A DNA stretch of 64,000 nt from Geminocystis sp. NIES-3709 (GTDB lineage: Bacteria > Cyanobacteriota > Cyanobacteriia > Cyanobacteriales > Cyanobacteriaceae). A model generated the notes under the pieces. The model did no database searches. It saw only the letters and a list, made by a program, of their open reading frames with translations, and was not told the origin of the DNA. The position numbers and the translations under genes were made by a program. Shown piece by piece: positions 1 to 64,000 of this stretch. Position 1 is the first letter of the stretch, and the number at the start of each line of letters is the position of its first letter. The DNA is taken from assembly GCF_001548115.1 (NCBI RefSeq), contig NZ_AP014821.1:2049262-2113261 (forward strand). Reading direction: 5' to 3'.

Positions 1-1139
1 GGTCCTCCATCTTTTGTCGCTACAATAGGTAAACCACTAGCGGCGGCTTCAATCAATGTTAAGCCAAAAGGTTCCGTTAAGGCAGGATTCACGAACACAC
101 CTCCAGAAAGTGCGGCTAAACGATACATTATCTGAATATCCTCTAAGGTGATAGTTTTAGGATAGGCTACCTTACCATATAAATCATATCGATCGATGGT
201 TAATAGTAAATCTGTAAAAATTTCCTGTAAACCACTGTCCATATCTTTTACATCATCCCTTGTACCGGCAAAAATAACTAAATTTGCTTCTTCTTGTAAT
301 TGGGAATTTTGTCCAAAGGCTTCTATGAGAGTTTGAATATTTTTTCTTTGATCTAACCGTGAAAGGGCTAATATAATAGGCTTATCAGGATCTGTTAAAA
401 ATCGATCGATTGTCTTAAAAACATTACTATCCCATTCATTACCCTCTGGAGGATAAAATTTTTCTACATCTGTACCAGGAGGAATGACGCGCATTTGTTG
501 CGGTTCATAATAGTCATATTGGGCATACTGCTCATTTATCTCCTGAGAAGTGCTAGTGATAACCCTTTGGGCTGAACTAAGAGTTTCTTCTTCTGCATTA
601 ATACGACGAATCATGTTATAGCGTTGTTCAATAACATCTTTTTTCACCCCACTAGCCAAAAGCCTTTTGCGCTTACTGCGTCCTAAAGAGTGTCCTGTAT
701 GTATCAAAGGTATTCCTAATTGATGGGATAACCTTACCCCTACATAACCAGCATCGGCATAATGGGTATGAATAACATCAGGTAATCTTTCTTGACTTTT
801 TAAATACTCGATCGCATTATCCGCAAAATTATCTAAATAATCCCATAATTCTTCTTTGGGGATGTAATCATCATTTCCTGCACTAATACGGATAATCTGA
901 GCTTTTTCCTTAATAGGTTCAACAGTTTGACTATAATCACTGCTAACTTGAGAATCGATTAACAGTTTTGTCATTAAATCAACTTTCCCAATCTCCTCAC
1001 GAGAAGCCAATGCTTCTGCTAACTCTAAAACATACTTTGTTTGACCACCAGTATCTGCATCCTTCCCTAATTCTAAATCTTTTACTCTAATTAGACCGTG
1101 AATACTAATGAGTAAGATATATTTTTGTGAATTTTTCAT
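1..1139 (-). CDS. spsA: sucrose-phosphate synthase, N-terminal part (cut by window edge)
   Basis: The gene is open at the left window edge, so only about 379 N-terminal residues are visible. It starts at the ATG complementary to 1137-1139. The translation has GT-B glycosyltransferase motifs typical of cyanobacterial and plant sucrose-phosphate synthase: GKDADTGGQTKYVLELA near residue 22, HTHYADAGYVG, HTGHSLGRSKRKRLL, and the nucleotide-sugar site ALTEPFGLTLIEAAASGLP at the truncated end. The enzyme joins a nucleotide-activated glucose to fructose-6-phosphate, the first step of sucrose synthesis and osmoprotection. A C-terminal phosphatase-like domain, common in the family, would lie outside the window and cannot be judged. 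Confidence 0.9.
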   Translation of the reverse strand, partial: MKNSQKYILLISIHGLIRVKDLELGKDADTGGQTKYVLELAEALASREEIGKVDLMTKLLIDSQVSSDYSQTVEPIKEKAQIIRISAGNDDYIPKEELWDYLDNFADNAIEYLKSQERLPDVIHTHYADAGYVGVRLSHQLGIPLIHTGHSLGRSKRKRLLASGVKKDVIEQRYNMIRRINAEEETLSSAQRVITSTSQEINEQYAQYDYYEPQQMRVIPPGTDVEKFYPPEGNEWDSNVFKTIDRFLTDPDKPIILALSRLDQRKNIQTLIEAFGQNSQLQEEANLVIFAGTRDDVKDMDSGLQEIFTDLLLTIDRYDLYGKVAYPKTITLEDIQIMYRLAALSGGVFVNPALTEPFGLTLIEAAASGLPIVATKDGG

Positions 1140-1243
1140 TATCTTAGTGATACGGCGTACTTTTGTATATTATAACCTAAGATGTTGAAATTTCATAAAT
1201 TATTTAGAATGGAACCATCGAGTATCAAAAAAGGTGAAATAAA

Positions 1244-1819
1244 ATGTCCTCCCCTTTAACAATTCATTTTGATTCTTTTAAATTAACCGATAATCAGTTT
1301 TATCAATTGTGTCAAGATAACCTTGATTTACGCTTTGAAAAAAATGCCTATGGAGATATTGTAATTATGCCACCCACTGGAGGATTAACTAGCAATAAAA
1401 ATCTTAAAATTATTCAACAATTAGCTAATTGGACGGATAAAAATGGCAAGGGAATTGCTTTTGATTCTTCAGGAGGTTTTAAACTACCAAATGGGGCGAT
1501 TCGATCGCCTGATGCTAGTTGGTTAACCTTAGAAAAATGGCATAATTTAACTTTAGAAGAAAGAGAGAGATTTATTCCCTTATGTCCTGATTTTATCATT
1601 GAGTTACGATCGAAAAATGATGATTTAAAACTCTTACAAGACAAGATGAAAGAATATATTGATAACGGTTCTAAATTAGGGTGGTTAATCAATCCTCAAG
1701 ATAAAAAAGTAGAGATTTATCGAGAAGATAACACCAGAGAAATATTAGATCATCCTCTTACTTTATCAGGAGAAAATATCTTACCTAATTTTGTACTTAA
1801 ATTAGAGACTATTTGGTAA
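1244..1819 (+). CDS. Uma2 family (DUF820) endonuclease-like protein
   Basis: This 191-residue protein has the usual length and pattern of the Uma2/DUF820 family, which is greatly expanded in cyanobacteria and has a PD-(D/E)XK nuclease fold. Visible family marks are PPTGGLTS near residue 43, a central SPDASWL (Asp of the fold) and CPDFIIELRSKNDDLKLLQDKM, where the Asp, Glu and downstream Lys/Gln fit the nuclease core. A weakly purine-rich stretch precedes the ATG. The gene stands alone and converges with the MFS gene 11 bp downstream. The cellular role of the family is not established. Family assignment is firm; substrate is unknown. Confidence 0.85.
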   Translation: MSSPLTIHFDSFKLTDNQFYQLCQDNLDLRFEKNAYGDIVIMPPTGGLTSNKNLKIIQQLANWTDKNGKGIAFDSSGGFKLPNGAIRSPDASWLTLEKWHNLTLEERERFIPLCPDFIIELRSKNDDLKLLQDKMKEYIDNGSKLGWLINPQDKKVEIYREDNTREILDHPLTLSGENILPNFVLKLETIW

Positions 1820-1830
1820 TTATTTATCAC

Positions 1831-3036
1831 TTATTTTTGAACAATATTCATTTTTAAGTATTGTAAAATTGCCATACCTAAAATTACTGTTAAAGCTAAA
1901 ATTAACCAAAAATTATGAGCATAAATTATACCTTGATCTAGTACCCATCCCCCCAAAGGAGGGCCTATTAAATAGCCAATTGCCCAACATTGAGAATTAA
2001 TAGCAAAATAAGTTCCTCGTAAGGAAACTGGTGCTAAATCGACTATTAAGCCAGAAGCAAGAGGATTATAAGTGATAAGAGCGATGGAAGCCATTAAAAT
2101 TCCTAAAATAGCCCAATAAAAAGCATATTGAGTCACATTACCTGTCCACCAAATCAAGGCAAAACTTATTCCCCATATTGCTAGTGAAAGAGTTAATCCT
2201 TGAATGCGAGTCATTCGATTAAGAATCTTTAGCATCGGTAATTGAAACAATCCAGCAAAAATGATATGTAAACTAAATAAACTGCTAATGTTGGCGATCG
2301 AGAATTGATTATTAACCGTAAAATTAGTCAGATAAAGGGGTAAAGTAGTTTGAATTTGAGAGATATAGGTAGTAAACATAACGTTAACTATGCAAAAAAT
2401 CCATAAACTTTTATCTTGTAAGGCTTTTCCCCAACCATACCACTGATTTTGAGATTCTCTCTGACTTTGAAAAGTCTCTTGAATTGTGAAATAAATCACT
2501 CCATAAAATACGACAAAAGAAAAACCATCGATGACAAATAAAAGACGATAATTATTTGTTGCGGCAATAATCCAACCACCGATAATAATACCTAATCCCA
2601 AGCCTAAATTATCGGCTAAACGACTGATAGCAAAAGCCGAATTTCTTTGAGTAGGAATAGTTAAATCTGCAACTAATGCCTCAGCAGGAGGCCAATAAAA
2701 TCCAATACCTAAGCCCATTAACAAGTTACCTAATAGCAAAAAACCATAAGTATCTGCCGTAGCTAAAAATATATCTGCCATAGCAGAGATTACCGCCGAC
2801 AATAAGAGAATTTTTTTTCTACCCCATGAAGGAGAGTCGCTCCAACTTCCGCCTAAAAAACGTCCTAAAATTCCAGAGATGGACGCACTACCTAAGGCAA
2901 CACCCACCATTGTGGGAGAAAAACCTAACTGATTAACAAAGAAAATTGGGGCGTAAAATAAAGTAAATCCTGTACCGAATTGTAATAATAACCTGCCTCC
3001 TGCTAATATCCAAACTTGAGAATTGAGATTATTCAT
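1831..3036 (-). CDS. MFS transporter
   Basis: A 401-residue protein of about twelve hydrophobic segments, typical in size for the major facilitator superfamily. Between segments 2 and 3 it has the MFS signature region (LGRFLGGSWSDSPSWGRKKIL), and the second half repeats the pattern. It should sit in the cytoplasmic membrane and act as a secondary transporter, probably an exporter by similarity to drug-efflux-like members. The substrate cannot be read from the sequence. It is convergent with the Uma2 gene and divergent from larB, so it looks monocistronic. Confidence 0.85.
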   Translation of the reverse strand: MNNLNSQVWILAGGRLLLQFGTGFTLFYAPIFFVNQLGFSPTMVGVALGSASISGILGRFLGGSWSDSPSWGRKKILLLSAVISAMADIFLATADTYGFLLLGNLLMGLGIGFYWPPAEALVADLTIPTQRNSAFAISRLADNLGLGLGIIIGGWIIAATNNYRLLFVIDGFSFVVFYGVIYFTIQETFQSQRESQNQWYGWGKALQDKSLWIFCIVNVMFTTYISQIQTTLPLYLTNFTVNNQFSIANISSLFSLHIIFAGLFQLPMLKILNRMTRIQGLTLSLAIWGISFALIWWTGNVTQYAFYWAILGILMASIALITYNPLASGLIVDLAPVSLRGTYFAINSQCWAIGYLIGPPLGGWVLDQGIIYAHNFWLILALTVILGMAILQYLKMNIVQK

Positions 3037-3164
3037 TATATTGGATTGGTGAGATAGTAAATAGTTTAGGTGGTAGGATTGAGATTGAATCTAAACAAAA
3101 AGTTATATGGATTGCGATTATAACAAAGTTTTAGGTATCGGTTTTATTATTGATAATTATAAAA

Positions 3165-3935
3165 ATGGACGATCATAATTATTTAGAAAAAATATTATCG
3201 GAAATAGAACAAGGAAAAATATCTTCAAAAGAAGGGGTAGAAAAATTAAAATATTTTAGCTTTGAGCCGATCGGAGATTTTGCTAAGATAGATCATCATC
3301 GACAACTACGCACGGGATTTCCTGAAGTAATTTGGAGTGAAGGTAAAACTACCGAACAAATTATTTCAATTATGCAAGTAATGCGAGAAAAATCTCCCAT
3401 TGTCATGGCTACCCGATTAGAACCAAAAATAGCTAAAATACTACAAACTCAAGTTCATGATTTAAGATACTATCCTATGGCAAAAATAGCCGCTATTGGG
3501 CAAAATTCTGTTAAATATCAGGGTAAAATCTTGATCGTTACGGCAGGTACGGCTGACTTACCTGTAGCGGAAGAATCGGCTATAACTGCTGAACTATGCG
3601 GTTTTCAGGTAGAAAGATTGTGGGATGTGGGAGTCGCCGGAATACATCGTCTTCTGAGTCATCGTCATATAATCGCCGAAGCGGATGTATTAATTGTCGT
3701 GGCAGGAATGGAAGGTGCATTACCCAGTGTCGTGGCTGGTTTAGCCAGTTGCCCCGTCATTGCTGTGCCTACGAGTATTGGTTATGGTGCAAGTTTTGGC
3801 GGTTTATCTGCTTTATTAACTATGCTCAATTCTTGTGCCACAGGCATTGGTGTCGTAAATATCGACAATGGTTTTGGTGCGGCTATGTTGGCAGGGCAAA
3901 TTTTGCGTTTAGCCAATAAATTCTCTCAATCATAA
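3165..3935 (+). CDS. larB: LarB, nickel-pincer nucleotide cofactor carboxylase
   Basis: LarB carboxylates nicotinic acid adenine dinucleotide in synthesis of the nickel-pincer cofactor of lactate racemase and related enzymes. The protein has a short N-terminal helical part, then an AIR-carboxylase (PurE-like) domain: IVTAGTADLPVAEESAITA, a central glycine-rich GMEGALPSVVAGL, PTSIGYGASFGG, and a C-terminal NIDNGFGAAMLAGQI. An in-frame TTG at 3150 would add five residues, but I chose the ATG at 3165 as the simpler start. Length (256 aa) fits LarB. No larC or larE lies nearby. PurE itself is shorter and is a less likely identity. Confidence 0.88.
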   Translation: MDDHNYLEKILSEIEQGKISSKEGVEKLKYFSFEPIGDFAKIDHHRQLRTGFPEVIWSEGKTTEQIISIMQVMREKSPIVMATRLEPKIAKILQTQVHDLRYYPMAKIAAIGQNSVKYQGKILIVTAGTADLPVAEESAITAELCGFQVERLWDVGVAGIHRLLSHRHIIAEADVLIVVAGMEGALPSVVAGLASCPVIAVPTSIGYGASFGGLSALLTMLNSCATGIGVVNIDNGFGAAMLAGQILRLANKFSQS

Positions 3936-4070
3936 CGATTAAATGAGATTGAAAAAATCTTCTCGATAAATAAATATTTAGCTGACGACAGATAGCTGAA
4001 CGGTAAACGTTATAATTTTCTCATCATCATTAACAATTATTGTGGTAATAAATCAGGAAATATCTGTTTC

Positions 4071-4685
4071 ATGGAGTTTTTTTCATTAGAACAAATTCAA
4101 GAATTAGCTCGTCATTATGGTTACTGGGCAGTATTTGCTGGTATTGCGATCGAAAATACAGGAATACCAATTCCGGGAGAAACCATTACTATTGTGGGGG
4201 GATTTTTAGCCGGTAGTGGTGAATTAAACTATTGGTTAGTTTTAATTACAGCTATTGCGGGTGCGGTGACGGGAGATAATTGTGGTTATTGGTTAGGAAG
4301 AATTGGAGGTTGGCAATTTTTACTAAAACTATCCCGTTTCTTTCGTCTTCCGGATGATGAAGTCTTAAAAGCAAAAACTAAATTTGCAGAAAATGCCGCA
4401 AAAGCAGTGTTTTTTGGCCGATTTATTACATTATTACGAATTTTTGCAGGCCCGATCGCCGGTATTGTAGAAATGCCTTATCTTAAATTTTTACTATATA
4501 ACTTTATGGGGGCAACAGTATGGGGATGTATTATCGTCACATTATCTTATTTTGTCGGTAAAATTATCCCTTTAGACCAACTTATTAGTATTATTGCTCA
4601 ATTTGGTTTTGTTGCCTTATTAATCGTTGTTGGCTGGATTGCTATCCCTGTTTTAGTCAAATCCTATCAAAAAAACCCTAGTTAA
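4071..4685 (+). CDS. DedA family membrane protein
   Basis: This 204-residue integral membrane protein belongs to the DedA/VTT (SNARE-associated) family. Seen in the sequence: an N-terminal re-entrant region with IENTGIPIPGETI near residue 28, the FFGRFITLLRIFAGPIAG signature near residue 115 with its conserved arginines, and hydrophobic segments up to the C-terminus. DedA proteins act in the cytoplasmic membrane in phospholipid/undecaprenyl-phosphate recycling and proton-motive-force homeostasis; the exact cargo of this one is not visible. It is monocistronic on the plus strand, downstream of larB. Confidence 0.9.
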   Translation: MEFFSLEQIQELARHYGYWAVFAGIAIENTGIPIPGETITIVGGFLAGSGELNYWLVLITAIAGAVTGDNCGYWLGRIGGWQFLLKLSRFFRLPDDEVLKAKTKFAENAAKAVFFGRFITLLRIFAGPIAGIVEMPYLKFLLYNFMGATVWGCIIVTLSYFVGKIIPLDQLISIIAQFGFVALLIVVGWIAIPVLVKSYQKNPS

Positions 4686-4767
4686 AAAACAGTGAATAAT
4701 GGACATAGTAATCCTAAATCTTTTGTAGTATTTTTCTGATGATAAAATTCGGGAATAAAAATTAAGC

Positions 4768-4886
4768 ATAGGACTTACGCAAAAACAGTTTTTTTCACCT
4801 CTCAACCCCTCAGAATTGCGGGATTAAGGGTGCTGGTGGGGAAGTCTTGAAAATTAATTTACTACGATTCAAATAGGATTGCTATA
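4768..4886. repeat. possible degenerate MITE-like intergenic repeat
   Basis: This intergenic stretch begins with ATAGGACTTACGCAAAAA, which resembles a terminus I associate with miniature elements in cyanobacterial genomes. It continues through a CCCCTC...GGTGGGG semi-palindrome and ends with AATAGGATTGCTATA. The two ends are not inverted repeats of each other, so if it is a MITE it is damaged. There is no coding capacity. Confidence 0.35.
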
Positions 4887-4895
4887 TATTTTTCA

Positions 4896-5405
4896 CTAAG
4901 CTAATACAAAATCTACATTCTCAGTACCATCAGTTTCTGCTTTACCTGATGTTAATTTTTGTCCATTTATTTTAATGGCGAAGGGAGTCGTACTTAATTC
5001 ATGTAAATTATAATCAGTTTTTTCGGAGGTATAACCCACACTAGCTATTAAATCTCGTCCTTTTTCGGTGTAAAGAAAGGCTAACATTTGGTTTTTATTT
5101 AATTGATTATCTTTTGCCCAAATTACCATGTATTGCTTACCTTGGTAATCAAAAATTTTGGCTGGGCGATTTGGCACATAACGTCCGGTATTTCCAAAAC
5201 TTTTGTCTAAAAAATCTTGTACGGAGTTTGATTCTACGATCGCATAAGCCACTTCTTCTGCTGATTCAGGTTGTGCATCTCCTAAACTTTCATCCCTAAC
5301 TTGTTCTTCTTGACGATTTTGAAAATAATCTACCGCCATTTTTGTGCCAATTGCACCCACTGAAACAATTCCCGCACCTACCAAAAATTTTCTGAGATTA
5401 TTCAT
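4896..5405 (-). CDS. conserved hypothetical protein with N-terminal membrane anchor
   Basis: A 169-residue protein I do not recognise. The N-terminus (NLRKFLVGAGIVSVGAIGTK) is a basic stretch plus a short hydrophobic segment, so it is probably membrane anchored or exported. A charged Glu/Asp/Gln-rich linker follows (residues 30-55), then a compact domain of about 110 residues with alternating hydrophobic and polar positions that looks beta-rich. No catalytic motif is visible. It lies on the minus strand after the DedA gene, with its own spacing on both sides. The N-terminal ATG is the only good start. Confidence 0.65.
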   Translation of the reverse strand: MNNLRKFLVGAGIVSVGAIGTKMAVDYFQNRQEEQVRDESLGDAQPESAEEVAYAIVESNSVQDFLDKSFGNTGRYVPNRPAKIFDYQGKQYMVIWAKDNQLNKNQMLAFLYTEKGRDLIASVGYTSEKTDYNLHELSTTPFAIKINGQKLTSGKAETDGTENVDFVLA

Positions 5406-5508
5406 TATCTATTATTTGATTATTATTAAGATTTATTGACAATTATAGTTTAAATATCTTAATAATACTGATAACTTTTGTAACATTTCTTTGATTAAAA
5501 ATGCAGTA

Positions 5509-5907
5509 TCAATTTGCGATCTTCCTTTCAATGTCTTCAAAGGTTTTTAATAGTAAAGTTTGAGCTTGAAGTTTCCAGCCTATTTGTTGAATTTTAATGG
5601 CAATAGGAAGAGCGATCGCAGGAGCTAAAAAATCTAAATATTGTTGAGAAGAAATCCCCAATAATAAGCCCAATCCTGCAATTCCCCAAAAAGGTAAAGC
5701 AAAAGTTTGACGCTCTTTTTCGAGTTTTTTTGCCCAAAATCCCTGAGGCATTTGTGCGATTAATTCTTGTTTTAATTTTTGTTGTTCCTTAAATGTTAAA
5801 GCAATACCAATTTTACGTCGTAATTTTTCAATTTTTAGAGCATCTGTGCTATACTCAGTTAGCTGATCTTCAGCCATTAAAATTAAGTTATCTAGTGTTA
5901 ATACCAT
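5509..5907 (-). CDS. small two-helix membrane protein, hypothetical
   Basis: 132 residues of unknown function. A charged, helical N-terminal half (residues 10-65, rich in Lys/Glu/Leu) leads to two hydrophobic stretches at about 70-85 (FWGIAGLGLLLGI) and 90-105 (FLAPAIALPIAIKI), then an amphipathic tail. The layout suggests a small integral membrane protein with a cytoplasmic coiled region. It is transcribed in the same direction as the gene at 4896-5405 but separated by about 100 bp. No family was recognised. Confidence 0.6.
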   Translation of the reverse strand: MVLTLDNLILMAEDQLTEYSTDALKIEKLRRKIGIALTFKEQQKLKQELIAQMPQGFWAKKLEKERQTFALPFWGIAGLGLLLGISSQQYLDFLAPAIALPIAIKIQQIGWKLQAQTLLLKTFEDIERKIAN

Positions 5908-6065
5908 ATAAAAATATTTAATAAATGTCTTTAGTTTAATAGGATAATTTTTCTTTTATCAGTTGAATAAATTAATCAAAAAATTATTGATTAAAAATTA
6001 ATTTTAAAAACAGTTAAAATTCTTAATTGATTGCTATATCATAAACATTTTTGTTTTTTATTTTT

Positions 6066-6857
6066 ATGAACTACAGTTTAATTAAAAAATATTTTATTTT
6101 TATTTTAATAACATTTGGTAGTCTTTTGTTAAATATCTCTCAGGTTAGTGGTGAGACATTAAGAGAAAGAATAACACAATATCCCCATTGGGAACATAAA
6201 ATTTCTTTACCAAATCCCACAAAAGAATTAATTTTTCCTTCATGGTTTGAAGGAGTATGGGATGTTACTAGCACTTTAAAAGAACAAATTGCCCCCTTAT
6301 CTCCTGAATTTCAAACTCCCGGTTTTGATAGTAACAGAGAATATATTAACAAAGATATTAATTTTCAAGTCAAATTTATACCTAGTACGTTAACTTTTAA
6401 AAACAATAATTTTGTTCCTACTATTATTAGTAAAAATAAGAGAATAATTGCCGATCGAGCTTTTAATGGATTATCGATCGCTCAAGCCTATTTAGGAAAA
6501 GAGAATGTAAAAGAAGTAATAATAAATCAATCTAATTCCACAGAACAAAAAACTAAATTTAGAACAGAAAATGAGTTAATATCAACTGTAATAGGACGAC
6601 AACAAGAGACAACTTTATCAGGAGATTTCATTACTAGCGAAGTGACTAGACAATTTTTTCGGAGACCAGATAGCGTTTATTTAAACTTAGTAGAAACTAC
6701 CACAAAATATCATTTGATTAATCAAAATTATATCGAGGGAAAACAAGTTACTGCTATTTATTTATCTCCTCAAGATCCTGATTATTTTTTAGCTTTCGAG
6801 CGACCAGTTGCCCTTTATTATTATACCCTTGATTTGTACAAGAAAAATCTAAATTAG
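6066..6857 (+). CDS. DUF6816 family exported protein
   Basis: Starts at ATG 6066; an in-frame TTG five codons earlier is less likely. The product (263 aa) begins with a signal peptide (IKKYFIFILITFGSLLLNI, then a cleavage-like region near VSGE). The mature part matches the DUF6816 pattern shared by cyanobacteria and plastids: an LRERITQYPHW start, PSWFEGVWDVTSTL, PEFQTPGFDSNREYI, and a C-terminal DPDYFLAFERPVALYYY. Location should be periplasm or thylakoid lumen. No function is established for the family, and no catalytic residues are obvious. Single gene. Confidence 0.72.
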   Translation: MNYSLIKKYFIFILITFGSLLLNISQVSGETLRERITQYPHWEHKISLPNPTKELIFPSWFEGVWDVTSTLKEQIAPLSPEFQTPGFDSNREYINKDINFQVKFIPSTLTFKNNNFVPTIISKNKRIIADRAFNGLSIAQAYLGKENVKEVIINQSNSTEQKTKFRTENELISTVIGRQQETTLSGDFITSEVTRQFFRRPDSVYLNLVETTTKYHLINQNYIEGKQVTAIYLSPQDPDYFLAFERPVALYYYTLDLYKKNLN

Positions 6858-6959
6858 ACCTAAAAATTAAGATTACTTGTATTTCCTTAAAGTCATCAAA
6901 TTGCGATATAAGTTATTATTACTAAATAATAGAAACAATTAAATAACCCGATAAAAGGA

Positions 6960-7520
6960 ATGAAGCGCCAACCTCGATCGAAAAATCCCTACCCTTATGA
7001 TGACTATTCTCAACCTCGTAAAGGAGGTAAATCTCCTTCATTTATGGAAGGTATTAATTACACTTTAGCCGCTATTTGTGCAGGTATTTTTATTTTAGGT
7101 ATCGGTGTTGGTATTGCTTTAAGTTCAGGACAAACTATTAGTACTCCTAATGTAGCATCAAGAGAAGTTATCGATCGAAGTGCGCCCAATCCTGAAATTT
7201 GTGTACAATTTGGAGCAAGTGCGATCGTGTCGGATTTAAGAGTATTTATTACCCTTAACCCTTTTAATGTTTATGTAACTCAACCGAATATGAAACCCGG
7301 ATGTGTATTAAGAAAGAATAACTGGTCAATTCTCGAACAACAAAAATTAATCACCGATGAACAAGTAAAACAATGTAAAAATCGAATGAACACTTTTGGT
7401 TTTACAGGTACTTTAGAAAGTTCTCCTAAAATAGAATGTATTTACCAAAATGATGCGGCAGGAAACTTATTTTTCAATCGTCCGGGTACCGTTGATCCGA
7501 AAAAGACAGAGCAGTTTTAA
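6960..7520 (+). CDS. DUF3172 domain protein
   Basis: A 186-residue cyanobacterial protein of the DUF3172 type. It has a polar, Arg/Tyr-rich N-terminus (RSKNPYPYDDYSQPRKGG), a single membrane segment at about residues 35-55 (YTLAAICAGIFILGIGVGIA), then a soluble domain with conserved cysteines (NPEICVQFG, KPGCVLR, KQCKNRM, ECIYQ). The four cysteines in a presumably periplasmic or lumenal domain could form disulfides. The upstream region has AAAGGA before the ATG. Function is unknown; family call rests on the recognised pattern. Confidence 0.75.
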   Translation: MKRQPRSKNPYPYDDYSQPRKGGKSPSFMEGINYTLAAICAGIFILGIGVGIALSSGQTISTPNVASREVIDRSAPNPEICVQFGASAIVSDLRVFITLNPFNVYVTQPNMKPGCVLRKNNWSILEQQKLITDEQVKQCKNRMNTFGFTGTLESSPKIECIYQNDAAGNLFFNRPGTVDPKKTEQF

Positions 7521-7574
7521 AATATAAGGATGATGAGATCTAATAATTTTTTGATTCCTAACTCTAATATTTTA

Positions 7575-9230
7575 TTAATCCATTTGTAATATCAATCGGC
7601 TAAAACCCAATTCCTCACTCTTAACTAATTCCCCGTAGAATAGATATAAGAGATCTTTGCGTTGAGGCTCACCACGAGAAGATCCAGTTGCACCCATAGC
7701 AATAACAATCCCACAATATCCATGAAATTTACTCACATCTTTTTCCCATGTTTGCAATCTTTTGGGAAAAGAATCATCTTTATCTAAACTAAATTGAGCG
7801 AAAACGTAACAAGTCTCCTGTTTAGTTTTAAGAATACCTAAAGTATAGGTTTCATCATCATAGGGATCATAACCTTCGTTAAAAGTTACCTGTAATATCC
7901 CATCTTCATCTTTTAATTTTTCGATAATTACTTGTGCTTTCGGTCGAGTTGTTTGTAATAAGATAACGGGTAAAAAATCTTTTTTTGGTTTATTTTTAAT
8001 TTTCTCAAATATTTTCGTTGGAATATGTCCTAAAGATTTATCTTTTAAATGATTCAAAAATATATCTTGATCTATTCTTCCTAGTGAGACTAATGTACCA
8101 GCAGGTATTAAATCATCTTGAACAGCGTTATCATCATCATCATCGTCATCGTCATCGTCATCGTCAAAATCGAAATCATCATCATCATCAATCATACTGT
8201 GAAATTCAGCAGTTAATTCTGGCATGGTGCTGACAGTTACGTTTAACCATGAATCTTCAAGAGGTGCTTCTAAAGTGTAATCACGACTAATTAAACCAAT
8301 ATCTTCTTCGGCTAATTCTTCCTCACATTCATCGATAAATCTTCCTAACGCTTTCATGGCAATATAAATAGGATAGACTTCTTCTTCTTCTTTTAATGGT
8401 CTAATTCCTTCGTAGGGATGAATGCTACCAAAAATCGGAGTTACGTCACTTTCTAAAAATTCATCCCAATCGGTGGTTTTTTTTTCGTTTTCTCCTTGGG
8501 AAAAGTTAATAAACCAACAGTCTTGTTGTAAAAAAGTCGATTCCAAGTCTTCATCATCGGGAGACTCTCCTAAATCTAATACTCTTTGACGAAATGATTT
8601 GAGGGATTCCACTGAGCGATATAAAACTACTCCAAACTCCTGTCCTAACATTCCCATCACACAAGCATAGAGATTTTTAATTCCCCAATTATTGATCTCG
8701 ATCGTAATAATTTCTTCTTCTGATAAAATGTACCAGGGTTGTTCTTCCCAAATAGAGCTTAAGGCTTCTTCTACTAAAGCGGAGGATAATTCTGGGGGGA
8801 TTTTGGTTTCTAAGTCTGGGCGTATATTTTGAAAGTTCTGCCACAACTCATCTAAAAGGGGTAATTCTGGTTGATAATCTACCACAATATCTAAACCTTG
8901 TAATACTCCTCGCAAAAAAAATTGTAATTCCCTATCTTTTACAACTATTTTTTGTGGCCTAGCCGGTGTCGCCGGATTGTGGGGACTTTCGATCGCTTTT
9001 AATAATGCCCTAACGATGGCTTCTGGCCCAGTATTCACTCTTGTAACTTCCATCGATCGAACAAAACCTTCTGAACCATCCACCCAAATAATACATTCCC
9101 CATTATTAGCCAATTCTGGCTCAAGATTATCCATCATCCCTGTAATCGGAAGACGATCGCCCTCCCACACATGAGGAATTTGGGGAATACGTTGTAATCT
9201 GTGTTTAGTGCTTTCGGGTAAAGAGTTCAT
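7575..9230 (-). CDS. DUF6930-type cyanobacterial protein with long Asp tract
   Basis: A 551-residue protein with the DUF6930-like N-terminal region common in cyanobacteria: WEGDRLPI, ECIIWVDGSEGFVRSMEV, and PQKIVVKDRELQFFLRGVLQ within the first 120 residues. A second conserved part lies in the middle (ILSEEEIITIEINNWG, LYACVMGMLGQEFGVVLYRS). Residues of about 342-372 are almost only Asp, encoded by an ATC/GTC trinucleotide run at 8130-8200 on the plus strand. This tract could bind cations or be a slippage hotspot. The C-terminal 170 residues look globular. Function unknown. It precedes cimA's 3' end with no operon partner. Confidence 0.7.
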   Translation of the reverse strand: MNSLPESTKHRLQRIPQIPHVWEGDRLPITGMMDNLEPELANNGECIIWVDGSEGFVRSMEVTRVNTGPEAIVRALLKAIESPHNPATPARPQKIVVKDRELQFFLRGVLQGLDIVVDYQPELPLLDELWQNFQNIRPDLETKIPPELSSALVEEALSSIWEEQPWYILSEEEIITIEINNWGIKNLYACVMGMLGQEFGVVLYRSVESLKSFRQRVLDLGESPDDEDLESTFLQQDCWFINFSQGENEKKTTDWDEFLESDVTPIFGSIHPYEGIRPLKEEEEVYPIYIAMKALGRFIDECEEELAEEDIGLISRDYTLEAPLEDSWLNVTVSTMPELTAEFHSMIDDDDDFDFDDDDDDDDDDDDNAVQDDLIPAGTLVSLGRIDQDIFLNHLKDKSLGHIPTKIFEKIKNKPKKDFLPVILLQTTRPKAQVIIEKLKDEDGILQVTFNEGYDPYDDETYTLGILKTKQETCYVFAQFSLDKDDSFPKRLQTWEKDVSKFHGYCGIVIAMGATGSSRGEPQRKDLLYLFYGELVKSEELGFSRLILQMD

Positions 9231-9280
9231 TTTATTTAATAGTTCGATGTCTGAGGAAAAAAAACGAGAAGAAAATTTCC

Positions 9281-9315
9281 AAATTCTACATTCTAAATTC
9301 TACATTCTACATTCA
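9281..9315. repeat. heptad-type tandem repeat (ATTCTAC units) at cimA 3' end
   Basis: Seven-base units of the ATTCTAC/ATTCTAA kind are repeated about five times in tandem. This is the short tandemly repeated repetitive (STRR) sequence type known from cyanobacteria. The repeat overlaps the end of cimA and supplies its last codons and stop. Confidence 0.75.
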
Positions 9316-10906
9316 TTAGGATACCATATTCTATACCCTCTACCACTGCTTGATAGGAAGCATCAATAATATTTGTAGATACTCCTAATGTAGTCCATCT
9401 TTCTTCTCCGTTACTCGATTCGATTAAGACTCTTGTTTTTGCAGAAGTTCCAGACGCACCATCAAGAATACGAACTTTGTAATCAGTTAAATAGAAGTTA
9501 CCTATTTCGGGATAAAATTTGATTAACGCTTTACGCAATGCTTGATCTAACGCCGATACAGGGCCATTTCCTTCGGCGACTTCGAGTAATTCTTTTCCAT
9601 CTACTACTATTTTGATCGTGGCTAAAGCATGAGTATAGGGAGTGTCATTTTCGATCGAAATATCGGAATGAACTTGAAATCCTTTGATGGTAAATAAAGA
9701 TTTTCGTTGATTGAGACTCGATCGTAATAATAATTCAAAACTAGCCTCCGCTGCTTCAAATTGATAACCTTCACTTTCGAGGGTTTTCAGTTTTTGTAAA
9801 ATCTCTCGACAAATAGGATCATTTTTTTCCAATTTAATCCCAAAAGTTTTAGCTTTAGAAAGAATATTACTTAATCCTGCTTGTTCTGATATTACAATCC
9901 TTCTTTCGTTGCCGATCAATTCTGGTTCTATATGTTCATAGGTTAAAGGATTACGGGCTACTGCTGATACATGAATACCACCTTTATGAGCAAATGCCGA
10001 TCGTCCCACAAAAGGAGCATGATCATCGGGAGCAAGATTGACTATTTCGCTGATTAAACGGCTATTCATGGTTAATTGAGTCAATTCTTCCGATTCTAGG
10101 CATTTATAGCCTAATTTTAGCTGTAAATTAGGAATTAAAGTGCATAAATTAGCATTACCGCATCTTTCTCCATAACCGTTAATAGTACCCTGTACCATCC
10201 TTACTCCTTCCAATACCGAGGCTATGGCATTGGCTACCGCAGTACCACTATCATTATGAGTATGAATACCTAATTGGGGAGTTTGAGGATCATCTAAATC
10301 AAGATCCAGTTTGTTAACTACTTCCGAGACAATTTGAGTAATTTCGTGAGGTAAAGTACCGCCATTAGTATCACAAAAAACTAACCATTGCGCCCCCCCT
10401 TTAATGGCGGACTGAAGAGTTAAAAGGGCATACTCAGGATTATTTTTATAACCATCAAACCAATGTTCGGCATCATAAATTACTCGTCTTCCTTGCGATC
10501 GTAAGTACTCGATCGTATCTTGAATCATCGCTAAATTCTCATCCAAAGAGGTTTTTAAGCCCTCTATGACGTGTAAATCCCAAGATTTGCCGAAAATTGT
10601 CACCCAGTGGGTATTTGCCGCTAAAATAGCCTTTAAAAGTCGATCGTTTTCTGGAGATTCATGGGGGCGACGGGTAGAACAAAACGCAACAATTTGAGCT
10701 TGTTTGAGAGGTTGTTCTTTTAATTGCCAAAAAAATTGTACATCTTTAGGATTAGCACCAGGCCACCCTCCTTCAATAAAAGGGATACCCATTTCATCAA
10801 GTTTTCGAGCAATTTTTAATTTATCTGCTAAGGATAAAGATATACCTTCTCTTTGAGCTCCATCTCTTAATGTGGTATCGTATAACCAAACTTTTTTATC
10901 ACTCAT
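9293..10906 (-). CDS. cimA: citramalate synthase
   Basis: This 537-residue protein is in the isopropylmalate/homocitrate/citramalate synthase superfamily. The TIM barrel opens with LYDTTLRDGAQREGISLS (metal-binding Asp of the DTTLRDG motif), and has the metal-binding HTHNDSGTAVANA and GTINGYGERCGNANL motifs. The long C-terminal LeuA allosteric dimer domain follows. Length and the REGISLS variant point to CimA, which condenses pyruvate with acetyl-CoA on the threonine-independent route to isoleucine, rather than LeuA. The extreme C-terminus (NVECRI) is encoded by the STRR at 9281-9315, so the native end may have been altered by the repeat. Confidence 0.85.
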   Translation of the reverse strand: MSDKKVWLYDTTLRDGAQREGISLSLADKLKIARKLDEMGIPFIEGGWPGANPKDVQFFWQLKEQPLKQAQIVAFCSTRRPHESPENDRLLKAILAANTHWVTIFGKSWDLHVIEGLKTSLDENLAMIQDTIEYLRSQGRRVIYDAEHWFDGYKNNPEYALLTLQSAIKGGAQWLVFCDTNGGTLPHEITQIVSEVVNKLDLDLDDPQTPQLGIHTHNDSGTAVANAIASVLEGVRMVQGTINGYGERCGNANLCTLIPNLQLKLGYKCLESEELTQLTMNSRLISEIVNLAPDDHAPFVGRSAFAHKGGIHVSAVARNPLTYEHIEPELIGNERRIVISEQAGLSNILSKAKTFGIKLEKNDPICREILQKLKTLESEGYQFEAAEASFELLLRSSLNQRKSLFTIKGFQVHSDISIENDTPYTHALATIKIVVDGKELLEVAEGNGPVSALDQALRKALIKFYPEIGNFYLTDYKVRILDGASGTSAKTRVLIESSNGEERWTTLGVSTNIIDASYQAVVEGIEYGILMNVECRI

Positions 10907-11011
10907 TGTTACTTTTGTTATGAATCTTCAGAAGATAGCTTATTACTATCTTAACTATATATAGCATTTCTAAATCATTTGTGAGAATTTTAGATACTTT
11001 TAATTAAAGCG

Positions 11012-11143
11012 ATTAGCTGTTGACTGTTAGTTTTTAGCTGTTAGCTGTTAAAGAATAAGTAATCAATTACTAATGTTGATCAGAAATTTAACTTCACAAT
11101 AGCTGATAACTAATTGCTAATTGCTAATCCCTAACTGCTAATT
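11012..11143. repeat. two clusters of TTAGCTG / GCTAATT heptad repeats
   Basis: The cimA upstream gap holds TTAGCTG-type units (11012-11050) and CTAATTG/CTAACTG-type units (11101-11143). These are degenerate STRR arrays. The same unit recurs at 57248-57269. The stretch just before them (10960-10990, TATAGCATTTCTAAATCA) looks like part of another dispersed cyanobacterial repeat. No gene is seen in 10907-11178. Confidence 0.6.
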
Positions 11144-11178
11144 AAAGATAATTATATTCACGACTCATATTTTTAATG

Positions 11179-11634
11179 TTATCTTTCGGGAAACCAATTT
11201 TTATCTAATAGTTGTTCGATCGTGTAAGGACATTGTAACGGAAAAATATTAAGATTTGATTTTGTTTCTACATATTCGAGAGCATCTTGATAAATTTCAT
11301 CTAAACTATGGATTAAAAAGTTTTTTAAATTAGTAGTTAATCCTTTATTTAATTGATTTCTAAAGCCTGTTATTTCTGCCTTCCAATGGCGATAGTTTCT
11401 ATCATATTCATTTTCCCAAAATTCTATCAAAAGGAGATGTCTCATAATTTGTTCTAATAAACTAGAAACAGCTAATTTATCTCTTTTACCCAAACTTTCT
11501 AATTCCTCTATTAAATTGTCTAAATCTAATTCATTTAATCTATTTTCTTTAAGTAAATTGATAATTTTTTCTAACCACAAACTATCATCTATCTCATATA
11601 ATTTTTTTAATTTTTCTTGAGTACTTATCATCAT
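11179..11634 (-). CDS. DUF29 family protein
   Basis: A 151-residue all-helical protein of the DUF29 family, which has many paralogues in cyanobacteria. Typical features: an N-terminal LYEIDDSLWLEKIINLLKE, then LNELDLDNLIEELESLGKRDK, LLEQIMRHLLLIEFW and a final LDKNWFPE. The family has no settled function and is often near mobile or toxin-antitoxin-like genes, but nothing of that kind is adjacent here. There are two start codons in a row (MM); the first was kept. Monocistronic on the minus strand, divergent from alr. Confidence 0.85.
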   Translation of the reverse strand: MMISTQEKLKKLYEIDDSLWLEKIINLLKENRLNELDLDNLIEELESLGKRDKLAVSSLLEQIMRHLLLIEFWENEYDRNYRHWKAEITGFRNQLNKGLTTNLKNFLIHSLDEIYQDALEYVETKSNLNIFPLQCPYTIEQLLDKNWFPER

Positions 11635-11774
11635 ATTAAGATTATAAATAAAATTTAGATTTTGAGAATTTCTTAACCTTGCTTTGACTACGATAACTTT
11701 ATTATAATAATATTCTTAAACAGTTTAATACTCGAATCTATCTTATTTTTCTCTACTGACTAATAACTCCTAAT

Positions 11775-12932
11775 ATGGAACAAATATCATCCCCCATTAC
11801 ACAGCAAAGAGCATGGGTTAATATTAATCATCAAGCCTTAAGGAATAATGTACAAGAATTAAAAAATTTTTTAACATCTAATACTCAATTAATGGCCGTA
11901 ATTAAAGCAGATGCTTATGGGCATGGGGCGATAAAAGTAGCTGAAACTGTTTTAAATGCTGGTGTTGATTATTTAGCGATCGCAACTTTAACCGAGGGCA
12001 TAGAATTAAGAGAAGCGGGAATTAATGCACCAATTATGATTTTAGGAGCGATTAATACAGCAGATGAAGTAAAAGAGATTGTTCGGTATAATCTTGAGCC
12101 AACTTTGTGTACACCATCTCAGGCTTTTGTTTTTGCGGAAACTCTTTCTTGTTTAAATGCCACTTTGTTGGTGCATCTAAAACTAGATACGGGAATGTCA
12201 AGACTGGGTACTCATTGGCATAATGCAGTAGATTTTGTGCAATATGTTCAACAATTTCCTCAATTTCAGATTAAAAGTATTTACTCTCATTTGGCAACAG
12301 CAGATGATATTAATACTTCTATAATGGAGTTACAGCATTCTCGTTTTGAGGAAGCAATTTCGGCTTTAAAAGCTAATGGTATCAAAACTCCTTGTTTACA
12401 TTTGGCTAACTCGGCTGGTGCTTTGAGCGATCGAGCTTTGCATTATGATATGGTAAGAATCGGTTTGGCTTTGTATGGTGTTTATCCTGCCCCTCACTTA
12501 CACCAGAAAGTCAAGTTACAAGCAACTCTTGAAGTTAAAGCTCGTATTACTCAAATAAAAACTTTATTACCTAATACTGGTGTCAGCTATGGGCATACTT
12601 TTGTGTGCGATCGTCTCACAAAAATAGCCATTGTGGGAATTGGTTACGCTGATGGTATTCCTCGTCTATTATCTAATAAAATGAAAGTAATAATTAGAGG
12701 TCAATTTGTGGATCAAATTGGTAATATTACCATGGATCAATTAATGTTAAATATTACTAATTTTCCTGATTTAGAAGTAGGAGAAATTGTTACTTTACTT
12801 GGAAAAGATGAAGATTTAGAGATTAGTGCTGATGATTGGGCAAACTCGATCGGCACAATTTCATGGGAAATATTGTGTAGTTTTAAACATCGTCTTCCTA
12901 GAATAAATTATCACAAAAAAATTGATGATTAA
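11775..12932 (+). CDS. alr: alanine racemase
   Basis: PLP-dependent alanine racemase, which supplies D-alanine for peptidoglycan. The N-terminal TIM barrel carries the cofactor motif AVIKADAYGHG with the Schiff-base lysine at residue 44. The second catalytic residue, a tyrosine, is in GVSYGHTF in the C-terminal beta domain. Other family marks are LDTGMSRLG and MVRIGLALYGVYP. The 385 residues are normal for the family. The gene is alone on the plus strand and converges with phoH 50 bp away. Confidence 0.95.
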   Translation: MEQISSPITQQRAWVNINHQALRNNVQELKNFLTSNTQLMAVIKADAYGHGAIKVAETVLNAGVDYLAIATLTEGIELREAGINAPIMILGAINTADEVKEIVRYNLEPTLCTPSQAFVFAETLSCLNATLLVHLKLDTGMSRLGTHWHNAVDFVQYVQQFPQFQIKSIYSHLATADDINTSIMELQHSRFEEAISALKANGIKTPCLHLANSAGALSDRALHYDMVRIGLALYGVYPAPHLHQKVKLQATLEVKARITQIKTLLPNTGVSYGHTFVCDRLTKIAIVGIGYADGIPRLLSNKMKVIIRGQFVDQIGNITMDQLMLNITNFPDLEVGEIVTLLGKDEDLEISADDWANSIGTISWEILCSFKHRLPRINYHKKIDD

Positions 12933-12981
12933 GATAAAAGTTTCCTACATCGAATTCACCTGAGTGAACTATAAAAAGAGG

Positions 12982-13938
12982 TTAAGTATTATTGGCTTCA
13001 TAAGCGGCGACTATTTTTTGTACTAAAGGATGACGTACAACATCTGCTTGAGTTAAATAACAAAAACCGATACCTTCCACATTTTTAAGAATTTTTGTGG
13101 CAACCACTAATCCTGATTGTTGATGAGATGGTAAATCTGTTTGAGTTATATCTCCCGTAACGATCATTTTTGAGCCAAAACCAAGACGAGTTAACACCAT
13201 CTTCAATTGTGCAGGAGTAGTATTTTGTGCTTCGTCGACAATAACAAAAGCGTTACTTAAGGTTCTTCCTCTCATATATGCTAATGGTGCTACTTCTATT
13301 TTACCTTTTTCCATCAATTCGGGAATTTTCATGGGATCAATAAACTCGTATAAGGCATCATAAAGAGGGCGCAAAAAAGGGTTTACTTTCTGTTGTAAGT
13401 CTCCCGGAAGAAATCCTAATCTTTCTCCTGCTTCCACCGCCGGACGTGTTAAGATAAGTCGATCGCATTCATCTTTTAATAACGCTTGTACTGCTAACAC
13501 CGCCGCTAAAAAAGTTTTACCTGTACCAGCCGGGCCAATTCCAAAGGTAATATCATATTGTTGAATAGCTTTTATGTATTGTCTCTGACGAAAAGTTTTT
13601 GCTCGAATTAATTCTCCATTACGGGTTTTGGCTAATACTTCTTGTTGAATATTTTGATATTCTTCACTTCTGCCAGTATCTAAAGCCTGAAAAGCAGTCA
13701 TAATATCGGGCTGAGTTAAAGCCTTAGCTTCACTCCAATAAGGCTTAAGAGAATAAATGACATCCAAACTTCTTTGCACTGGTTTAGCTTTACCATAAAT
13801 CACCAAATCTTGACCTCGTAATACTAAATTTGCGCCTGTATGACGGGCAATATATTTTAAATTTTCTTCTTGAGTACCTGCTAAGGCGATTGCACTAGCA
13901 ACATTCGGTAATGCAATAGTTTGAGTATCTTCAGTCAT
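12982..13938 (-). CDS. phoH: PhoH family ATPase
   Basis: A 318-residue PhoH-like ATPase. An N-terminal KH-like segment (residues 20-70) is followed by the P-loop ATPase. Walker A is GPAGTGKT at residues 135-142, Walker B is FVIVDEAQN, with GFGSKMIVTGDITQTDLP downstream. PhoH proteins are implicated in RNA metabolism and rRNA processing; the name reflects phosphate regulation in E. coli, which is not shown here. In many bacteria phoH precedes ybeY, but no ybeY is nearby. Single gene. Confidence 0.92.
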   Translation of the reverse strand: MTEDTQTIALPNVASAIALAGTQEENLKYIARHTGANLVLRGQDLVIYGKAKPVQRSLDVIYSLKPYWSEAKALTQPDIMTAFQALDTGRSEEYQNIQQEVLAKTRNGELIRAKTFRQRQYIKAIQQYDITFGIGPAGTGKTFLAAVLAVQALLKDECDRLILTRPAVEAGERLGFLPGDLQQKVNPFLRPLYDALYEFIDPMKIPELMEKGKIEVAPLAYMRGRTLSNAFVIVDEAQNTTPAQLKMVLTRLGFGSKMIVTGDITQTDLPSHQQSGLVVATKILKNVEGIGFCYLTQADVVRHPLVQKIVAAYEANNT

Positions 13939-13971
13939 AATTGTGAATTATAAAATTATCGGTAAAGAAAA

Positions 13972-14003
13972 GGGAAAAGGGAATACTAATAATAATTGAT
14001 TTA
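13972..14003. repeat. dispersed GGGAAAAGGGAA...TAATTGATTTA repeat, copy
   Basis: Upstream of phoH, GGGAAAAGGGAA followed by ACTAATAATAATTGATTTA closely matches the sequence after the permease gene at 59046-59086, and more loosely 18690-18720. It is non-coding. I could not match it to a named element. Confidence 0.45.
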
Positions 14004-14097
14004 GATAAAAGGTGTTAGGTATTCGGTATTAGGCATTAGGTTAAATAGGCAAAAATTGTTAGTTCAATTATTTCTTTTAACTCCTCTTTCCTAAATC

Positions 14098-15549
14098 CTA
14101 ACTCTTCTCTCTAATTGCTTGATGAATTTTTTTGCTTAATTTTGCTTTCAATTCCCATTTAATACGATTCAATATAGAAGTTTCATCGAGAGAATTGATA
14201 ATGTTTTTTACTACTGTTAAGGGACTATTTTCTCCCCATGATGCTCCATTGGCAAGATATACTTTTGTTACTTGTCCTATGATATAAGTGGAAACTCCTG
14301 CAACTCCTCCTTGAGTAATAGCTACGGAAATATAAGGTGCGAGACTTAAACCACCAGTGGCAGGAGTCGCTAAACCTAATAAACCTTTGAGAGAACTTAA
14401 GCCAAATGTTACTAAAATATCACTAGCTGTAATTCCTCCTAAACTAAAAGCGATTTTTTGCAACAGTTTGATGGCACTTTGTTGAGTCATGGGAATACCG
14501 TAAAGATGAGAAAGAGTTAATATCATCGCAACATCGATAATCGCTCCTGTAAATAAGTCTAAGGCAGTAACGGGATTAAGTGCGATCGCAGTTGCTTTTG
14601 TCATAACAGTTTTTTGAATAACTTTTTGGGCTTCTGCTTCTCGCCAAATAATTTTCTGTTGTACTAATTTTTCGTTAATTTCTCCCGTAAATAACATAGT
14701 ATTTAATGCCACTAAAGATTTACCTTCTTGATGGAGAATTTGCAGAATTTTTAGTTGTAAATCATCAATTTGCGGTTTTCCCCGTTGACGAATAATTTTA
14801 ACTTTTCCTTCTTTATCTTTTACCGTTGTAGCAATTAAAGGAGAAGCGGCCACCATCACAATTTCATCAGCAGATAATAATTCTCTCACCCTTACATCCC
14901 TAATGGTAGAATAAATTTCTGCTCGATCGACTTCTGGATATTGATCAATTTTATTAAAAACTAATAACATGGGTTTTCCCACTTCCCTTAATTGGCATAA
15001 GGCTTGAAACTCAACTCTAGTTATATCTCCTGCAATCACAAATAAAATTAAGTCCACTTGGGAAGCGATTTGATGGGCTAAAATTTCCCTTGTTTCTCCA
15101 TCAATTTCATCAATACCGGGAGTATCTATCAATTGAATTTGGACATTTTCCACCGCCTTAATTAACCTTTGTACTTTTTGTTCACTATCGCCGATATTCT
15201 CCTTATCTAAGCGCCAATTAGTTTGATCTATAGCACGAGTGACACCATGTAAAGGACCTGTAATAAAAATTTCTTGACCAACTAAAGCATTTAAAACACT
15301 GGATTTGCCTCTGCCAACCATACCAAAAGCAGCAATGGAAATCACGGAATCTTCTAGTTTTTGTAACATTTGGGTTAAATGCTCAATATCTGTTTCTAAG
15401 CCTTGCTTTTCTTCTTCTTTAAGGTCAAGATTAAGTAATATATTTTGTAGAGATTCTTGAGCTTGTTTATAGTTAATTTCTCCTTGCAAATGAGCAAAAT
15501 CAAGAATAGTATTTTCCCAGTCTTCCTCTTGCCATTGCCATTCCGTCAT
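14098..15549 (-). CDS. Era-like GTPase with C-terminal DUF697 membrane domain
   Basis: 483 residues. After about 70 helical N-terminal residues comes a TRAFAC-class GTPase domain: G1 GMVGRGKSS at 76-84, G3 DTPGIDE, G4 FNKID, and a G5-like VAASP. The C-terminal part (about 300-450) is the hydrophobic DUF697/YcjF-type region with several glycine-rich membrane-associated segments. Related cyanobacterial and plastid proteins are thought to act at membranes, but the role is unknown. It is 130 bp downstream of mazG in the same direction, so co-transcription is possible. Confidence 0.85.
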   Translation of the reverse strand: MTEWQWQEEDWENTILDFAHLQGEINYKQAQESLQNILLNLDLKEEEKQGLETDIEHLTQMLQKLEDSVISIAAFGMVGRGKSSVLNALVGQEIFITGPLHGVTRAIDQTNWRLDKENIGDSEQKVQRLIKAVENVQIQLIDTPGIDEIDGETREILAHQIASQVDLILFVIAGDITRVEFQALCQLREVGKPMLLVFNKIDQYPEVDRAEIYSTIRDVRVRELLSADEIVMVAASPLIATTVKDKEGKVKIIRQRGKPQIDDLQLKILQILHQEGKSLVALNTMLFTGEINEKLVQQKIIWREAEAQKVIQKTVMTKATAIALNPVTALDLFTGAIIDVAMILTLSHLYGIPMTQQSAIKLLQKIAFSLGGITASDILVTFGLSSLKGLLGLATPATGGLSLAPYISVAITQGGVAGVSTYIIGQVTKVYLANGASWGENSPLTVVKNIINSLDETSILNRIKWELKAKLSKKIHQAIREKS

Positions 15550-15629
15550 ATTTTTTTCGCTAAAAGTCTAAAAACTCTAATCTGATATTTACTATCATAT
15601 AGCATTCAACAATGGACAATTGGCAGTTA

Positions 15630-15651
15630 CCTCTACCTTTAAGGGAAGAGG
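15630..15651. repeat. TTAAGGG-centred palindrome between mazG and GTPase gene
   Basis: CCTCTACCTTTAAGGGAAG plus AGG forms an imperfect inverted repeat around TTTAA. It resembles the palindromes inserted in pheT at 27195-27214 and 27895-27930 and the sequence near 36014-36040. It could be a small REP-like unit or a weak terminator; there is no T-run on the transcribed side. Confidence 0.4.
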
Positions 15652-15681
15652 ATTGAATTAGAAAAGGTCAAATTTTTGTTA

Positions 15682-16506
15682 TTAACTATAAATAGATAAC
15701 TGTTTTTTTGCTTTTTGCCACAGGGATTCTAATTCTAAAATACTATAGTTTTCTAAAGGTTTATCTGCAAATTTTTCCATTAAAGAAAGACGCTTAATAA
15801 AGCGATTATTTGTTCCTTGTAAAGCAATAGTGGGATCTAAATTATACCATCTAGCAATATTTACGATCGTAAATAATAAATCGCCTAATTCTTCGGTGGC
15901 GTGTTGTTTATTATCATTAGCAATAGCTTCTTGAAACTCTCCTAATTCTTCCCTAAATTTATCCCAAACACCTTCAGCATTTTCCCATTCAAACCCTACT
16001 TTTGCCGCTTGTTTAGAAATTTTTTCACTAGCCATTAAAGGTGGTAAACTACGAGTATAAGTTTTAAGTTTATCACTAAGTAAATTGGACTCTTTTTTTT
16101 CTTCTTTTTCCTGTTGTTTAATCTTCTCCCAATTATGGTGAACTTCTGCTTCATCGGCTACTTGTAAATCTCCAAAAACATGGGGATGACGACGAATCAA
16201 TTTAGCTGTAATTATTTCTGCTATATCTTCTAAATTAAAATACTCTTTTTCTTGGGCAATTTGTGCTTGTAAAATTACTTGCAACAATAAGTCTCCTAAT
16301 TCTTCTGCAATAGCTTCTTGATTATCTGAATGTAAGGCATCTACCACTTCGTAGGCTTCCTCGATGATATAGGGTATCAAAGATTGTTGAGTTTGAGCTA
16401 AATCCCAAGGGCAACCCCCATCAGGTGATCGTAATTGTGCGACAACTTGAATTAATTTATCTAATGCTTTGAGAATCTGATGATTAATTGATTCACTTAC
16501 ATTCAT
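15682..16506 (-). CDS. mazG: nucleoside triphosphate pyrophosphohydrolase MazG
   Basis: MazG hydrolyses non-canonical (d)NTPs to monophosphate and pyrophosphate. Two tandem MazG domains are visible. The first has PDGGCPWDLAQTQQSL, EEAYEVVDAL and EELGDLLLQVILQAQIA. The second has KVGFEWEN, REELGEFQEAI and EELGDLLFTIVNIARW. These EExxE and D residues bind Mg. Length (about 274 aa) is normal. I use the ATG at 16506 rather than the TTG four codons upstream. It lies upstream of the DUF697 GTPase gene. Confidence 0.92.
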   Translation of the reverse strand: MNVSESINHQILKALDKLIQVVAQLRSPDGGCPWDLAQTQQSLIPYIIEEAYEVVDALHSDNQEAIAEELGDLLLQVILQAQIAQEKEYFNLEDIAEIITAKLIRRHPHVFGDLQVADEAEVHHNWEKIKQQEKEEKKESNLLSDKLKTYTRSLPPLMASEKISKQAAKVGFEWENAEGVWDKFREELGEFQEAIANDNKQHATEELGDLLFTIVNIARWYNLDPTIALQGTNNRFIKRLSLMEKFADKPLENYSILELESLWQKAKKQLSIYS

Positions 16507-16559
16507 ATTTTTTATCAAAAATCAGGAATAGTGAATAATATAACAAAAAACGATTTAAT

Positions 16560-17123
16560 TTACCTTTGCCCTTTGCCTTTTGCCCTTTGCCCTTTGACTT
16601 TTTTTCGACGAGGAGAAGACTTATTTTTGGATTTCCACCAACTACCAATACTGTCAGCTAAGTAATGACTCATCGCACCTAATTCTAAACCGATAAATAA
16701 AGATAATACTTCTTGCCAATAATGATTTTTGATGGCTTGATAATTACCAATGATGAAATGTTGCCAATGCCAAGAAAACCCGAAAATTAATTGACCGATG
16801 GAGATAAGAAAAATAGCTACAATGAACAATATTAGACTAAGATATAAAATTCTTACGATCGTACCTATGATAAAACCATGGGAAAAAATCGATCGATGTT
16901 TGAGAGTTTTTTGATAAGGAAGCCAAATAAACTTTAAAAATCGCCAACGTTGAAATTGTACCGAATAAATATCCAAATCAGGACCAAACATTAAACCACT
17001 AAAGATAAAGCCGAAACTAGCAAGTAAAGTTAAATCTAACTGTCTTGTGATGATCAAAAAAAGGGCTATAATTACTGGTAAACAATACCATGTTATTCGA
17101 TCGTGAGTTTTTCCCGAAGGCAT
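16560..17123 (-). CDS. DUF2227 putative metal-binding membrane protein
   Basis: A 187-residue membrane protein matching the DUF2227 family: an N-terminal MPSGKTHDRITW, LMFGPDLDIYSVQFQRW, and KHRSIFSHGFIIGT. The conserved His/Asp residues (H7, D8, the DLD pair, H and S/H in RSIFSHG) suggest a metal site near the membrane, and SHYLADSIGSWWK follows the last segment. Several hydrophobic helices are clear. The C-terminal 15 or so residues (KKVKGQRAKGKGQR) are encoded by a TTTGCCC-type heptad tandem repeat at 16561-16600 and are probably a repeat-derived extension. Confidence 0.8.
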   Translation of the reverse strand: MPSGKTHDRITWYCLPVIIALFLIITRQLDLTLLASFGFIFSGLMFGPDLDIYSVQFQRWRFLKFIWLPYQKTLKHRSIFSHGFIIGTIVRILYLSLILFIVAIFLISIGQLIFGFSWHWQHFIIGNYQAIKNHYWQEVLSLFIGLELGAMSHYLADSIGSWWKSKNKSSPRRKKVKGQRAKGKGQR

Positions 17124-17124
17124 C

Positions 17125-17153
17125 TTGCATTTTTTTTTGTTAGTTGCTATAAT
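17125..17153 (+). promoter_or_regulatory. sigma70-type promoter of tRNA-Val
   Basis: TTGCAT (17125-17130) and TATAAT (17148-17153) are separated by 17 bp. The expected start site is about 8 bp before the tRNA 5' end. The -35 box directly abuts the start codon of the divergent DUF2227 gene. Confidence 0.7.
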
Positions 17154-17168
17154 GGAAAATGTGATTAA

Positions 17169-17240
17169 GGGCGATTAGCTCAGCGGTAGAGCGCCTGCCT
17201 TACAAGCAGGACGTCACTGGTTCAAATCCAGTATCGCCCA
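17169..17240 (+). tRNA. tRNA-Val (anticodon TAC)
   Basis: The 72-nt cloverleaf has acceptor stem GGGCGAT pairing with ATCGCCC, discriminator A, D-loop AGCGGTA, anticodon arm CCTGC-CTTACAA-GCAGG (TAC, reads GTA/GTN valine codons) and T arm with GGTTCAAATCC. CCA is not encoded. Confidence 0.95.
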
Positions 17241-17362
17241 TTTATTTATAAATTGTCCACTTTAACATTTTAGTTAAGTTATTAAGGTTTTTCGTTTACG
17301 GTAAATATATTTTACCCTGGATTTGCTCTATAGCAGTTTTAATATGGATAAATCATAATGTG

Positions 17363-17473
17363 CAAACCAACCAAGAAATCAAGGGGTGGTTAGGTTTATC
17401 ACAGTATCAAGTGAGAAAGAGAAGAAGTCTGATGAGATATTTTAAGGTTTTCCGTATTTGTTATACATTATGA
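17363..17473 (+). pseudogene. fossil fragment of IS701-type transposase
   Basis: In the 330-bp gap between the tRNA genes, one frame reads EIKGWLGLSQYQVRKRRSLM followed by RYFKVF. This aligns with the REIKGWLGLSEYQVRNKRSL segment of the transposase at 31430-32696. Only about 35 codons near the third catalytic residue (the Glu region) survive, and no inverted repeats are visible. The rest of 17241-17570 shows no gene. Confidence 0.75.
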
Positions 17474-17569
17474 AAATGTCCTGTAGTGATTGAAGATTGA
17501 CTCTATTGCTACACAGAATTGAAAAAACATTTAAAACTGTTAATGATAGAAATATTTAGACAGAAAATA

Positions 17570-17641
17570 CTGGGATGCTAGGATTCGAACCTAGGAATGG
17601 CGAGACCAAAACCCGCTGCCTTACCGCTTGGCGACATCCCA
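17570..17641 (-). tRNA. tRNA-Gln (anticodon TTG)
   Basis: On the minus strand the 72-nt gene has acceptor TGGGATG pairing with CATCCCA, discriminator G as usual for tRNA-Gln, anticodon stem GCGGG/CTCGC with loop TTTTGGT (TTG, glutamine), and T arm GGTTCGAATCC. No CCA is encoded. Confidence 0.95.
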
Positions 17642-17660
17642 TTGATTTGACACATTTATT

Positions 17661-17690
17661 AATATAGCAAAGGATTAATTCATTTGTCAA
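17661..17690 (-). promoter_or_regulatory. promoter of tRNA-Gln
   Basis: Read on the minus strand, TTGACA (17690-17685) and TATATT (17666-17661) are spaced by 18 bp. This places the start about 12 bp upstream of the tRNA. Confidence 0.7.
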
Positions 17691-17795
17691 GGGTTAATTT
17701 AATCTTTTTTAAGAATTAGGAAATATAATCGATCGATCACGGATCAATAATCTATATTATTTAGAAATAATTTTATTAAGTGTAATAGAACAAAA

Positions 17796-18653
17796 ATGAC
17801 AGGTATATTGGTTAAGGATGTCTTGAAAAGGACGATAAATGATTTTAAACAAGGAAAGTATCACAACGTAGAAAAAACTTGTCTTTTTGTACTAAAACAA
17901 AAACCCAATATTATAGAATTTCAAAATTTACTAGATGAAACTCGTCAGAGACTTTGTCAATTAACATATCGAGAAAATCCAAATCAGTTTTCCGCTTTAA
18001 TTACTATTAATATTCAAAAGAATCAACCTATACCTATTTATTTTGACGAAATACCTCAATTTAATATCTGTCTTTTTGATTTTACTGGAGAAAACTATAC
18101 TCCAAAATTTTCTCATCCCATTAGTTATTATTATTCTGAAAAAACAGAAGGAAAAGGACATATTCTGCAAATACTTTCAGAAAAACTACCTGATAATTTT
18201 GCTTATTATGGTTTTCTTGATCACGATATATTTCTGTGTGTAAGTGATATAAATAAAATGTTATTTATTGCAGATATTTTTAATTTGGATTTGTTTCAAC
18301 CCAGTTTATCTCTTGATAGTTATTTTAGTTTTTCTCATTTACTTCATCAGCCGGGTTATATAATTAAAGAATCAAATTTTGTTGAAACAATGATGCCTTT
18401 TTTTTCTAATTATGGTTATTTAAAAAGTAAAGAATTTTTTTATGAAAGTATTAGTGGTTGGGGTATAGATTATATTTTTTCTCATAAGTTATTTGAAGAA
18501 AAACGAAAAATAGCGATCGTGCATGATGTGATTGCCGCCCATAAAAAACCAGTATCATCCACTTATTGGATATTGTCTAATGGCATAACTCCTTATGAAG
18601 AATTAGATAATATCAAAAATAAATATAATCTTAATAATCTCACAATATTTTAA
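17796..18653 (+). CDS. DUF707-like protein (putative glycosyltransferase-like)
   Basis: 285 residues. An N-terminal helical part (about 1-60, TPR-like) precedes a domain resembling DUF707. Its visible hallmarks are FLDHDIFLCVSDINK (a D-x-D-like core near residue 148), LFQPSLSLDSYFSFSHLL, a central NFVETMMPFFS, SGWGIDYIF near residue 223, and IAIVHDVIAAHKKPV near the end. The ordered set of Asp, Gln-Pro, Glu-x-Met-Pro, Gly-Trp-Gly-x-Asp and His resembles nucleotide-sugar-dependent transferases. No substrate can be assigned. It stands alone after the tRNA-Gln gene and has very AT-rich codon use. Confidence 0.6.
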   Translation: MTGILVKDVLKRTINDFKQGKYHNVEKTCLFVLKQKPNIIEFQNLLDETRQRLCQLTYRENPNQFSALITINIQKNQPIPIYFDEIPQFNICLFDFTGENYTPKFSHPISYYYSEKTEGKGHILQILSEKLPDNFAYYGFLDHDIFLCVSDINKMLFIADIFNLDLFQPSLSLDSYFSFSHLLHQPGYIIKESNFVETMMPFFSNYGYLKSKEFFYESISGWGIDYIFSHKLFEEKRKIAIVHDVIAAHKKPVSSTYWILSNGITPYEELDNIKNKYNLNNLTIF

Positions 18654-18660
18654 ACTCCGA

Positions 18661-18720
18661 TCTTGCACTTCTATCATAAATTCTTGGTAAAGAGAGGGAA
18701 AAGTGATAAAAATTGATTTT
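18661..18720. repeat. dispersed intergenic repeat, copy A
   Basis: The first 24 bp (18661-18684) are identical to 38967-38990. The following 35 bp are similar (AGAG..AAAAGTGA.AA.AATT.ATTTT). It lies just after the DUF707-like gene, whereas the other copy lies just after ftsH. No coding potential. Confidence 0.7.
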
Positions 18721-18798
18721 AAAACTGATTTAATATACTTTGTTTATTAAGTGTTTTTGTTGTCATGCAAGATCTTCGTTAAAGGTAGAATAGTAGTA

Positions 18799-19590
18799 TT
18801 AATTGATAATAGCTTGTTTGAGATCATGACACAAGTTTGCCATTTCTTGTAAGCCTATTTCTGGATCGGGGTTAGCTAATTTTTTCACGAATGCACTACC
18901 TACAATGACACCATCTGCCCCCCATTGTTTTATTTGCAGGGCTTGGGATGGTTCAGATATACCAAAACCTACTCCGATCGGTTTATCCGTAACGGTTTTA
19001 AGTTTGCTAATTAAATCTTCTACTCGACTTTCTATTTGCGATCGCATTCCTGTTACTCCAGTAACACTGACAAGATAAATAAAACCTTGAGACTTTAAGG
19101 CAATTTGTTCAATTCTTTCTATGGGAGAAGTAGGTGCAACTAATAAAGTTACCTCGATACCATAATTTTGAGCAATTTCTAAAAAACTTTCTGCTTCCTC
19201 TAGGGGTAAATCTGGCACGACTAAACCTTTAACTCCAACATCAGCAATAGTAGAGATAAATTTTTCTACTCCTCGATGGAAAATGGGATTGTAGTAAGTA
19301 AATAAAATAATGGGGATGTCAACTTTGACATTTTTGATGATGTTGAGGACATCATTTAAGCAAACTCCTTTTTTTAATGCACGGGTAGCGGCGGCTTGAA
19401 TTACAGGGCCATCAGCTAAAGGATCAGAATAGGGTACACCTAATTCAATCATATCAGCTCCTCGATCGGCTAATATTTTGATCGCTTTTGCAGTGGTTTC
19501 CAAATTTGGATCTCCTGCTGTAATAAAAGGAATTAAGGCACATTGAGAGTTTTGCTTAAGTTGCTTAAAACGTTGAGAAACTGAAATCAT
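18799..19590 (-). CDS. trpA: tryptophan synthase alpha chain
   Basis: TrpA cleaves indole-3-glycerol phosphate to indole and glyceraldehyde-3-phosphate in the TrpAB complex. The catalytic Glu49 ([18 protein letters not shown]) and Asp60 sit at the standard positions. [34 protein letters not shown] and [12 protein letters not shown] follow as expected along the TIM barrel. 263 residues is normal. It is the last gene of a minus-strand string PP2C-ndhL-DUF3007-trpA; the 240-bp gap before it may contain a separate promoter. Confidence 0.96.
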
Positions 19591-19832
19591 TATAGTGAAT
19601 AATTGATAGTGAATAGTTGGATAATAGAAATTCTTCTTGTAAGTCGATGCACAGAGACTTTGACTATTAGCTGTAAAATTTATTTACTAGGGATATTGTA
19701 TAGATTGATCTCGATCGAATTGATGATTTTAGGTTATAAGTGATTGAAAAAACAACCTAAAGAAACAAATAATTAATGATAATTTATTGTCTTTTAAATT
19801 GTGGTCAATGGATGTTAGATGAGCTCAATTAT

Positions 19833-20141
19833 TTATACTCCAGAATTTTCTGATTCAGAATTTTCCATGAGTTTTGCAATTTCTTCAGGAGACATTTTTT
19901 CTAATTGTTTGGCGAAAAAAGCATCATCATAATCTTTAACTTGTTTGTGGTAAGTCATATTGTTAGTGAAAACTCTGAATAAATAGGTTAATACCCAACC
20001 AATTAAGCCTAAAACTAATAAGACTTGACTCCAAATACCGGCTTTAGTGGCATCTAATCCGATCGATTGAAAGATAAAATAAATTAAACCGCCCATGAAA
20101 AACACTCCCAAGGCGATTAAAATAGCATCAATTCTTCTCAT
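19833..20141 (-). CDS. DUF3007 family membrane protein
   Basis: 102 residues with two membrane segments (residues 6-28, AILIALGVFFMGGLIYFIFQ, and 37-58, GIWSQVLLVLGLIGWVLTYLF). A charged tail follows with KQVKDYDDAFFAKQLEKMSP and EEIAKLMEN. This is the DUF3007 pattern found in cyanobacteria and plastids. Its position just downstream of ndhL (80-bp gap) recurs in cyanobacterial genomes as I know them, suggesting a link with NDH-1 or thylakoid biogenesis. No function is proven. Confidence 0.8.
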   Translation of the reverse strand: MRRIDAILIALGVFFMGGLIYFIFQSIGLDATKAGIWSQVLLVLGLIGWVLTYLFRVFTNNMTYHKQVKDYDDAFFAKQLEKMSPEEIAKLMENSESENSGV

Positions 20142-20220
20142 GTGATTATTTTTATAAATAATTTTCTTATCTACTTATAAACCTGTCTTCTTGTCTTATG
20201 AAATCTTTTTGAAAAACACT

Positions 20221-20472
20221 TTAACTAATTTGACGACGACGAGGGCGAAAATTGAGGAAAGGACTTAATAACAACATTCCGGGGAAAGAGAAGAAAACCA
20301 TAAAATACATAAAAGCGCGCTCTAAGGAACTAGCTACATACCAACGTTGATTAAGATAAAAATACACTCCTGCGGGGATTACTAATAAATATAAACCACT
20401 AAGACTTAAGTATAAAATACCCGTGATAATGGTTTCTAAGTCGATATTTTCTATGTTTAATAAATTTTCCAT
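20221..20472 (-). CDS. ndhL: NAD(P)H-quinone oxidoreductase subunit L
   Basis: 83 residues with two transmembrane segments and the NdhL signature [20 protein letters not shown], ending in [12 protein letters not shown]. NdhL is a small thylakoid membrane subunit specific to the oxygenic photosynthetic NDH-1 complex, which works in respiration, cyclic electron flow and CO2 uptake. The gene begins 14 bp after the PP2C stop codon, so it is likely co-transcribed with it. Confidence 0.92.
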
Positions 20473-20486
20473 AATGACTGAGGTTG

Positions 20487-22361
20487 TTATACAACTTGAT
20501 TCTTTATCTCTAGGTTACTATAAATCATGTCTCTGTTTATAGATTTGTTTTGAGATGATTTATTGTGATACCAAAAAATTAATCCGATTATTACTACAAT
20601 TAAGCTAATAATTACTATTAATGTGGATTTTGAAAAAGGAAAATTGATCGAGTTTGATGTCTTTTTCTTGGAAATTTTATCTAATTTTAGGTTTCCTTGT
20701 GGTTGAGGCAATTCGGGGATAATTTCTTGTAAGTATGCCCATGTTAATTTCCCTTCGTAATCTTCTGGATTTTTTTCCTCTATTTGACATTGCAGAAGAC
20801 CGATCGTAATATTATCATGACCATTTTTTTGTAAACCGATCTTTAAGATTTGTTGTGCCGCTTCTTCTACATTTACTCCTTCGCTAATAATAGGCAATAC
20901 CTCAGATTTCCAATATTGTTCTACTCTTTCAAAATCTGATAAACCATCAGAACACAATAAAAATACACTATCTTCATCTAGGACAAATCTTCGTATATGT
21001 ACTTTTAATCGACGAGAAGACTCCATCCCCAAGGCTTGTAATAACGCACCAGTTTGAGGATTACTAATAAGTTGTCTGTAAAATCCATATCCTAAACGCA
21101 CTTCTCTCGTGGCTAAATCATCATCTACAGTTACTTGATGGCAACTATCTCCAGTAATCCAGTATATACGAGAGTCTCCTACATAGGCAAAATATACTTC
21201 ATGAGCGATCGCCATTGTTGTGACAACCGTAGTTCCCATGCGTTCTCGATCTTTTCGCTTTTCTTTATTATTTATTCTAGCGATCGTATCATTAGCTTTA
21301 GAAACTGCTTTAAGGATTTTTTTTGAATCAATTAAAGGAGTCCAATGTTTATTATTTAGAGTTTCTTTTAGAGTTTTTTTATAATCTTGTTCTAGCTCTT
21401 TTTGCATAATTTCAATGGCTAAATGAGAAGCAATTTCTCCTTTTTCTTGACCACCTAAACCATCACAAACCATTGTTAAAGTATCAATACCTGAATTAAT
21501 TTCCTTGAGATGATCAGTCGGAGGATAACAGGAGTCTTCATTGTTTTTTCTTCTTTTACCCGGATCTGTAACGGTAATTAACTTAAATTTTCTTTGATAA
21601 TAATTATTACCTAAAATATACAAAATTTGATCTAAAATATCTAAAACACTACTAGGATTATCAAATAAATTTTCTTGTAAAGATAAGATAATTTTTCCCA
21701 TAACATCTTGAATTAGAGGATTTAATCTTGTAATCCAATTTACCCACAAATCACCTAAATCTTTTAACGTTGGAGTAGAATCTTTATCGGGGATTAATTC
21801 AATCAATTTAATAATTCCACCGCTTACTCTTATGTTTTTAGGCTCTAATAAACTCGATAATACGTTTTGTTTTGCCAAAGGTGTCCACAGTAAAACTAAT
21901 TGCCATAACCAATTGACTTGTCTTAATGATGATGCTTTAAATAGACTAAGTCCAATGGAAGGAAATAAGTCGGGATGGATTAAATATCCTTTTTCATTGA
22001 GAGGTATGCTTTCATACTCTAATAACCATTTATCAAAGTTGTCGTCCACAAAGCCGTATATTTGTGGTACATGAAGACGATGAGAAAATAATTTTAAATA
22101 AGGTACAACTTCTTCGGGAACATTTTCTGGAAAAATAGGAGATAAATCTGGTTTTGTATCAATTACTATATTCTGAGAACATACAAAAAAACGATCGCTA
22201 ATTAACACTCCCAATGGATATTCTTTCTCTAAATTTCCCTCAATTCTCAAGTAACGTTTAACGATAGGAGTCTTGCATCGATTACAAAAAGTATCCTCTA
22301 AAAGATTGAAATTATTACATCTTTTGTTAACACATTTAATTTTTGCGATCGTATTAGTCAT
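20487..22361 (-). CDS. PP2C-type Ser/Thr phosphatase with zinc ribbon and membrane anchor
   Basis: 624 residues. A four-cysteine zinc ribbon lies at the start ([20 protein letters not shown], from residue 9). About 200 residues without a recognised family follow. The PP2C/PPM domain is at about 250-530, with metal-binding [46 protein letters not shown] and [10 protein letters not shown] single membrane helix near residues 582-602 is followed by a short tail. It should dephosphorylate Ser/Thr residues in the cytoplasm while tethered to the membrane. It heads the PP2C-ndhL string. Its partner kinase is not in the window. Confidence 0.88.
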
Positions 22362-22694
22362 AATTCAAGGGAATTGATTAAAAGGCTTAAGTTAGATAAA
22401 GAATCAATAGTTATCTAAATCATAACCTTTCTGTTTACCATTCAGATCAACTAATCACAAAGGTTTTATTAATAAAGGTAAGAGATAGAAGATTATACAA
22501 AAAAAGAAGAATATCAGAATTTTTAAATATTAGTTGATGTGGTAAAAATGATTGTCCACTTTCATACTTTTTACATCCACATTTTTAATTTTTTTGATTA
22601 CCATTAAGATTATTACAGATATTAAAAAGAAAGTAAAAAATGATAGATTAGTATAGGAATTTTAAAGTAAAAATTACTTACAACTATTCAGTAT
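22362..22694. other. intergenic region, no gene seen
   Basis: This 333-bp AT-rich gap separates the divergent PP2C and PTPS genes and must hold both promoters. I found no tRNA, convincing riboswitch core or coding frame in it. Confidence 0.5.
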
Positions 22695-23567
22695 ATGGAA
22701 TGTATCGTTAATCGTAGGGCGAAATTCAGTGCCAGTCACCGTTATTGGTTGCCAGAATTATCCGATGAGGAAAATCAAGCCCGTTTTGGGGCAAATAGTC
22801 GTTTTCCAGGTCATGGACATAATTACCTCCTATATGTGTCTATTATCGGAGAATTAGATAAATATGGCATGGTACAAAATCTTTCTGAAGTGAAAAAAGT
22901 TATCAAACAGGAAGTTACTAGCCAATTAGATTACAGTTATCTCAATGATACATGGGTAGAATTTCAAGAAACTTTACCTACCACTGAAAATATTGCTAAG
23001 GTAATATGGGAACGTTTATCTCCTCATTTACCGTTAGTAGATATACAACTATACGAACATTCTCAACTTTGGGTTAATTATAAAGGAAATAATATGGAAG
23101 CTACTTTAACGGTTCAAACTCATTTTAGCGCAGCACATCGTCTTGCTTTACCGGAGTTAAGTTTTGAAGAAAATAGCGAAATTTATGGTAAATGCGCCCG
23201 TCCCAATGGTCACGGACACAATTATCATTTAGAAGTATCGGTAACGGGTGAAATGGATCCTCGTACAGGTATGATTATTGATTTAGTTGCTTTACAAAAA
23301 GTAATTGATGATTATATAGTTGAACCCTTTGATCATACTTTTCTCAATAAAGATATTCCTTATTTTGCAGAAGTTGTGCCGACAGCAGAAAATATAGCAG
23401 TTTATATTGCTCAATTATTACAAGAGCCTATCAGTAAATTAGGTGCTGAACTTGATAAAGTTAAGTTAATTGAAAGTCCTAATAACTCTTGTGAAATTTT
23501 TTGTCGTAAATTAAGTTTAACTAACGAAAAGAAAAGTGAATCTACTCTACAGCCTGCTTTAGTATAA
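22695..23567 (+). CDS. tandem 6-pyruvoyl/6-carboxy-tetrahydropterin synthase-like protein
   Basis: 290 residues holding two PTPS/QueD domains. The second (from about residue 135) looks complete: zinc-binding His in FSAAHRLALPEL and GHGHNYHLEV, catalytic Cys in YGKCARPNGHGH, and EDP-like DPRTGMIIDL, FDHTFLN, PTAENIAVYI. The first (1-130) keeps the His pattern (FSASHRYWLPEL, GHGHNYLLYV) but has Asn where the Cys should be, so it is probably not catalytic by itself. Cyanobacterial homologues work on dihydroneopterin triphosphate in pterin or queuosine routes; which one applies here cannot be read. Single gene. Confidence 0.85.
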   Translation: MECIVNRRAKFSASHRYWLPELSDEENQARFGANSRFPGHGHNYLLYVSIIGELDKYGMVQNLSEVKKVIKQEVTSQLDYSYLNDTWVEFQETLPTTENIAKVIWERLSPHLPLVDIQLYEHSQLWVNYKGNNMEATLTVQTHFSAAHRLALPELSFEENSEIYGKCARPNGHGHNYHLEVSVTGEMDPRTGMIIDLVALQKVIDDYIVEPFDHTFLNKDIPYFAEVVPTAENIAVYIAQLLQEPISKLGAELDKVKLIESPNNSCEIFCRKLSLTNEKKSESTLQPALV

Positions 23568-23690
23568 ATGACTTTTTAGAAAATCATAATCAGTCAATAC
23601 AAGATAGTAAGTTAAAAGTTTACAGATCATGAAAACACAGGAAGACAGAAAGACAGGAAAACAACGGAGATTTCTTTGATTCTCTATAAT

Positions 23691-24827
23691 AGATCTCTTG
23701 CAAAATTATAATGAACATAAAAAGATGATAGGATAAGACAAAATATTAGCAATCGCCTTTAATTTAATTAAAGAAAATAAGTGCCTTTATACAGTTAATC
23801 ATAATTCTTGCTTATATAATTCTCAACCTAGGAAAGTAAATACCCATTGGCGATAAAATACACAAATTAATTTACTGGATTCTTTAATATAGTTCTTAAA
23901 TAATAGCTATGTCTTTTTTCACTATTTCATAGTTATAAATTCCCGCAATTAAGTTGAATCTTAACCCAAATCTTTTTCTTTTATTTCTATATTTTTCTGA
24001 TAGTATTCTAAATATTTTAAGTTTTCTATTTACATGTTCAATTACGATTCTTTGTCGATTTAACTCTCTATTTTTTCTTTTTTCTTCTTGGGTTAACTTT
24101 CTTTTTTTTGTTTTCTTTTTTGGTATTTCGCTTAATTTATGAATTTTTTCTATACCTTGATAACCTTTGTCTACTAAACACTTTATTTTTTCACTTAATG
24201 GTAATCTACTGTTTTTAAAAATTTTAAAATCATGTTCTCTTCCTCGTCCATTTACATAACAAATTATTTCCAAGGTATCTTTATTAACTACTAATTGTGC
24301 TTTAAATGTATGTTCCTTCTTTTTGCCACTATAGTAAATTTTTTGTCTTTTTTTTGGTCTTTCGATTGCTATTTCAGTAACATCTATTAATACTGCCTTA
24401 ATTTCATTCTCTTTTTTTATCAATTCTTTTTTACCACCTAGGGAAAAATAACCTGATTTGAGCAAGATTTTTTCAATTTTATGAACTGTTCTACAAACCG
24501 TTGATTCTGAGATATTCCAGTACTCTGATATGTGAAAATAAGTTCGATATTCTCTCAAATATTCCAAGGTTACTAAAATCTGCTCGGACACTGTTAATTT
24601 GCTTTTCCTTCCTCTTTTGTGATTGTTTTGTTCTTTTTTGACTATTTCTACTAAAAGATTATAGGTTTCTTTTTTTACTCCAAATCTCCTTTTAAACTTT
24701 TCTGGCTTTAATTTTTTTATTCTCTCAAGTTTCATAATTAAATCTTATACTTAAGGTATCCTCCATCGCCCAAAATTATAGATTATTCTGGTTAATCCTA
24801 TCTCGTATTTAATTTTGCAAGAGGTCT
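23691..24827. mobile_element. IS5-type insertion sequence with terminal inverted repeats
   Basis: The element is bounded by 18-bp inverted repeats matching at 17 positions (AGATCTCTTGCAAAATTA at 23691-23708 and, inverted, AGACCTCTTGCAAAATTA at 24827-24810). AAT flanks both sides, consistent with a 3-bp target duplication. It carries one intact transposase gene on the minus strand. About 185 bp between the left end and the gene are non-coding. Confidence 0.85.
23896..24735 (-). CDS. IS5 family transposase
   Basis: 279 residues, intact. An N-terminal helix-turn-helix part (about 35-110, with HISEYWNISESTVCRTVHKI) is followed by a DDE nuclease domain. The first Asp is in AVLIDVTEIAIERP, the second in CLVDKGYQGIEKIH, and the Glu in RIVIEHVNRKLKIFRI. 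The gene is very Lys/Arg rich (RGRKSKL, KKKTKKRKLTQEEKRKNREL). It lies inside the inverted repeats at 23691-24827. The absence of frameshifts and the good ends suggest a fairly recent arrival. Confidence 0.88.
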   Translation of the reverse strand: MKLERIKKLKPEKFKRRFGVKKETYNLLVEIVKKEQNNHKRGRKSKLTVSEQILVTLEYLREYRTYFHISEYWNISESTVCRTVHKIEKILLKSGYFSLGGKKELIKKENEIKAVLIDVTEIAIERPKKRQKIYYSGKKKEHTFKAQLVVNKDTLEIICYVNGRGREHDFKIFKNSRLPLSEKIKCLVDKGYQGIEKIHKLSEIPKKKTKKRKLTQEEKRKNRELNRQRIVIEHVNRKLKIFRILSEKYRNKRKRFGLRFNLIAGIYNYEIVKKDIAII

Positions 24828-24890
24828 AATAAAATCTTTGTTCATTGTTTTTGAGGATTACTTCAATTATAGTTTATTCTTTTCAGGGTT

Positions 24891-24919
24891 CGATCGTGCA
24901 GCGGCGTTTCACGATCGCT
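24891..24919. repeat. HIP1-flanked interspersed repeat, copy 1
   Basis: CGATCGTGCAGCGGCG...CACGATCGCT: two CGATCG palindromes bracket a short GTGCAG core. A related copy is at 25744-25775 inside the tail of the IS1 transposase gene. This resembles HIP1-bounded interspersed repeats of other cyanobacterial genomes. Confidence 0.6.
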
Positions 24920-25037
24920 GTTACAACTTTTGATCACAAAATTAGCATTCGATCGGATAAAATGTAAAACCCAGGGGCGTTGCTGAATTAAGGTATGATT
25001 TTAAGATAAAGCGATCAAATTTATTAGAAATCAAAAA

Positions 25038-25783
25038 ATGATCAAATGCCCCGAGTGCAATTCTATGCACATTAACAAAAATGGAATGAAAAGAGGAAAG
25101 CAAAATCATCTTTGTGTTGATTGTGGTAGACAGTTTATTAATCCACAACCATCTAATTCCAGAGGTTATAGTGATCAGATTAGAAGTGAGTGCTTAAAAA
25201 TGTATGTCAATGGTATGGGCTTTCGAGCAATTGAAAGAGTAAAAGGAGTTCATCATACTACCGTGATTAATTGGGTGAAAGATGTGGCAAAGCTTTTGCC
25301 CAATAGTTATCAAGCCGAAACCAGACCTAAAGTCGGTGAATTAGATGAATTACAAACATTTGTGGGTTCAAAAAAAACAAAATGTGGTTATGGACTGGAG
25401 TAGATCACTTTAAACCAGGCATTTTAGAATGGGTTGTGGGGGATAGAAGTGCAGAAACATTTCAACCGTTGTGGGAAAGAGTAAAACAATGGAATTGTTA
25501 TTTTTATGTAACTGATGGTTGGAAGGTATATCCTAATTTTATCCCAGAGGGGGACCAAATCATCAGTAAAACTTATATGACAAGGGTTGAAGGAGAAAAT
25601 ACGAGATTGAGGCACTATCTAGCCAGATTACAGAGAAAAACCCTTTGCTATTCCAAGTCTGTCGAAATGCGGAAATATTCAATTTCACTTTTGATTCATT
25701 ATTTTAAATTCCAAGATATTCCCATACCTTATAGAGGTGAGGTGCGATCGTGCAGTGCCACCAAAGGCGATCGCTTTATCTAA
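25038..25783 (+). CDS. IS1 family transposase, two frames joined by -1 frameshift
   Basis: Frame 1 (25038-25403, 121 aa) encodes an InsA-like part: a zinc ribbon with CPECNSMHINKNG and CVDCGRQFI, then an HTH. Frame 2 (to 25783) encodes the InsB-like catalytic part: WLWTGVDHFKPGILEWVVG, VTDGWKVYPNFI, RVEGENTRLRHYLARL. The frames overlap at AAAAAAAAC (25371-25379), the same kind of A-run that drives -1 frameshifting in IS1. A -1 slip gives VGSKKNKMWLWTGVD, which reads like the normal fused protein. The last residues (RGEVRSCSATKGDRFI) come from a HIP1-type repeat and differ from the usual short end. Confidence 0.85.
25744..25775. repeat. HIP1-flanked interspersed repeat, copy 2 (inside transposase tail)
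   Basis: GCGATCGTGCAGTGCCACC...GGCGATCGCT shares flanks and GTGCAG core with 24891-24919. It replaces the natural 3' end of the IS1 transposase frame and supplies its last codons. The remaining IS1 tail (25784-25970) shows no gene. Confidence 0.6.
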
Positions 25784-26052
25784 CGGTACTTTGAAAAATT
25801 TTGGTGCAAAAATAGCTTCAAATACAGTCAGAGTAAGAGATTTAGGTAAACGTCATAAAAACGGCTGAAACTCTTGGTATAAAAGGAAAAGTTATCGATC
25901 TATGTAAAATCTTTGATTTATAACGATTTGAGACTCATAGTTTAATATTTTTAGTTTAAGTCCCGCTAACAATCATACCTTAATTCAGCAATGTCGAAAT
26001 CTCTTTATAGGTGAGTTAAACTGTTGCTAACACACCTTAAATTATTATCTAA

Positions 26053-28530
26053 TTAACTGCGTAATTCTACTGCAAATTGTTTAATTAAAGATTCCCGAAT
26101 TTTGTTATGAATCGGATCAACATCAGTATCTTTTAGGGTACCATCGATCGATCTATATACCAAACTAAAGGCTAAACTACGCTTCCCTTCTTCTACGTTT
26201 GCACCCTTATATTCATCAAATAACTTGACATCCACAAGGATTTTACCTCCAGCTTTACGGATAGTGTTAGTAATATCTGCAACGGTGAGGTTAACGTCAG
26301 CAAAGAAAGCTAAATCACGATCGACGGCAGGATAAGTAGAATAAGGTTTAAAAGTAGGAGTTTTTAAATATTTTTGGTCTAAATAGGCGATTAATGGCTC
26401 TAATTGGATTTCAAACACATAAACACTATCAGGGAAGTCTTTGGCTTGACGCAGTTGGGGGTGAAGTTGTCCAAAAATGCCAATTTTAGTCTTATTTAAC
26501 CATAAACTAGCAGTACGACTCGGATGTAATCGATCGTCTTCATTATCGGCTTGATAGGTAATAGGAGCTTTTAAATTGTTAAATAAACTCTCTAAAATAC
26601 CTTTAGCTTCATACCATGTCATGGGTTGAGGTTTACCACTTTTTGTCCAGATACCATCGGTATATAAATCACCCCCTAAAATACCGCCTAAAGCATCACC
26701 TTCTCTCATATTTCCATCTTCAGACCAAAAAACTCGTCCAATTTCAAAACCCTTTAAATAACCATTTCCTTGAGCTTGGTTATATTCAAAAGCATTAATT
26801 AAACCGTCAATTAAATTACTGCGGAGGGCGGAATATTCGTTAAAAAGGGGATTAGCGATTTTTATTTGGGCTTTTTCAGGAGAAACTAAGGAGTATTGCA
26901 CTAATTCCGTTAAGCCTAAGCCTCGTAAATTTGCCCTAATTTGCCGTTGAATTTGGACTTGCGAAGATAAATAACCGACTTGAGATTGAGCGGGTAAAGT
27001 ATCAGTAAAATGATCATAACCGTATAACCGTGCCACTTCTTCGATTAAATCGATTTCCCTCTCTAAATCACGATAACGATAAGAAGGCACAGTGACAAGC
27101 CATGTAAGAGGAAATTCCGTCTTAACTTCCAACTTACAGCCCAAATCTTCCAAAATTCTGACAACATCATCAGGAGATATATCCATCAAAATTTCTCCCT
27201 CTTTTAAGGGGGCGGTTACGAGAGGTTTAGAGATTACCTTCCCTAAAACTTGATGAACTCGATCGAGCCTCAATTCTATAGTATTAGTAAGAGTATCAGG
27301 GCGATTATCTGCCATAGCTTGGGCGACAACTTCCCCTCCTGCCAACTCAAGGATAAGAGAAACAGCACGATTCAAGGCTTTTTCTAACTCAACTTGGTTA
27401 ACACCCCTTTCGTAACGAGTGGAGGCTTCCGTGCGAATACCTTGACTTTTAGCACTTCGACGAATCGGCACAGGCTCAAATAAGGCAGCTTCGAGTAAAA
27501 TATGTTGAGTATCGTCATCAACTTCGCTATCTTCTCCTCCCATAACACCTGCTAAGGCAACGGGATGATTATTGGCTGTGATAAGTAAATTTTGAGGGTT
27601 AAGGGTGCGTTTTTGCCCGTCTAGGGTGGTTAAGGTTTCGTTTTCGTTAGCAAATCTCACTCCAATAGTCAATTCTTCACTGTTGGTAAGATTATATAAC
27701 TTAGTTCGATCGAAAGCGTGTAAAGGTTGCCCCCATTCTAAGAGGATATAGTTAGTTATATCGACAACGTTGTTAATAGGGCGAACTCCTGCGGATTCTA
27801 AACGCCATTGCAACCAGAAAGGAGAAGGGACAATTTTAACATTTTCAATTATTGTACCAATATAAGCGCTACTGGCAGAAGTTTCTTCGATCGAAACCCC
27901 TCTTAATCCCCCCTTAGTAATGGGGGAAGTAGTAAGACTTAATTCTGCTTCAATCGAGGGAAGGTGTAAGTTTCCACCAGTTAAAGCGGCGACTTCTCTG
28001 GCAACTCCTACCATACTTAAAGCATCGGCACGGTTAGCGGTAGCGGTGATGTCTAAAATTACGTCATCTAAGCCTAAAATTGGGCGTATATCTTCCCCTA
28101 CTTGATAGTCGTCTTCTAAGATTTTGATGCCTTCGCTTTCTTTTGCCAAGCCTAATTCTGCTAATGAGCATATCATGCCCTTACTTTCTACCCCTCTTAA
28201 TTTGGTGGGTTTGAGTTTTAAGTCAATTTTTGGTAGGTAACTTCCAAGGGTGGCAACCGGTACAAGTATATCTTTTCTCACGTTGGGCGCACCGCAAACG
28301 ATTTGAGAAGGCGTTTCGTCTCCAATATCCACTTTACATACACTTAGTTTATCAGCGTTGGGATGTCGATCGCATTCTAACACCCTACCAACTACGACAC
28401 CATCCGCCCATTTTCTTCTGTCTTCTATGTCTTCTACTTCAAAACCGGCAACTGTCAAGATTTTTGCCAATTCTTCGGGGGTGATGGTGATGTCAACTAA
28501 TTCTTTTAACCAATTAAATGAAATACGCAT
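26053..28530 (-). CDS. pheT: phenylalanyl-tRNA synthetase beta subunit
   Basis: 825-residue beta subunit of the alpha2-beta2 enzyme that charges tRNA-Phe. Domains in order: N-terminal tRNA-binding (OB) domain with [21 protein letters not shown]3/B4 editing domain ([26 protein letters not shown]), B5 domain, core synthetase-like domain, and C-terminal anticodon-binding FDX-ACB domain ([17 protein letters not shown]). Two short stretches, about residues 200-212 ([11 protein letters not shown]) and 438-446 (APLKEGEI), are encoded by palindromic repeats that recur elsewhere as intergenic sequence and look like in-frame insertions. No pheS lies nearby. Confidence 0.95.
27195..27214. repeat. palindromic repeat within pheT (site 2)
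   Basis: CTCCCTCTTTTAAGGGGGCG, an imperfect palindrome around TTTTAA, lies in the coding frame of pheT and encodes APLKEGE. It resembles the intergenic palindrome at 15630-15651. Confidence 0.5.
27895..27930. repeat. palindromic repeat within pheT (site 1)
   Basis: AACCCCTCTTAATCCCCCC followed by TTAGTAATGGGGGAAGT resembles a repeat type common between cyanobacterial genes. Here it is in frame in pheT and encodes [14 protein letters not shown]. The C-run/G-run pair can form a hairpin in the mRNA. Confidence 0.65.
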
Positions 28531-28784
28531 TTTTTTATATCAAGTTACTGTACATAAGCTAATCTCCTATTATTAATGAATTTCGATCGTGAGTAAACAA
28601 CGAATAACTTGAAATTGATATGATAGTTTTATAAATTTTTATAGTAATCGGTTATGAATACTAAGTTAGTTAACTCTTTAGGGAAAATTATTTTATCTTT
28701 TTGACGTAAAATACGTTGTAATAATATCACTGGTTATTAATGTCGATCGTACTCTATAACTTCTCCAAACTTAAAGTTTTATAT

Positions 28785-30068
28785 CTAAGTAAGATTAATA
28801 TGAGTAAAGGCTTTTGGATTTTCTCCGCTATAGGTTGCGGCTATTTGTCCATTACCCATTAATTTGTATTTGTAAGTAATTAAACCCTCTAAACCGACTG
28901 GCCCTCTTGGGGGCATTTTTTGAGTACTTATACCTACTTCTGCTCCAAAACCATAACGGAAACCATCGGCGAAACGGGTAGAACAATTATGATATACTCC
29001 TGCCGAGTCAACTTGATTCATGAAGATTTCTGCATTTTGTTGATTATTCGTGACGATCGCATCGGTATGTTTTGAGCCATAATAATTGATATGGTCAATG
29101 GCAGTGTTCAAATCATCCACAATTTTAATTGCTAAAATCAAATCACTGTATTCTGTTTTCCAATCTTCAACAGTTGCACTTTGACAATCGATAATTTTTT
29201 GAGTGGCTTCATCTCCTCTTAACTCAACACCCTTATCCTTCAAGGCTTGGGCAATACTGGGTAAAAATTTATCTGCTATACTACGATGAATTAATAAAGT
29301 CTCGATCGCATTACAAGCGGCTGGATATTGAGTTTTTGCGTCAACAGTGATATTAATAGCTTGATGTAAATCCGCATCAGAATCAATAAACAGATGACAA
29401 ATGCCATCAGCATGGCCTAAAACGGGAATTTTGGTATTTTCCTGGACATAACGGACAAATTCATTCGATCCACGAGGTATAATCAAATCCACATACTGAT
29501 CCAATGATAGTAATTCCGTAATTTCTTCTCTAGTGGTTAACAACTGTATCGAATTGGGGTTAACCTGTGTTTGTTTTAAGGCATCTTGAATAATGTTAGC
29601 TAGACTACTACAAGTTTGTAAGGCTTCTTTGCCACCTTTCAAAATCACTCCATTTCCTGACTTGATAGCTAAACTGGTGATTTGTATAAGGGCATCGGGG
29701 CGCGCTTCAAAAATTACCCCTAAAACTCCTAAAGGGCAACTAACTCGTTGTAAAACTAAACCTTCATCTAACTCTCTTTTTAAGGATACCATACCGATAG
29801 GGTCAGCTAATTTAGCCACATCTCGTACCCCTGCGATCGCACTTTTTAATTTAGATTCACCTAATTTCAAACGAGCATAGAGAGAAGAAGATATTACTCC
29901 CTCTGCCTCACGACAATCGATTTCATTAGCTGTAATTATGTATTTTTGATATTTTTCAAGGGCAGAAGCGATCGAGTTCAGAGCCTCATTTCTGGCGGAC
30001 TCAGATAATATTCCTAACTCTCGTGCTGCGATTTGGGTTTTTTGAGCTAATTTTTGTAATTCAGACAT
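28785..30068 (-). CDS. proA: glutamate-5-semialdehyde dehydrogenase
   Basis: ProA reduces gamma-glutamyl phosphate to glutamate-5-semialdehyde in proline synthesis. 427 residues of the aldehyde dehydrogenase superfamily. Visible signatures: [19 protein letters not shown] (residues about 115-133), LKGGKEA, the region [13 protein letters not shown], and the catalytic cysteine in [14 protein letters not shown] near residue 253. [20 protein letters not shown] and a C-terminal [17 protein letters not shown] are typical for ProA. ProB is not in the window. The gene is 78 bp downstream of hemC in the same direction, separated by a heptad repeat. Confidence 0.95.
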
Positions 30069-30075
30069 ATACTAA

Positions 30076-30107
30076 AAATGAACAATGAACAATAAACAAT
30101 GAACAAT
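30076..30107. repeat. AACAATG heptad tandem repeat
   Basis: Units of TGAACAA/TAAACAA are repeated about four to five times between hemC and proA. This is the STRR type. Confidence 0.75.
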
Positions 30108-30146
30108 GGGTTATTATATTAATTGCTCATTATTATTTACTTTTTA

Positions 30147-31106
30147 TTATCGGGTTTCAGCGATAATTGCCGCTAAAATCTCCCCTGCACCTTGTTGTTT
30201 TAATTTTTCAGCCAATTGTGAGCCAATTTCATCAGGGTTGCTTCGATCGCCTGTTACACTATCTTTAAGTAACTGTTTTCCATCTAAACTAGCTACCATT
30301 CCCGTCAAGGTTAAATTGTTGCCATCAATACTGCTATTGACTCCGATAGGCACTTGGCAACCACCCTCTAATACTCTTAAAAAAGATCTTTCTGCCATAG
30401 TACAATCACGACTATCAGCGTGTTCGATGGATTTAATGATTTCTAAGACAGAATCGTCTCCAATACGACACTCAATCCCCAAAGCACCTTGCCCTACTGC
30501 ATGAAGGGAAATATCGGGCGGTATTACTTGATGAATTCGATCGCCCATACTCAATCTTTCTAAACCTGCTACCGCAAGAATGATACCGTCATATTCTCCA
30601 GCATCCAATTTACCAAGACGAGTGTTAACATTTCCTCGCACATCTTTAAAAGTTAAGTGGGGAAAGTGATGACGTAATTGAGCTAAACGACGAAGAGAAG
30701 ATGTCCCAATTACTGAACCTTCAGGGAGAGTTTCTAACTGTTTATCTTTATGTTTTTCATTTACCACCAAGGCATCGGCAGGGTTAACTCTTTCGGTTAC
30801 ACAACCCAACATTAAACCTTCAGGGAGATTTGTCGGTAAATCCTTCAAGGAATGTACAGCAAAGTCCACCTCATTATTAATCATTCCTAATTCCAATTCT
30901 TTGGTAAATAATCCTTTATCTCCAATTTTCGCCAACGCTACATCAAGAATTTTATCTCCCTGAGTACTCATTTTTTCCACTTCAAATTCCACACTAGGAA
31001 AATAAGTTTCTAATTCTTTTTTTACCCAATAAGTTTGTACTAACGCTAGTTGACTTTTACGAGTTCCAATGACTATAGTACGCTCATTATCAATAGTTGC
31101 AGTCAT
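30147..31106 (-). CDS. hemC: porphobilinogen deaminase (hydroxymethylbilane synthase)
   Basis: HemC polymerises four porphobilinogen molecules to hydroxymethylbilane for haem and chlorophyll. The 319-residue protein has the N-terminal [17 protein letters not shown], the catalytic-Asp region [41 protein letters not shown], and the cysteine that holds the dipyrromethane cofactor in [12 protein letters not shown] near residue 250. Start ATG is complementary to 31104-31106. Upstream lies mobile-element debris. Confidence 0.96.
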
Positions 31107-31243
31107 ATAAATATAAATAGTTTTTATAAAAATTTCAAGAATCTGATCTAGCTTATCAGAAAAGGGTAGTTAATCGTTAGATTCCTAGCTTATGGTTCTC
31201 AATAGACAATGAAAATAAATTTTTTGGAGAGATGTCTATTTGT

Positions 31244-31351
31244 TTATTTAGAGTTAATTTTAATCGCTTTATTAAAATCATTTATAGCGTTTTTATGGCT
31301 ACGAGGTACAAAAATAAAATTAAAGTCTGCCTTATTAAAAGATTTAAGCAT
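31244..31351 (-). pseudogene. possible remnant of a TPR-repeat protein
   Basis: A 35-codon frame ends in HKNAINDFNKAIKINSK, which looks like a single TPR helix pair end (A-x-x-D-F-x-K-A-I-x-I-N). It stops 6 bp short of the IS701-type element. It may be a fragment of a gene broken when mobile DNA entered. The rest of 31107-31357 holds no gene I can support. Confidence 0.3.
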
Positions 31352-31357
31352 ACCTCA

Positions 31358-32717
31358 TTAACGGTACTTAGACAAAACAATAACAACAATTAAGCTATAA
31401 TATTTACATTATATTGTTTTTAGGTCAAAATGAAAGAAATCACATCTTCATCAATGCCACCCTGTTTCGAGCGTTGGTGCCAAAAAATAGACCCTGTATT
31501 AAAAACAAAAGCACAAAAACGAGAGTTTAGAAATTATTTGGGCGGTTTATTAGGTGATTCTCAAAGAAAAAATCTCACTCAAATTGCCCATAATAATCTT
31601 GATATTACTTATCATAAGTTACATCATTTCCTAACAGAATCCACTTGGAATTATGATGAGGTAAATAATAAAAGACTAGAAATTATTGCCTCATGTCGTC
31701 AAACTAAAATAAGTCGCTCTTTCTCTTTAATTATCGATGATTCAGGTCATCGTAAAAGTGGCAATTTTACTGACTGTGTGGGACGACAATATATTGGTGA
31801 AATTGGCAAAACTGATAATGGTAATATCCGCAGTCACCACCCACATTTATGATGGGGTCAGAAGTTTTCCCTTAGACGTTGAATTATATGAAAAAGCGGA
31901 AAATTTCCCCTTGGGAAAAGATGACCCACAATTTCAAAAAAAACCCGATATTGCCTTTAATTTAATTGAAAAATGTTTAAACCGAAATTACCATCCTCAA
32001 ATAATTTTAATGGATGGGGGTTATGGGAACAATACTAATTTATTAGAAAAATTAGAACAAAAAAATTTAAAATATATAGGAATTATTGCAAAAAATAGAT
32101 TAGTACAAGTAGTAAAAGAAGATTTGAGAGAGTCTGAAAAAAGAATAGATGAAATAGCTAAATTATTACCTCAAGAGAGTTTTGAAGAAATAAAAACAGG
32201 TAAAAATAGAGAAAAAACTCTTTGGGTAGCAACCATAAAAATTAAATTATCAGCCTTATCAGGAATAAAAACCGTAGCTATCGTCATGAATGCTCCCAGT
32301 TTTGAAAAGTCCACAGATATTGATTATTTAATGACCAATGAAACAGGGGAAAAAGTCAATGGAAATTGGATAGTAGAAACTTATACACAAAGAAATTGGA
32401 TAGAAGTATTTTACCGTGAAATTAAGGGATGGTTAGGTTTATCAGAATACCAAGTCAGAAATAAAAGAAGTTTAATGAGACATTTTATATTGGTATTTTG
32501 CGCCGATACTTTTATTCAATGGCATCGTTTGACAGGGGGATTGAGAAGGCAATGGGGAAATAAACCCTTAAATACTTTTGCAGAGGCATTGGAAGCGTTT
32601 CGGACGGCAGTATCTTTTCGTTTCTTTCAATGGTTAAAAGATAATGTGGAAGTATTTAGCTTATATAAAGCAAGTTTAGGGTTTATTTGGGCATAATTTT
32701 TGTCTAAGTACCGTTAA
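31358..32717. mobile_element. IS701-type insertion sequence, transposase frameshifted
   Basis: Perfect 20-bp inverted termini TTAACGGTACTTAGACAAAA lie at 31358-31377 and 32698-32717. The outer TTAA is palindromic and may be the 4-bp target duplication typical of the IS701 family (YTNA), leaving an element of 31362-32713. The single transposase gene between them is interrupted by a frameshift. Confidence 0.85.
31430..32696 (+). pseudogene. IS701 family transposase, broken by one-base insertion
   Basis: The N-terminal frame (31430-31852) carries FERWCQKIDPVLKTKAQKRE, LIIDDSGHRKSG (first catalytic Asp) and GRQYIGEIGKTDNGN. The C-terminal frame resumes with VTTHIYDGVRSFPLDVELY, ILMDGGYGNNTNLL (second Asp) and NWIEVFYREIKGWLGLSEYQ (Glu). 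The junction reads AATATCCGCAGTC; removing one C gives GNIAVTTHIYDG, the expected uninterrupted reading. The break is not at a recognised slippery site, so I call it an inactivating mutation. A fragment of a related copy is at 17363-17473. Confidence 0.85.
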
Positions 32718-32872
32718 TTTGGAAATTGCTATATAGTTATGTTTTTTAATTCCATTGTAATATTCGATCGTAATACCCATCAAAATATTTAGGATTAAGT
32801 TAAATTACTGTGGTATCAAATAAGATATAATTGATCAATTATTTTAATTTTTTTTTTGCATTAATTTTTATA

Positions 32873-33469
32873 TTAATCTCTTAACATAATCAAATCTATT
32901 TGTTTATATAAGTCCTGTAAATTTTCATTATTATTAATAACTATATCAGCTTTTTTTACTTTTTCTTTTAAAGACATTTGGCTATTTATACGAGAAATTG
33001 CCTCTTCTTCTGTTAAATTATTCCTGTTTTTTAATCGATCGATTTGAGTATAAAAATCACAAGTAACAACCCAAATATTATTAACTAAATTAGTCATTTT
33101 TGCCTCAAAAAGTAGAGGAATAGATAACACAATAATAGGATTAGATAAATCTTTTATTTTATTTTTTAAATATTCTTTAACAAAGGGATGTATTTTATTC
33201 TCTAACCAAAGTTTTTCCGTTTTATTATTAAAAATAATATTTCCTAATTTTTCCCTGTTTAAACTACCATTATTTAATAAGATGTTTTTTCCGTAACGAT
33301 CGACAATATCGTTAAAAATAGGAGAATTAATCACTACAGCATTTTTTGCAATTAAGTCTGCATCTAAAATAGGAATCAAATACTTTTCTTGTAAATAATT
33401 CGACACCGTTGATTTTCCTGTGGCAATGCCCCCCGTTAAACCGATAATTACTTGTTGTTTTTGATCCAT
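32873..33469 (-). CDS. coaE: dephospho-CoA kinase
   Basis: CoaE phosphorylates dephospho-CoA in the last step of coenzyme A synthesis. 198 residues starting at the ATG at 33469; a TTG three codons upstream is less likely. It has the P-loop IGLTGGIATGKSTVSNYL at the N-terminus, DADLIAKNAV, HPFVKEYL, IVLSIPLLFEAKM, and a lid-region RLKNRNNLTEEEAISRINSQ. The C-terminus ADIVINNN is typical. The gene is unusually AT-rich even for this genome. Single gene downstream of the IS701-type element. Confidence 0.93.
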   Translation of the reverse strand: MDQKQQVIIGLTGGIATGKSTVSNYLQEKYLIPILDADLIAKNAVVINSPIFNDIVDRYGKNILLNNGSLNREKLGNIIFNNKTEKLWLENKIHPFVKEYLKNKIKDLSNPIIVLSIPLLFEAKMTNLVNNIWVVTCDFYTQIDRLKNRNNLTEEEAISRINSQMSLKEKVKKADIVINNNENLQDLYKQIDLIMLRD

Positions 33470-33702
33470 CACACACAAACATTTAAAAATCTATTAAAAA
33501 AACTGTATATTATTAACTAATAATTCTATTATGTTTAACAATAAATACAAAATGTAGTTCTTATATGTAAAAAGAAAATTAAGCAGTATTGTAAAATTAC
33601 TTTTGCCTATTGTGTAATTTAACCAAGCTCAAATTATCTAATCTCTAAGTATATTTGAAATTTTCTTTAATTTTATAGTTTTCAAACAAGAAAATAGATT
33701 TC

Positions 33703-33909
33703 TCAATTTAATTTTAAGGCATTAACAGGAACTTCATCCCAAGAGTCCACTGTTTTTAAAATTACTTGCCATCCTTCTTGTCTCTGCTCCGTAGTGAGTT
33801 CAGTTTCCCAATTTTTATGACAATCTTCAGCCATAGCTTTATTTTTAGTCGCAATACAAGCCTGTAGAATTCCACAAGCATCTCTTTGTTCATTTACCCA
33901 AATAGTCAT
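33703..33909 (-). CDS. small conserved hypothetical protein (68 aa)
   Basis: 68 residues with a compact, composition-balanced sequence: TIWVNEQRDACGILQACIAT at the start, an EDCHKNWETELTTEQRQEGW middle, and VDSWDEVPVNALKLN at the end. Three cysteines (positions 12, 18 and 29) and a His next to the last might bind a metal or form a disulfide, but this is only a suggestion. It looks like a genuine soluble small protein rather than chance ORF. No family recognised. It precedes no partner gene. Confidence 0.6.
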   Translation of the reverse strand: MTIWVNEQRDACGILQACIATKNKAMAEDCHKNWETELTTEQRQEGWQVILKTVDSWDEVPVNALKLN

Positions 33910-34126
33910 AATAGTTTATAGTTGATAGTGAATAATTTAGTAGATGTGTGCAGACTTTTGTTATTAGTTCCAATCAATAAATTAAATTTTTTGGTAAGTT
34001 TAATGATTAGACATTTTCAATAATTAAAAGTTAAAAATGATGTCTATTAATCCAAATATTTATTTTATTCATGCAATTTACCACTAGAGTGTAAAAATCT
34101 TATCTCCGAATTCTCCATATCTAATT

Positions 34127-35518
34127 TTAATTGATTTTATCCCCAACAAAACAAACAGGTTGACTACCACCTGGCCTGCTATAAGCAGATTTTTCTCCAC
34201 ATTGTTTTCCCGTAGTATCAAGATCATAAGGACATTCACAATTTCCCTTGAGAGGGTTACGAATTGGTTTTGTCACAGTGGGAAAAGATTTTTGCAACAG
34301 AGTTAATCCTGTCATTATTAATCCCACAACCACAATTAAAGCTAAACCACTAATTAATACTATTTTTGGGTTAAAAATTTTACTGAAAAGATGATTTCTT
34401 GAGTTATTAACTGATTTTTTTTTCTTTCTCGCCAAATCTGACCAAAGAGGTGGATCTACGGCTAAATTTTGACAAATAACAGGCAACCATGACGATCCGG
34501 GGGCTTGTTGTTCAAGGTGATATAAGTCCTGAATTTTTGCTTTAGTATCTTTGACAGCTTGATATAGTGTTTCTCCTCCTGCGTAGGCTTGAAGAAAAAA
34601 TTTCAAAAATTCTTGAGCAACTTCATCAGGTACGGCTTCGCGCATGATAATAGTTTGAGGTAACTGTAAGTCTGATAGATTAAAACCTAATCCTAAACCA
34701 TCACAAGAGTTGAAGATGGCTAATTCTAAGCCGTTATGAATGGCTTTAGCAAGGGTATTTTTTAATCTTTGAATATCGATCGTTTCGTAGGGATTAATCT
34801 GTAATAAACCACCTTCACTATTATTGTGACTAGAACTATGACCTGCAAAAAATAAAATTTGCCATGATTGTTCCCATAATGGAGTTAATTCTGCTAAATT
34901 TGGTTGATCTAAAAATACAACTTCGGCATTAGGCAAATCGTTTAAAACACGTCTATCTCTTTCTACATCTATTCCCCGTCGATCGCCTAAAATAGCTAAA
35001 ATTCTGACTTTTTGAGGATTATTAAGATCATTCGAGCGATTTGGCTTTTGACAATTAGGTTTACTTAAAGCTATCTCTGTTTGTGGATAAAGATGCCACA
35101 CTGACCATAAATGCCAAGGCAATTGCCATAAACGCACATCAGCAGTTTGAATAACAAAACGAATTAAATCTTCTTGGTGTAGGTGAGGAAAAAGAGCAAA
35201 CAATAAAGATTGTACCTCAGTATTTTCTAACCATTGATTCAGATCTAATTTGAGGATATTAATATATTCTTGACATTCAGTAACTGCTACATTAGTAACT
35301 TGAGCAGAAGCCGCACCTAAACGTAAAGAAATGGCTAAACTGCGATAACTAGATTGCCAATTAATATAACTTTGATAAACACTTGGGGAAGGAGGCAATC
35401 TACCTTCGGTTTCGACTAACAAATCTTTGGAGTCATCTTCAGTTAGGCGGATAGTAACAGAAAAACCTTTTTCAAAACAACCTTCTCCTATCTTAAAAAC
35501 AATTAGTTTCTTCCCCAT
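34127..35518 (-). CDS. CHAT domain protein with C-terminal membrane anchor
   Basis: 463 residues. The first 150 or so residues look like a beta-rich and helical sensor region of unknown family. The CHAT (caspase-like) protease domain covers about 165-355, with the catalytic His in ILFFAGHSSSHNN (near 227) and Cys in LAIFNSCDGLGLG (near 271), followed by the usual MREAVPDEVAQEFLKFF. A membrane helix at about 385-410 (LISGLALIVVVGLIMTGLTL) leads to a short outer tail with four cysteines (GNCECPYDLD, KQCGEKS, PVCFVGDK). CHAT proteins act in proteolytic signalling and sometimes defence, but no adjacent effector or sensor gene supports a specific system here. Confidence 0.82.
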   Translation of the reverse strand: MGKKLIVFKIGEGCFEKGFSVTIRLTEDDSKDLLVETEGRLPPSPSVYQSYINWQSSYRSLAISLRLGAASAQVTNVAVTECQEYINILKLDLNQWLENTEVQSLLFALFPHLHQEDLIRFVIQTADVRLWQLPWHLWSVWHLYPQTEIALSKPNCQKPNRSNDLNNPQKVRILAILGDRRGIDVERDRRVLNDLPNAEVVFLDQPNLAELTPLWEQSWQILFFAGHSSSHNNSEGGLLQINPYETIDIQRLKNTLAKAIHNGLELAIFNSCDGLGLGFNLSDLQLPQTIIMREAVPDEVAQEFLKFFLQAYAGGETLYQAVKDTKAKIQDLYHLEQQAPGSSWLPVICQNLAVDPPLWSDLARKKKKSVNNSRNHLFSKIFNPKIVLISGLALIVVVGLIMTGLTLLQKSFPTVTKPIRNPLKGNCECPYDLDTTGKQCGEKSAYSRPGGSQPVCFVGDKIN

Positions 35519-35626
35519 TACACCCTAGATAGTTAATAGTTGATAGTTAATAGTTAATCGTGGAATGAAGAAAGGTAAAAGAATCAGTAATTAGTGATTA
35601 CGTTTCCTCTACCTGTCTTTTTATCT

Positions 35627-35764
35627 TTATCTGAAGCCTACTGCTGCCTGCCATACAAAGGCTAAAAGTAAGAAAAATAAAGGAATAACTGGTAATACAT
35701 CAACTAAAGGCTTGAAAAGTTCGTAAGCCTCTGGTAATTGAGCGAATAGCATCATTGCTTCCAT
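35627..35764 (-). CDS. psbK: photosystem II reaction centre protein K
   Basis: A 45-codon gene read on the minus strand. The product begins [17 protein letters not shown] and continues with [19 protein letters not shown], then VWQAAVGFR. The cleaved leader, conserved LPEAY at the mature N-terminus and the single membrane helix with WQAAVGF are the PsbK signature. PsbK is a small thylakoid subunit stabilising the PSII core near CP43. A ribosome-binding AAGGA lies about 14 bp upstream of ATG. Its mature size matches the family. It lies about 110 bp upstream of the CHAT gene. Confidence 0.95.
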
Positions 35765-35808
35765 AATAATAAATAGTTCCTTGCTAAACAGATTTTTATA
35801 ATCAGTAT

Positions 35809-35838
35809 ATTATACTATCAGACCTGTTTATGGTTGAA
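35809..35838 (-). promoter_or_regulatory. putative psbK promoter
   Basis: On the minus strand, TTCAAC (35838-35833) and a perfect TATAAT (35814-35809) are spaced by 18 bp, about 45 bp before the psbK ATG. The -10 is strong, the -35 weak. Confidence 0.45.
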
Positions 35839-35842
35839 TGAG

Positions 35843-35875
35843 GAAAAAAATGAGAATTATATTAAATTTAGTTAA
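35843..35875. repeat. 33-bp repeat shared with ftsH upstream region, copy 1
   Basis: GAAAAAAATGAGAATTATATT and the 12 bp after it match 36857-36889 at 30 of 33 positions. Copy 1 lies upstream of psbK, and copy 2 lies upstream of ftsH, on either side of the ABM gene. Confidence 0.6.
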
Positions 35876-36160
35876 TATATACACACTGCCAAACATTATA
35901 GTTTTATTTATAAGGAATAATTTATACTGAACATAATTTATTTTTCCAGTAATTTAAAAAATTTCTTTTTACCAATTGATAATTGACAATTGATCCATTA
36001 AGGGTTTAAAGCCTCCCCTTTCCTTTTTAAGGGAAAAAGATAAGAGTTTGATCTTTGACAATTCAATCAAAAGCGAGTTCTAGGTTCGAGGGTTTTTGTC
36101 AATTGTTCATTGTTGAATGAATGACTAGAAAATATAACTATCCGTCATTATGTTTGTAAA

Positions 36161-36802
36161 ATGAATCCACAATCACCTGTTAGCTTCACGATCGAACAAG
36201 ATATAACTAAAGAAAAAACTGCTGATTTTCTACAATGGCAATGTCAAGTATTAGAGGTGTGTAAAAATGTTGAAGGATATTTAAAAACAGAGAATCTCCC
36301 ACCATTAAAAGGAGTTAGAGATAAATGGCATACAATCCTTTATTTTGATAATGCTGAAAACCTTACTAAATGGTTAGAATCTGATACTCGTCATCAATGG
36401 ATGAAAATGCGAGAAAATATCGGTGGTTATCGCTTTATTGCTTATAAAACGGGTTTTGAAGAATGGTTGCTGAAACAAAAAACCTTACCCCGATGGAAAC
36501 AAGCATTAACAGTATTATTTGGACTTTATCCAACTATTATGTTGCAAACCTTGCTTTTTGTCCATGTACCAGTGCTTGATCATTTTCCTATTCCTGTTCA
36601 AACCCTCATAAAAAATGCTATGGGTTGTTTTGCTTTAACATGGTTTGTAATGCCTATGGTAAGAAAAATTTTTTTATTTTGGATTGAACCTTCTCAACCA
36701 TCCAAAAAAATCAATTTTATTGGAACATTATTAATTTCGATCGGGCTAATATTAATGGTATCTTTATTTCAAAAATTATTACCCTTTCCTTTGATTAGAT
36801 AG
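36161..36802 (+). CDS. ABM-domain (antibiotic biosynthesis monooxygenase-like) membrane protein
   Basis: 213 residues. The N-terminal 95 or so form a ferredoxin-like ABM domain (SFTIEQDITKEKTADFLQW, HTILYFDNAENLTKWLES, RENIGGYRFI). The C-terminal half has three hydrophobic helices at about 118-138 (QALTVLFGLYPTIMLQTLLF), 147-168 and 186-206. The fusion of a dimeric ABM-like domain to a membrane part occurs in other bacteria, but the substrate is unknown and may be a quinone or lipid-like compound; that is inference. Single gene between psbK and ftsH, flanked by copies of a 33-bp repeat. Confidence 0.8.
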   Translation: MNPQSPVSFTIEQDITKEKTADFLQWQCQVLEVCKNVEGYLKTENLPPLKGVRDKWHTILYFDNAENLTKWLESDTRHQWMKMRENIGGYRFIAYKTGFEEWLLKQKTLPRWKQALTVLFGLYPTIMLQTLLFVHVPVLDHFPIPVQTLIKNAMGCFALTWFVMPMVRKIFLFWIEPSQPSKKINFIGTLLISIGLILMVSLFQKLLPFPLIR

Positions 36803-36856
36803 CATTAGAAGGTTTTGATAACGTTCCGTAAAAATAGGTTATACAGGATCAATTGC

Positions 36857-36889
36857 GAAAAAAATGAGAACTATGTTAAGTTTAGTTAA
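36857..36889. repeat. 33-bp repeat upstream of ftsH, copy 2
   Basis: GAAAAAAATGAGAACTATGTT and the following 12 bp match copy 1 at 35843-35875 at 30 of 33 positions, same orientation. It is about 95 bp before the ftsH start, so it may be part of the promoter or leader. Confidence 0.6.
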
Positions 36890-36983
36890 GAAATAGTTGT
36901 TACAATTGATCATAACTAAAAAAAATAGAGCCTAGAACAAGCTAACTACTTATTCCCTCTTTCAACAAAAAATATAAAAAACT

Positions 36984-38864
36984 ATGAAATTATCTTGGCG
37001 TACCGTCCTTTTATGGACAATCCCATTTTTAGTAATCGGCTTTTTCCTGTGGCAAGGAAGTTTTGCCACTAACGTTAGTGATAATAATAATACCGCTAGT
37101 ACCCGCATGACCTATGGAAGATTCTTAGAATACTTAGATAAAGGTCGAGTTAGCAGTGTTGATTTATATGAAAATGGACGAACTGCGATCGTAGAAGCGA
37201 TCGATCCTGAATTACATCAAGTACAAAGATTAAGAGTTGACTTACCCGGTGCATCTCCTGAATTGATCACCAAATTAAGAGAATCCGGAGTTAATTTTGA
37301 CTCTCATCCTTTACGCAACGAGGGTGCTATCTGGGGTATTCTTGGTAACTTAGTTTTCCCAGTATTATTGATTGCTTCTCTATTCTTCCTTTTCCGTCGT
37401 TCCAGTAATATGCCTGGAGGGCCTGGACAAGCGATGAATTTTGGTAAATCTCGCGCTCGTTTTCAGATGGATGCTAAAACAGGGATTCAATTTGACGATG
37501 TGGCAGGTATCGAAGAAGCGAAAGAAGAATTAGAAGAAGTTGTTACTTTCCTTAAACAGCCTGAAAAATTCACTGCGGTAGGTGCAAGAATTCCTAAAGG
37601 TGTTTTATTAGTAGGTCCTCCCGGAACTGGTAAAACTTTACTAGCTAAAGCGATCGCTGGGGAAGCGGGTGTACCTTTCTTCAGTATTTCTGGATCTGAA
37701 TTTGTGGAAATGTTTGTTGGTGTTGGTGCTTCCCGTGTAAGAGACTTATTCAAAAAAGCAAAAGAAAATGCTCCCTGTCTCATTTTTATTGATGAGATTG
37801 ACGCAGTGGGAAGACAAAGAGGAGCAGGTATCGGCGGTGGAAATGATGAAAGAGAACAGACTTTAAACCAACTCTTAACAGAAATGGATGGTTTTGAGGG
37901 TAACACTGGTATTATCGTCATCGCCGCTACTAACCGTGCAGACGTTTTAGACTCTGCTTTAATGCGTCCGGGTCGTTTCGATCGTCAAGTGATGGTTGAT
38001 CCCCCCGATTTCAAGGGCAGAATTGGTGTTTTGGAAGTTCACGCTCGTAACAAAAAATTAGCTTCTAGTGTTTCTATTGAAGCGATCGCCCGTCGTACCC
38101 CTGGTTTTAGTGGTGCGGATTTAGCTAATTTACTCAATGAGGCCGCTATCTTAACCGCCCGTCGTCGTAAATCTGAGATTACCCTTTTAGAAATTGATGA
38201 TGCCGTCGATCGAGTTATTGCAGGTATGGAAGGCACTCCTTTAGTAGATAGTAAAAGTAAACGCTTGATTGCTTATCATGAAGTAGGCCATGCGATCGTT
38301 GGTACTTTATTAAAAGATCATGATCCAGTACAGAAAGTAACTCTTATTCCTCGTGGACAAGCTCAAGGTTTAACATGGTTTACTCCCAACGAAGAACAAG
38401 GATTAACCACCAAAGCCCAATTAATGGCAAGAATTGCCGGAGCAATGGGAGGCAGAGCCGCCGAAGAAGAAGTCTTTGGCTATGACGAAGTAACCACTGG
38501 TGCTGGAGGAGATTTACAACAAGTTACGGGAATGGCTCGTCAAATGGTAACACGATTCGGCATGAGTGAATTAGGCTCACTTTCTTTAGAAGGGCAAAGC
38601 GGAGAAGTATTTCTTGGCGGTGGTTTTATGAACCGTGCAGAATATTCTGAAGAAACGGCATCTCGCATTGACTCTCAAATTAAGACTTTAGCCGAACATG
38701 GACATCAAATTGCTCGTCAAATTGTACGGGATAATCGGGAAGTGATCGATCGTCTAGTCGATTTATTAATTGAAAAAGAAACCATTGACGGTGAGGAATT
38801 TCGTCAAATTGTGGCCGAATACACCACAGTCCCTGAAAAAGAACAATTTGTTCCTCAACTGTAA
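36984..38864 (+). CDS. ftsH: ATP-dependent zinc metalloprotease FtsH (FtsH2-like)
   Basis: 626 residues: an N-terminal membrane helix (about 8-24), a lumenal FtsH-ext domain ([20 protein letters not shown]), a second helix (about 115-136), then the AAA+ ATPase with Walker A GPPGTGKT at 211-218, Walker [13 protein letters not shown], and [23 protein letters not shown]. The zinc site HEVGH starts near residue 432. The sequence closely follows Synechocystis FtsH2 as I know it, the thylakoid subunit of the FtsH2/3 complex that removes photodamaged D1. The start ATG has a poor ribosome-binding site. A strong terminator follows. Confidence 0.95.
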
Positions 38865-38882
38865 ATTTTGATTTTCACTTTT

Positions 38883-38911
38883 CCCCCTGAATTACTCAGG
38901 GGGTTTTTTAT
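38883..38911 (+). terminator. rho-independent terminator of ftsH
   Basis: CCCCCTGA, a five-base loop ATTAC, and TCAGGGGG form a perfect 8-bp stem followed by TTTTTTATTTTT, 18 bp after the ftsH stop codon. Confidence 0.9.
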
Positions 38912-38966
38912 TTTTAGTGAAATTTTGTATCAAGATGAATTACTACTTATTACTCACAAATTTATA

Positions 38967-39030
38967 TCTTGCACTTCTATCATAAATTCTCGATGACGAG
39001 AGATAAAAGTGACAAGAATTTATTTTTCTC
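38967..39030. repeat. dispersed intergenic repeat, copy B
   Basis: The first 24 bp are identical to 18661-18684 and the next 35 bp are similar. This copy follows the ftsH terminator and ends before pilQ's 3' end. Confidence 0.7.
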
Positions 39031-39068
39031 GTTTTATCTAGTTGGTGTTATTCTACCAGTACATCAGT

Positions 39069-40940
39069 TTAATAAGGATTAGTTGGAACATTTAAACCTC
39101 GATCGCGCAAGAAGTCACCCGTTTCACGAGAAGGAGTATAATTATAGCCAAAACCACTATTATTTTCGGCGTCATCAATAACTTGAGGCGTGAGCATCAC
39201 GATAACCTCCGATCGACGATTATCCTTGTTTGTGGCACGGAATAAGGTACCAATAAGAGGTAAATCACCTAAAATAGGCACTTTTGACACCGTATTTCTT
39301 TCCTCATCGGTAATAATACCTGATAAAATGATAGTTTGTCCATCTCGTAAACGAATTTTACCAGAGCTTACATTTCTTTTGATTAATGGAGTAATAATAT
39401 TAGAAGCACCACCACCACTATCAAAAGTTTGTGGAGTACCAGGGGTGGAAATGGAAGGAGACACTTCTAAACTAATAAAACCATTATCGTCAATTTTAGA
39501 AATGTTAACAGAAAGAATTAAACCGGCGGGAGTGATTTCTGGAGTAATAGTTCTAATACCAGTTTCAGGATCAACTTCGGTTACAACACTGGTAACAATA
39601 TCCTGAACTAGTTCAACTGTACCTACTTGCCCTTCTTGCACTACAAGAGTAGGATCTGTTAAAACCTTTCCGTTACCCGATTGAATATTCGCTCGGATTT
39701 GTGCAATAAAAGCCTGTGGGACATTAAAATTACGTCCTAGTACACTACCTAGTGATTGATTAATATCTAAATTTTGTAAATCTGCTCCCGTCTCGCTAGG
39801 AGTAATACGACCTGTATTTGGATTTCCCGGACTTGGAAATCCTCTGAGATTTTGCGAACTTGTCCCAAAGTTAATAACTCCTAAGCCCCCCTGTTGAATA
39901 ATTCCTGTATCACCAACTGCCCCAGAAAAACTCATTCCAAAGCTAGTATTATTATCTAAAGCAATATCAATTACTTTGACATTAACAGCTACTTGACGAC
40001 GACGAATATCTAGTTGAGTTAAAAAATTAGTTGCCACCTGTATTAAATGAGGTTCTCCGACTAAGGTAATCGTTTCATGAACTGGATCTGCGTGAACAGT
40101 TAAACCTTCTAAAACTAAAACTTCTCCTTCTTTTGGTTTTATATCAAGAGGAATTACCGTGTATTCTTCTGTAATATCTTCTACCGCAATGTCCGAAGTT
40201 TGTTGTCCTGTTACCTGTCCTGTATCTGTACGAACAATATCTCTTCTTTCTCGTGTTTCTACTAATTGAATAATGTTACCTTGAGCACCTAAAGTACCCA
40301 AAAATCTTGCGGCACCTACCGCACTATACTGATTTAAACGAATGCTACGAGTTATCGTATTTTTCACCGATGGTGGTAATTTACTACCCACAAAAATAGT
40401 ATTACCTTGACGGTTTGCTTTTAAGCCAGAAATCATTAATACACTATTAAAAACATCTTGTACGGGTTCGTCTTGTAAATCTAAGGAAACGGTACTCGTG
40501 GTTTGTCCTTCTGCCTGTTGATCTGTGAAAATTATATTTAATCCTGCGGCTCGACTCAATAATGCTAATACTTCTGTTGCAGGTGCATCTCTTAGTACTA
40601 AACGAGGAACTGTTGCATTCGTTCCTAAGTCAATAATAGGAAAATTATTTGTAACATTAGAAACCGACATATCTCCGACGGGAGGAGCTACCGCTCTGGA
40701 AAAAGGAGGTGGCACTGGTTGTGTATTTTCAACGATTTTGCCATCAATTTTGATGGTAGGATTCGGAACAAGAACATCTTGTTCATTAGATGGAAAAGTT
40801 TGAGCGATCGAATCTGGGGGGGGTTGAATCTTAAGTTTTTTATTAATACTAGGATTTGCTATTGCTAGAGATTGCCAGCACAGAAGAATAACAGCACTAC
40901 TGCTCAAAAACTTGATTTGATTAAAAGAAAATTTGATCAT
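39069..40940 (-). CDS. pilQ: type IV pilus secretin PilQ
   Basis: 623 residues. A signal peptide (FLSSSAVILLCWQSLAIA) is followed by about 90 Pro/Asn-rich residues, an STN/secretin N-terminal domain (PRLVLRDAPATEVLALLSRA), N1-type domains with IRLNQYSAVGAARFLGTLG, and the C-terminal secretin barrel (DPTLVVQEGQVGTVELVQDI, KIRLRDGQTIILSGII, VSKVPILGDLPLIGTLFR). It forms the outer membrane channel for pili used in motility and DNA uptake. The AMIN domain that normally binds peptidoglycan near the N-terminus is not visible. It is the last gene of pilM-N-O-Q, with a 95-bp gap before it. Confidence 0.92.
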   Translation of the reverse strand: MIKFSFNQIKFLSSSAVILLCWQSLAIANPSINKKLKIQPPPDSIAQTFPSNEQDVLVPNPTIKIDGKIVENTQPVPPPFSRAVAPPVGDMSVSNVTNNFPIIDLGTNATVPRLVLRDAPATEVLALLSRAAGLNIIFTDQQAEGQTTSTVSLDLQDEPVQDVFNSVLMISGLKANRQGNTIFVGSKLPPSVKNTITRSIRLNQYSAVGAARFLGTLGAQGNIIQLVETRERRDIVRTDTGQVTGQQTSDIAVEDITEEYTVIPLDIKPKEGEVLVLEGLTVHADPVHETITLVGEPHLIQVATNFLTQLDIRRRQVAVNVKVIDIALDNNTSFGMSFSGAVGDTGIIQQGGLGVINFGTSSQNLRGFPSPGNPNTGRITPSETGADLQNLDINQSLGSVLGRNFNVPQAFIAQIRANIQSGNGKVLTDPTLVVQEGQVGTVELVQDIVTSVVTEVDPETGIRTITPEITPAGLILSVNISKIDDNGFISLEVSPSISTPGTPQTFDSGGGASNIITPLIKRNVSSGKIRLRDGQTIILSGIITDEERNTVSKVPILGDLPLIGTLFRATNKDNRRSEVIVMLTPQVIDDAENNSGFGYNYTPSRETGDFLRDRGLNVPTNPY

Positions 40941-41035
40941 CGATTTTAACTCCTACACACGATTAAATTTTAAAGGATAAAATTAGGATAATGAAATAAA
41001 GGTTTGCAATTCGTCATAAATAAAAAAGACCTAAC

Positions 41036-41860
41036 CTAGTTAGCTGGTTGTTCACCTTCGGCTGGAGGAGTACCTTCTGCTGGTGGTGTAGTGCCTTCGG
41101 CTGGAGGAGTACCTTCTGCTGGCGGTGTAGTAGTTTCTGCTGGTGGTGCCTCTGGAGGTTGTATATTGGGAAATACAGCTTTTAAAGTTAAAGTAGTTTT
41201 TAGGGTTGGCTCCCCAACGGTTAGTAATTGGTCATTTTCAAATAAATATTGGGTAGGATTAATAGTAGAAGTACTCAAATTTTGGACAACTATCAGTGGT
41301 TGTAACCTTTCTATATCTTGTAAAAAAAGTTGTAACTGATTAAACGTACCTTCCAAGTCAAGATTAATGGTTTTTACTTCAAAATTATTAGTAGCAAGAC
41401 TACCAAGAGAATCATCAGCAACCACTTGTTTTTCGCCGGCGGGAACGTAACTATTCATTTTCACGTTACTAAAATTGGTGAAACTATTGACATCCAACAA
41501 TAGAGTATCTATGGTTTCGTCATTAGAGAATAGTTGCATTACATCTTCTTTAAGATCTTTCGTTTCTTGTAATTCATTCTGTTTCCCAGCAATAATTTGT
41601 TCTAATTCAGTAGAACTTAGTTGACTTAACTGAGATTGTTTTTCTTGTTTTTGGTTATTTAATTCTGATAATTCAGTCCAAATAGGAAGCACTTGAGACC
41701 AAAAAAGATAAGCGGCAATTAAGAATCCACCTACCCCAATGGCGATACCAGAAACCTGGGGAGTAAATGTAATGCCAAATGCTTGAGGATAATCACCTGA
41801 TTCCCCAAATCCGTCATCTTGGGGATCAAATTCGTCAGACGTGGTAAAAGATGTTGTCAT
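41036..41860 (-). CDS. pilO: type IV pilus assembly protein PilO
   Basis: 274 residues. It has an acidic N-terminal tail, one membrane helix at about 34-55 (VSGIAIGVGGFLIAAYLFWS), a coiled coil (LNNQKQEKQSQLSQLSSTEL), then the ferredoxin-like PilO domain. The last 40 residues are tandem PPAEGT units, encoded by a GGAGTACCTTCTGCTGG-type repeat at about 41055-41145. PilO pairs with PilN in the inner-membrane alignment complex. It overlaps pilN's stop codon by 4 bp (ATGA), so the two are translationally coupled. The proline-rich tail may reach through the peptidoglycan; that is inference. Confidence 0.85.
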   Translation of the reverse strand: MTTSFTTSDEFDPQDDGFGESGDYPQAFGITFTPQVSGIAIGVGGFLIAAYLFWSQVLPIWTELSELNNQKQEKQSQLSQLSSTELEQIIAGKQNELQETKDLKEDVMQLFSNDETIDTLLLDVNSFTNFSNVKMNSYVPAGEKQVVADDSLGSLATNNFEVKTINLDLEGTFNQLQLFLQDIERLQPLIVVQNLSTSTINPTQYLFENDQLLTVGEPTLKTTLTLKAVFPNIQPPEAPPAETTTPPAEGTPPAEGTTPPAEGTPPAEGEQPAN

Positions 41861-42696
41861 TGAGTTGTTTCTCCTTCTGCTGGTGTTTCTGTTTTTGTTT
41901 CAGGTTCAGCTACAGGTTGTAACCGTAAAGCTCCTTTTCTTTGTAGATAGGTCAATCTTGACACAAGACCGATAGCACCTCTACGATTGAGAAGATTCAG
42001 TAATTCCTCTGAGGATTTATCATTAATTTCGGTGTTAATGGTATAGAGAAATACTTTTGGTAAGGTCACGTTGACAGACTCCGTGTTGGTATCTACCGAT
42101 GTAGGAGCAATGTTGTCATTACCGATTATTTGAGATCGACTAGAAACCACAGTACCCGGATTGTCAGCTATACTTGTCGTGACTAATGTAGTTGCTTCTG
42201 GATTAAGAAAACGAGAGTTTTTTAGAGTTAATAAAAAATCATTAACAAGATCATAGGAATCGGCATAACCATTAATGATGAGAGATTTGTTTCCCGATTG
42301 GTTAATAGTCTGAATTTGAATCCCTGAAGGAGTGACACTACCAATTTCTGATAACATGGCAGACCAAGGTTTAATTTGGTTAAAGACACTAACCAAAATA
42401 CCTATTTCATTACTAATAGCATCTATTTCTGTCTGAATTTGTTGAACTTGAGTATTTTGTCCTTGTAATCGTTGTATTTCTGCATCTAACTCAGCGATCG
42501 TTTTGTTAGTTGCGGCTTTTTGATTATTTAGGAAAAATAATGCCCCTCCCGTAGCGGCAATGAAACCGACGGCGACACCAGTACCAATCAAAATGGGTAA
42601 CTGAATGGTTTTAGGAGTTGTTTTTTTAAATGCAGTGGTACCACTAGATGCGTCTAATTTACGATCCTTAAGGAAATTAATATCAATGTTGTACAT
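41857..42696 (-). CDS. pilN: type IV pilus assembly protein PilN
   Basis: 279 residues. The start MYNIDINFLKDRK is the conserved PilM-binding PilN tail (IDINFL). A membrane helix at about 33-55 (LPILIGTGVAVGFIAATGGA) and a coiled coil (IQRLQGQNTQVQQIQTEIDA) precede the ferredoxin-like PilN domain (PSGIQIQTINQSGNKSLIIN). It starts 2 bp after the pilM stop and overlaps pilO by 4 bp. The acidic C-terminal tail (PETKTETPAEGE) resembles the PilO repeats. Confidence 0.9.
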   Translation of the reverse strand: MYNIDINFLKDRKLDASSGTTAFKKTTPKTIQLPILIGTGVAVGFIAATGGALFFLNNQKAATNKTIAELDAEIQRLQGQNTQVQQIQTEIDAISNEIGILVSVFNQIKPWSAMLSEIGSVTPSGIQIQTINQSGNKSLIINGYADSYDLVNDFLLTLKNSRFLNPEATTLVTTSIADNPGTVVSSRSQIIGNDNIAPTSVDTNTESVNVTLPKVFLYTINTEINDKSSEELLNLLNRRGAIGLVSRLTYLQRKGALRLQPVAEPETKTETPAEGETTQ

Positions 42697-42698
42697 AA

Positions 42699-43811
42699 TT
42701 AACTCATCCTCATACCTAAACCGATTACTGTACCTAATCCGGCTCTTTGCATGACAGATAAATCCTCTTTAAATGTTAAAGATAAAGCCGAAATTGGATC
42801 AATCTGCATTGCTGGAAGACTCAATTTTTTAGTAAAAAACTCGTCAATTTGAGCTAATCCGGAACCAGGTCCTGCTAAAAGCAATTGTACTACTTCTACA
42901 TCACCACTTTGGTTAAGATAGAAATTGATCGATCGACGCAATTCATCTACTAATTCCCCTAAAACCCTTAACAGAGAATCCATCCCCGGATTAATCCATG
43001 TTTGACTACTGGTGGTATTAGTTGTCGTTTGCTCTGGATTATTAGGGATCGTAATCTCTTGAAGTAATTCTGTATTTTTAGAAGTGGGTAAATTCATGGC
43101 TTGGGCTAAAGCCGTTTGCATTTGATAAGTACCGATGGGAATTGTTCGAGAAAATTGAGGCACACCTTCCACAATAATAGCGATTTCTGTAGTATCAAAT
43201 TCAATATCTACTAAAACCACTGCTTCACTGGGAGAAAATTGTTTTAATTGCTCTTTGATAGTTCTAATTAAAGCAAAACTATTGATTTCTAGCACATTAA
43301 CTTTTAAACCCGCTTGTTGAAAAGTCTCCAAATATAAATCAGTAACTTCTCGACGAGTTGCCACTAATAAAACTTGTACTTTTTCAATGCCATCATCATC
43401 TACAAAATAGCCCAATTTTTGATAATCGAGATCGACTTCTTCTCTGGGATAGGGTAGATAAAGACTAGCCTCATGGTTTAGTACTTGATCCCGTAATTCC
43501 TGATCATTTAATTCAGCAGGAATGGGAATAATACGAATAATCGACTCTTTCATTGGTACGGCGGTAGCGATTTGTTTGGGTTTAACTTTCGCTTCCTTCA
43601 ATAATTGATCGATTAATTCTGCCAATCCGGGAGAATCAACAATTTGTCCCTCTTCAAAAATATTATCCGGAACATCGATCGAATGATATTTTAAAAGTTT
43701 ATATTGTTGTCCTTTTTTTGCTAGTTGAGCTAGGGTAATTTTGTCAGGATTAATTTCTATTCCTACTCCATTACTGCCTCCTCCAAGCAAATTGTCAAAA
43801 AAACTTAACAT
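42699..43811 (-). CDS. pilM: type IV pilus assembly protein PilM
   Basis: 370-residue actin-like cytoplasmic protein of the pilus platform. It has the N-terminal VGIEINPDKITLAQL, AVPMKESIIRIIPIPAEL, VVLVDIEFDTTEIAI (phosphate-binding part), and LLAGPGSGLAQIDEFF at the nucleotide pocket. A Thr/Asn/Gln-rich insert occurs at about 262-275. PilM binds the N-terminal tail of PilN, the next gene. It is the first gene of the operon and starts 230 bp from the divergent gene at 44109. Confidence 0.92.
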   Translation of the reverse strand: MLSFFDNLLGGGSNGVGIEINPDKITLAQLAKKGQQYKLLKYHSIDVPDNIFEEGQIVDSPGLAELIDQLLKEAKVKPKQIATAVPMKESIIRIIPIPAELNDQELRDQVLNHEASLYLPYPREEVDLDYQKLGYFVDDDGIEKVQVLLVATRREVTDLYLETFQQAGLKVNVLEINSFALIRTIKEQLKQFSPSEAVVLVDIEFDTTEIAIIVEGVPQFSRTIPIGTYQMQTALAQAMNLPTSKNTELLQEITIPNNPEQTTTNTTSSQTWINPGMDSLLRVLGELVDELRRSINFYLNQSGDVEVVQLLLAGPGSGLAQIDEFFTKKLSLPAMQIDPISALSLTFKEDLSVMQRAGLGTVIGLGMRMS

Positions 43812-44108
43812 TGTCCCTGCTCCTTTTCCGTATTTTTACGGATTCAAGATAAAGATTTTATAAACATATATTACCCTATTCAAATTAATAGATGATCATT
43901 TTAATTTTTAGGGATAAAAAATTATAATTTAATATTATCTCACTGTAGCAAAACGACTCTGTTAATTTTTTTTATGTTTTATCTTTTTGATTTTAGGTGT
44001 TAGATAATCAAAACCGTAATTAGGTTGTATAGCGATTATTAGTTAGTGTGGTTGGCAAATAAACCAAATTTATCTAAACTCAAGTTAAAATGTAACTATA
44101 GTAGTCAA

Positions 44109-44414
44109 ATGCCCAAAAAGAAAATGAGTGAGACATTATCCCGAAAATTAAAAAAAATTTATCGCCAAGAAAAAATATCGACTTTTCTGGTTACTTTTGG
44201 GGTTGCAGATGCCATGTTAGGAGGCTTTAGTCAACGGTGGACTCTATTATCATTAGGTGTTTCGATCGCTGTTGCCGGAGGTGTGATAGGATGGTTACAA
44301 ATCGAAAAAGCCCGCAAAGTAGCTTCTTTATCTACTCCAAGAAGGTATCTTTCTCCCAGTCGTACTAATTTACAACCACTCCCTACTCTCAAAAGAAAAC
44401 AAGATTATCGATAA
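44109..44414 (+). CDS. small membrane-associated hypothetical protein
   Basis: About 101 residues from ATG 44109 (MPKKKMSETLSRKLKKIYR); a GTG at 44046 would add 21 residues with no clear ribosome-binding site. A basic N-terminus is followed by two weakly hydrophobic segments (about 28-45, STFLVTFGVADAMLGG, and 48-66, WTLLSLGVSIAVAGGVIGWL), then a basic Ser/Arg/Pro-rich tail. It looks like a small membrane protein. No family recognised. It converges with the GHL10 gene 20 bp downstream. Confidence 0.6.
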   Translation: MPKKKMSETLSRKLKKIYRQEKISTFLVTFGVADAMLGGFSQRWTLLSLGVSIAVAGGVIGWLQIEKARKVASLSTPRRYLSPSRTNLQPLPTLKRKQDYR

Positions 44415-44434
44415 AAACTAGGTTTATTTTTTAC

Positions 44435-45607
44435 TTAGTTATTAATTGTAAATCGATCGAGTTTTTGAGAGAACAAATTTTGTAAAAAAGATTGTCTTTG
44501 CGTTGCCGTTTCAGGGCCAAAATTCCATAAACTTTCATAAAAGAAAAATCCTACTCCTCCAAAACCTTTTTCTCTGGTGGAATTTACCTGCTCATTAATT
44601 AAATCAAAACCGATTGATCGACCTTTTAAGCCTGTTAAAATACCGATAGCAGTGGGAATATGATCTTTAGCCAATTTTAAGTCTTTTTGAGCTAATTCTC
44701 TATTAAAAGAATCCATATTATTACGATAAATTTGCACAATTAATTCTTCGACTAAACCTTTTCTTTCCCATTTTGCCCAATCCATTAAAAACTCATTTTT
44801 AGAAAACTCTTGAGGATTGGGAGAAACTGAGACAATTACATTATTTTTTACCTGTTTAATTAACTTAAATAAAGTCTCCATATAATTAGTAATTTTATCT
44901 GCTCGCCATTGTATCCAATCGGGATTTTTAGAATCTAATGGAGGTAAATTTCCTTGATGTTCTCTACGATATAATTCTACTGTATAAGGATCATAACCAA
45001 ATTGAGAAGGATAACCAAAATGATCATCGACTTGGATACCATCAATATCATATTTACTGACAATTTCTAAGATTAAATCAGCGATAAAATTTTGTACTTC
45101 TGGATTCAAGGGATTTAACCAAACTCTTTCATGAACATTTCCTTCTAACCAAATTTTACTACCGTCTTGTCTTTGAGTTAACCATTGTGGGTGAAGTTTA
45201 GCTAACTGAGAATCTGCTGGTGCCATAAATCCAAATTCAAACCAAGGTATCACTGCTATTTTTCTACTATGAGATTCTTTAATGATTTCTGTTAATACAT
45301 CTCGATTTTGTAATCCTTCTGTGGGATCAATTTTTATGCCCGTGATATTTTCTGCTACTTGACTAGGATATAAGGTATAACCCCAATTCCATAAGGTGGG
45401 ATATACTGTGTTAAAGTTTAGTTGGTTTAAAGTTTCGATCGCATTTTTAGTTTTGTCTTTTGAGAATAAAACATCACTGTCAATATTTGTTAGCCAAACA
45501 CCTCTAATTTCTCTATTTTTCAGGGGTTGACTATAGGAAATTTGACTAATACTATAAATAAGAATAAGAGTCAAAAAAAATACTAAAATTAGGCGAAAAA
45601 GTCTCAT
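44435..45607 (-). CDS. GHL10-type glycoside hydrolase family protein (exported)
   Basis: 390 residues. A signal peptide (LILVFFLTLILIYSISQI) precedes a TIM-barrel domain of the glycosyl-hydrolase-like 10 (PF02638) type. Visible: REIRGVWLTNIDSDVLFS, FNTVYPTLWNWGYTLYPS, VIPWFEFGFMAP, RVWLNPLNPEVQNFI, KYDIDGIQVDDHFGYPSQFG (likely catalytic acidic pair), and GFGGVGFFFYESLW at the end. Members may act on cell-wall or exopolysaccharide chains; the substrate is not known. Start ATG at 45607 is directly upstream of the signal sequence. Divergent from the HTH gene. Confidence 0.82.
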   Translation of the reverse strand: MRLFRLILVFFLTLILIYSISQISYSQPLKNREIRGVWLTNIDSDVLFSKDKTKNAIETLNQLNFNTVYPTLWNWGYTLYPSQVAENITGIKIDPTEGLQNRDVLTEIIKESHSRKIAVIPWFEFGFMAPADSQLAKLHPQWLTQRQDGSKIWLEGNVHERVWLNPLNPEVQNFIADLILEIVSKYDIDGIQVDDHFGYPSQFGYDPYTVELYRREHQGNLPPLDSKNPDWIQWRADKITNYMETLFKLIKQVKNNVIVSVSPNPQEFSKNEFLMDWAKWERKGLVEELIVQIYRNNMDSFNRELAQKDLKLAKDHIPTAIGILTGLKGRSIGFDLINEQVNSTREKGFGGVGFFFYESLWNFGPETATQRQSFLQNLFSQKLDRFTINN

Positions 45608-45720
45608 ATTTTAAAATTTAATTAAGTTTCATTACAAGGGTATAATTTTTGAAAAAATAGCTACAAATAAAAGATACCATAGATACCAAAATTACTATTT
45701 TATTCCGTTATCGATCGTTT

Positions 45721-46416
45721 ATGACACCAGAACAAATACAAGAAGTAAAAAATCTTAGAGAGTTAGGATTATCTCCCAAACAAATTGCTCGTAAATTAGG
45801 TGTACGCCCTGTTGCTATCACTGCAATTATACAAAAACAAGGAGAAGAAGAATATTTGGCAAAAGTAGAAAAAGGAGAATTATCCCCTCTAAAACATTGT
45901 GTCATTAATAAAAGTGCCGCTCAACATTTATTACAATCTCATAAACCGAAAAATTCTTCGGAAGAATTAGATAATATAGGTTTTGCCCAAATTTTAGTTA
46001 CCAGAATTGAACGTAATAAATTGTGTGTATGTAGTAGTCTAGTCGATATTTACTGTCTTGGAGTTAAGGATGCGATCGAGCCTAGAAGAATGGATATTAT
46101 TCAGTATCAGAATTTTTTACGGGAAGTTTATCGAAATTTTGAGGGTGGCTATGTAGAGATTACCCTTGAAGAAGCACAATCAATTATTTTCGGTGCGATA
46201 GAATACGCTGATAAGCTAGGATTCAAACCTCATAAAGATTTTGAAGCAGTTAAACCCCTCTTGGGTACACCCCCAGACAAACTATTATCGATGGAATTTG
46301 GTAAGGATGGAAAGCCTTTTTATATAAGTGGCCCCTATGATAATGAGAAAAAAATCATTAATACTCTAAAACAAAGTGTCGGAGAAGGTAATTTTAAATA
46401 TATGATGGCATTGTAA
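45721..46416 (+). CDS. HTH-domain protein with conserved C-terminal domain
   Basis: 231 residues. An N-terminal helix-turn-helix is clear at about 3-35 (EQIQEVKNLRELGLSPKQIA, then RKLGVRPVAITAII). The rest matches a conserved bacterial domain I know only as uncharacterised: ILVTRIERNKLCVCSSLVDI, YCLGVKDAIEPRRMD, SIIFGAIEYADKLGFKPH and a final GKDGKPFYISGPYDN. The VDIYCLGVK and FGAIEYA blocks are its hallmarks. DNA binding is inferred from the HTH only; targets are unknown. It converges with the large RTX gene. Confidence 0.65.
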   Translation: MTPEQIQEVKNLRELGLSPKQIARKLGVRPVAITAIIQKQGEEEYLAKVEKGELSPLKHCVINKSAAQHLLQSHKPKNSSEELDNIGFAQILVTRIERNKLCVCSSLVDIYCLGVKDAIEPRRMDIIQYQNFLREVYRNFEGGYVEITLEEAQSIIFGAIEYADKLGFKPHKDFEAVKPLLGTPPDKLLSMEFGKDGKPFYISGPYDNEKKIINTLKQSVGEGNFKYMMAL

Positions 46417-46594
46417 TTTTAGCAATTATAATTGATGATAGTTGGGAATAGGGTATCGCTAATTGTCATGAAATTAAACTTAATACCTACTCCCCATCAA
46501 AAGACTTTTTCAGCACCCCCTATTTATTCAGCATATCCTCAAAATGACGATAATAGGCTGAGATAATCACCAAAAGCCTATTATCTAACAACTA

Positions 46595-49500
46595 TTAAAC
46601 TACAACAATATCCTGATTCGTCATGGCTAATCCCGTACTTAAAGTGGCAATTTGTACAGCCCCCGTTGCACCATTACCATCAGAATCAAAGAAAAATGCA
46701 CCACTACTGGAATTATAGATGAAACGATCGGTGGAAGCGGTTGCCGATGAACCGACACGGAATTGATTTAATGGTAAAGTACCCAAGGATAAACCACCAC
46801 CAAAACCATTACGACGAACCAAAATAGTATCATCACTAACGCTAAAGTCTGTAATAGTATCAACTCCTTCATTCACAGTAGTAAAACGGAAAGAGTCAGC
46901 ACCAGTGCCACCGATGAGACTATCATTTCCTAATCCACCAGTAAGAGTGTCATTGCCACCACGGCCATTTAAGGTATCATTTCCTTCTCCTCCCGTGAGA
47001 GTATTGTCAAGGTTATTCCCCGTGAGACTATTATTAAGGGTGTTTCCTGTACCATTAATATTTGTTGCTCCTTCTAACACCAGATTTTCGACATTTGCTC
47101 CCAGAGTGTAGGTAATGGTTGATCGTACGGTATCTGTACCCTCATTGGCATTTTCTCCCACTTGATCCCCTGTGGCATCTACATAAAAAGTATCATTTCC
47201 CGTACCACCAATCATGGAATCATTGCCAATACCACCAGTAAGAGTATCATTGCCACCACGTCCATTAACCGTATCATTTCCCGTACCACCATTAAGAAGG
47301 TTATCAAGATTATTCCCTGTAAGACTATTATTGAGGGTGTTTCCTGTACCGTTGATATTTGTTGCTCCTTCTAACACCAGATTTTCGACATTTGCTCCCA
47401 GAGTGTAGGTAATGGTTGATCGTACGGTATCTGTACCCTCATTGGCATTTTCTCCCACTTGATCCCCTGTGGCATCTATATAGAAAGTATCATTGCCCGT
47501 ACCACCAATCATGGAATCATTACCAATACCACCGGTAAGAGTATCATCACCACCACGCCCATTGAGAGTATCATTTCCCGTACCACCAGTCAGAAGGTTA
47601 TTAAAGTTATTCCCCGTGAGACTATTATTAAGGGTGTTTCCTGTACCGTTGATATTTGCTGTACCTTCTAACACCAGATTTTCGACATTTGCTCCCAGAG
47701 TGTAGGTAATGGTTGATCGTACGGTATCTGTACCCTCATTGGCATTTTCTCCCACTTGATCCCCTGTGGCATCTACATAGAAAGTATCATTGCCCGTACC
47801 ACCAATCATGGAATCATTACCAATACCACCAGTTAGAGTATCATTGCCACCACGTCCATTTAAGGTATCATTTCCTTCTCCACCAGTCAGAAGGTTATTA
47901 AGGTTATTACCTGTAATATTGTTCCGTAAAGTGTTTCCTGTGCCATTGATGTTTCCTGTTCCCTCCAGCACCAGATATTCTACATTTGTTCCTAAAGTGT
48001 AAGTAATAGTCGATCGTACCGTATCATTACCCTCACTCAATAATTCTACGACTTGATCCCCTGTGGCATCTACATAATAGGTATCATTGCCCGTACCACC
48101 GATCATGGAATCGTTGCCATCTCCACCAGTCAGAGTATCATTGCCATCTCCACCGGTGAGAGTATCATTGCCATCTCCACCGAATAAGTTATTTTGTCCT
48201 ATGCCATAACCAGCATCATAGATATAGTCATTGCCGTTACCGCCATTCAGGGTATCATTACCAACACCGCCGTCAACGTAGTCGTTACCATCTCCTCCCA
48301 CTAGGTTATTATTGCCATCATTACCAAAAATACTATTATTGAGAGTGTTTCCTGTGCCGTTAATATTACCAGCACCTGTTAAAATTAGGTCTTCTACATT
48401 TGTTTCTAGAGTATAGGTGATGCTTGAGAGTACTGTATCTGTACCCTCATTGGACAATTCTACTACTTGATCTCCTGTGGCATCTACATAGTAGGTATCA
48501 TTGCCCGTACCACCAATCATGGAATCATTGCCAATACCACCAGTGAGAGTATCATTACCACCACGTCCATTCAGAGTATCATTTCCTTCTCCACCACTCA
48601 GAAGGTTATTAAGGTTATTACCTGTAATATTGTTCCGTAAAGTGTTTCCTGTGCCATTGATGTTTCCTGTTCCCTCCAGCACCAGATATTCTACATTTGT
48701 TCCTAAAGTGTAAGTAATAGTCGATCGAACTGTATCGTTCCCCTGACTTGACGATTCTACGACTTGATCTCCTATGGCATCTACATAGTAAGTATCATTT
48801 TCCGTACCACCAATCATGGAATCATTGCCAATACCACCAGTGAGAGTATCATTACCACCTAAACCTATTAAAGTATCATTCCCGTCAACACCATTAAGAC
48901 GATTATTACCACTATTACCGAGTATAACGTTATTACCAGTATTACCTGTCCCATTTATATCTCCTATACCCGTGAGAGTGAGATTTTCCACATTAGGGGG
49001 TAAAGTGGTGGTAACAGAAGCGGAAAGAGTATCTGTAATAGTCGTTGTGGACACAGCATTCCCTAAAGTTCCATTCGCAGGATTCGTTAATGTTAAGGTA
49101 AAGTTCTCATCAGGTTCATTTAAAAAATCATTTAAAATGGGAATGTCAATAGTTTTAGTTATTTCTCCGGGAGAAAAAGTCAAAATTCCGCTAGTTTGCG
49201 TATAGTCTAAACCGTCAGAGGCACTTCCATTGGCAGTAAAATATTCAACAATCACCGTCTCAGTAGTCACAGAAGAAAGACTAACTGTGTAAGAGACATT
49301 TTGAGGATTCGTAAAACCTTCTACCACCGTTTGACTTTCACTAAGGTTTATTATAGGTATGATCGGTTGAACTTCAAATATTAAAGACCAACCACTAATA
49401 AAACCATCATCCTCTGAAGGAAAATCATCAACTACATACAAACTCCATATACCGTTGGGATCAGTCTCAAAAAATGTACCTAAGTTTGTACCATGATCTC

Positions 49501-51862
49501 CAGAAGGGGCTGGGGTGGGGAAAGGATCAATAACTCCTTCCGTTTCATCCAATCCGACTAAATTGTTAGGTTGATAAGTGCCATCGACTCCCACATTTGT
49601 GTCATCAATAGGGGTGAGGGCATTAGCATCAAAGTTAAAGGTGACACCATCTATAGAAGTCCCTTCTCCTATATCCGACATTAAAATTGTAGTTGCTCCT
49701 GTAGGTCCTACTAATAAAATATCTAAATCTCCTGCCCAAGTATGACTAACACTATTAAGTACTACGACAATATTGCTAATTGTACCTTCAACACTAGAGA
49801 CATTAATCGAAGAAGGATAGGGATTTGTTCCATTACTGTCAATAATGATGGAAGTGTTGTTAGTGAAAATCAAAGTATCATTATCCGTGATGGTTGCTGT
49901 GGCGGTATTACTACCTACAAGTATATAGTCTAGCGGTGTTTCGATCGAAGCAATAATGGTTTCATCCAGATCAGGGTCGGAATCATCGATGGTGGGTAGA
50001 ATAATTGTAGCGGTAGTTGCATCGGGAGCAAAATTAACTGTACCTATTGTATCACCTGCGTAATCTAACCCCGATGTGGCACTCCCCGTCAGAGTATAAT
50101 TAACAGTTAATGCACCACTGACATCTCCCCCACGAGTGATAGTAAAGACAGTGTTAGTCAGTCCAGTTTCTGTACCATCAGTCGTTTTGTCGATCGAAAT
50201 AGTATTCGCACCTTGAGGTAGAAATGTTCCCGATAAAGAATATTGCCCTAAACTACCATAATCGGTATAACCTGTCGGGGTGCTTGAGAGGGGATTACCC
50301 GTGCCAACACCATCAATATGAAGAAAATATTGTCCAGCACTCAAAAATAAATCAGTAAAACTAGCGGATAAAGCATCTAGGGGATTAGATTGAGCAATTA
50401 AACTTCCAGCACTGTTATAAATTCCCGCCCAGATGTCCAAATTAGGTCCATAGGAATCTAAATATTCGGTAGTAAAACCGCCTAAACCATCGGAAATCAA
50501 AGCTCGTGAGGAAGGAAAAATATTAAAATTAATAGTGCCGGTAGTAATATTAAAAGAAAATATATCGATGTCCGTGTTTCTTTCAATAATGCCAAAACTG
50601 TTTAAATTATTAGAAGCTAATCCTGTAGCAGTATCATTAATGTTACCATGATCATCAATACGATAATCGAATCCATTATTTGTGGTGATGATGGTTAAAT
50701 CATCTTCTGTCCGATTACCATTATAGTATTCACTGGCTTTTGTCCACTGAGTGACATTATCATCAACTCCCTCTGCAAAACCTGCTCCCATAATAGGTGC
50801 CCAACTTGTTTCTCCTGTACCATGACCACCATAATATTCAGTGCTAGGAGTTTGTCCATCATGATCTAATCCTAAAGTATGACCAACTTCATGGCTAATA
50901 GTTTCTCCCCCGGCATAAGCACCACCATTGAAAACTAAAGCAACTTCATCAAAATCTGAATTGAAGGTATCCAAATAGGCTGTTCCCCCTCCACCTGCGT
51001 TGATAATGGGGTTTCCTGTATCCAAATTTAAGTTATCCGTCATCACAGCTCGAATACCCCAGCGAGTGTCACCACCACCAGTATTAATTAAATCTCCTAA
51101 GTCCGTAGGTTCTTCCGTCGTTACATTTATATTAAAAGGGGCAAAATCTTCGGCTACTCTTTGCCACATTAACTGCATTTCTTCCAATTCAGTATTACTA
51201 AAAGAATTAGGATCACCGTCACTGTTATAGCTTCCCAATGTTAAAGAGCCACCATCTTCCCATACACTGCTATTCTTGAAATAACCGTTAAAGTCCAAAT
51301 AAATCGTGTGATTCGCATTTGGATTACTATGGAGTTTAAATGTATTTCCAAATGCTGTAGGTGCTTGATTACTTAAAATTGCGGATTCTTTTTCCTGAGA
51401 TTGTTCAACGTAAGGTATAAAGCAAGAGCCACATTCACATATTAGGGTATGAGAATTTGCTTCTCGATTAATAGATTCTAAGCCTTTATTTAAAGAAATT
51501 AGTGGAGAGTTTTCTGGTGTCGATAATAAAGTAGAAGAATTAGACACTGCTTCGACTACTATTGATTTAATTTCTTCTACAGAGTTTTCTTCAAAAAAAC
51601 TTTTTGCAAAAAATATATAATTATCTTCCTCATCATAAAAAATATGATTATTTTCTAAGGCTTTATCTTCTACGATCGAAATTTTTGTAGAGGTAATTTC
51701 ATCTGTTTTTCTGTCTGGAATTTCCCAAGTCTTAATCTGATTTAATTTGTCTTGATTATCTTGACTAAATTCGATGGGATCTAGAATATAATTCTGTAAA
51801 TCAAACTCGATCGAAAGTTCTGTTTCAATAGCTTCTGGAATAGTCAAATTTAGGTTATTCAT
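46595..51862 (-). CDS. giant secreted RTX protein with zinc-metalloprotease domain
   Basis: About 1755 residues from ATG 51862 (a TTG 17 codons upstream is an alternative). After about 180 N-terminal residues comes a metalloprotease domain with HEVGHTLGLDHDG (zinc site near residue 323) and APIMGAGF as Met-turn. Then come a PPC-like domain (SFNITTGTINFNIFPS), a Calx-beta domain, a proprotein-convertase P-type domain (PSINVSSVEGTISNIVVVLN) and a second Calx-beta (ESQTVVEGFTNPQNVSYTVS). A long RTX part follows with GGxGNDxLxG nonapeptides that bind calcium, and a C-terminal uncleaved secretion-signal-like end (NGATGAVQIATLSTGLAM). Type I secretion is likely. No transporter genes lie nearby. Confidence 0.88.
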   Translation of the reverse strand: MNNLNLTIPEAIETELSIEFDLQNYILDPIEFSQDNQDKLNQIKTWEIPDRKTDEITSTKISIVEDKALENNHIFYDEEDNYIFFAKSFFEENSVEEIKSIVVEAVSNSSTLLSTPENSPLISLNKGLESINREANSHTLICECGSCFIPYVEQSQEKESAILSNQAPTAFGNTFKLHSNPNANHTIYLDFNGYFKNSSVWEDGGSLTLGSYNSDGDPNSFSNTELEEMQLMWQRVAEDFAPFNINVTTEEPTDLGDLINTGGGDTRWGIRAVMTDNLNLDTGNPIINAGGGGTAYLDTFNSDFDEVALVFNGGAYAGGETISHEVGHTLGLDHDGQTPSTEYYGGHGTGETSWAPIMGAGFAEGVDDNVTQWTKASEYYNGNRTEDDLTIITTNNGFDYRIDDHGNINDTATGLASNNLNSFGIIERNTDIDIFSFNITTGTINFNIFPSSRALISDGLGGFTTEYLDSYGPNLDIWAGIYNSAGSLIAQSNPLDALSASFTDLFLSAGQYFLHIDGVGTGNPLSSTPTGYTDYGSLGQYSLSGTFLPQGANTISIDKTTDGTETGLTNTVFTITRGGDVSGALTVNYTLTGSATSGLDYAGDTIGTVNFAPDATTATIILPTIDDSDPDLDETIIASIETPLDYILVGSNTATATITDNDTLIFTNNTSIIIDSNGTNPYPSSINVSSVEGTISNIVVVLNSVSHTWAGDLDILLVGPTGATTILMSDIGEGTSIDGVTFNFDANALTPIDDTNVGVDGTYQPNNLVGLDETEGVIDPFPTPAPSGDHGTNLGTFFETDPNGIWSLYVVDDFPSEDDGFISGWSLIFEVQPIIPIINLSESQTVVEGFTNPQNVSYTVSLSSVTTETVIVEYFTANGSASDGLDYTQTSGILTFSPGEITKTIDIPILNDFLNEPDENFTLTLTNPANGTLGNAVSTTTITDTLSASVTTTLPPNVENLTLTGIGDINGTGNTGNNVILGNSGNNRLNGVDGNDTLIGLGGNDTLTGGIGNDSMIGGTENDTYYVDAIGDQVVESSSQGNDTVRSTITYTLGTNVEYLVLEGTGNINGTGNTLRNNITGNNLNNLLSGGEGNDTLNGRGGNDTLTGGIGNDSMIGGTGNDTYYVDATGDQVVELSNEGTDTVLSSITYTLETNVEDLILTGAGNINGTGNTLNNSIFGNDGNNNLVGGDGNDYVDGGVGNDTLNGGNGNDYIYDAGYGIGQNNLFGGDGNDTLTGGDGNDTLTGGDGNDSMIGGTGNDTYYVDATGDQVVELLSEGNDTVRSTITYTLGTNVEYLVLEGTGNINGTGNTLRNNITGNNLNNLLTGGEGNDTLNGRGGNDTLTGGIGNDSMIGGTGNDTFYVDATGDQVGENANEGTDTVRSTITYTLGANVENLVLEGTANINGTGNTLNNSLTGNNFNNLLTGGTGNDTLNGRGGDDTLTGGIGNDSMIGGTGNDTFYIDATGDQVGENANEGTDTVRSTITYTLGANVENLVLEGATNINGTGNTLNNSLTGNNLDNLLNGGTGNDTVNGRGGNDTLTGGIGNDSMIGGTGNDTFYVDATGDQVGENANEGTDTVRSTITYTLGANVENLVLEGATNINGTGNTLNNSLTGNNLDNTLTGGEGNDTLNGRGGNDTLTGGLGNDSLIGGTGADSFRFTTVNEGVDTITDFSVSDDTILVRRNGFGGGLSLGTLPLNQFRVGSSATASTDRFIYNSSSGAFFFDSDGNGATGAVQIATLSTGLAMTNQDIVVV
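46905..48850 (-). repeat. six tandem RTX units of about 297 bp
   Basis: Units of about 99 residues recur: (Y/F)YVDATGDQV, STITYTLG.NVE.LVLEG, NINGTGNTL, GGxGNDTLNGRGG, GIGNDSMIGGTGND. The three units nearest the 3' end of the gene are nearly identical at DNA level; identical stretches of about 100 bp recur at 47070, 47367 and 47664 with a 297-bp period. One unit, at 48080-48450, has extra nonapeptides. Confidence 0.85.
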
Positions 51863-51913
51863 AGCAATATTAGAGTAAGATATAAGATTGTAAACTTGGT
51901 TAATAATATTCAA

Positions 51914-52296
51914 AACTTAAGCAAAACAGTTCTTTAACCCTTAATTTTTGCTTAAAACACTATGACTAAAAATAGGGAAATTTCATAAAAGTTCGTAAGT
52001 CTTTACGATAGAAGGATTTGATTTTACAACACAAAAAAAACCTTGCTAAAAGAAAGTTTTGAAAGTGGAAATAATTTCAACTATTCTTTTTCTTACTGTG
52101 ATATTTATAAAATTTTGCTATAGATCTCGAAATCAAGATAAGGAAATTCTAACTAAATTTCTTTTTTTTTTTTAATTTCAATCACAATCGTCATAAAAAT
52201 TTACATAAAATAACACAATACTTAAAGATTTTTAAGAAGTTAGAGCCTGTTATCAATTAAGCCAAATTGCGATCGCTTAGTACAGTTATTTGTAAC
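51914..52296. other. intergenic region, no gene seen
   Basis: 383 bp of very AT-rich DNA lie between the large RTX gene and the decayed toxin gene. It includes a run of 12 T and a HIP1 site (GCGATCGC near 52270). It probably contains the RTX gene promoter. I saw no ORF or RNA. Confidence 0.5.
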
Positions 52297-52485
52297 TTAA
52301 AACTTCTTAGGTAATCCAGCTTATTTACAAATTTGATTTACTGTAATGCGATCGAAAATTTTATGCCTTCTCACAGGAATTATTTTGTTATTATTAGTAT
52401 AAATGGAATGATTACCACCTTCTCTTAAAAGATAAAAACTTTTAATTTCCAAATATTTGATCCAGTCTTTTCTCGTTGCCAACAT
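52297..52485 (-). pseudogene. HicA-like toxin gene, truncated by nonsense codon
   Basis: Read on the minus strand from ATG 52485, the frame gives KDWIKYLEIKSFYLLREGG, NHSIYTNNNKIIPVRRHK and FDRITVNQICK, a typical HicA dsRBD-like mRNA interferase with its catalytic His in the GGNHSIY motif. It stops at TAA 52323-52321 after 54 residues. Continued reading gives AGLPKKF then TAA at 52299-52297, the usual HicA end (ICKQAGLPK). So a CAA to TAA change seems to have cut the last eight residues. The ATG overlaps the stop of an upstream fragment (TAATG), as in intact two-gene modules. Confidence 0.75.
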
Positions 52486-52550
52486 TAAGCAACTTCAAGT
52501 GATAAAATTTCAATCACATCAGTATTGATAGGACTAACAAAATTACAAAT
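52485..52550 (-). pseudogene. antitoxin remnant upstream of hicA
   Basis: Twenty-one codons in frame, ICNFVSPINTDVIEILSLEVA, end in a TAA that overlaps the hicA ATG. An in-frame TAA (52553-52551) and TGA lie directly upstream, and no start codon is available. It looks like the C-terminal stub of the cognate antitoxin, with the rest lost or replaced by the divergent gene at 52576. Confidence 0.5.
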
Positions 52551-52575
52551 TTAGATTCGTCAATAAGTTGAAAGT

Positions 52576-53094
52576 ATGTTCAAAAACGTTATAGTCAAAA
52601 GTCCATCACCAAATGCTGATTCCATCAAACCTACAGTTTCTGATTGTCAACAAATCCTTGGACAACTTAATACAGGTAATTTTTATAGAAGGGTTTCACC
52701 TCAAAAAAATATCCAAAACATTATTTCTCAAAGTCAACAACAGTTCCTTAATCAAAACCGACATCTAACTCCATATAATTGTCATAGCATTTCAAAGATA
52801 GTACAAAAAAACTACTCTAACCTAGGCTACAGACAAGTTTCTGGTTATTTAATCAAATCCAACATTGAGATCAACTTTAAGGAAAACAACTCGACATCAA
52901 TTTCTAACCCCCCATATTTTGTTTATCATCCCGACACTAGAAATGTTGGAACTTGGTTACACCATCATTCTGTGGTTTGTGATAATCAAAGTAATTATAT
53001 TGAATGTTTACCAGAAGACTGGTATCCAATTAATGAATTTCTTTTTATACCCCATCAATCTGGAATAAAAGGTTATTTTCTTGAAGCAGAATGA
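52576..53094 (+). CDS. hypothetical protein with Cys/His papain-like motif
   Basis: 172 residues, no family recognised. The N-terminal 60 residues are polar, Ser/Gln/Asn-rich and perhaps disordered. The remainder contains LTPYNCHSISKIVQKNY with Cys69, VSGYLIKSNIEINF, and WLHHHSVVCDNQSNYIECLP with His129-131 and acidic or Asn residues after it. A Cys at a helix start, a strand, and a His followed by Asp/Asn is the layout of papain-fold peptidases, amidases and acyltransferases, so an enzymatic role is possible; this is inference. It is divergent from the HicA remnant and convergent with the molybdoenzyme gene. Confidence 0.6.
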   Translation: MFKNVIVKSPSPNADSIKPTVSDCQQILGQLNTGNFYRRVSPQKNIQNIISQSQQQFLNQNRHLTPYNCHSISKIVQKNYSNLGYRQVSGYLIKSNIEINFKENNSTSISNPPYFVYHPDTRNVGTWLHHHSVVCDNQSNYIECLPEDWYPINEFLFIPHQSGIKGYFLEAE

Positions 53095-53134
53095 TCATCT
53101 GTACGTTTGGTTAAGGCAGGAAAACCAACATTAT

Positions 53135-55366
53135 TCATTTTGAACAAATAAGTATAGGCACTCTTTTATAAGCAGGAGTTTCTGCTAAATTGTCAATGTG
53201 TGCCTTAAATAAAACATTCGCTTCAGGATAAAACATAAACGCACTACCCTGTAAAATATTCCCTGCAATAATTTCAATATTATTTAACTCTCCTGCATCG
53301 CCCTTGACTTTTACCCGTTGATTCTCCACAAAACCACCCTTTTTAATATCCTCACGATTCATCAAAATACAGTGACGATGAGGCATTCCTCGATATTTGT
53401 CAGCCGTGTTATAAACAACGGTGTTATGTTGCCCGTAACCTCTCCCACTGCCTAAAATTAACACCATACCCTCACTATCTGCACTCACCCCAAAAAATTC
53501 TTTATCAGGAATAGTTAAGACAGGTAAAGGAGTTACTTGCATTTGTGCCTTACCATTAGCAGTGCTAAACTTTGGTTGAGTAAAAATTCGATCGTCAATG
53601 GTAAATTCTTCTTTAGTTTTATCAATTTCGCCTATTTTTTGATAACCAGGGATAGTTTTAGCGATTAATTCCCTGATATAGCTAGTATCTTGTAAACCTT
53701 TCCAATTAATCGGATTTTTGCCTAAAATTTTATCTGCAATAGAGGTAATTAATTCAATTTCCGAGATTAAATCTGCATCCTTGAGGTGAGTAGTGCCGAC
53801 TTCATTCAAACGCACAAAATTATTTCCTGACTCCGTAGTCGTGCGATGAGGATTCTCAAAACGGTTAAATACGGGAAGAATGAGAGTGTTTTCTTTAGCT
53901 AACCCGTGAAAATGTCCTAAATTGGGCTTAGTTGCCACATAAAAGATAGTTTCGATGTTTGATAACGATCGTTTTGCTTCTGTTAAATCGGGATTAGCAC
54001 CATATAAATTACCTCCCAAACAAAACAATGTATCAATTTTTTTGTGAAAAGAAGCCGTAATTAAACCCCTTGCAGAATAGCCTTTAGTTTCTGTAACAGA
54101 TTGCCCTATTATCCCTTGTAAGGCTTGTTTGATAGGCTCACTAAGTCTAATGGTAACACCCATTGAGCCAAATCCTTGCACGTTGGAATGTCCTCTTATG
54201 GGCATCGTACCCGCTCCCATTTTACCGGCATTGCCCGTAATTAAGGCAGTATTAGCAATACTTTTGACGTTATCAACACCGTTGGTATGGTGAGTTATAC
54301 CCATTGCCCACGCAAACACAACTTTATCGGATTTCCCAATAGTATAGGCAACTTCTTCTATTTCCTCTCTGGATAAACCGCAAGTATCGGTAATGCTTTC
54401 CCAAGAGGTATTTTCTGCATGGTTAACCACTTCTTGCCAACCATCGGTATAGTTGCACAAATATTCAAAATCAACTAAATTCTGTTCAAGTAAGGATTTT
54501 TGAATACCCACAAATACAGCGACATCACTTCCGGGTATCGGTTGCACATATAAAGTAGAAATATTCGAGCCACCTTTAAGTAAGGATTTTATCGGAAATG
54601 CCGGGGAGGCAAATTTGACTAAACCGACTTCAATTTGGGGATTGATAATGATAACTTTACCGCCTTTATCTCGAATTTTGATTAATTCATTCATCAAACG
54701 GGGATGATTTGCTGGAGCATTTGAGCCAATTAAGACAACACAATCTGAATGTTTCAGGCTTTCGAGGCTTACCATGGAAGTGCCACTACCGAAAACCTCT
54801 TTTAAGCCTACGGTGGAGGGTGCGTGACATAAATCTGAGCAATCAGCTAAATTATTACTACCTAATGCCCTCATCATCAATTGTAAAATAAAAGCGGCTT
54901 CATTTGATGACCTTCCTGAGCTATAACTGGCAACTCTTTCTGGTAATTTTTTAAAGGCTTTTTCTGCTATATCATATACTTCCTGCCAACTAATTCTTTC
55001 ATAATGCTTACTATCCTTTCTTAATATCATAGGATAGCTTAATCTTCCTAGTCGATCGCATTGTTGAGAATCTAATTGTTGTAATTCTTCGATGGTAAAT
55101 TGAGTAAAAAAATCTGGTTTAATGCCTTCTTGTAATTCTGCGGATATTGCCTCCACACTTTTCGCACATCGTTGTAAATATTCTCCTTCCTCATTGACAA
55201 AACCGCCTTTTTGCCCCCCTGTACCCCATGCACAGGACAAACAACTACTTTGATGGTTCAACTTTTCCCAAATTTTGACACCTTGAGGAGAAACGCTTTT
55301 TTCTAGCCAATATTTAAGTACAGGTAAACCGCCACCGGCAGAAGGAGATTTAGTAGATTCTGTCAT
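53135..55366 (-). CDS. FdhF/YdeP-type molybdopterin oxidoreductase
   Basis: 743 residues of the molybdopterin (bis-MGD) oxidoreductase family. It opens with SCLSCAWGTGGQKGGFVNEE and YPMILRKDSKHYERISWQE, has the cofactor-binding YSSGRSSNEAAFILQLMMRA, DCSDLCHAPSTVGL, VLIGSNAPANHPRLM, and MGITHHTNGVDNVKSIANTA, and ends in a dinucleotide-binding domain (GRGYGQHNTVVYNTADKYRG). The sequence pattern fits the YdeP-like branch, whose substrate is not settled, rather than classic formate dehydrogenase. No iron-sulfur partner or maturation gene is adjacent. Acid-stress links of E. coli YdeP cannot be extended here. Confidence 0.88.
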   Translation of the reverse strand: MTESTKSPSAGGGLPVLKYWLEKSVSPQGVKIWEKLNHQSSCLSCAWGTGGQKGGFVNEEGEYLQRCAKSVEAISAELQEGIKPDFFTQFTIEELQQLDSQQCDRLGRLSYPMILRKDSKHYERISWQEVYDIAEKAFKKLPERVASYSSGRSSNEAAFILQLMMRALGSNNLADCSDLCHAPSTVGLKEVFGSGTSMVSLESLKHSDCVVLIGSNAPANHPRLMNELIKIRDKGGKVIIINPQIEVGLVKFASPAFPIKSLLKGGSNISTLYVQPIPGSDVAVFVGIQKSLLEQNLVDFEYLCNYTDGWQEVVNHAENTSWESITDTCGLSREEIEEVAYTIGKSDKVVFAWAMGITHHTNGVDNVKSIANTALITGNAGKMGAGTMPIRGHSNVQGFGSMGVTIRLSEPIKQALQGIIGQSVTETKGYSARGLITASFHKKIDTLFCLGGNLYGANPDLTEAKRSLSNIETIFYVATKPNLGHFHGLAKENTLILPVFNRFENPHRTTTESGNNFVRLNEVGTTHLKDADLISEIELITSIADKILGKNPINWKGLQDTSYIRELIAKTIPGYQKIGEIDKTKEEFTIDDRIFTQPKFSTANGKAQMQVTPLPVLTIPDKEFFGVSADSEGMVLILGSGRGYGQHNTVVYNTADKYRGMPHRHCILMNREDIKKGGFVENQRVKVKGDAGELNNIEIIAGNILQGSAFMFYPEANVLFKAHIDNLAETPAYKRVPILICSK

Positions 55367-55456
55367 GATTAAACTAGGATAATGATGTCTTTTTCATTTT
55401 AATTGTTTATGGTTAACAATCATGGTATTTTTGTTTTTTTATAGTTGATATTTAAT

Positions 55457-56023
55457 ATGATTAAAAGTAATTTTTTAATGAAATCAATGATCAATTTACG
55501 TCCGGCAACTCCCGATGATTTAGAATTATTGAAATATTGGGATGAGCAACCCCATGTTATAGCTTCAGATCCGAATGATGATTGGCACTGGGAAGTCGAG
55601 CTTCATCGAAATCCCCATTGGCGAGAGCAATTAATTGCGGAAATGGACGGACATCCCATTGGCTTTGTTCAAATAATAGATCCAGCCCTTGAAGAAAGTC
55701 ATTATTGGGGAGAAATTCCGAGTAATCTTCGTGCTATTGATATTTGGATTGGGAAAGAAACCGATTTAGGTAAAGGCTATGGTACAAAAATGATGAAACT
55801 CGCACTAGAACGTTGTTTTTCTGATAAGAAGGTATCGGCAGTCTTAGTTGATCCTTTAAAAGATAACACTCGAGCCCATCGTTTCTATGAGAATTTGGGT
55901 TTTAAATTTATCGAAAGCCGTTACTTTGGTGATGATCACTGTTTCGTCTATTGTTTGGAAAGAAATTTTTATCAACAAGTTATCCATGATAACATGACTC
56001 AATCTGTTGATATTCTAGGTTAA
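55457..56023 (+). CDS. GNAT family N-acetyltransferase
   Basis: About 188 residues from ATG 55457; ATGs at 55478 and 55487 are later options and a TTG lies 12 bp upstream. The GNAT acetyl-CoA fold is visible: LRPATPDDLELLKYWDEQPH, HPIGFVQIIDP, AIDIWIGKETDLGKGYGTKM (pyrophosphate-binding loop), VSAVLVDPLKDNTRAHRFYE, NLGFKFIESRYFGDDHCFVY. The N-terminal part and WDEQPHV resemble aminoglycoside 6'-N-acetyltransferases of the AAC(6')-Ib-like group. In a cyanobacterium the natural substrate may be different. Divergent from the molybdoenzyme gene. Confidence 0.85.
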   Translation: MIKSNFLMKSMINLRPATPDDLELLKYWDEQPHVIASDPNDDWHWEVELHRNPHWREQLIAEMDGHPIGFVQIIDPALEESHYWGEIPSNLRAIDIWIGKETDLGKGYGTKMMKLALERCFSDKKVSAVLVDPLKDNTRAHRFYENLGFKFIESRYFGDDHCFVYCLERNFYQQVIHDNMTQSVDILG

Positions 56024-56386
56024 TTTGTAAATGAGCGATCGCAGGAATGAGAGGTTTAGTTTCTGCAACAGTAAGACTAACTCTTACCACGATTATCTTG
56101 ACTGATATATAGATAACTTTTTTATAGTTTTACCGATATTCGTAACTTGCTTATTTGCCTATGTGACATCCTATTTACTAGGTGGTGAACCTATTTTATA
56201 CTGTTTTATTGAGAAACACTTTCCAAAAATTAAGTAAATCTACGGATTTTTATGATTTTTAGGTTTATAAATGAGCGACATTCTATAATAAACTAGATTT
56301 TATAGTAGTTTAATAAAATTAAGATTTTTTAATATTTCTTATTTTACAATTAGTAATAGTCATGGCTCATAGTTCTTAGCCTAATC
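56024..56386. other. intergenic region upstream of rpaB
   Basis: 363 AT-rich bases between GNAT and the rpaB promoter. One HIP1-like CGATCGC lies near 56037. I looked for paired TTACA direct repeats (the HLR1 site RpaB binds) and saw only single TTACA copies, so autoregulation is not supported by sight. Confidence 0.4.
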
Positions 56387-56415
56387 TTGACTGCTATATA
56401 TACTAAAAATATATT
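56387..56415 (+). promoter_or_regulatory. putative rpaB promoter
   Basis: TTGACT (56387-56392) and TATATT (56410-56415) are 17 bp apart. Transcription would start near 56422, leaving a leader of only about 17 nt that contains AGGAG at 56426-56430. Confidence 0.5.
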
Positions 56416-56438
56416 AAAAATTTATAGGAGTTAAAACT

Positions 56439-57176
56439 TTGGAGAATCATAAAGAAAAAATTTTAGTAGTAGATGATGAGGCTAGTATTCGCCGTATTTT
56501 AGAAACCCGTTTATCCATGATTGGTTATGATGTTGTCACCGCCGCCGATGGAGAAGATGCGATCGCCACATTCCATGCAACTCAACCAGATTTGGTGGTT
56601 TTAGACGTAATGATGCCTAAATTAGACGGTTACGGTGTCTGTCAAGAATTACGCAAAGAATCAGACATTCCCATTATTATGTTAACGGCTTTGGGTGATG
56701 TCGCCGATCGAATTACGGGGTTAGAGTTGGGTGCAGATGATTATGTAGTTAAACCCTTTTCTCCGAAAGAATTAGAGGCTCGTATTCGCTCCGTATTACG
56801 AAGAATTGATAAAACAGGTACAGCAGGAATTCCTAGTTCTGGGGTAATATCCATTAACAGTATCCGTATTGATACTAATAAAAGACAAGTATATAAAGGT
56901 GATCAACGGATTCGTTTAACAGGCATGGAGTTTAGCCTGTTGGAATTGTTGGTAAGTAAATCGGGAGATGCTTTTTCTCGATCAGAAATATTACAAGAAG
57001 TGTGGGGATATACACCAGAGCGTCACGTGGACACAAGAGTCGTAGATGTTCATGTGTCTCGTTTAAGAGCTAAATTAGAAGAAGATCCCAGTAATCCTGA
57101 ACTTATTTTAACTGCTAGAGGTACTGGTTATCTCTTTCAAAGAATTTTAGAACCGGGAGAGAAAAAACCTAGTTAG
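56439..57176 (+). CDS. rpaB: response regulator RpaB (OmpR family)
   Basis: 245 residues. Receiver domain: acidic pair VVDDEAS (12-13), phospho-acceptor Asp56 in LVVLDVMMP, switch residues in MLTALGDVADR, and Lys in DDYVVKPFSPKEL. A PSSGVISINSIRI linker leads to the OmpR winged-helix domain (RLTGMEFSLLELLVS, EVWGYTPERHVDTRVVDVHV, LTARGTGYLFQRI). This matches RpaB/Ycf27, an essential cyanobacterial regulator of photosystem and high-light genes, partner of histidine kinase NblS. The start is TTG with AGGAG eight bases upstream, which decides the start. The kinase is not in the window. Confidence 0.93.
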   Translation: MENHKEKILVVDDEASIRRILETRLSMIGYDVVTAADGEDAIATFHATQPDLVVLDVMMPKLDGYGVCQELRKESDIPIIMLTALGDVADRITGLELGADDYVVKPFSPKELEARIRSVLRRIDKTGTAGIPSSGVISINSIRIDTNKRQVYKGDQRIRLTGMEFSLLELLVSKSGDAFSRSEILQEVWGYTPERHVDTRVVDVHVSRLRAKLEEDPSNPELILTARGTGYLFQRILEPGEKKPS

Positions 57177-57282
57177 TGAATAATTATAGATTTCCTTTAG
57201 CAGACTTTTGCTATTAACCTTGTAATTTATGTCAAAATGGGTTGATCCCTAACTGCTAACTGCTAATTTCTCATTATTCAAG

Positions 57283-57933
57283 ATGGCACAAAAACAAGAA
57301 AATCAGTTTATCCAAAATTTGCCCTTAGTTGCAGGAATTATGGGCGGTTTTTTGTTGATGATTAATCGTTTAACTACTCCCACCGTATTAGATTCTCAAG
57401 CTCGATCGGATGCTCTGGGGGTAATTCTTTGTGCTATGCTTTTATTGACGAGTATTTTGCTACGGCAAATAAAATCTGTCCCCCCCCAAAGCGTTACTTT
57501 GATTGGTGAGGAAGGTATTGAATTTGACCCTGATTTATCTGAAGTAGTTAAAACTGAATTAGCATGGGCAAGTCATCTTATTCTCAATAATACTGTTACT
57601 AAGTCGATCGTGGTTTATTATCAGGGTAAAACTCTATTGCGTAGAGGAGTTTTTGGTGAAAATAATACCATCACCCCCGGTACAATTTTGCAAAGAGTGA
57701 TGACGACTCAAAAACCTGTTTATCTAGTTGATTTAAAACATTATCCGGGTAAAATTGAGTTTGATTATCTCCCTTCTAATATTCAAGGCTTAATCTGTAT
57801 TCCGTTACAAAATCAAGGGGTTGTTATCCTAGCAACAAACATTCCTCGTAGCTATACAAAACAAGATGAATCATGGATTCAAGGCATTACCGAAAAAATA
57901 GCACTGACAATAAACTCAAACACACCTAAATAG
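57283..57933 (+). CDS. cofactor assembly of complex C subunit B (CCB2/CCB4-like)
   Basis: 216 residues. Two hydrophobic N-terminal segments (about 14-30, LPLVAGIMGGFLLMI, and 43-62, SDALGVILCAMLLLTSILL) precede a soluble GAF-like domain with LAWASHLILNNTVTKSIVVY, LRRGVFGE, and QGLICIPLQNQGVVILATNI. The arrangement fits the DUF2930 family, CCB2/CCB4, which in chloroplasts is needed for covalent haem c(i) attachment to cytochrome b6. The same job in thylakoids is inferred. It follows rpaB by about 105 bp, which includes a STRR (57248-57269). Confidence 0.75.
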   Translation: MAQKQENQFIQNLPLVAGIMGGFLLMINRLTTPTVLDSQARSDALGVILCAMLLLTSILLRQIKSVPPQSVTLIGEEGIEFDPDLSEVVKTELAWASHLILNNTVTKSIVVYYQGKTLLRRGVFGENNTITPGTILQRVMTTQKPVYLVDLKHYPGKIEFDYLPSNIQGLICIPLQNQGVVILATNIPRSYTKQDESWIQGITEKIALTINSNTPK

Positions 57934-58085
57934 TTAAGGGTAGGCTTATTGACAACAAATAAGAATTTTATCAATTTTTAGTAATATTAAACTATGCAAG
58001 TTAAAGGTGTTTTAGCTTAAAACAAAGTTAATTATATACTAAATAACGAAATATCAAGAATTTTAATAGTGTTTTAGCTTATTCC

Positions 58086-59042
58086 ATGAATTATTTAATT
58101 AAAAGAATCTTGATTTCTCTACCTACATTATTAGCTATTAGTGTGGTTATATTTTTTATATTAGCTCTTGCTCCGGGTGATCCACTCAGTGAGTTTGGTT
58201 CTAATCCTAATATTACCGCAGAAATAAGAGAAAATATTAGAAAATCTTTAGGTTTAGATCAACCTATTTATGTTCGCTATTTTAAGTGGCTTGGGGCTTT
58301 TTTTCGAGGAGATTTAGGTTATTCTTTTAATAGTCGAAGTCCTGTTATAGATTTGATTTGGCAACGTCTTCCTAATACTTTAATGATTGTGGGAATTGCT
58401 TATTTAATAAGCATTATTATTGCTATTCCTATGGGTTTAATTTCAGCAGTTAAACGTTATTCTTTACTCGATAATATTCTCACTTCGATCGCACTTTTTG
58501 GCTATTCTATTCCTCCTTTTTTCACGGGATTATTATTAATAATTATCTTTAGTGTGAAACTAAAATGGCTACCTTTTATTTATGATAGTAATTTAATTGT
58601 TACTGATTTTACTTCTTTTTTAGCTCAAATAAAACAGTCTATAATGCCGATCATAGTATTAAGTTTATATCAAACGGCGGTGCTAATGCGATTTATGCGA
58701 TCGTCTGTTACCGAAGAATTAAGCCATGATTATGTACGAACAGCTTATAGTAAAGGATTAAATACTTATCAAGTAGTTGTTAAACATATTTTACGCAATG
58801 CTTTAATACCTGTTGTTACCCTCATTGCATTAGATATTCCTAGTATTTTTACTGGTGCATTAGTTACAGAACAAATTTTTCGTATTCCGGGTATCGGTGC
58901 ATTATTGATTGAATCTATTTATCGTAGTGATACTCCCGTAGTTATGGCGATCGCAATGATTTATGGTATTTTAATTGTGATATTTAATTTAATTGCTGAT
59001 TTAAGTTATTCATGGCTAGATCCTAGGGTTACTATCAATTAA
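58086..59042 (+). CDS. ABC transporter permease, DppB/OppB type
   Basis: 318 residues with six membrane segments. The N-terminal IKRILISLPTLLAISVVIFF and LAPGDPLSEFG are typical of peptide-uptake permeases (DppB/OppB). A conserved LGLDQPIYVRYFKWLG periplasmic loop follows, and the EAA-like cytoplasmic loop is at YVRTAYSKGLNTYQVVVKHILRN. The final GILIVIFNLIADLSYSWLDP is a family hallmark. No second permease, ATPase or binding protein gene lies in the window, so its partners must be elsewhere. Substrate may be peptides or nickel; this cannot be decided. Confidence 0.9.
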   Translation: MNYLIKRILISLPTLLAISVVIFFILALAPGDPLSEFGSNPNITAEIRENIRKSLGLDQPIYVRYFKWLGAFFRGDLGYSFNSRSPVIDLIWQRLPNTLMIVGIAYLISIIIAIPMGLISAVKRYSLLDNILTSIALFGYSIPPFFTGLLLIIIFSVKLKWLPFIYDSNLIVTDFTSFLAQIKQSIMPIIVLSLYQTAVLMRFMRSSVTEELSHDYVRTAYSKGLNTYQVVVKHILRNALIPVVTLIALDIPSIFTGALVTEQIFRIPGIGALLIESIYRSDTPVVMAIAMIYGILIVIFNLIADLSYSWLDPRVTIN

Positions 59043-59045
59043 TCG

Positions 59046-59086
59046 AGGGAAAAGGGAACAGGAAAAAGTAATAATAATTGATTTAA
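59046..59086. repeat. dispersed GGGAAAAGGGAA...TAATTGATTTA repeat, copy
   Basis: GAGGGAAAAGGGAACAGG followed by AAAAAGTAATAATAATTGATTT, directly after the permease stop. It matches 13972-14003 with a small internal insertion. A CTGTCCACTTGTCCACTTGTC heptad-type repeat follows near 59180. Confidence 0.45.
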
Positions 59087-59233
59087 AATATAGAAAAATT
59101 AATTTTACACACTTATTTCCTAAATTTAATTCTTTTGATAAGGAAATTTAGGTCAACTATCGCGCTTAAATCCTTCTAACTGTCCACTTGTCCACTTGTC
59201 TCTATCGACAGAAAATTACATAATGGTTTTTTC

Positions 59234-59677
59234 TTACCATTTTTTGTACGGTAAAAATTTACCACACATTACGACTTGTACTCGATCGCCTTTAGGATCT
59301 GGAATTTTTTCCACATCTAAGGTAAAGTCAATAGCACTCATGATACCATCTCCGAATTTTTCTTGGATCACGTCCTTTAAAGGCATTCCATATACCTGCA
59401 TAATTTCATAAAAACGATAAATTAAAGGATCAGTAGGAATTACAGGGTCTAATGAACCTTTAACGGGGGGAATAGTTAATTCTTCAACTAACTCTAAGGG
59501 TAAATCCAAAGTTTCTAAAATTGTTTTTGCTTCTGATTCATTAGCGGTAGCTTGACGATAAAAAACAGAAGCAATCCAGACTTCATCTTGACCTAAAATT
59601 TTTTCTAACTCTTGAAATGTAATACCTTTTGCTTTTTTTGCCTTTAATAATGTTTCTGTGATTTTTGCGATCGCCAT
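59234..59677 (-). CDS. cynS: cyanate hydratase (cyanase)
   Basis: CynS converts cyanate and bicarbonate to ammonia and CO2. I use ATG 59677, giving 147 residues, normal for the family; an upstream extension of 18 residues in the same frame is not family-like. The N-terminal DNA-binding-like helical domain ([20 protein letters not shown]) is followed by the catalytic domain with Arg88 and Glu91 ([13 protein letters not shown]) and Ser114 ([11 protein letters not shown]). The 3- and 23-residue spacings equal those of Arg96, Glu99 and Ser122 of E. coli. No cynABD transporter is adjacent. Confidence 0.95.
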
Positions 59678-60249
59678 ATTTATTTTGGTTGTAAAATAGT
59701 AAGTATTAATTATCAGATTCTTAAGTTTCAATCAAATGTATTTTTAGATACAATTTCTAAAACAAGATTGATAAAAATCGTGACTGATGTGTGATTGGTG
59801 GATGTTTTTAACGATTTGGAGGATGGAAAAAGTAAAAGTATAGTCATTAAAAATAAGAATGAAACAGTTTAATAATATTAAAAATTTTCAAAAATCTTGA
59901 TTGGTGCACAATGGCCACCTTACATAATTTCTCTAACTGTCTCAGTGTTATTTTAACTAACTATATGTGTAAAAAACCAACTTATCAAAATTATAACCAA
60001 CGCCGTACTCGTCAATAATCGATCGTTGTAAGCCCTTCTGGACTTTATCAATAAATATTAACGGTACACTACATAAATCCTCAAAATAAATAGGATAGAT
60101 AAATATACAGTCAAAATCAATCAATAACAATTATGACCATTAAAGGTTCTACCAATCATATTACGCTAAACTATTAAAGTAATACCAAAATAATAAATAA
60201 AGGAAATAATGCGTCTTAGCTTACCATATTTCGTTTCCCACTGAAAGCA
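59678..60249. other. intergenic region downstream of the rRNA operon
   Basis: About 570 bp between cynS and the 5S terminator, AT-rich. It includes a HIP1-like TCGATCG near 60019 and several short chance frames. One reads MCKKPTYQNYNQRRTRQ near 59965, too short to support. I see no RNA or gene. Confidence 0.45.
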
Positions 60250-60285
60250 CCAAAAAGCACCCTGATTTAAGAAGGATGCTTTTTG
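60250..60285 (-). terminator. rho-independent terminator of the rRNA operon
   Basis: On the minus strand AAAAAGCATCC and GGGTGCTTTTT pair around an 11-base loop and end in a T-run. It lies about 30 nt past the 5S 3' end. Confidence 0.7.
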
Positions 60286-60315
60286 TTTCATATGAGATGA
60301 GATGAGTTAATGTTA

Positions 60316-60434
60316 AAGCTGGCATGGAACTATTGTCCCAACGGGCTACCCCATTAGTATCGTCGCCGCGATTGCGTTTCACCCACGAGTTCGGGATGGT
60401 TCGCAGTGGTTCCACAATGCTACACACACCAGCT
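60316..60434 (-). rRNA. rrf: 5S rRNA
   Basis: On the minus strand, the sequence starts with AGCTGGTGTGTGTAGC and ends with CATGCCAGCT, forming the terminal helix. Internal GTGGAACCACTGCGAACCAT and CCGAACTCGTGGGTGAAACG are the conserved 5S blocks. Ends are accurate within a few bases. Confidence 0.9.
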
Positions 60435-60489
60435 AATTCCTTGAAGTTTTCCTTCAAGACTGCATAAAAAAGTAGATCGATTTTAAGAT

Positions 60490-63268
<2,779 letters not shown>

Positions 63269-63372
63269 GTCTGTGATTTCTACAGCTTTTTCTACCTACT
63301 TTTTTTATGCAGTTTTCAAGGTTCTTACTGAACTTTTGTTCAGCATTCTATTTTAGATGCTGAATTGTTCCC

Positions 63373-63445
63373 TGGAGATAAGCGGACTCGAACCGCTGAC
63401 ATCCTGCTTGCAAAGCAGGCGCTCTACCAACTGAGCTATACCCCC
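63373..63445 (-). tRNA. tRNA-Ala (anticodon TGC)
   Basis: In the 16S-23S spacer. On the minus strand the gene starts GGGGGTATAGCTCAGTTGGT, with anticodon arm CCTGC-TTTGCAA-GCAGG and T arm GGTTCGAGTCC. Acceptor GGGGGTA pairs with TATCTCC. CCA not encoded. Confidence 0.96.
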
Positions 63446-63464
63446 TTCATACTCCTCTGAGTAA

Positions 63465-63538
<74 letters not shown>

Positions 63539-63611
63539 AAGCCCATGAACCCTCTCTCTAGTTTAAAAGCCATTTTCTACACTCTTGATTGACTTCTCTC
63601 GAAGTCTCCCT

Positions 63612-64000
<389 letters not shown>

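Follow-up and report, generated by a model that had tools for sequence, protein, structure and literature searches.

Palindromic repeat sequences within two linkers of PheT in Geminocystis: probable in-frame insertions tolerated in protein loops

In the 64,000-nt window analyzed here, which is part of a 4.43-Mb genome in 12 contigs (G000), the gene of the phenylalanine–tRNA ligase β subunit (PheT) contains two palindromic sequences in frame. Are these ordinary linker codons, or copies of a dispersed repeat that has become protein sequence? The original prediction favored the latter possibility, i.e., a REP-like mini-element incorporated into a tRNA synthetase, and the palindromes and their peptides are indeed present as it had described them, at residues 202–212 and, in the case of APLKEGE, at residues 440–446 inside a somewhat longer second peptide (Table 1). 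The evidence presented below leads us to favor, with a probability of approximately 0.88, an in-frame insertion of the repeat into linkers of PheT, where it would be tolerated in flexible loops.

Table 1. Location of the features discussed (window positions unless a contig is given)
Feature	Position	Strand	Evidence
pheT, phenylalanine–tRNA ligase beta subunit, 825 aa	26053..28530	−	NCBIfam pheT_bact, E 4.9e-242
Site 1: 33-bp palindromic repeat copy, coding strand TCCCCCATTACTAAGGGGGGATTAAGAGGGGTT, 11-residue peptide 202–212	27895..27927	−	score 56
Site 2: probable eroded copy, orientation opposite relative to the gene, 11-residue peptide 436–446	27196..27227	−	G002 orthologous site
G002 copy at site 2	G002:C24:17024-17044
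Two overlapping ORFs beside pheT	25038-25783	+	by eye
Strongest hairpin of the window	38883-38903
gcvP (L334)	G000:C1:680500-681300
uvrA (L302)	G000:C1:959000-959700
ORF with exact palindrome (L222)	G000:C2:3471-11489

The two overlapping ORFs lying directly beside pheT (121 and 133 aa, in different frames) resemble, by eye, an IS1-type transposase whose frames are joined by a frameshift. The window's strongest hairpin, in which CCCCCTGAATTACTCAGGGGG precedes TTTTTT, has the look of an ordinary terminator; it is not a copy of the repeat.

The two PheT sites and their history

The null for the alignments with the element consensus was represented by 12 Markov-randomized 64-kb windows, the best score of which was 27. 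Site 1 scores 56, far above this value; site 2 scores 20–24, at the null maximum and no better than the null, but it aligns with the copy occupying the same place in G002 (score 32) and is for this reason regarded as being probably an eroded form of the repeat present at site 1. The mini-element nature of the inserts is thus well supported for the first site and probable for the second. Four further copies of site 1 (E 4e-4 to 1.5e-3) were found in the same genome. Allowing up to three mismatches, the asymmetric form AAGGGGGGATTAAGGGGGGTT occurs at 6 places in this genome and at 23 in five Geminocystis genomes, the reversed pattern being found at 0 places in these five; the census of the genome under study, made by pattern searches and stretches, is non-exhaustive, and one of the six places (L173, with 3 mismatches, inside a permease gene) probably represents native sequence instead of an inserted copy. 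Four of the 23 places are in pheT, namely site 1 of G000, G004 and G002 and, in the opposite orientation, site 2 of G002. These copies are spread over both sites and three species, a concentration that would have a chance of ~1e-9 if the places were independent, shared descent implying fewer real events.

In an alignment of ~110 cyanobacterial PheT sequences, the non-Geminocystis members of the family and the sister genome G001 have proteins of 809–811 aa in which the two linkers are short, and additional length at the two sites is, in this family, seen only in Geminocystis: PheT has 825 residues in G000, 834 in G004, 835 in G003 and 847 in G002, the surplus residing at the two linkers. Distant PheTs lack these residues, although a few of them have longer linkers of other composition at the same or a neighboring place. 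Compared with the insert-free G001, site 1 has gained a net +5 residues and site 2 a net +10, so that a clean insertion of 11 codons, within the 10–15 residues originally expected, does not hold in this simple form, and either target sequence was also lost or the element was later eroded. The sites have diverged further among the relatives. G004 carries at site 1 a second hairpin (NPSYLGGESPRGL), an extra insert (CCCCTCCTATCTAGGAGGGG) for which a search of the genus gave no further copy at E ≤ 0.1; site 1 of G002 is a tandem pair; and site 2 of G003 reads FLSQRRKGAKI, which represents another dispersed repeat (TCTCGCAAAGACGCAAAG...), scored at ~40 copies per genome in G000, G003 and G004. Since G001 groups with G002 in the PheT tree (support 0.72), loss and independent gain of the inserts are inseparable.

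Both insert segments are predicted to be disordered loops. In the AlphaFold model of the protein, whose mean pLDDT is 81.9, residues 200–206 and 436–444 are coil with a pLDDT below 50; equally low values characterize loops 511–518, 560–563, 623–633 and 724–731, so that low confidence is not specific to the inserts. When the solved PheTs are compared with this protein, both linker places are gapped and poorly aligned.

Anatomy and distribution of the repeat

The alignment of 64 copies defines an element of ~33 bp, (A/T)(C/T)T-CCCCCCTTANTAAGGGGGG-[CT]TRGGGGGGATC, consisting of the palindrome CCCCCCTTANTAAGGGGGG, with its 7-base TTANTAA center, and of a third C/G run. The central TAA closes two of the six reading frames, two are open and two are opened by a single A-to-G change that converts TAG into TGG; the copies within genes use exactly these four permitted frames, the corresponding peptides being DPPQPPLIRGE, SPLTPLNKGG, PPLLRGVRGDQ and SPLIKGGWGGS. 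Because two frames are open and two are opened by the TAG → TGG change, an insertion that keeps the frame would add a Pro/Gly/Lys-rich, disorder-prone peptide, of which SPLTKGGLRG is a further example.

Among 149 genomes of the order, 76 contain the exact palindrome, in numbers reaching 80 copies, while its reversed control was found in none of the 149. An exact palindrome was considered intragenic in the family when inside an ORF of at least 150 aa with a margin of 15 bases, and in the other families when inside a long ORF with a margin of 60 bases. By this definition 40 of the 64 exact palindromes of the eight family genomes are intragenic: 13/13 in G004, the closest relative, all in frame within long genes, 3/3 in G002, 1/1 in G000, 14/24 in G008, 5/14 in G006, 3/6 in G011, 1/2 in G009 and 0/1 in G003, where the copy is near a contig end. 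In five genomes of other families of the order (G147, G076, G027, G154 and G133), on the other hand, only 8 of 45 are in long ORFs, against 66.5% expected for random positions, and 37 are outside. The difference in intragenic share with respect to these other families is significant for the family (p 4e-6) and for the genus (17/18, p 2e-8), indicating that an element largely intergenic elsewhere has colonized genes here. Accordingly, the view that such palindromes are otherwise intergenic does not apply to the genus and is correct, in the main, only for the other families sampled; furthermore, the two intergenic sequences initially offered for comparison (15630-15651 and 36014-36040) appear to be outside this repeat family, being absent from the 8 best matches that any of three consensus forms gives in the window. 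The hosts identified by curated NCBIfam/Pfam models include isoleucyl-tRNA synthetase (IleRS), UvrA, glutamate synthase (GltS), PriA, MutS2, PanC-Cmk, the Mg-chelatase H subunit (BchH), GcvP, urease alpha, CobN, PutA, the MmeI and Eco57I methylases and a polyketide synthase.

In the genome under study, the exact palindrome occurs a single time (IPPLLRGVRGDQ), in frame within a 458-aa ORF of a 42-kb, plasmid-sized contig.

The stop-free form prevails in coding copies. Among the scored copies of the Geminocystis family, those in intergenic position have 16 TAG and 0 TGG, those in genes 21 TGG and 7 TAG. In G008, G006 and G011 taken together the TGG:TAG ratio is 10:4 in coding vs 0:16 in intergenic copies (p 3e-5), and when only the frames tolerating both triplets are considered in the eight genomes, it is 6:7 vs 0:16 (p 0.004), the copies related by shared descent being retained in both tests. 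A stop-free subfamily restricted to genes was considered and rejected, since TGG is also found in 9 of 37 intergenic copies of other families; the TGG bias of coding copies is thus at most a family-level pattern.

Empty, filled and refilled loops

In-frame copies facing empty orthologous sites are found in PheT, IleRS, BchH, GltS, MutS2 and PriA, and GcvP also counts among the orthologues compared in this way. In GltS, G000 and G001 have LKNLNSDGFK where G004 has LKALTPPLVRGAGGDQTYQFK, 33 nt longer. MutS2 contains RILDEIKENNSLVLLDE in G008 and G011, DPPQPPLVRGE with duplications in G004 and an eroded relative in G000; the PriA copy is intact in G004, eroded at the same place in G000 and missing in G001. 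A single loop of IleRS carries the element in opposite orientations in G004 and in G006, G008 and G009, and is empty in G007 and G010. No target-site duplication could be defined at the empty and filled orthologous sites.

The same loops are also occupied by unrelated repeats. One loop of BchH contains DPPQPPLIRGE in G002 and G008 and TGRQADRKTGRQ repeats in G004 and G001, another contains AEGRRQKAE in G000, G001 and G003; UvrA of G000 has an SRKDAKTQRE repeat where G004 and G008 have palindromes; and GcvP has the palindrome in G011, G012 and G006 and a CTATCAG-type repeat instead in G000.

Some individual loci may be mentioned separately. In gcvP of G000 an in-frame CTATCAG heptamer repeat (LSYQLSAISYQSLEIS) is located where three relatives have the palindrome, and uvrA of the same genome contains, likewise in frame, a further abundant repeat (ISRKDAKTQREDAK, derived from TCTCGCAAAGACGCAAAGACGCAAAG). 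The bchH/chlH orthologues (L274-L282) have two loops with in-frame dispersed repeats that differ by species. Tandem arrays of palindrome-derived peptides (LTKGGVNTENNS..., SLDNLNKGGE...) were seen in L157 and L152, a methylase and a helicase-like gene of G004, and in putA (L318-L319), which suggests secondary tandem duplication after insertion.

Proposed origin of the inserts and comparison with known repeats

The most likely sequence of events begins with a selfish mini-repeat that a trans-acting mobility system would insert throughout the genome. The ~33-bp dispersed palindromic repeat of Cyanobacteriales would have entered two PheT linkers in a Geminocystis ancestor, and the inserts would now belong to the reading frame and be translated, with a nearly neutral effect on PheRS function. 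Copies inserted out of frame or in a protein core would have been purged by selection, while those in flexible loops would survive and be eroded by point mutations, duplicated in tandem or joined by further repeats in the same loop.

The simplest alternative is that the PheT segments are ordinary variable linkers in which the C/G-run palindromes arose from the chance use of CCC and GGG codons for Pro and Gly. Indeed, site 2 by itself does not exceed chance, variation at the linkers is natural, and in genus g5 PheT contains a comparable peptide, NPNQQGGLTAI, that is not encoded by the palindrome. However, the first site matches a 33-bp element with other copies far above the null and with a clean reversed control, 4 of the 23 genus copies are in pheT, and the same DNA is found across unrelated genes, where it occupies four frames and both orientations; this DNA-level identity across genes and frames refutes a chance origin of site 1, and chance is therefore a most improbable explanation for the pair. 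The two outcomes that would have refuted the original prediction, conservation of the same residues in distant cyanobacteria and a lack of further palindromes in the genome, were both contradicted by the data. An insert domesticated for a function and kept by selection, either as a peptide tuning PheRS or as a DNA/RNA hairpin on the transcript, would explain why the site 1 protein sequence is unchanged between G000 and G004 and why several core enzymes bear inserts in matching loops of several species. In fact, the 12 codons of site 1 show three synonymous and no non-synonymous changes, a ratio compatible with constraint but based on too few changes to prove it. This explanation is nevertheless improbable in view of the bad erosion in G000 of the PriA and MutS2 copies that G004 retains intact, of the variation in frame and orientation of the peptide at the single IleRS loop, of the replacement of the element by unrelated repeats in BchH, UvrA and GcvP, and of the absence of either PheT insert in G001.

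As to the means of dispersal, size, palindromic structure and dispersal of the copies fit a classical REP/REPIN family spread by a RAYT (REP-associated tyrosine transposase), and Y1 transposases exist in 7 of the 8 family genomes. Yet a search for the Y1 transposase (PF01797) gave 0 matches in the genome under study, G008, the copy-richest family genome, has only one weak match, and the palindrome is absent from all 12 Y1 loci fetched from relatives; the consensus also lacks a GTAG/CGTC tag. Mobilization by a RAYT, for which no link to the repeat emerged in the family genomes, was consequently set aside and appears doubtful. The insertion of a repeat tolerated in loops remains the preferred reading, and on balance we lean toward a broader one, in which a repeat mainly intergenic elsewhere shifted its niche into protein-coding genes in one cyanobacterial family, with most surviving Geminocystis copies translated, the TAG-free form predominant among coding copies and fixed core-enzyme loops serving as shared landing sites for several unrelated repeats. 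The loops of IleRS, UvrA, BchH, GcvP and PheT, in which the repeat differs from one species to another, are natural replicates that address protein loop gain, tolerant sites and retention by selection in enzymes tractable for direct tests; if the proposed scheme is true, they would reveal that free-living bacteria, too, can repeatedly acquire new protein segments from selfish DNA.

The best-known cases of palindromes read in frame within proteins come from the intracellular Rickettsia and from scattered REPs. The Rickettsia palindromic elements (RPEs; Ogata 2000, 2002, as reviewed in PMC10969869 and PMC2229807) are ~105–150 bp long, with nearly half of the copies intragenic, and a host protein such as Gmk can stay active (PMC2229807). 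By description, the likeness lies in a palindromic repeat inserted without loss of frame into numerous conserved but unrelated protein genes (PMC10969869, PMC2229807); the RPEs, however, are three- to fourfold longer than the Geminocystis element (~33 bp, ~11 residues), which resides in free-living cyanobacteria and has nearly all its exact genus copies within genes. The Nostoc small dispersed repeats (SDR; Elhai 2008, cited in PMC3116915) are likewise, by description, very small mobile cyanobacterial repeats. In the literature searched, neither a gene-rich distribution of such a repeat nor a match to its exact sequence strings was found. Intragenic GTAG/CGTC REPs are 20–40 bp palindromes inside ORFs, including, as here, uvrA and tRNA synthetases, and in one case occupy about the same recB site in two species (PMC3733652). 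The 33-bp dispersed palindrome described here has the size and the copy number of a REP. Its 64 aligned copies, unlike REPs, have no evident GTAG/CGTC tag, one side reading [CT]TRGGGGGGATC; no RAYT/Y1 gene flanked by the repeat was found in G000 or at the 12 Y1 loci of relatives; and its location, mainly extragenic in the other families, is predominantly intragenic in the family and in the genus. For these three reasons it is not classed as a tagged REP. GTAG-15 and GTAG-16 were compared by description only, and the former has loops of 9–15 bp (PMC3733652) vs the 7-base center of the present element. Overall, the element resembles both the Rickettsia palindromic elements and the intragenic REPs, of which it would constitute an unusually gene-rich cyanobacterial form.
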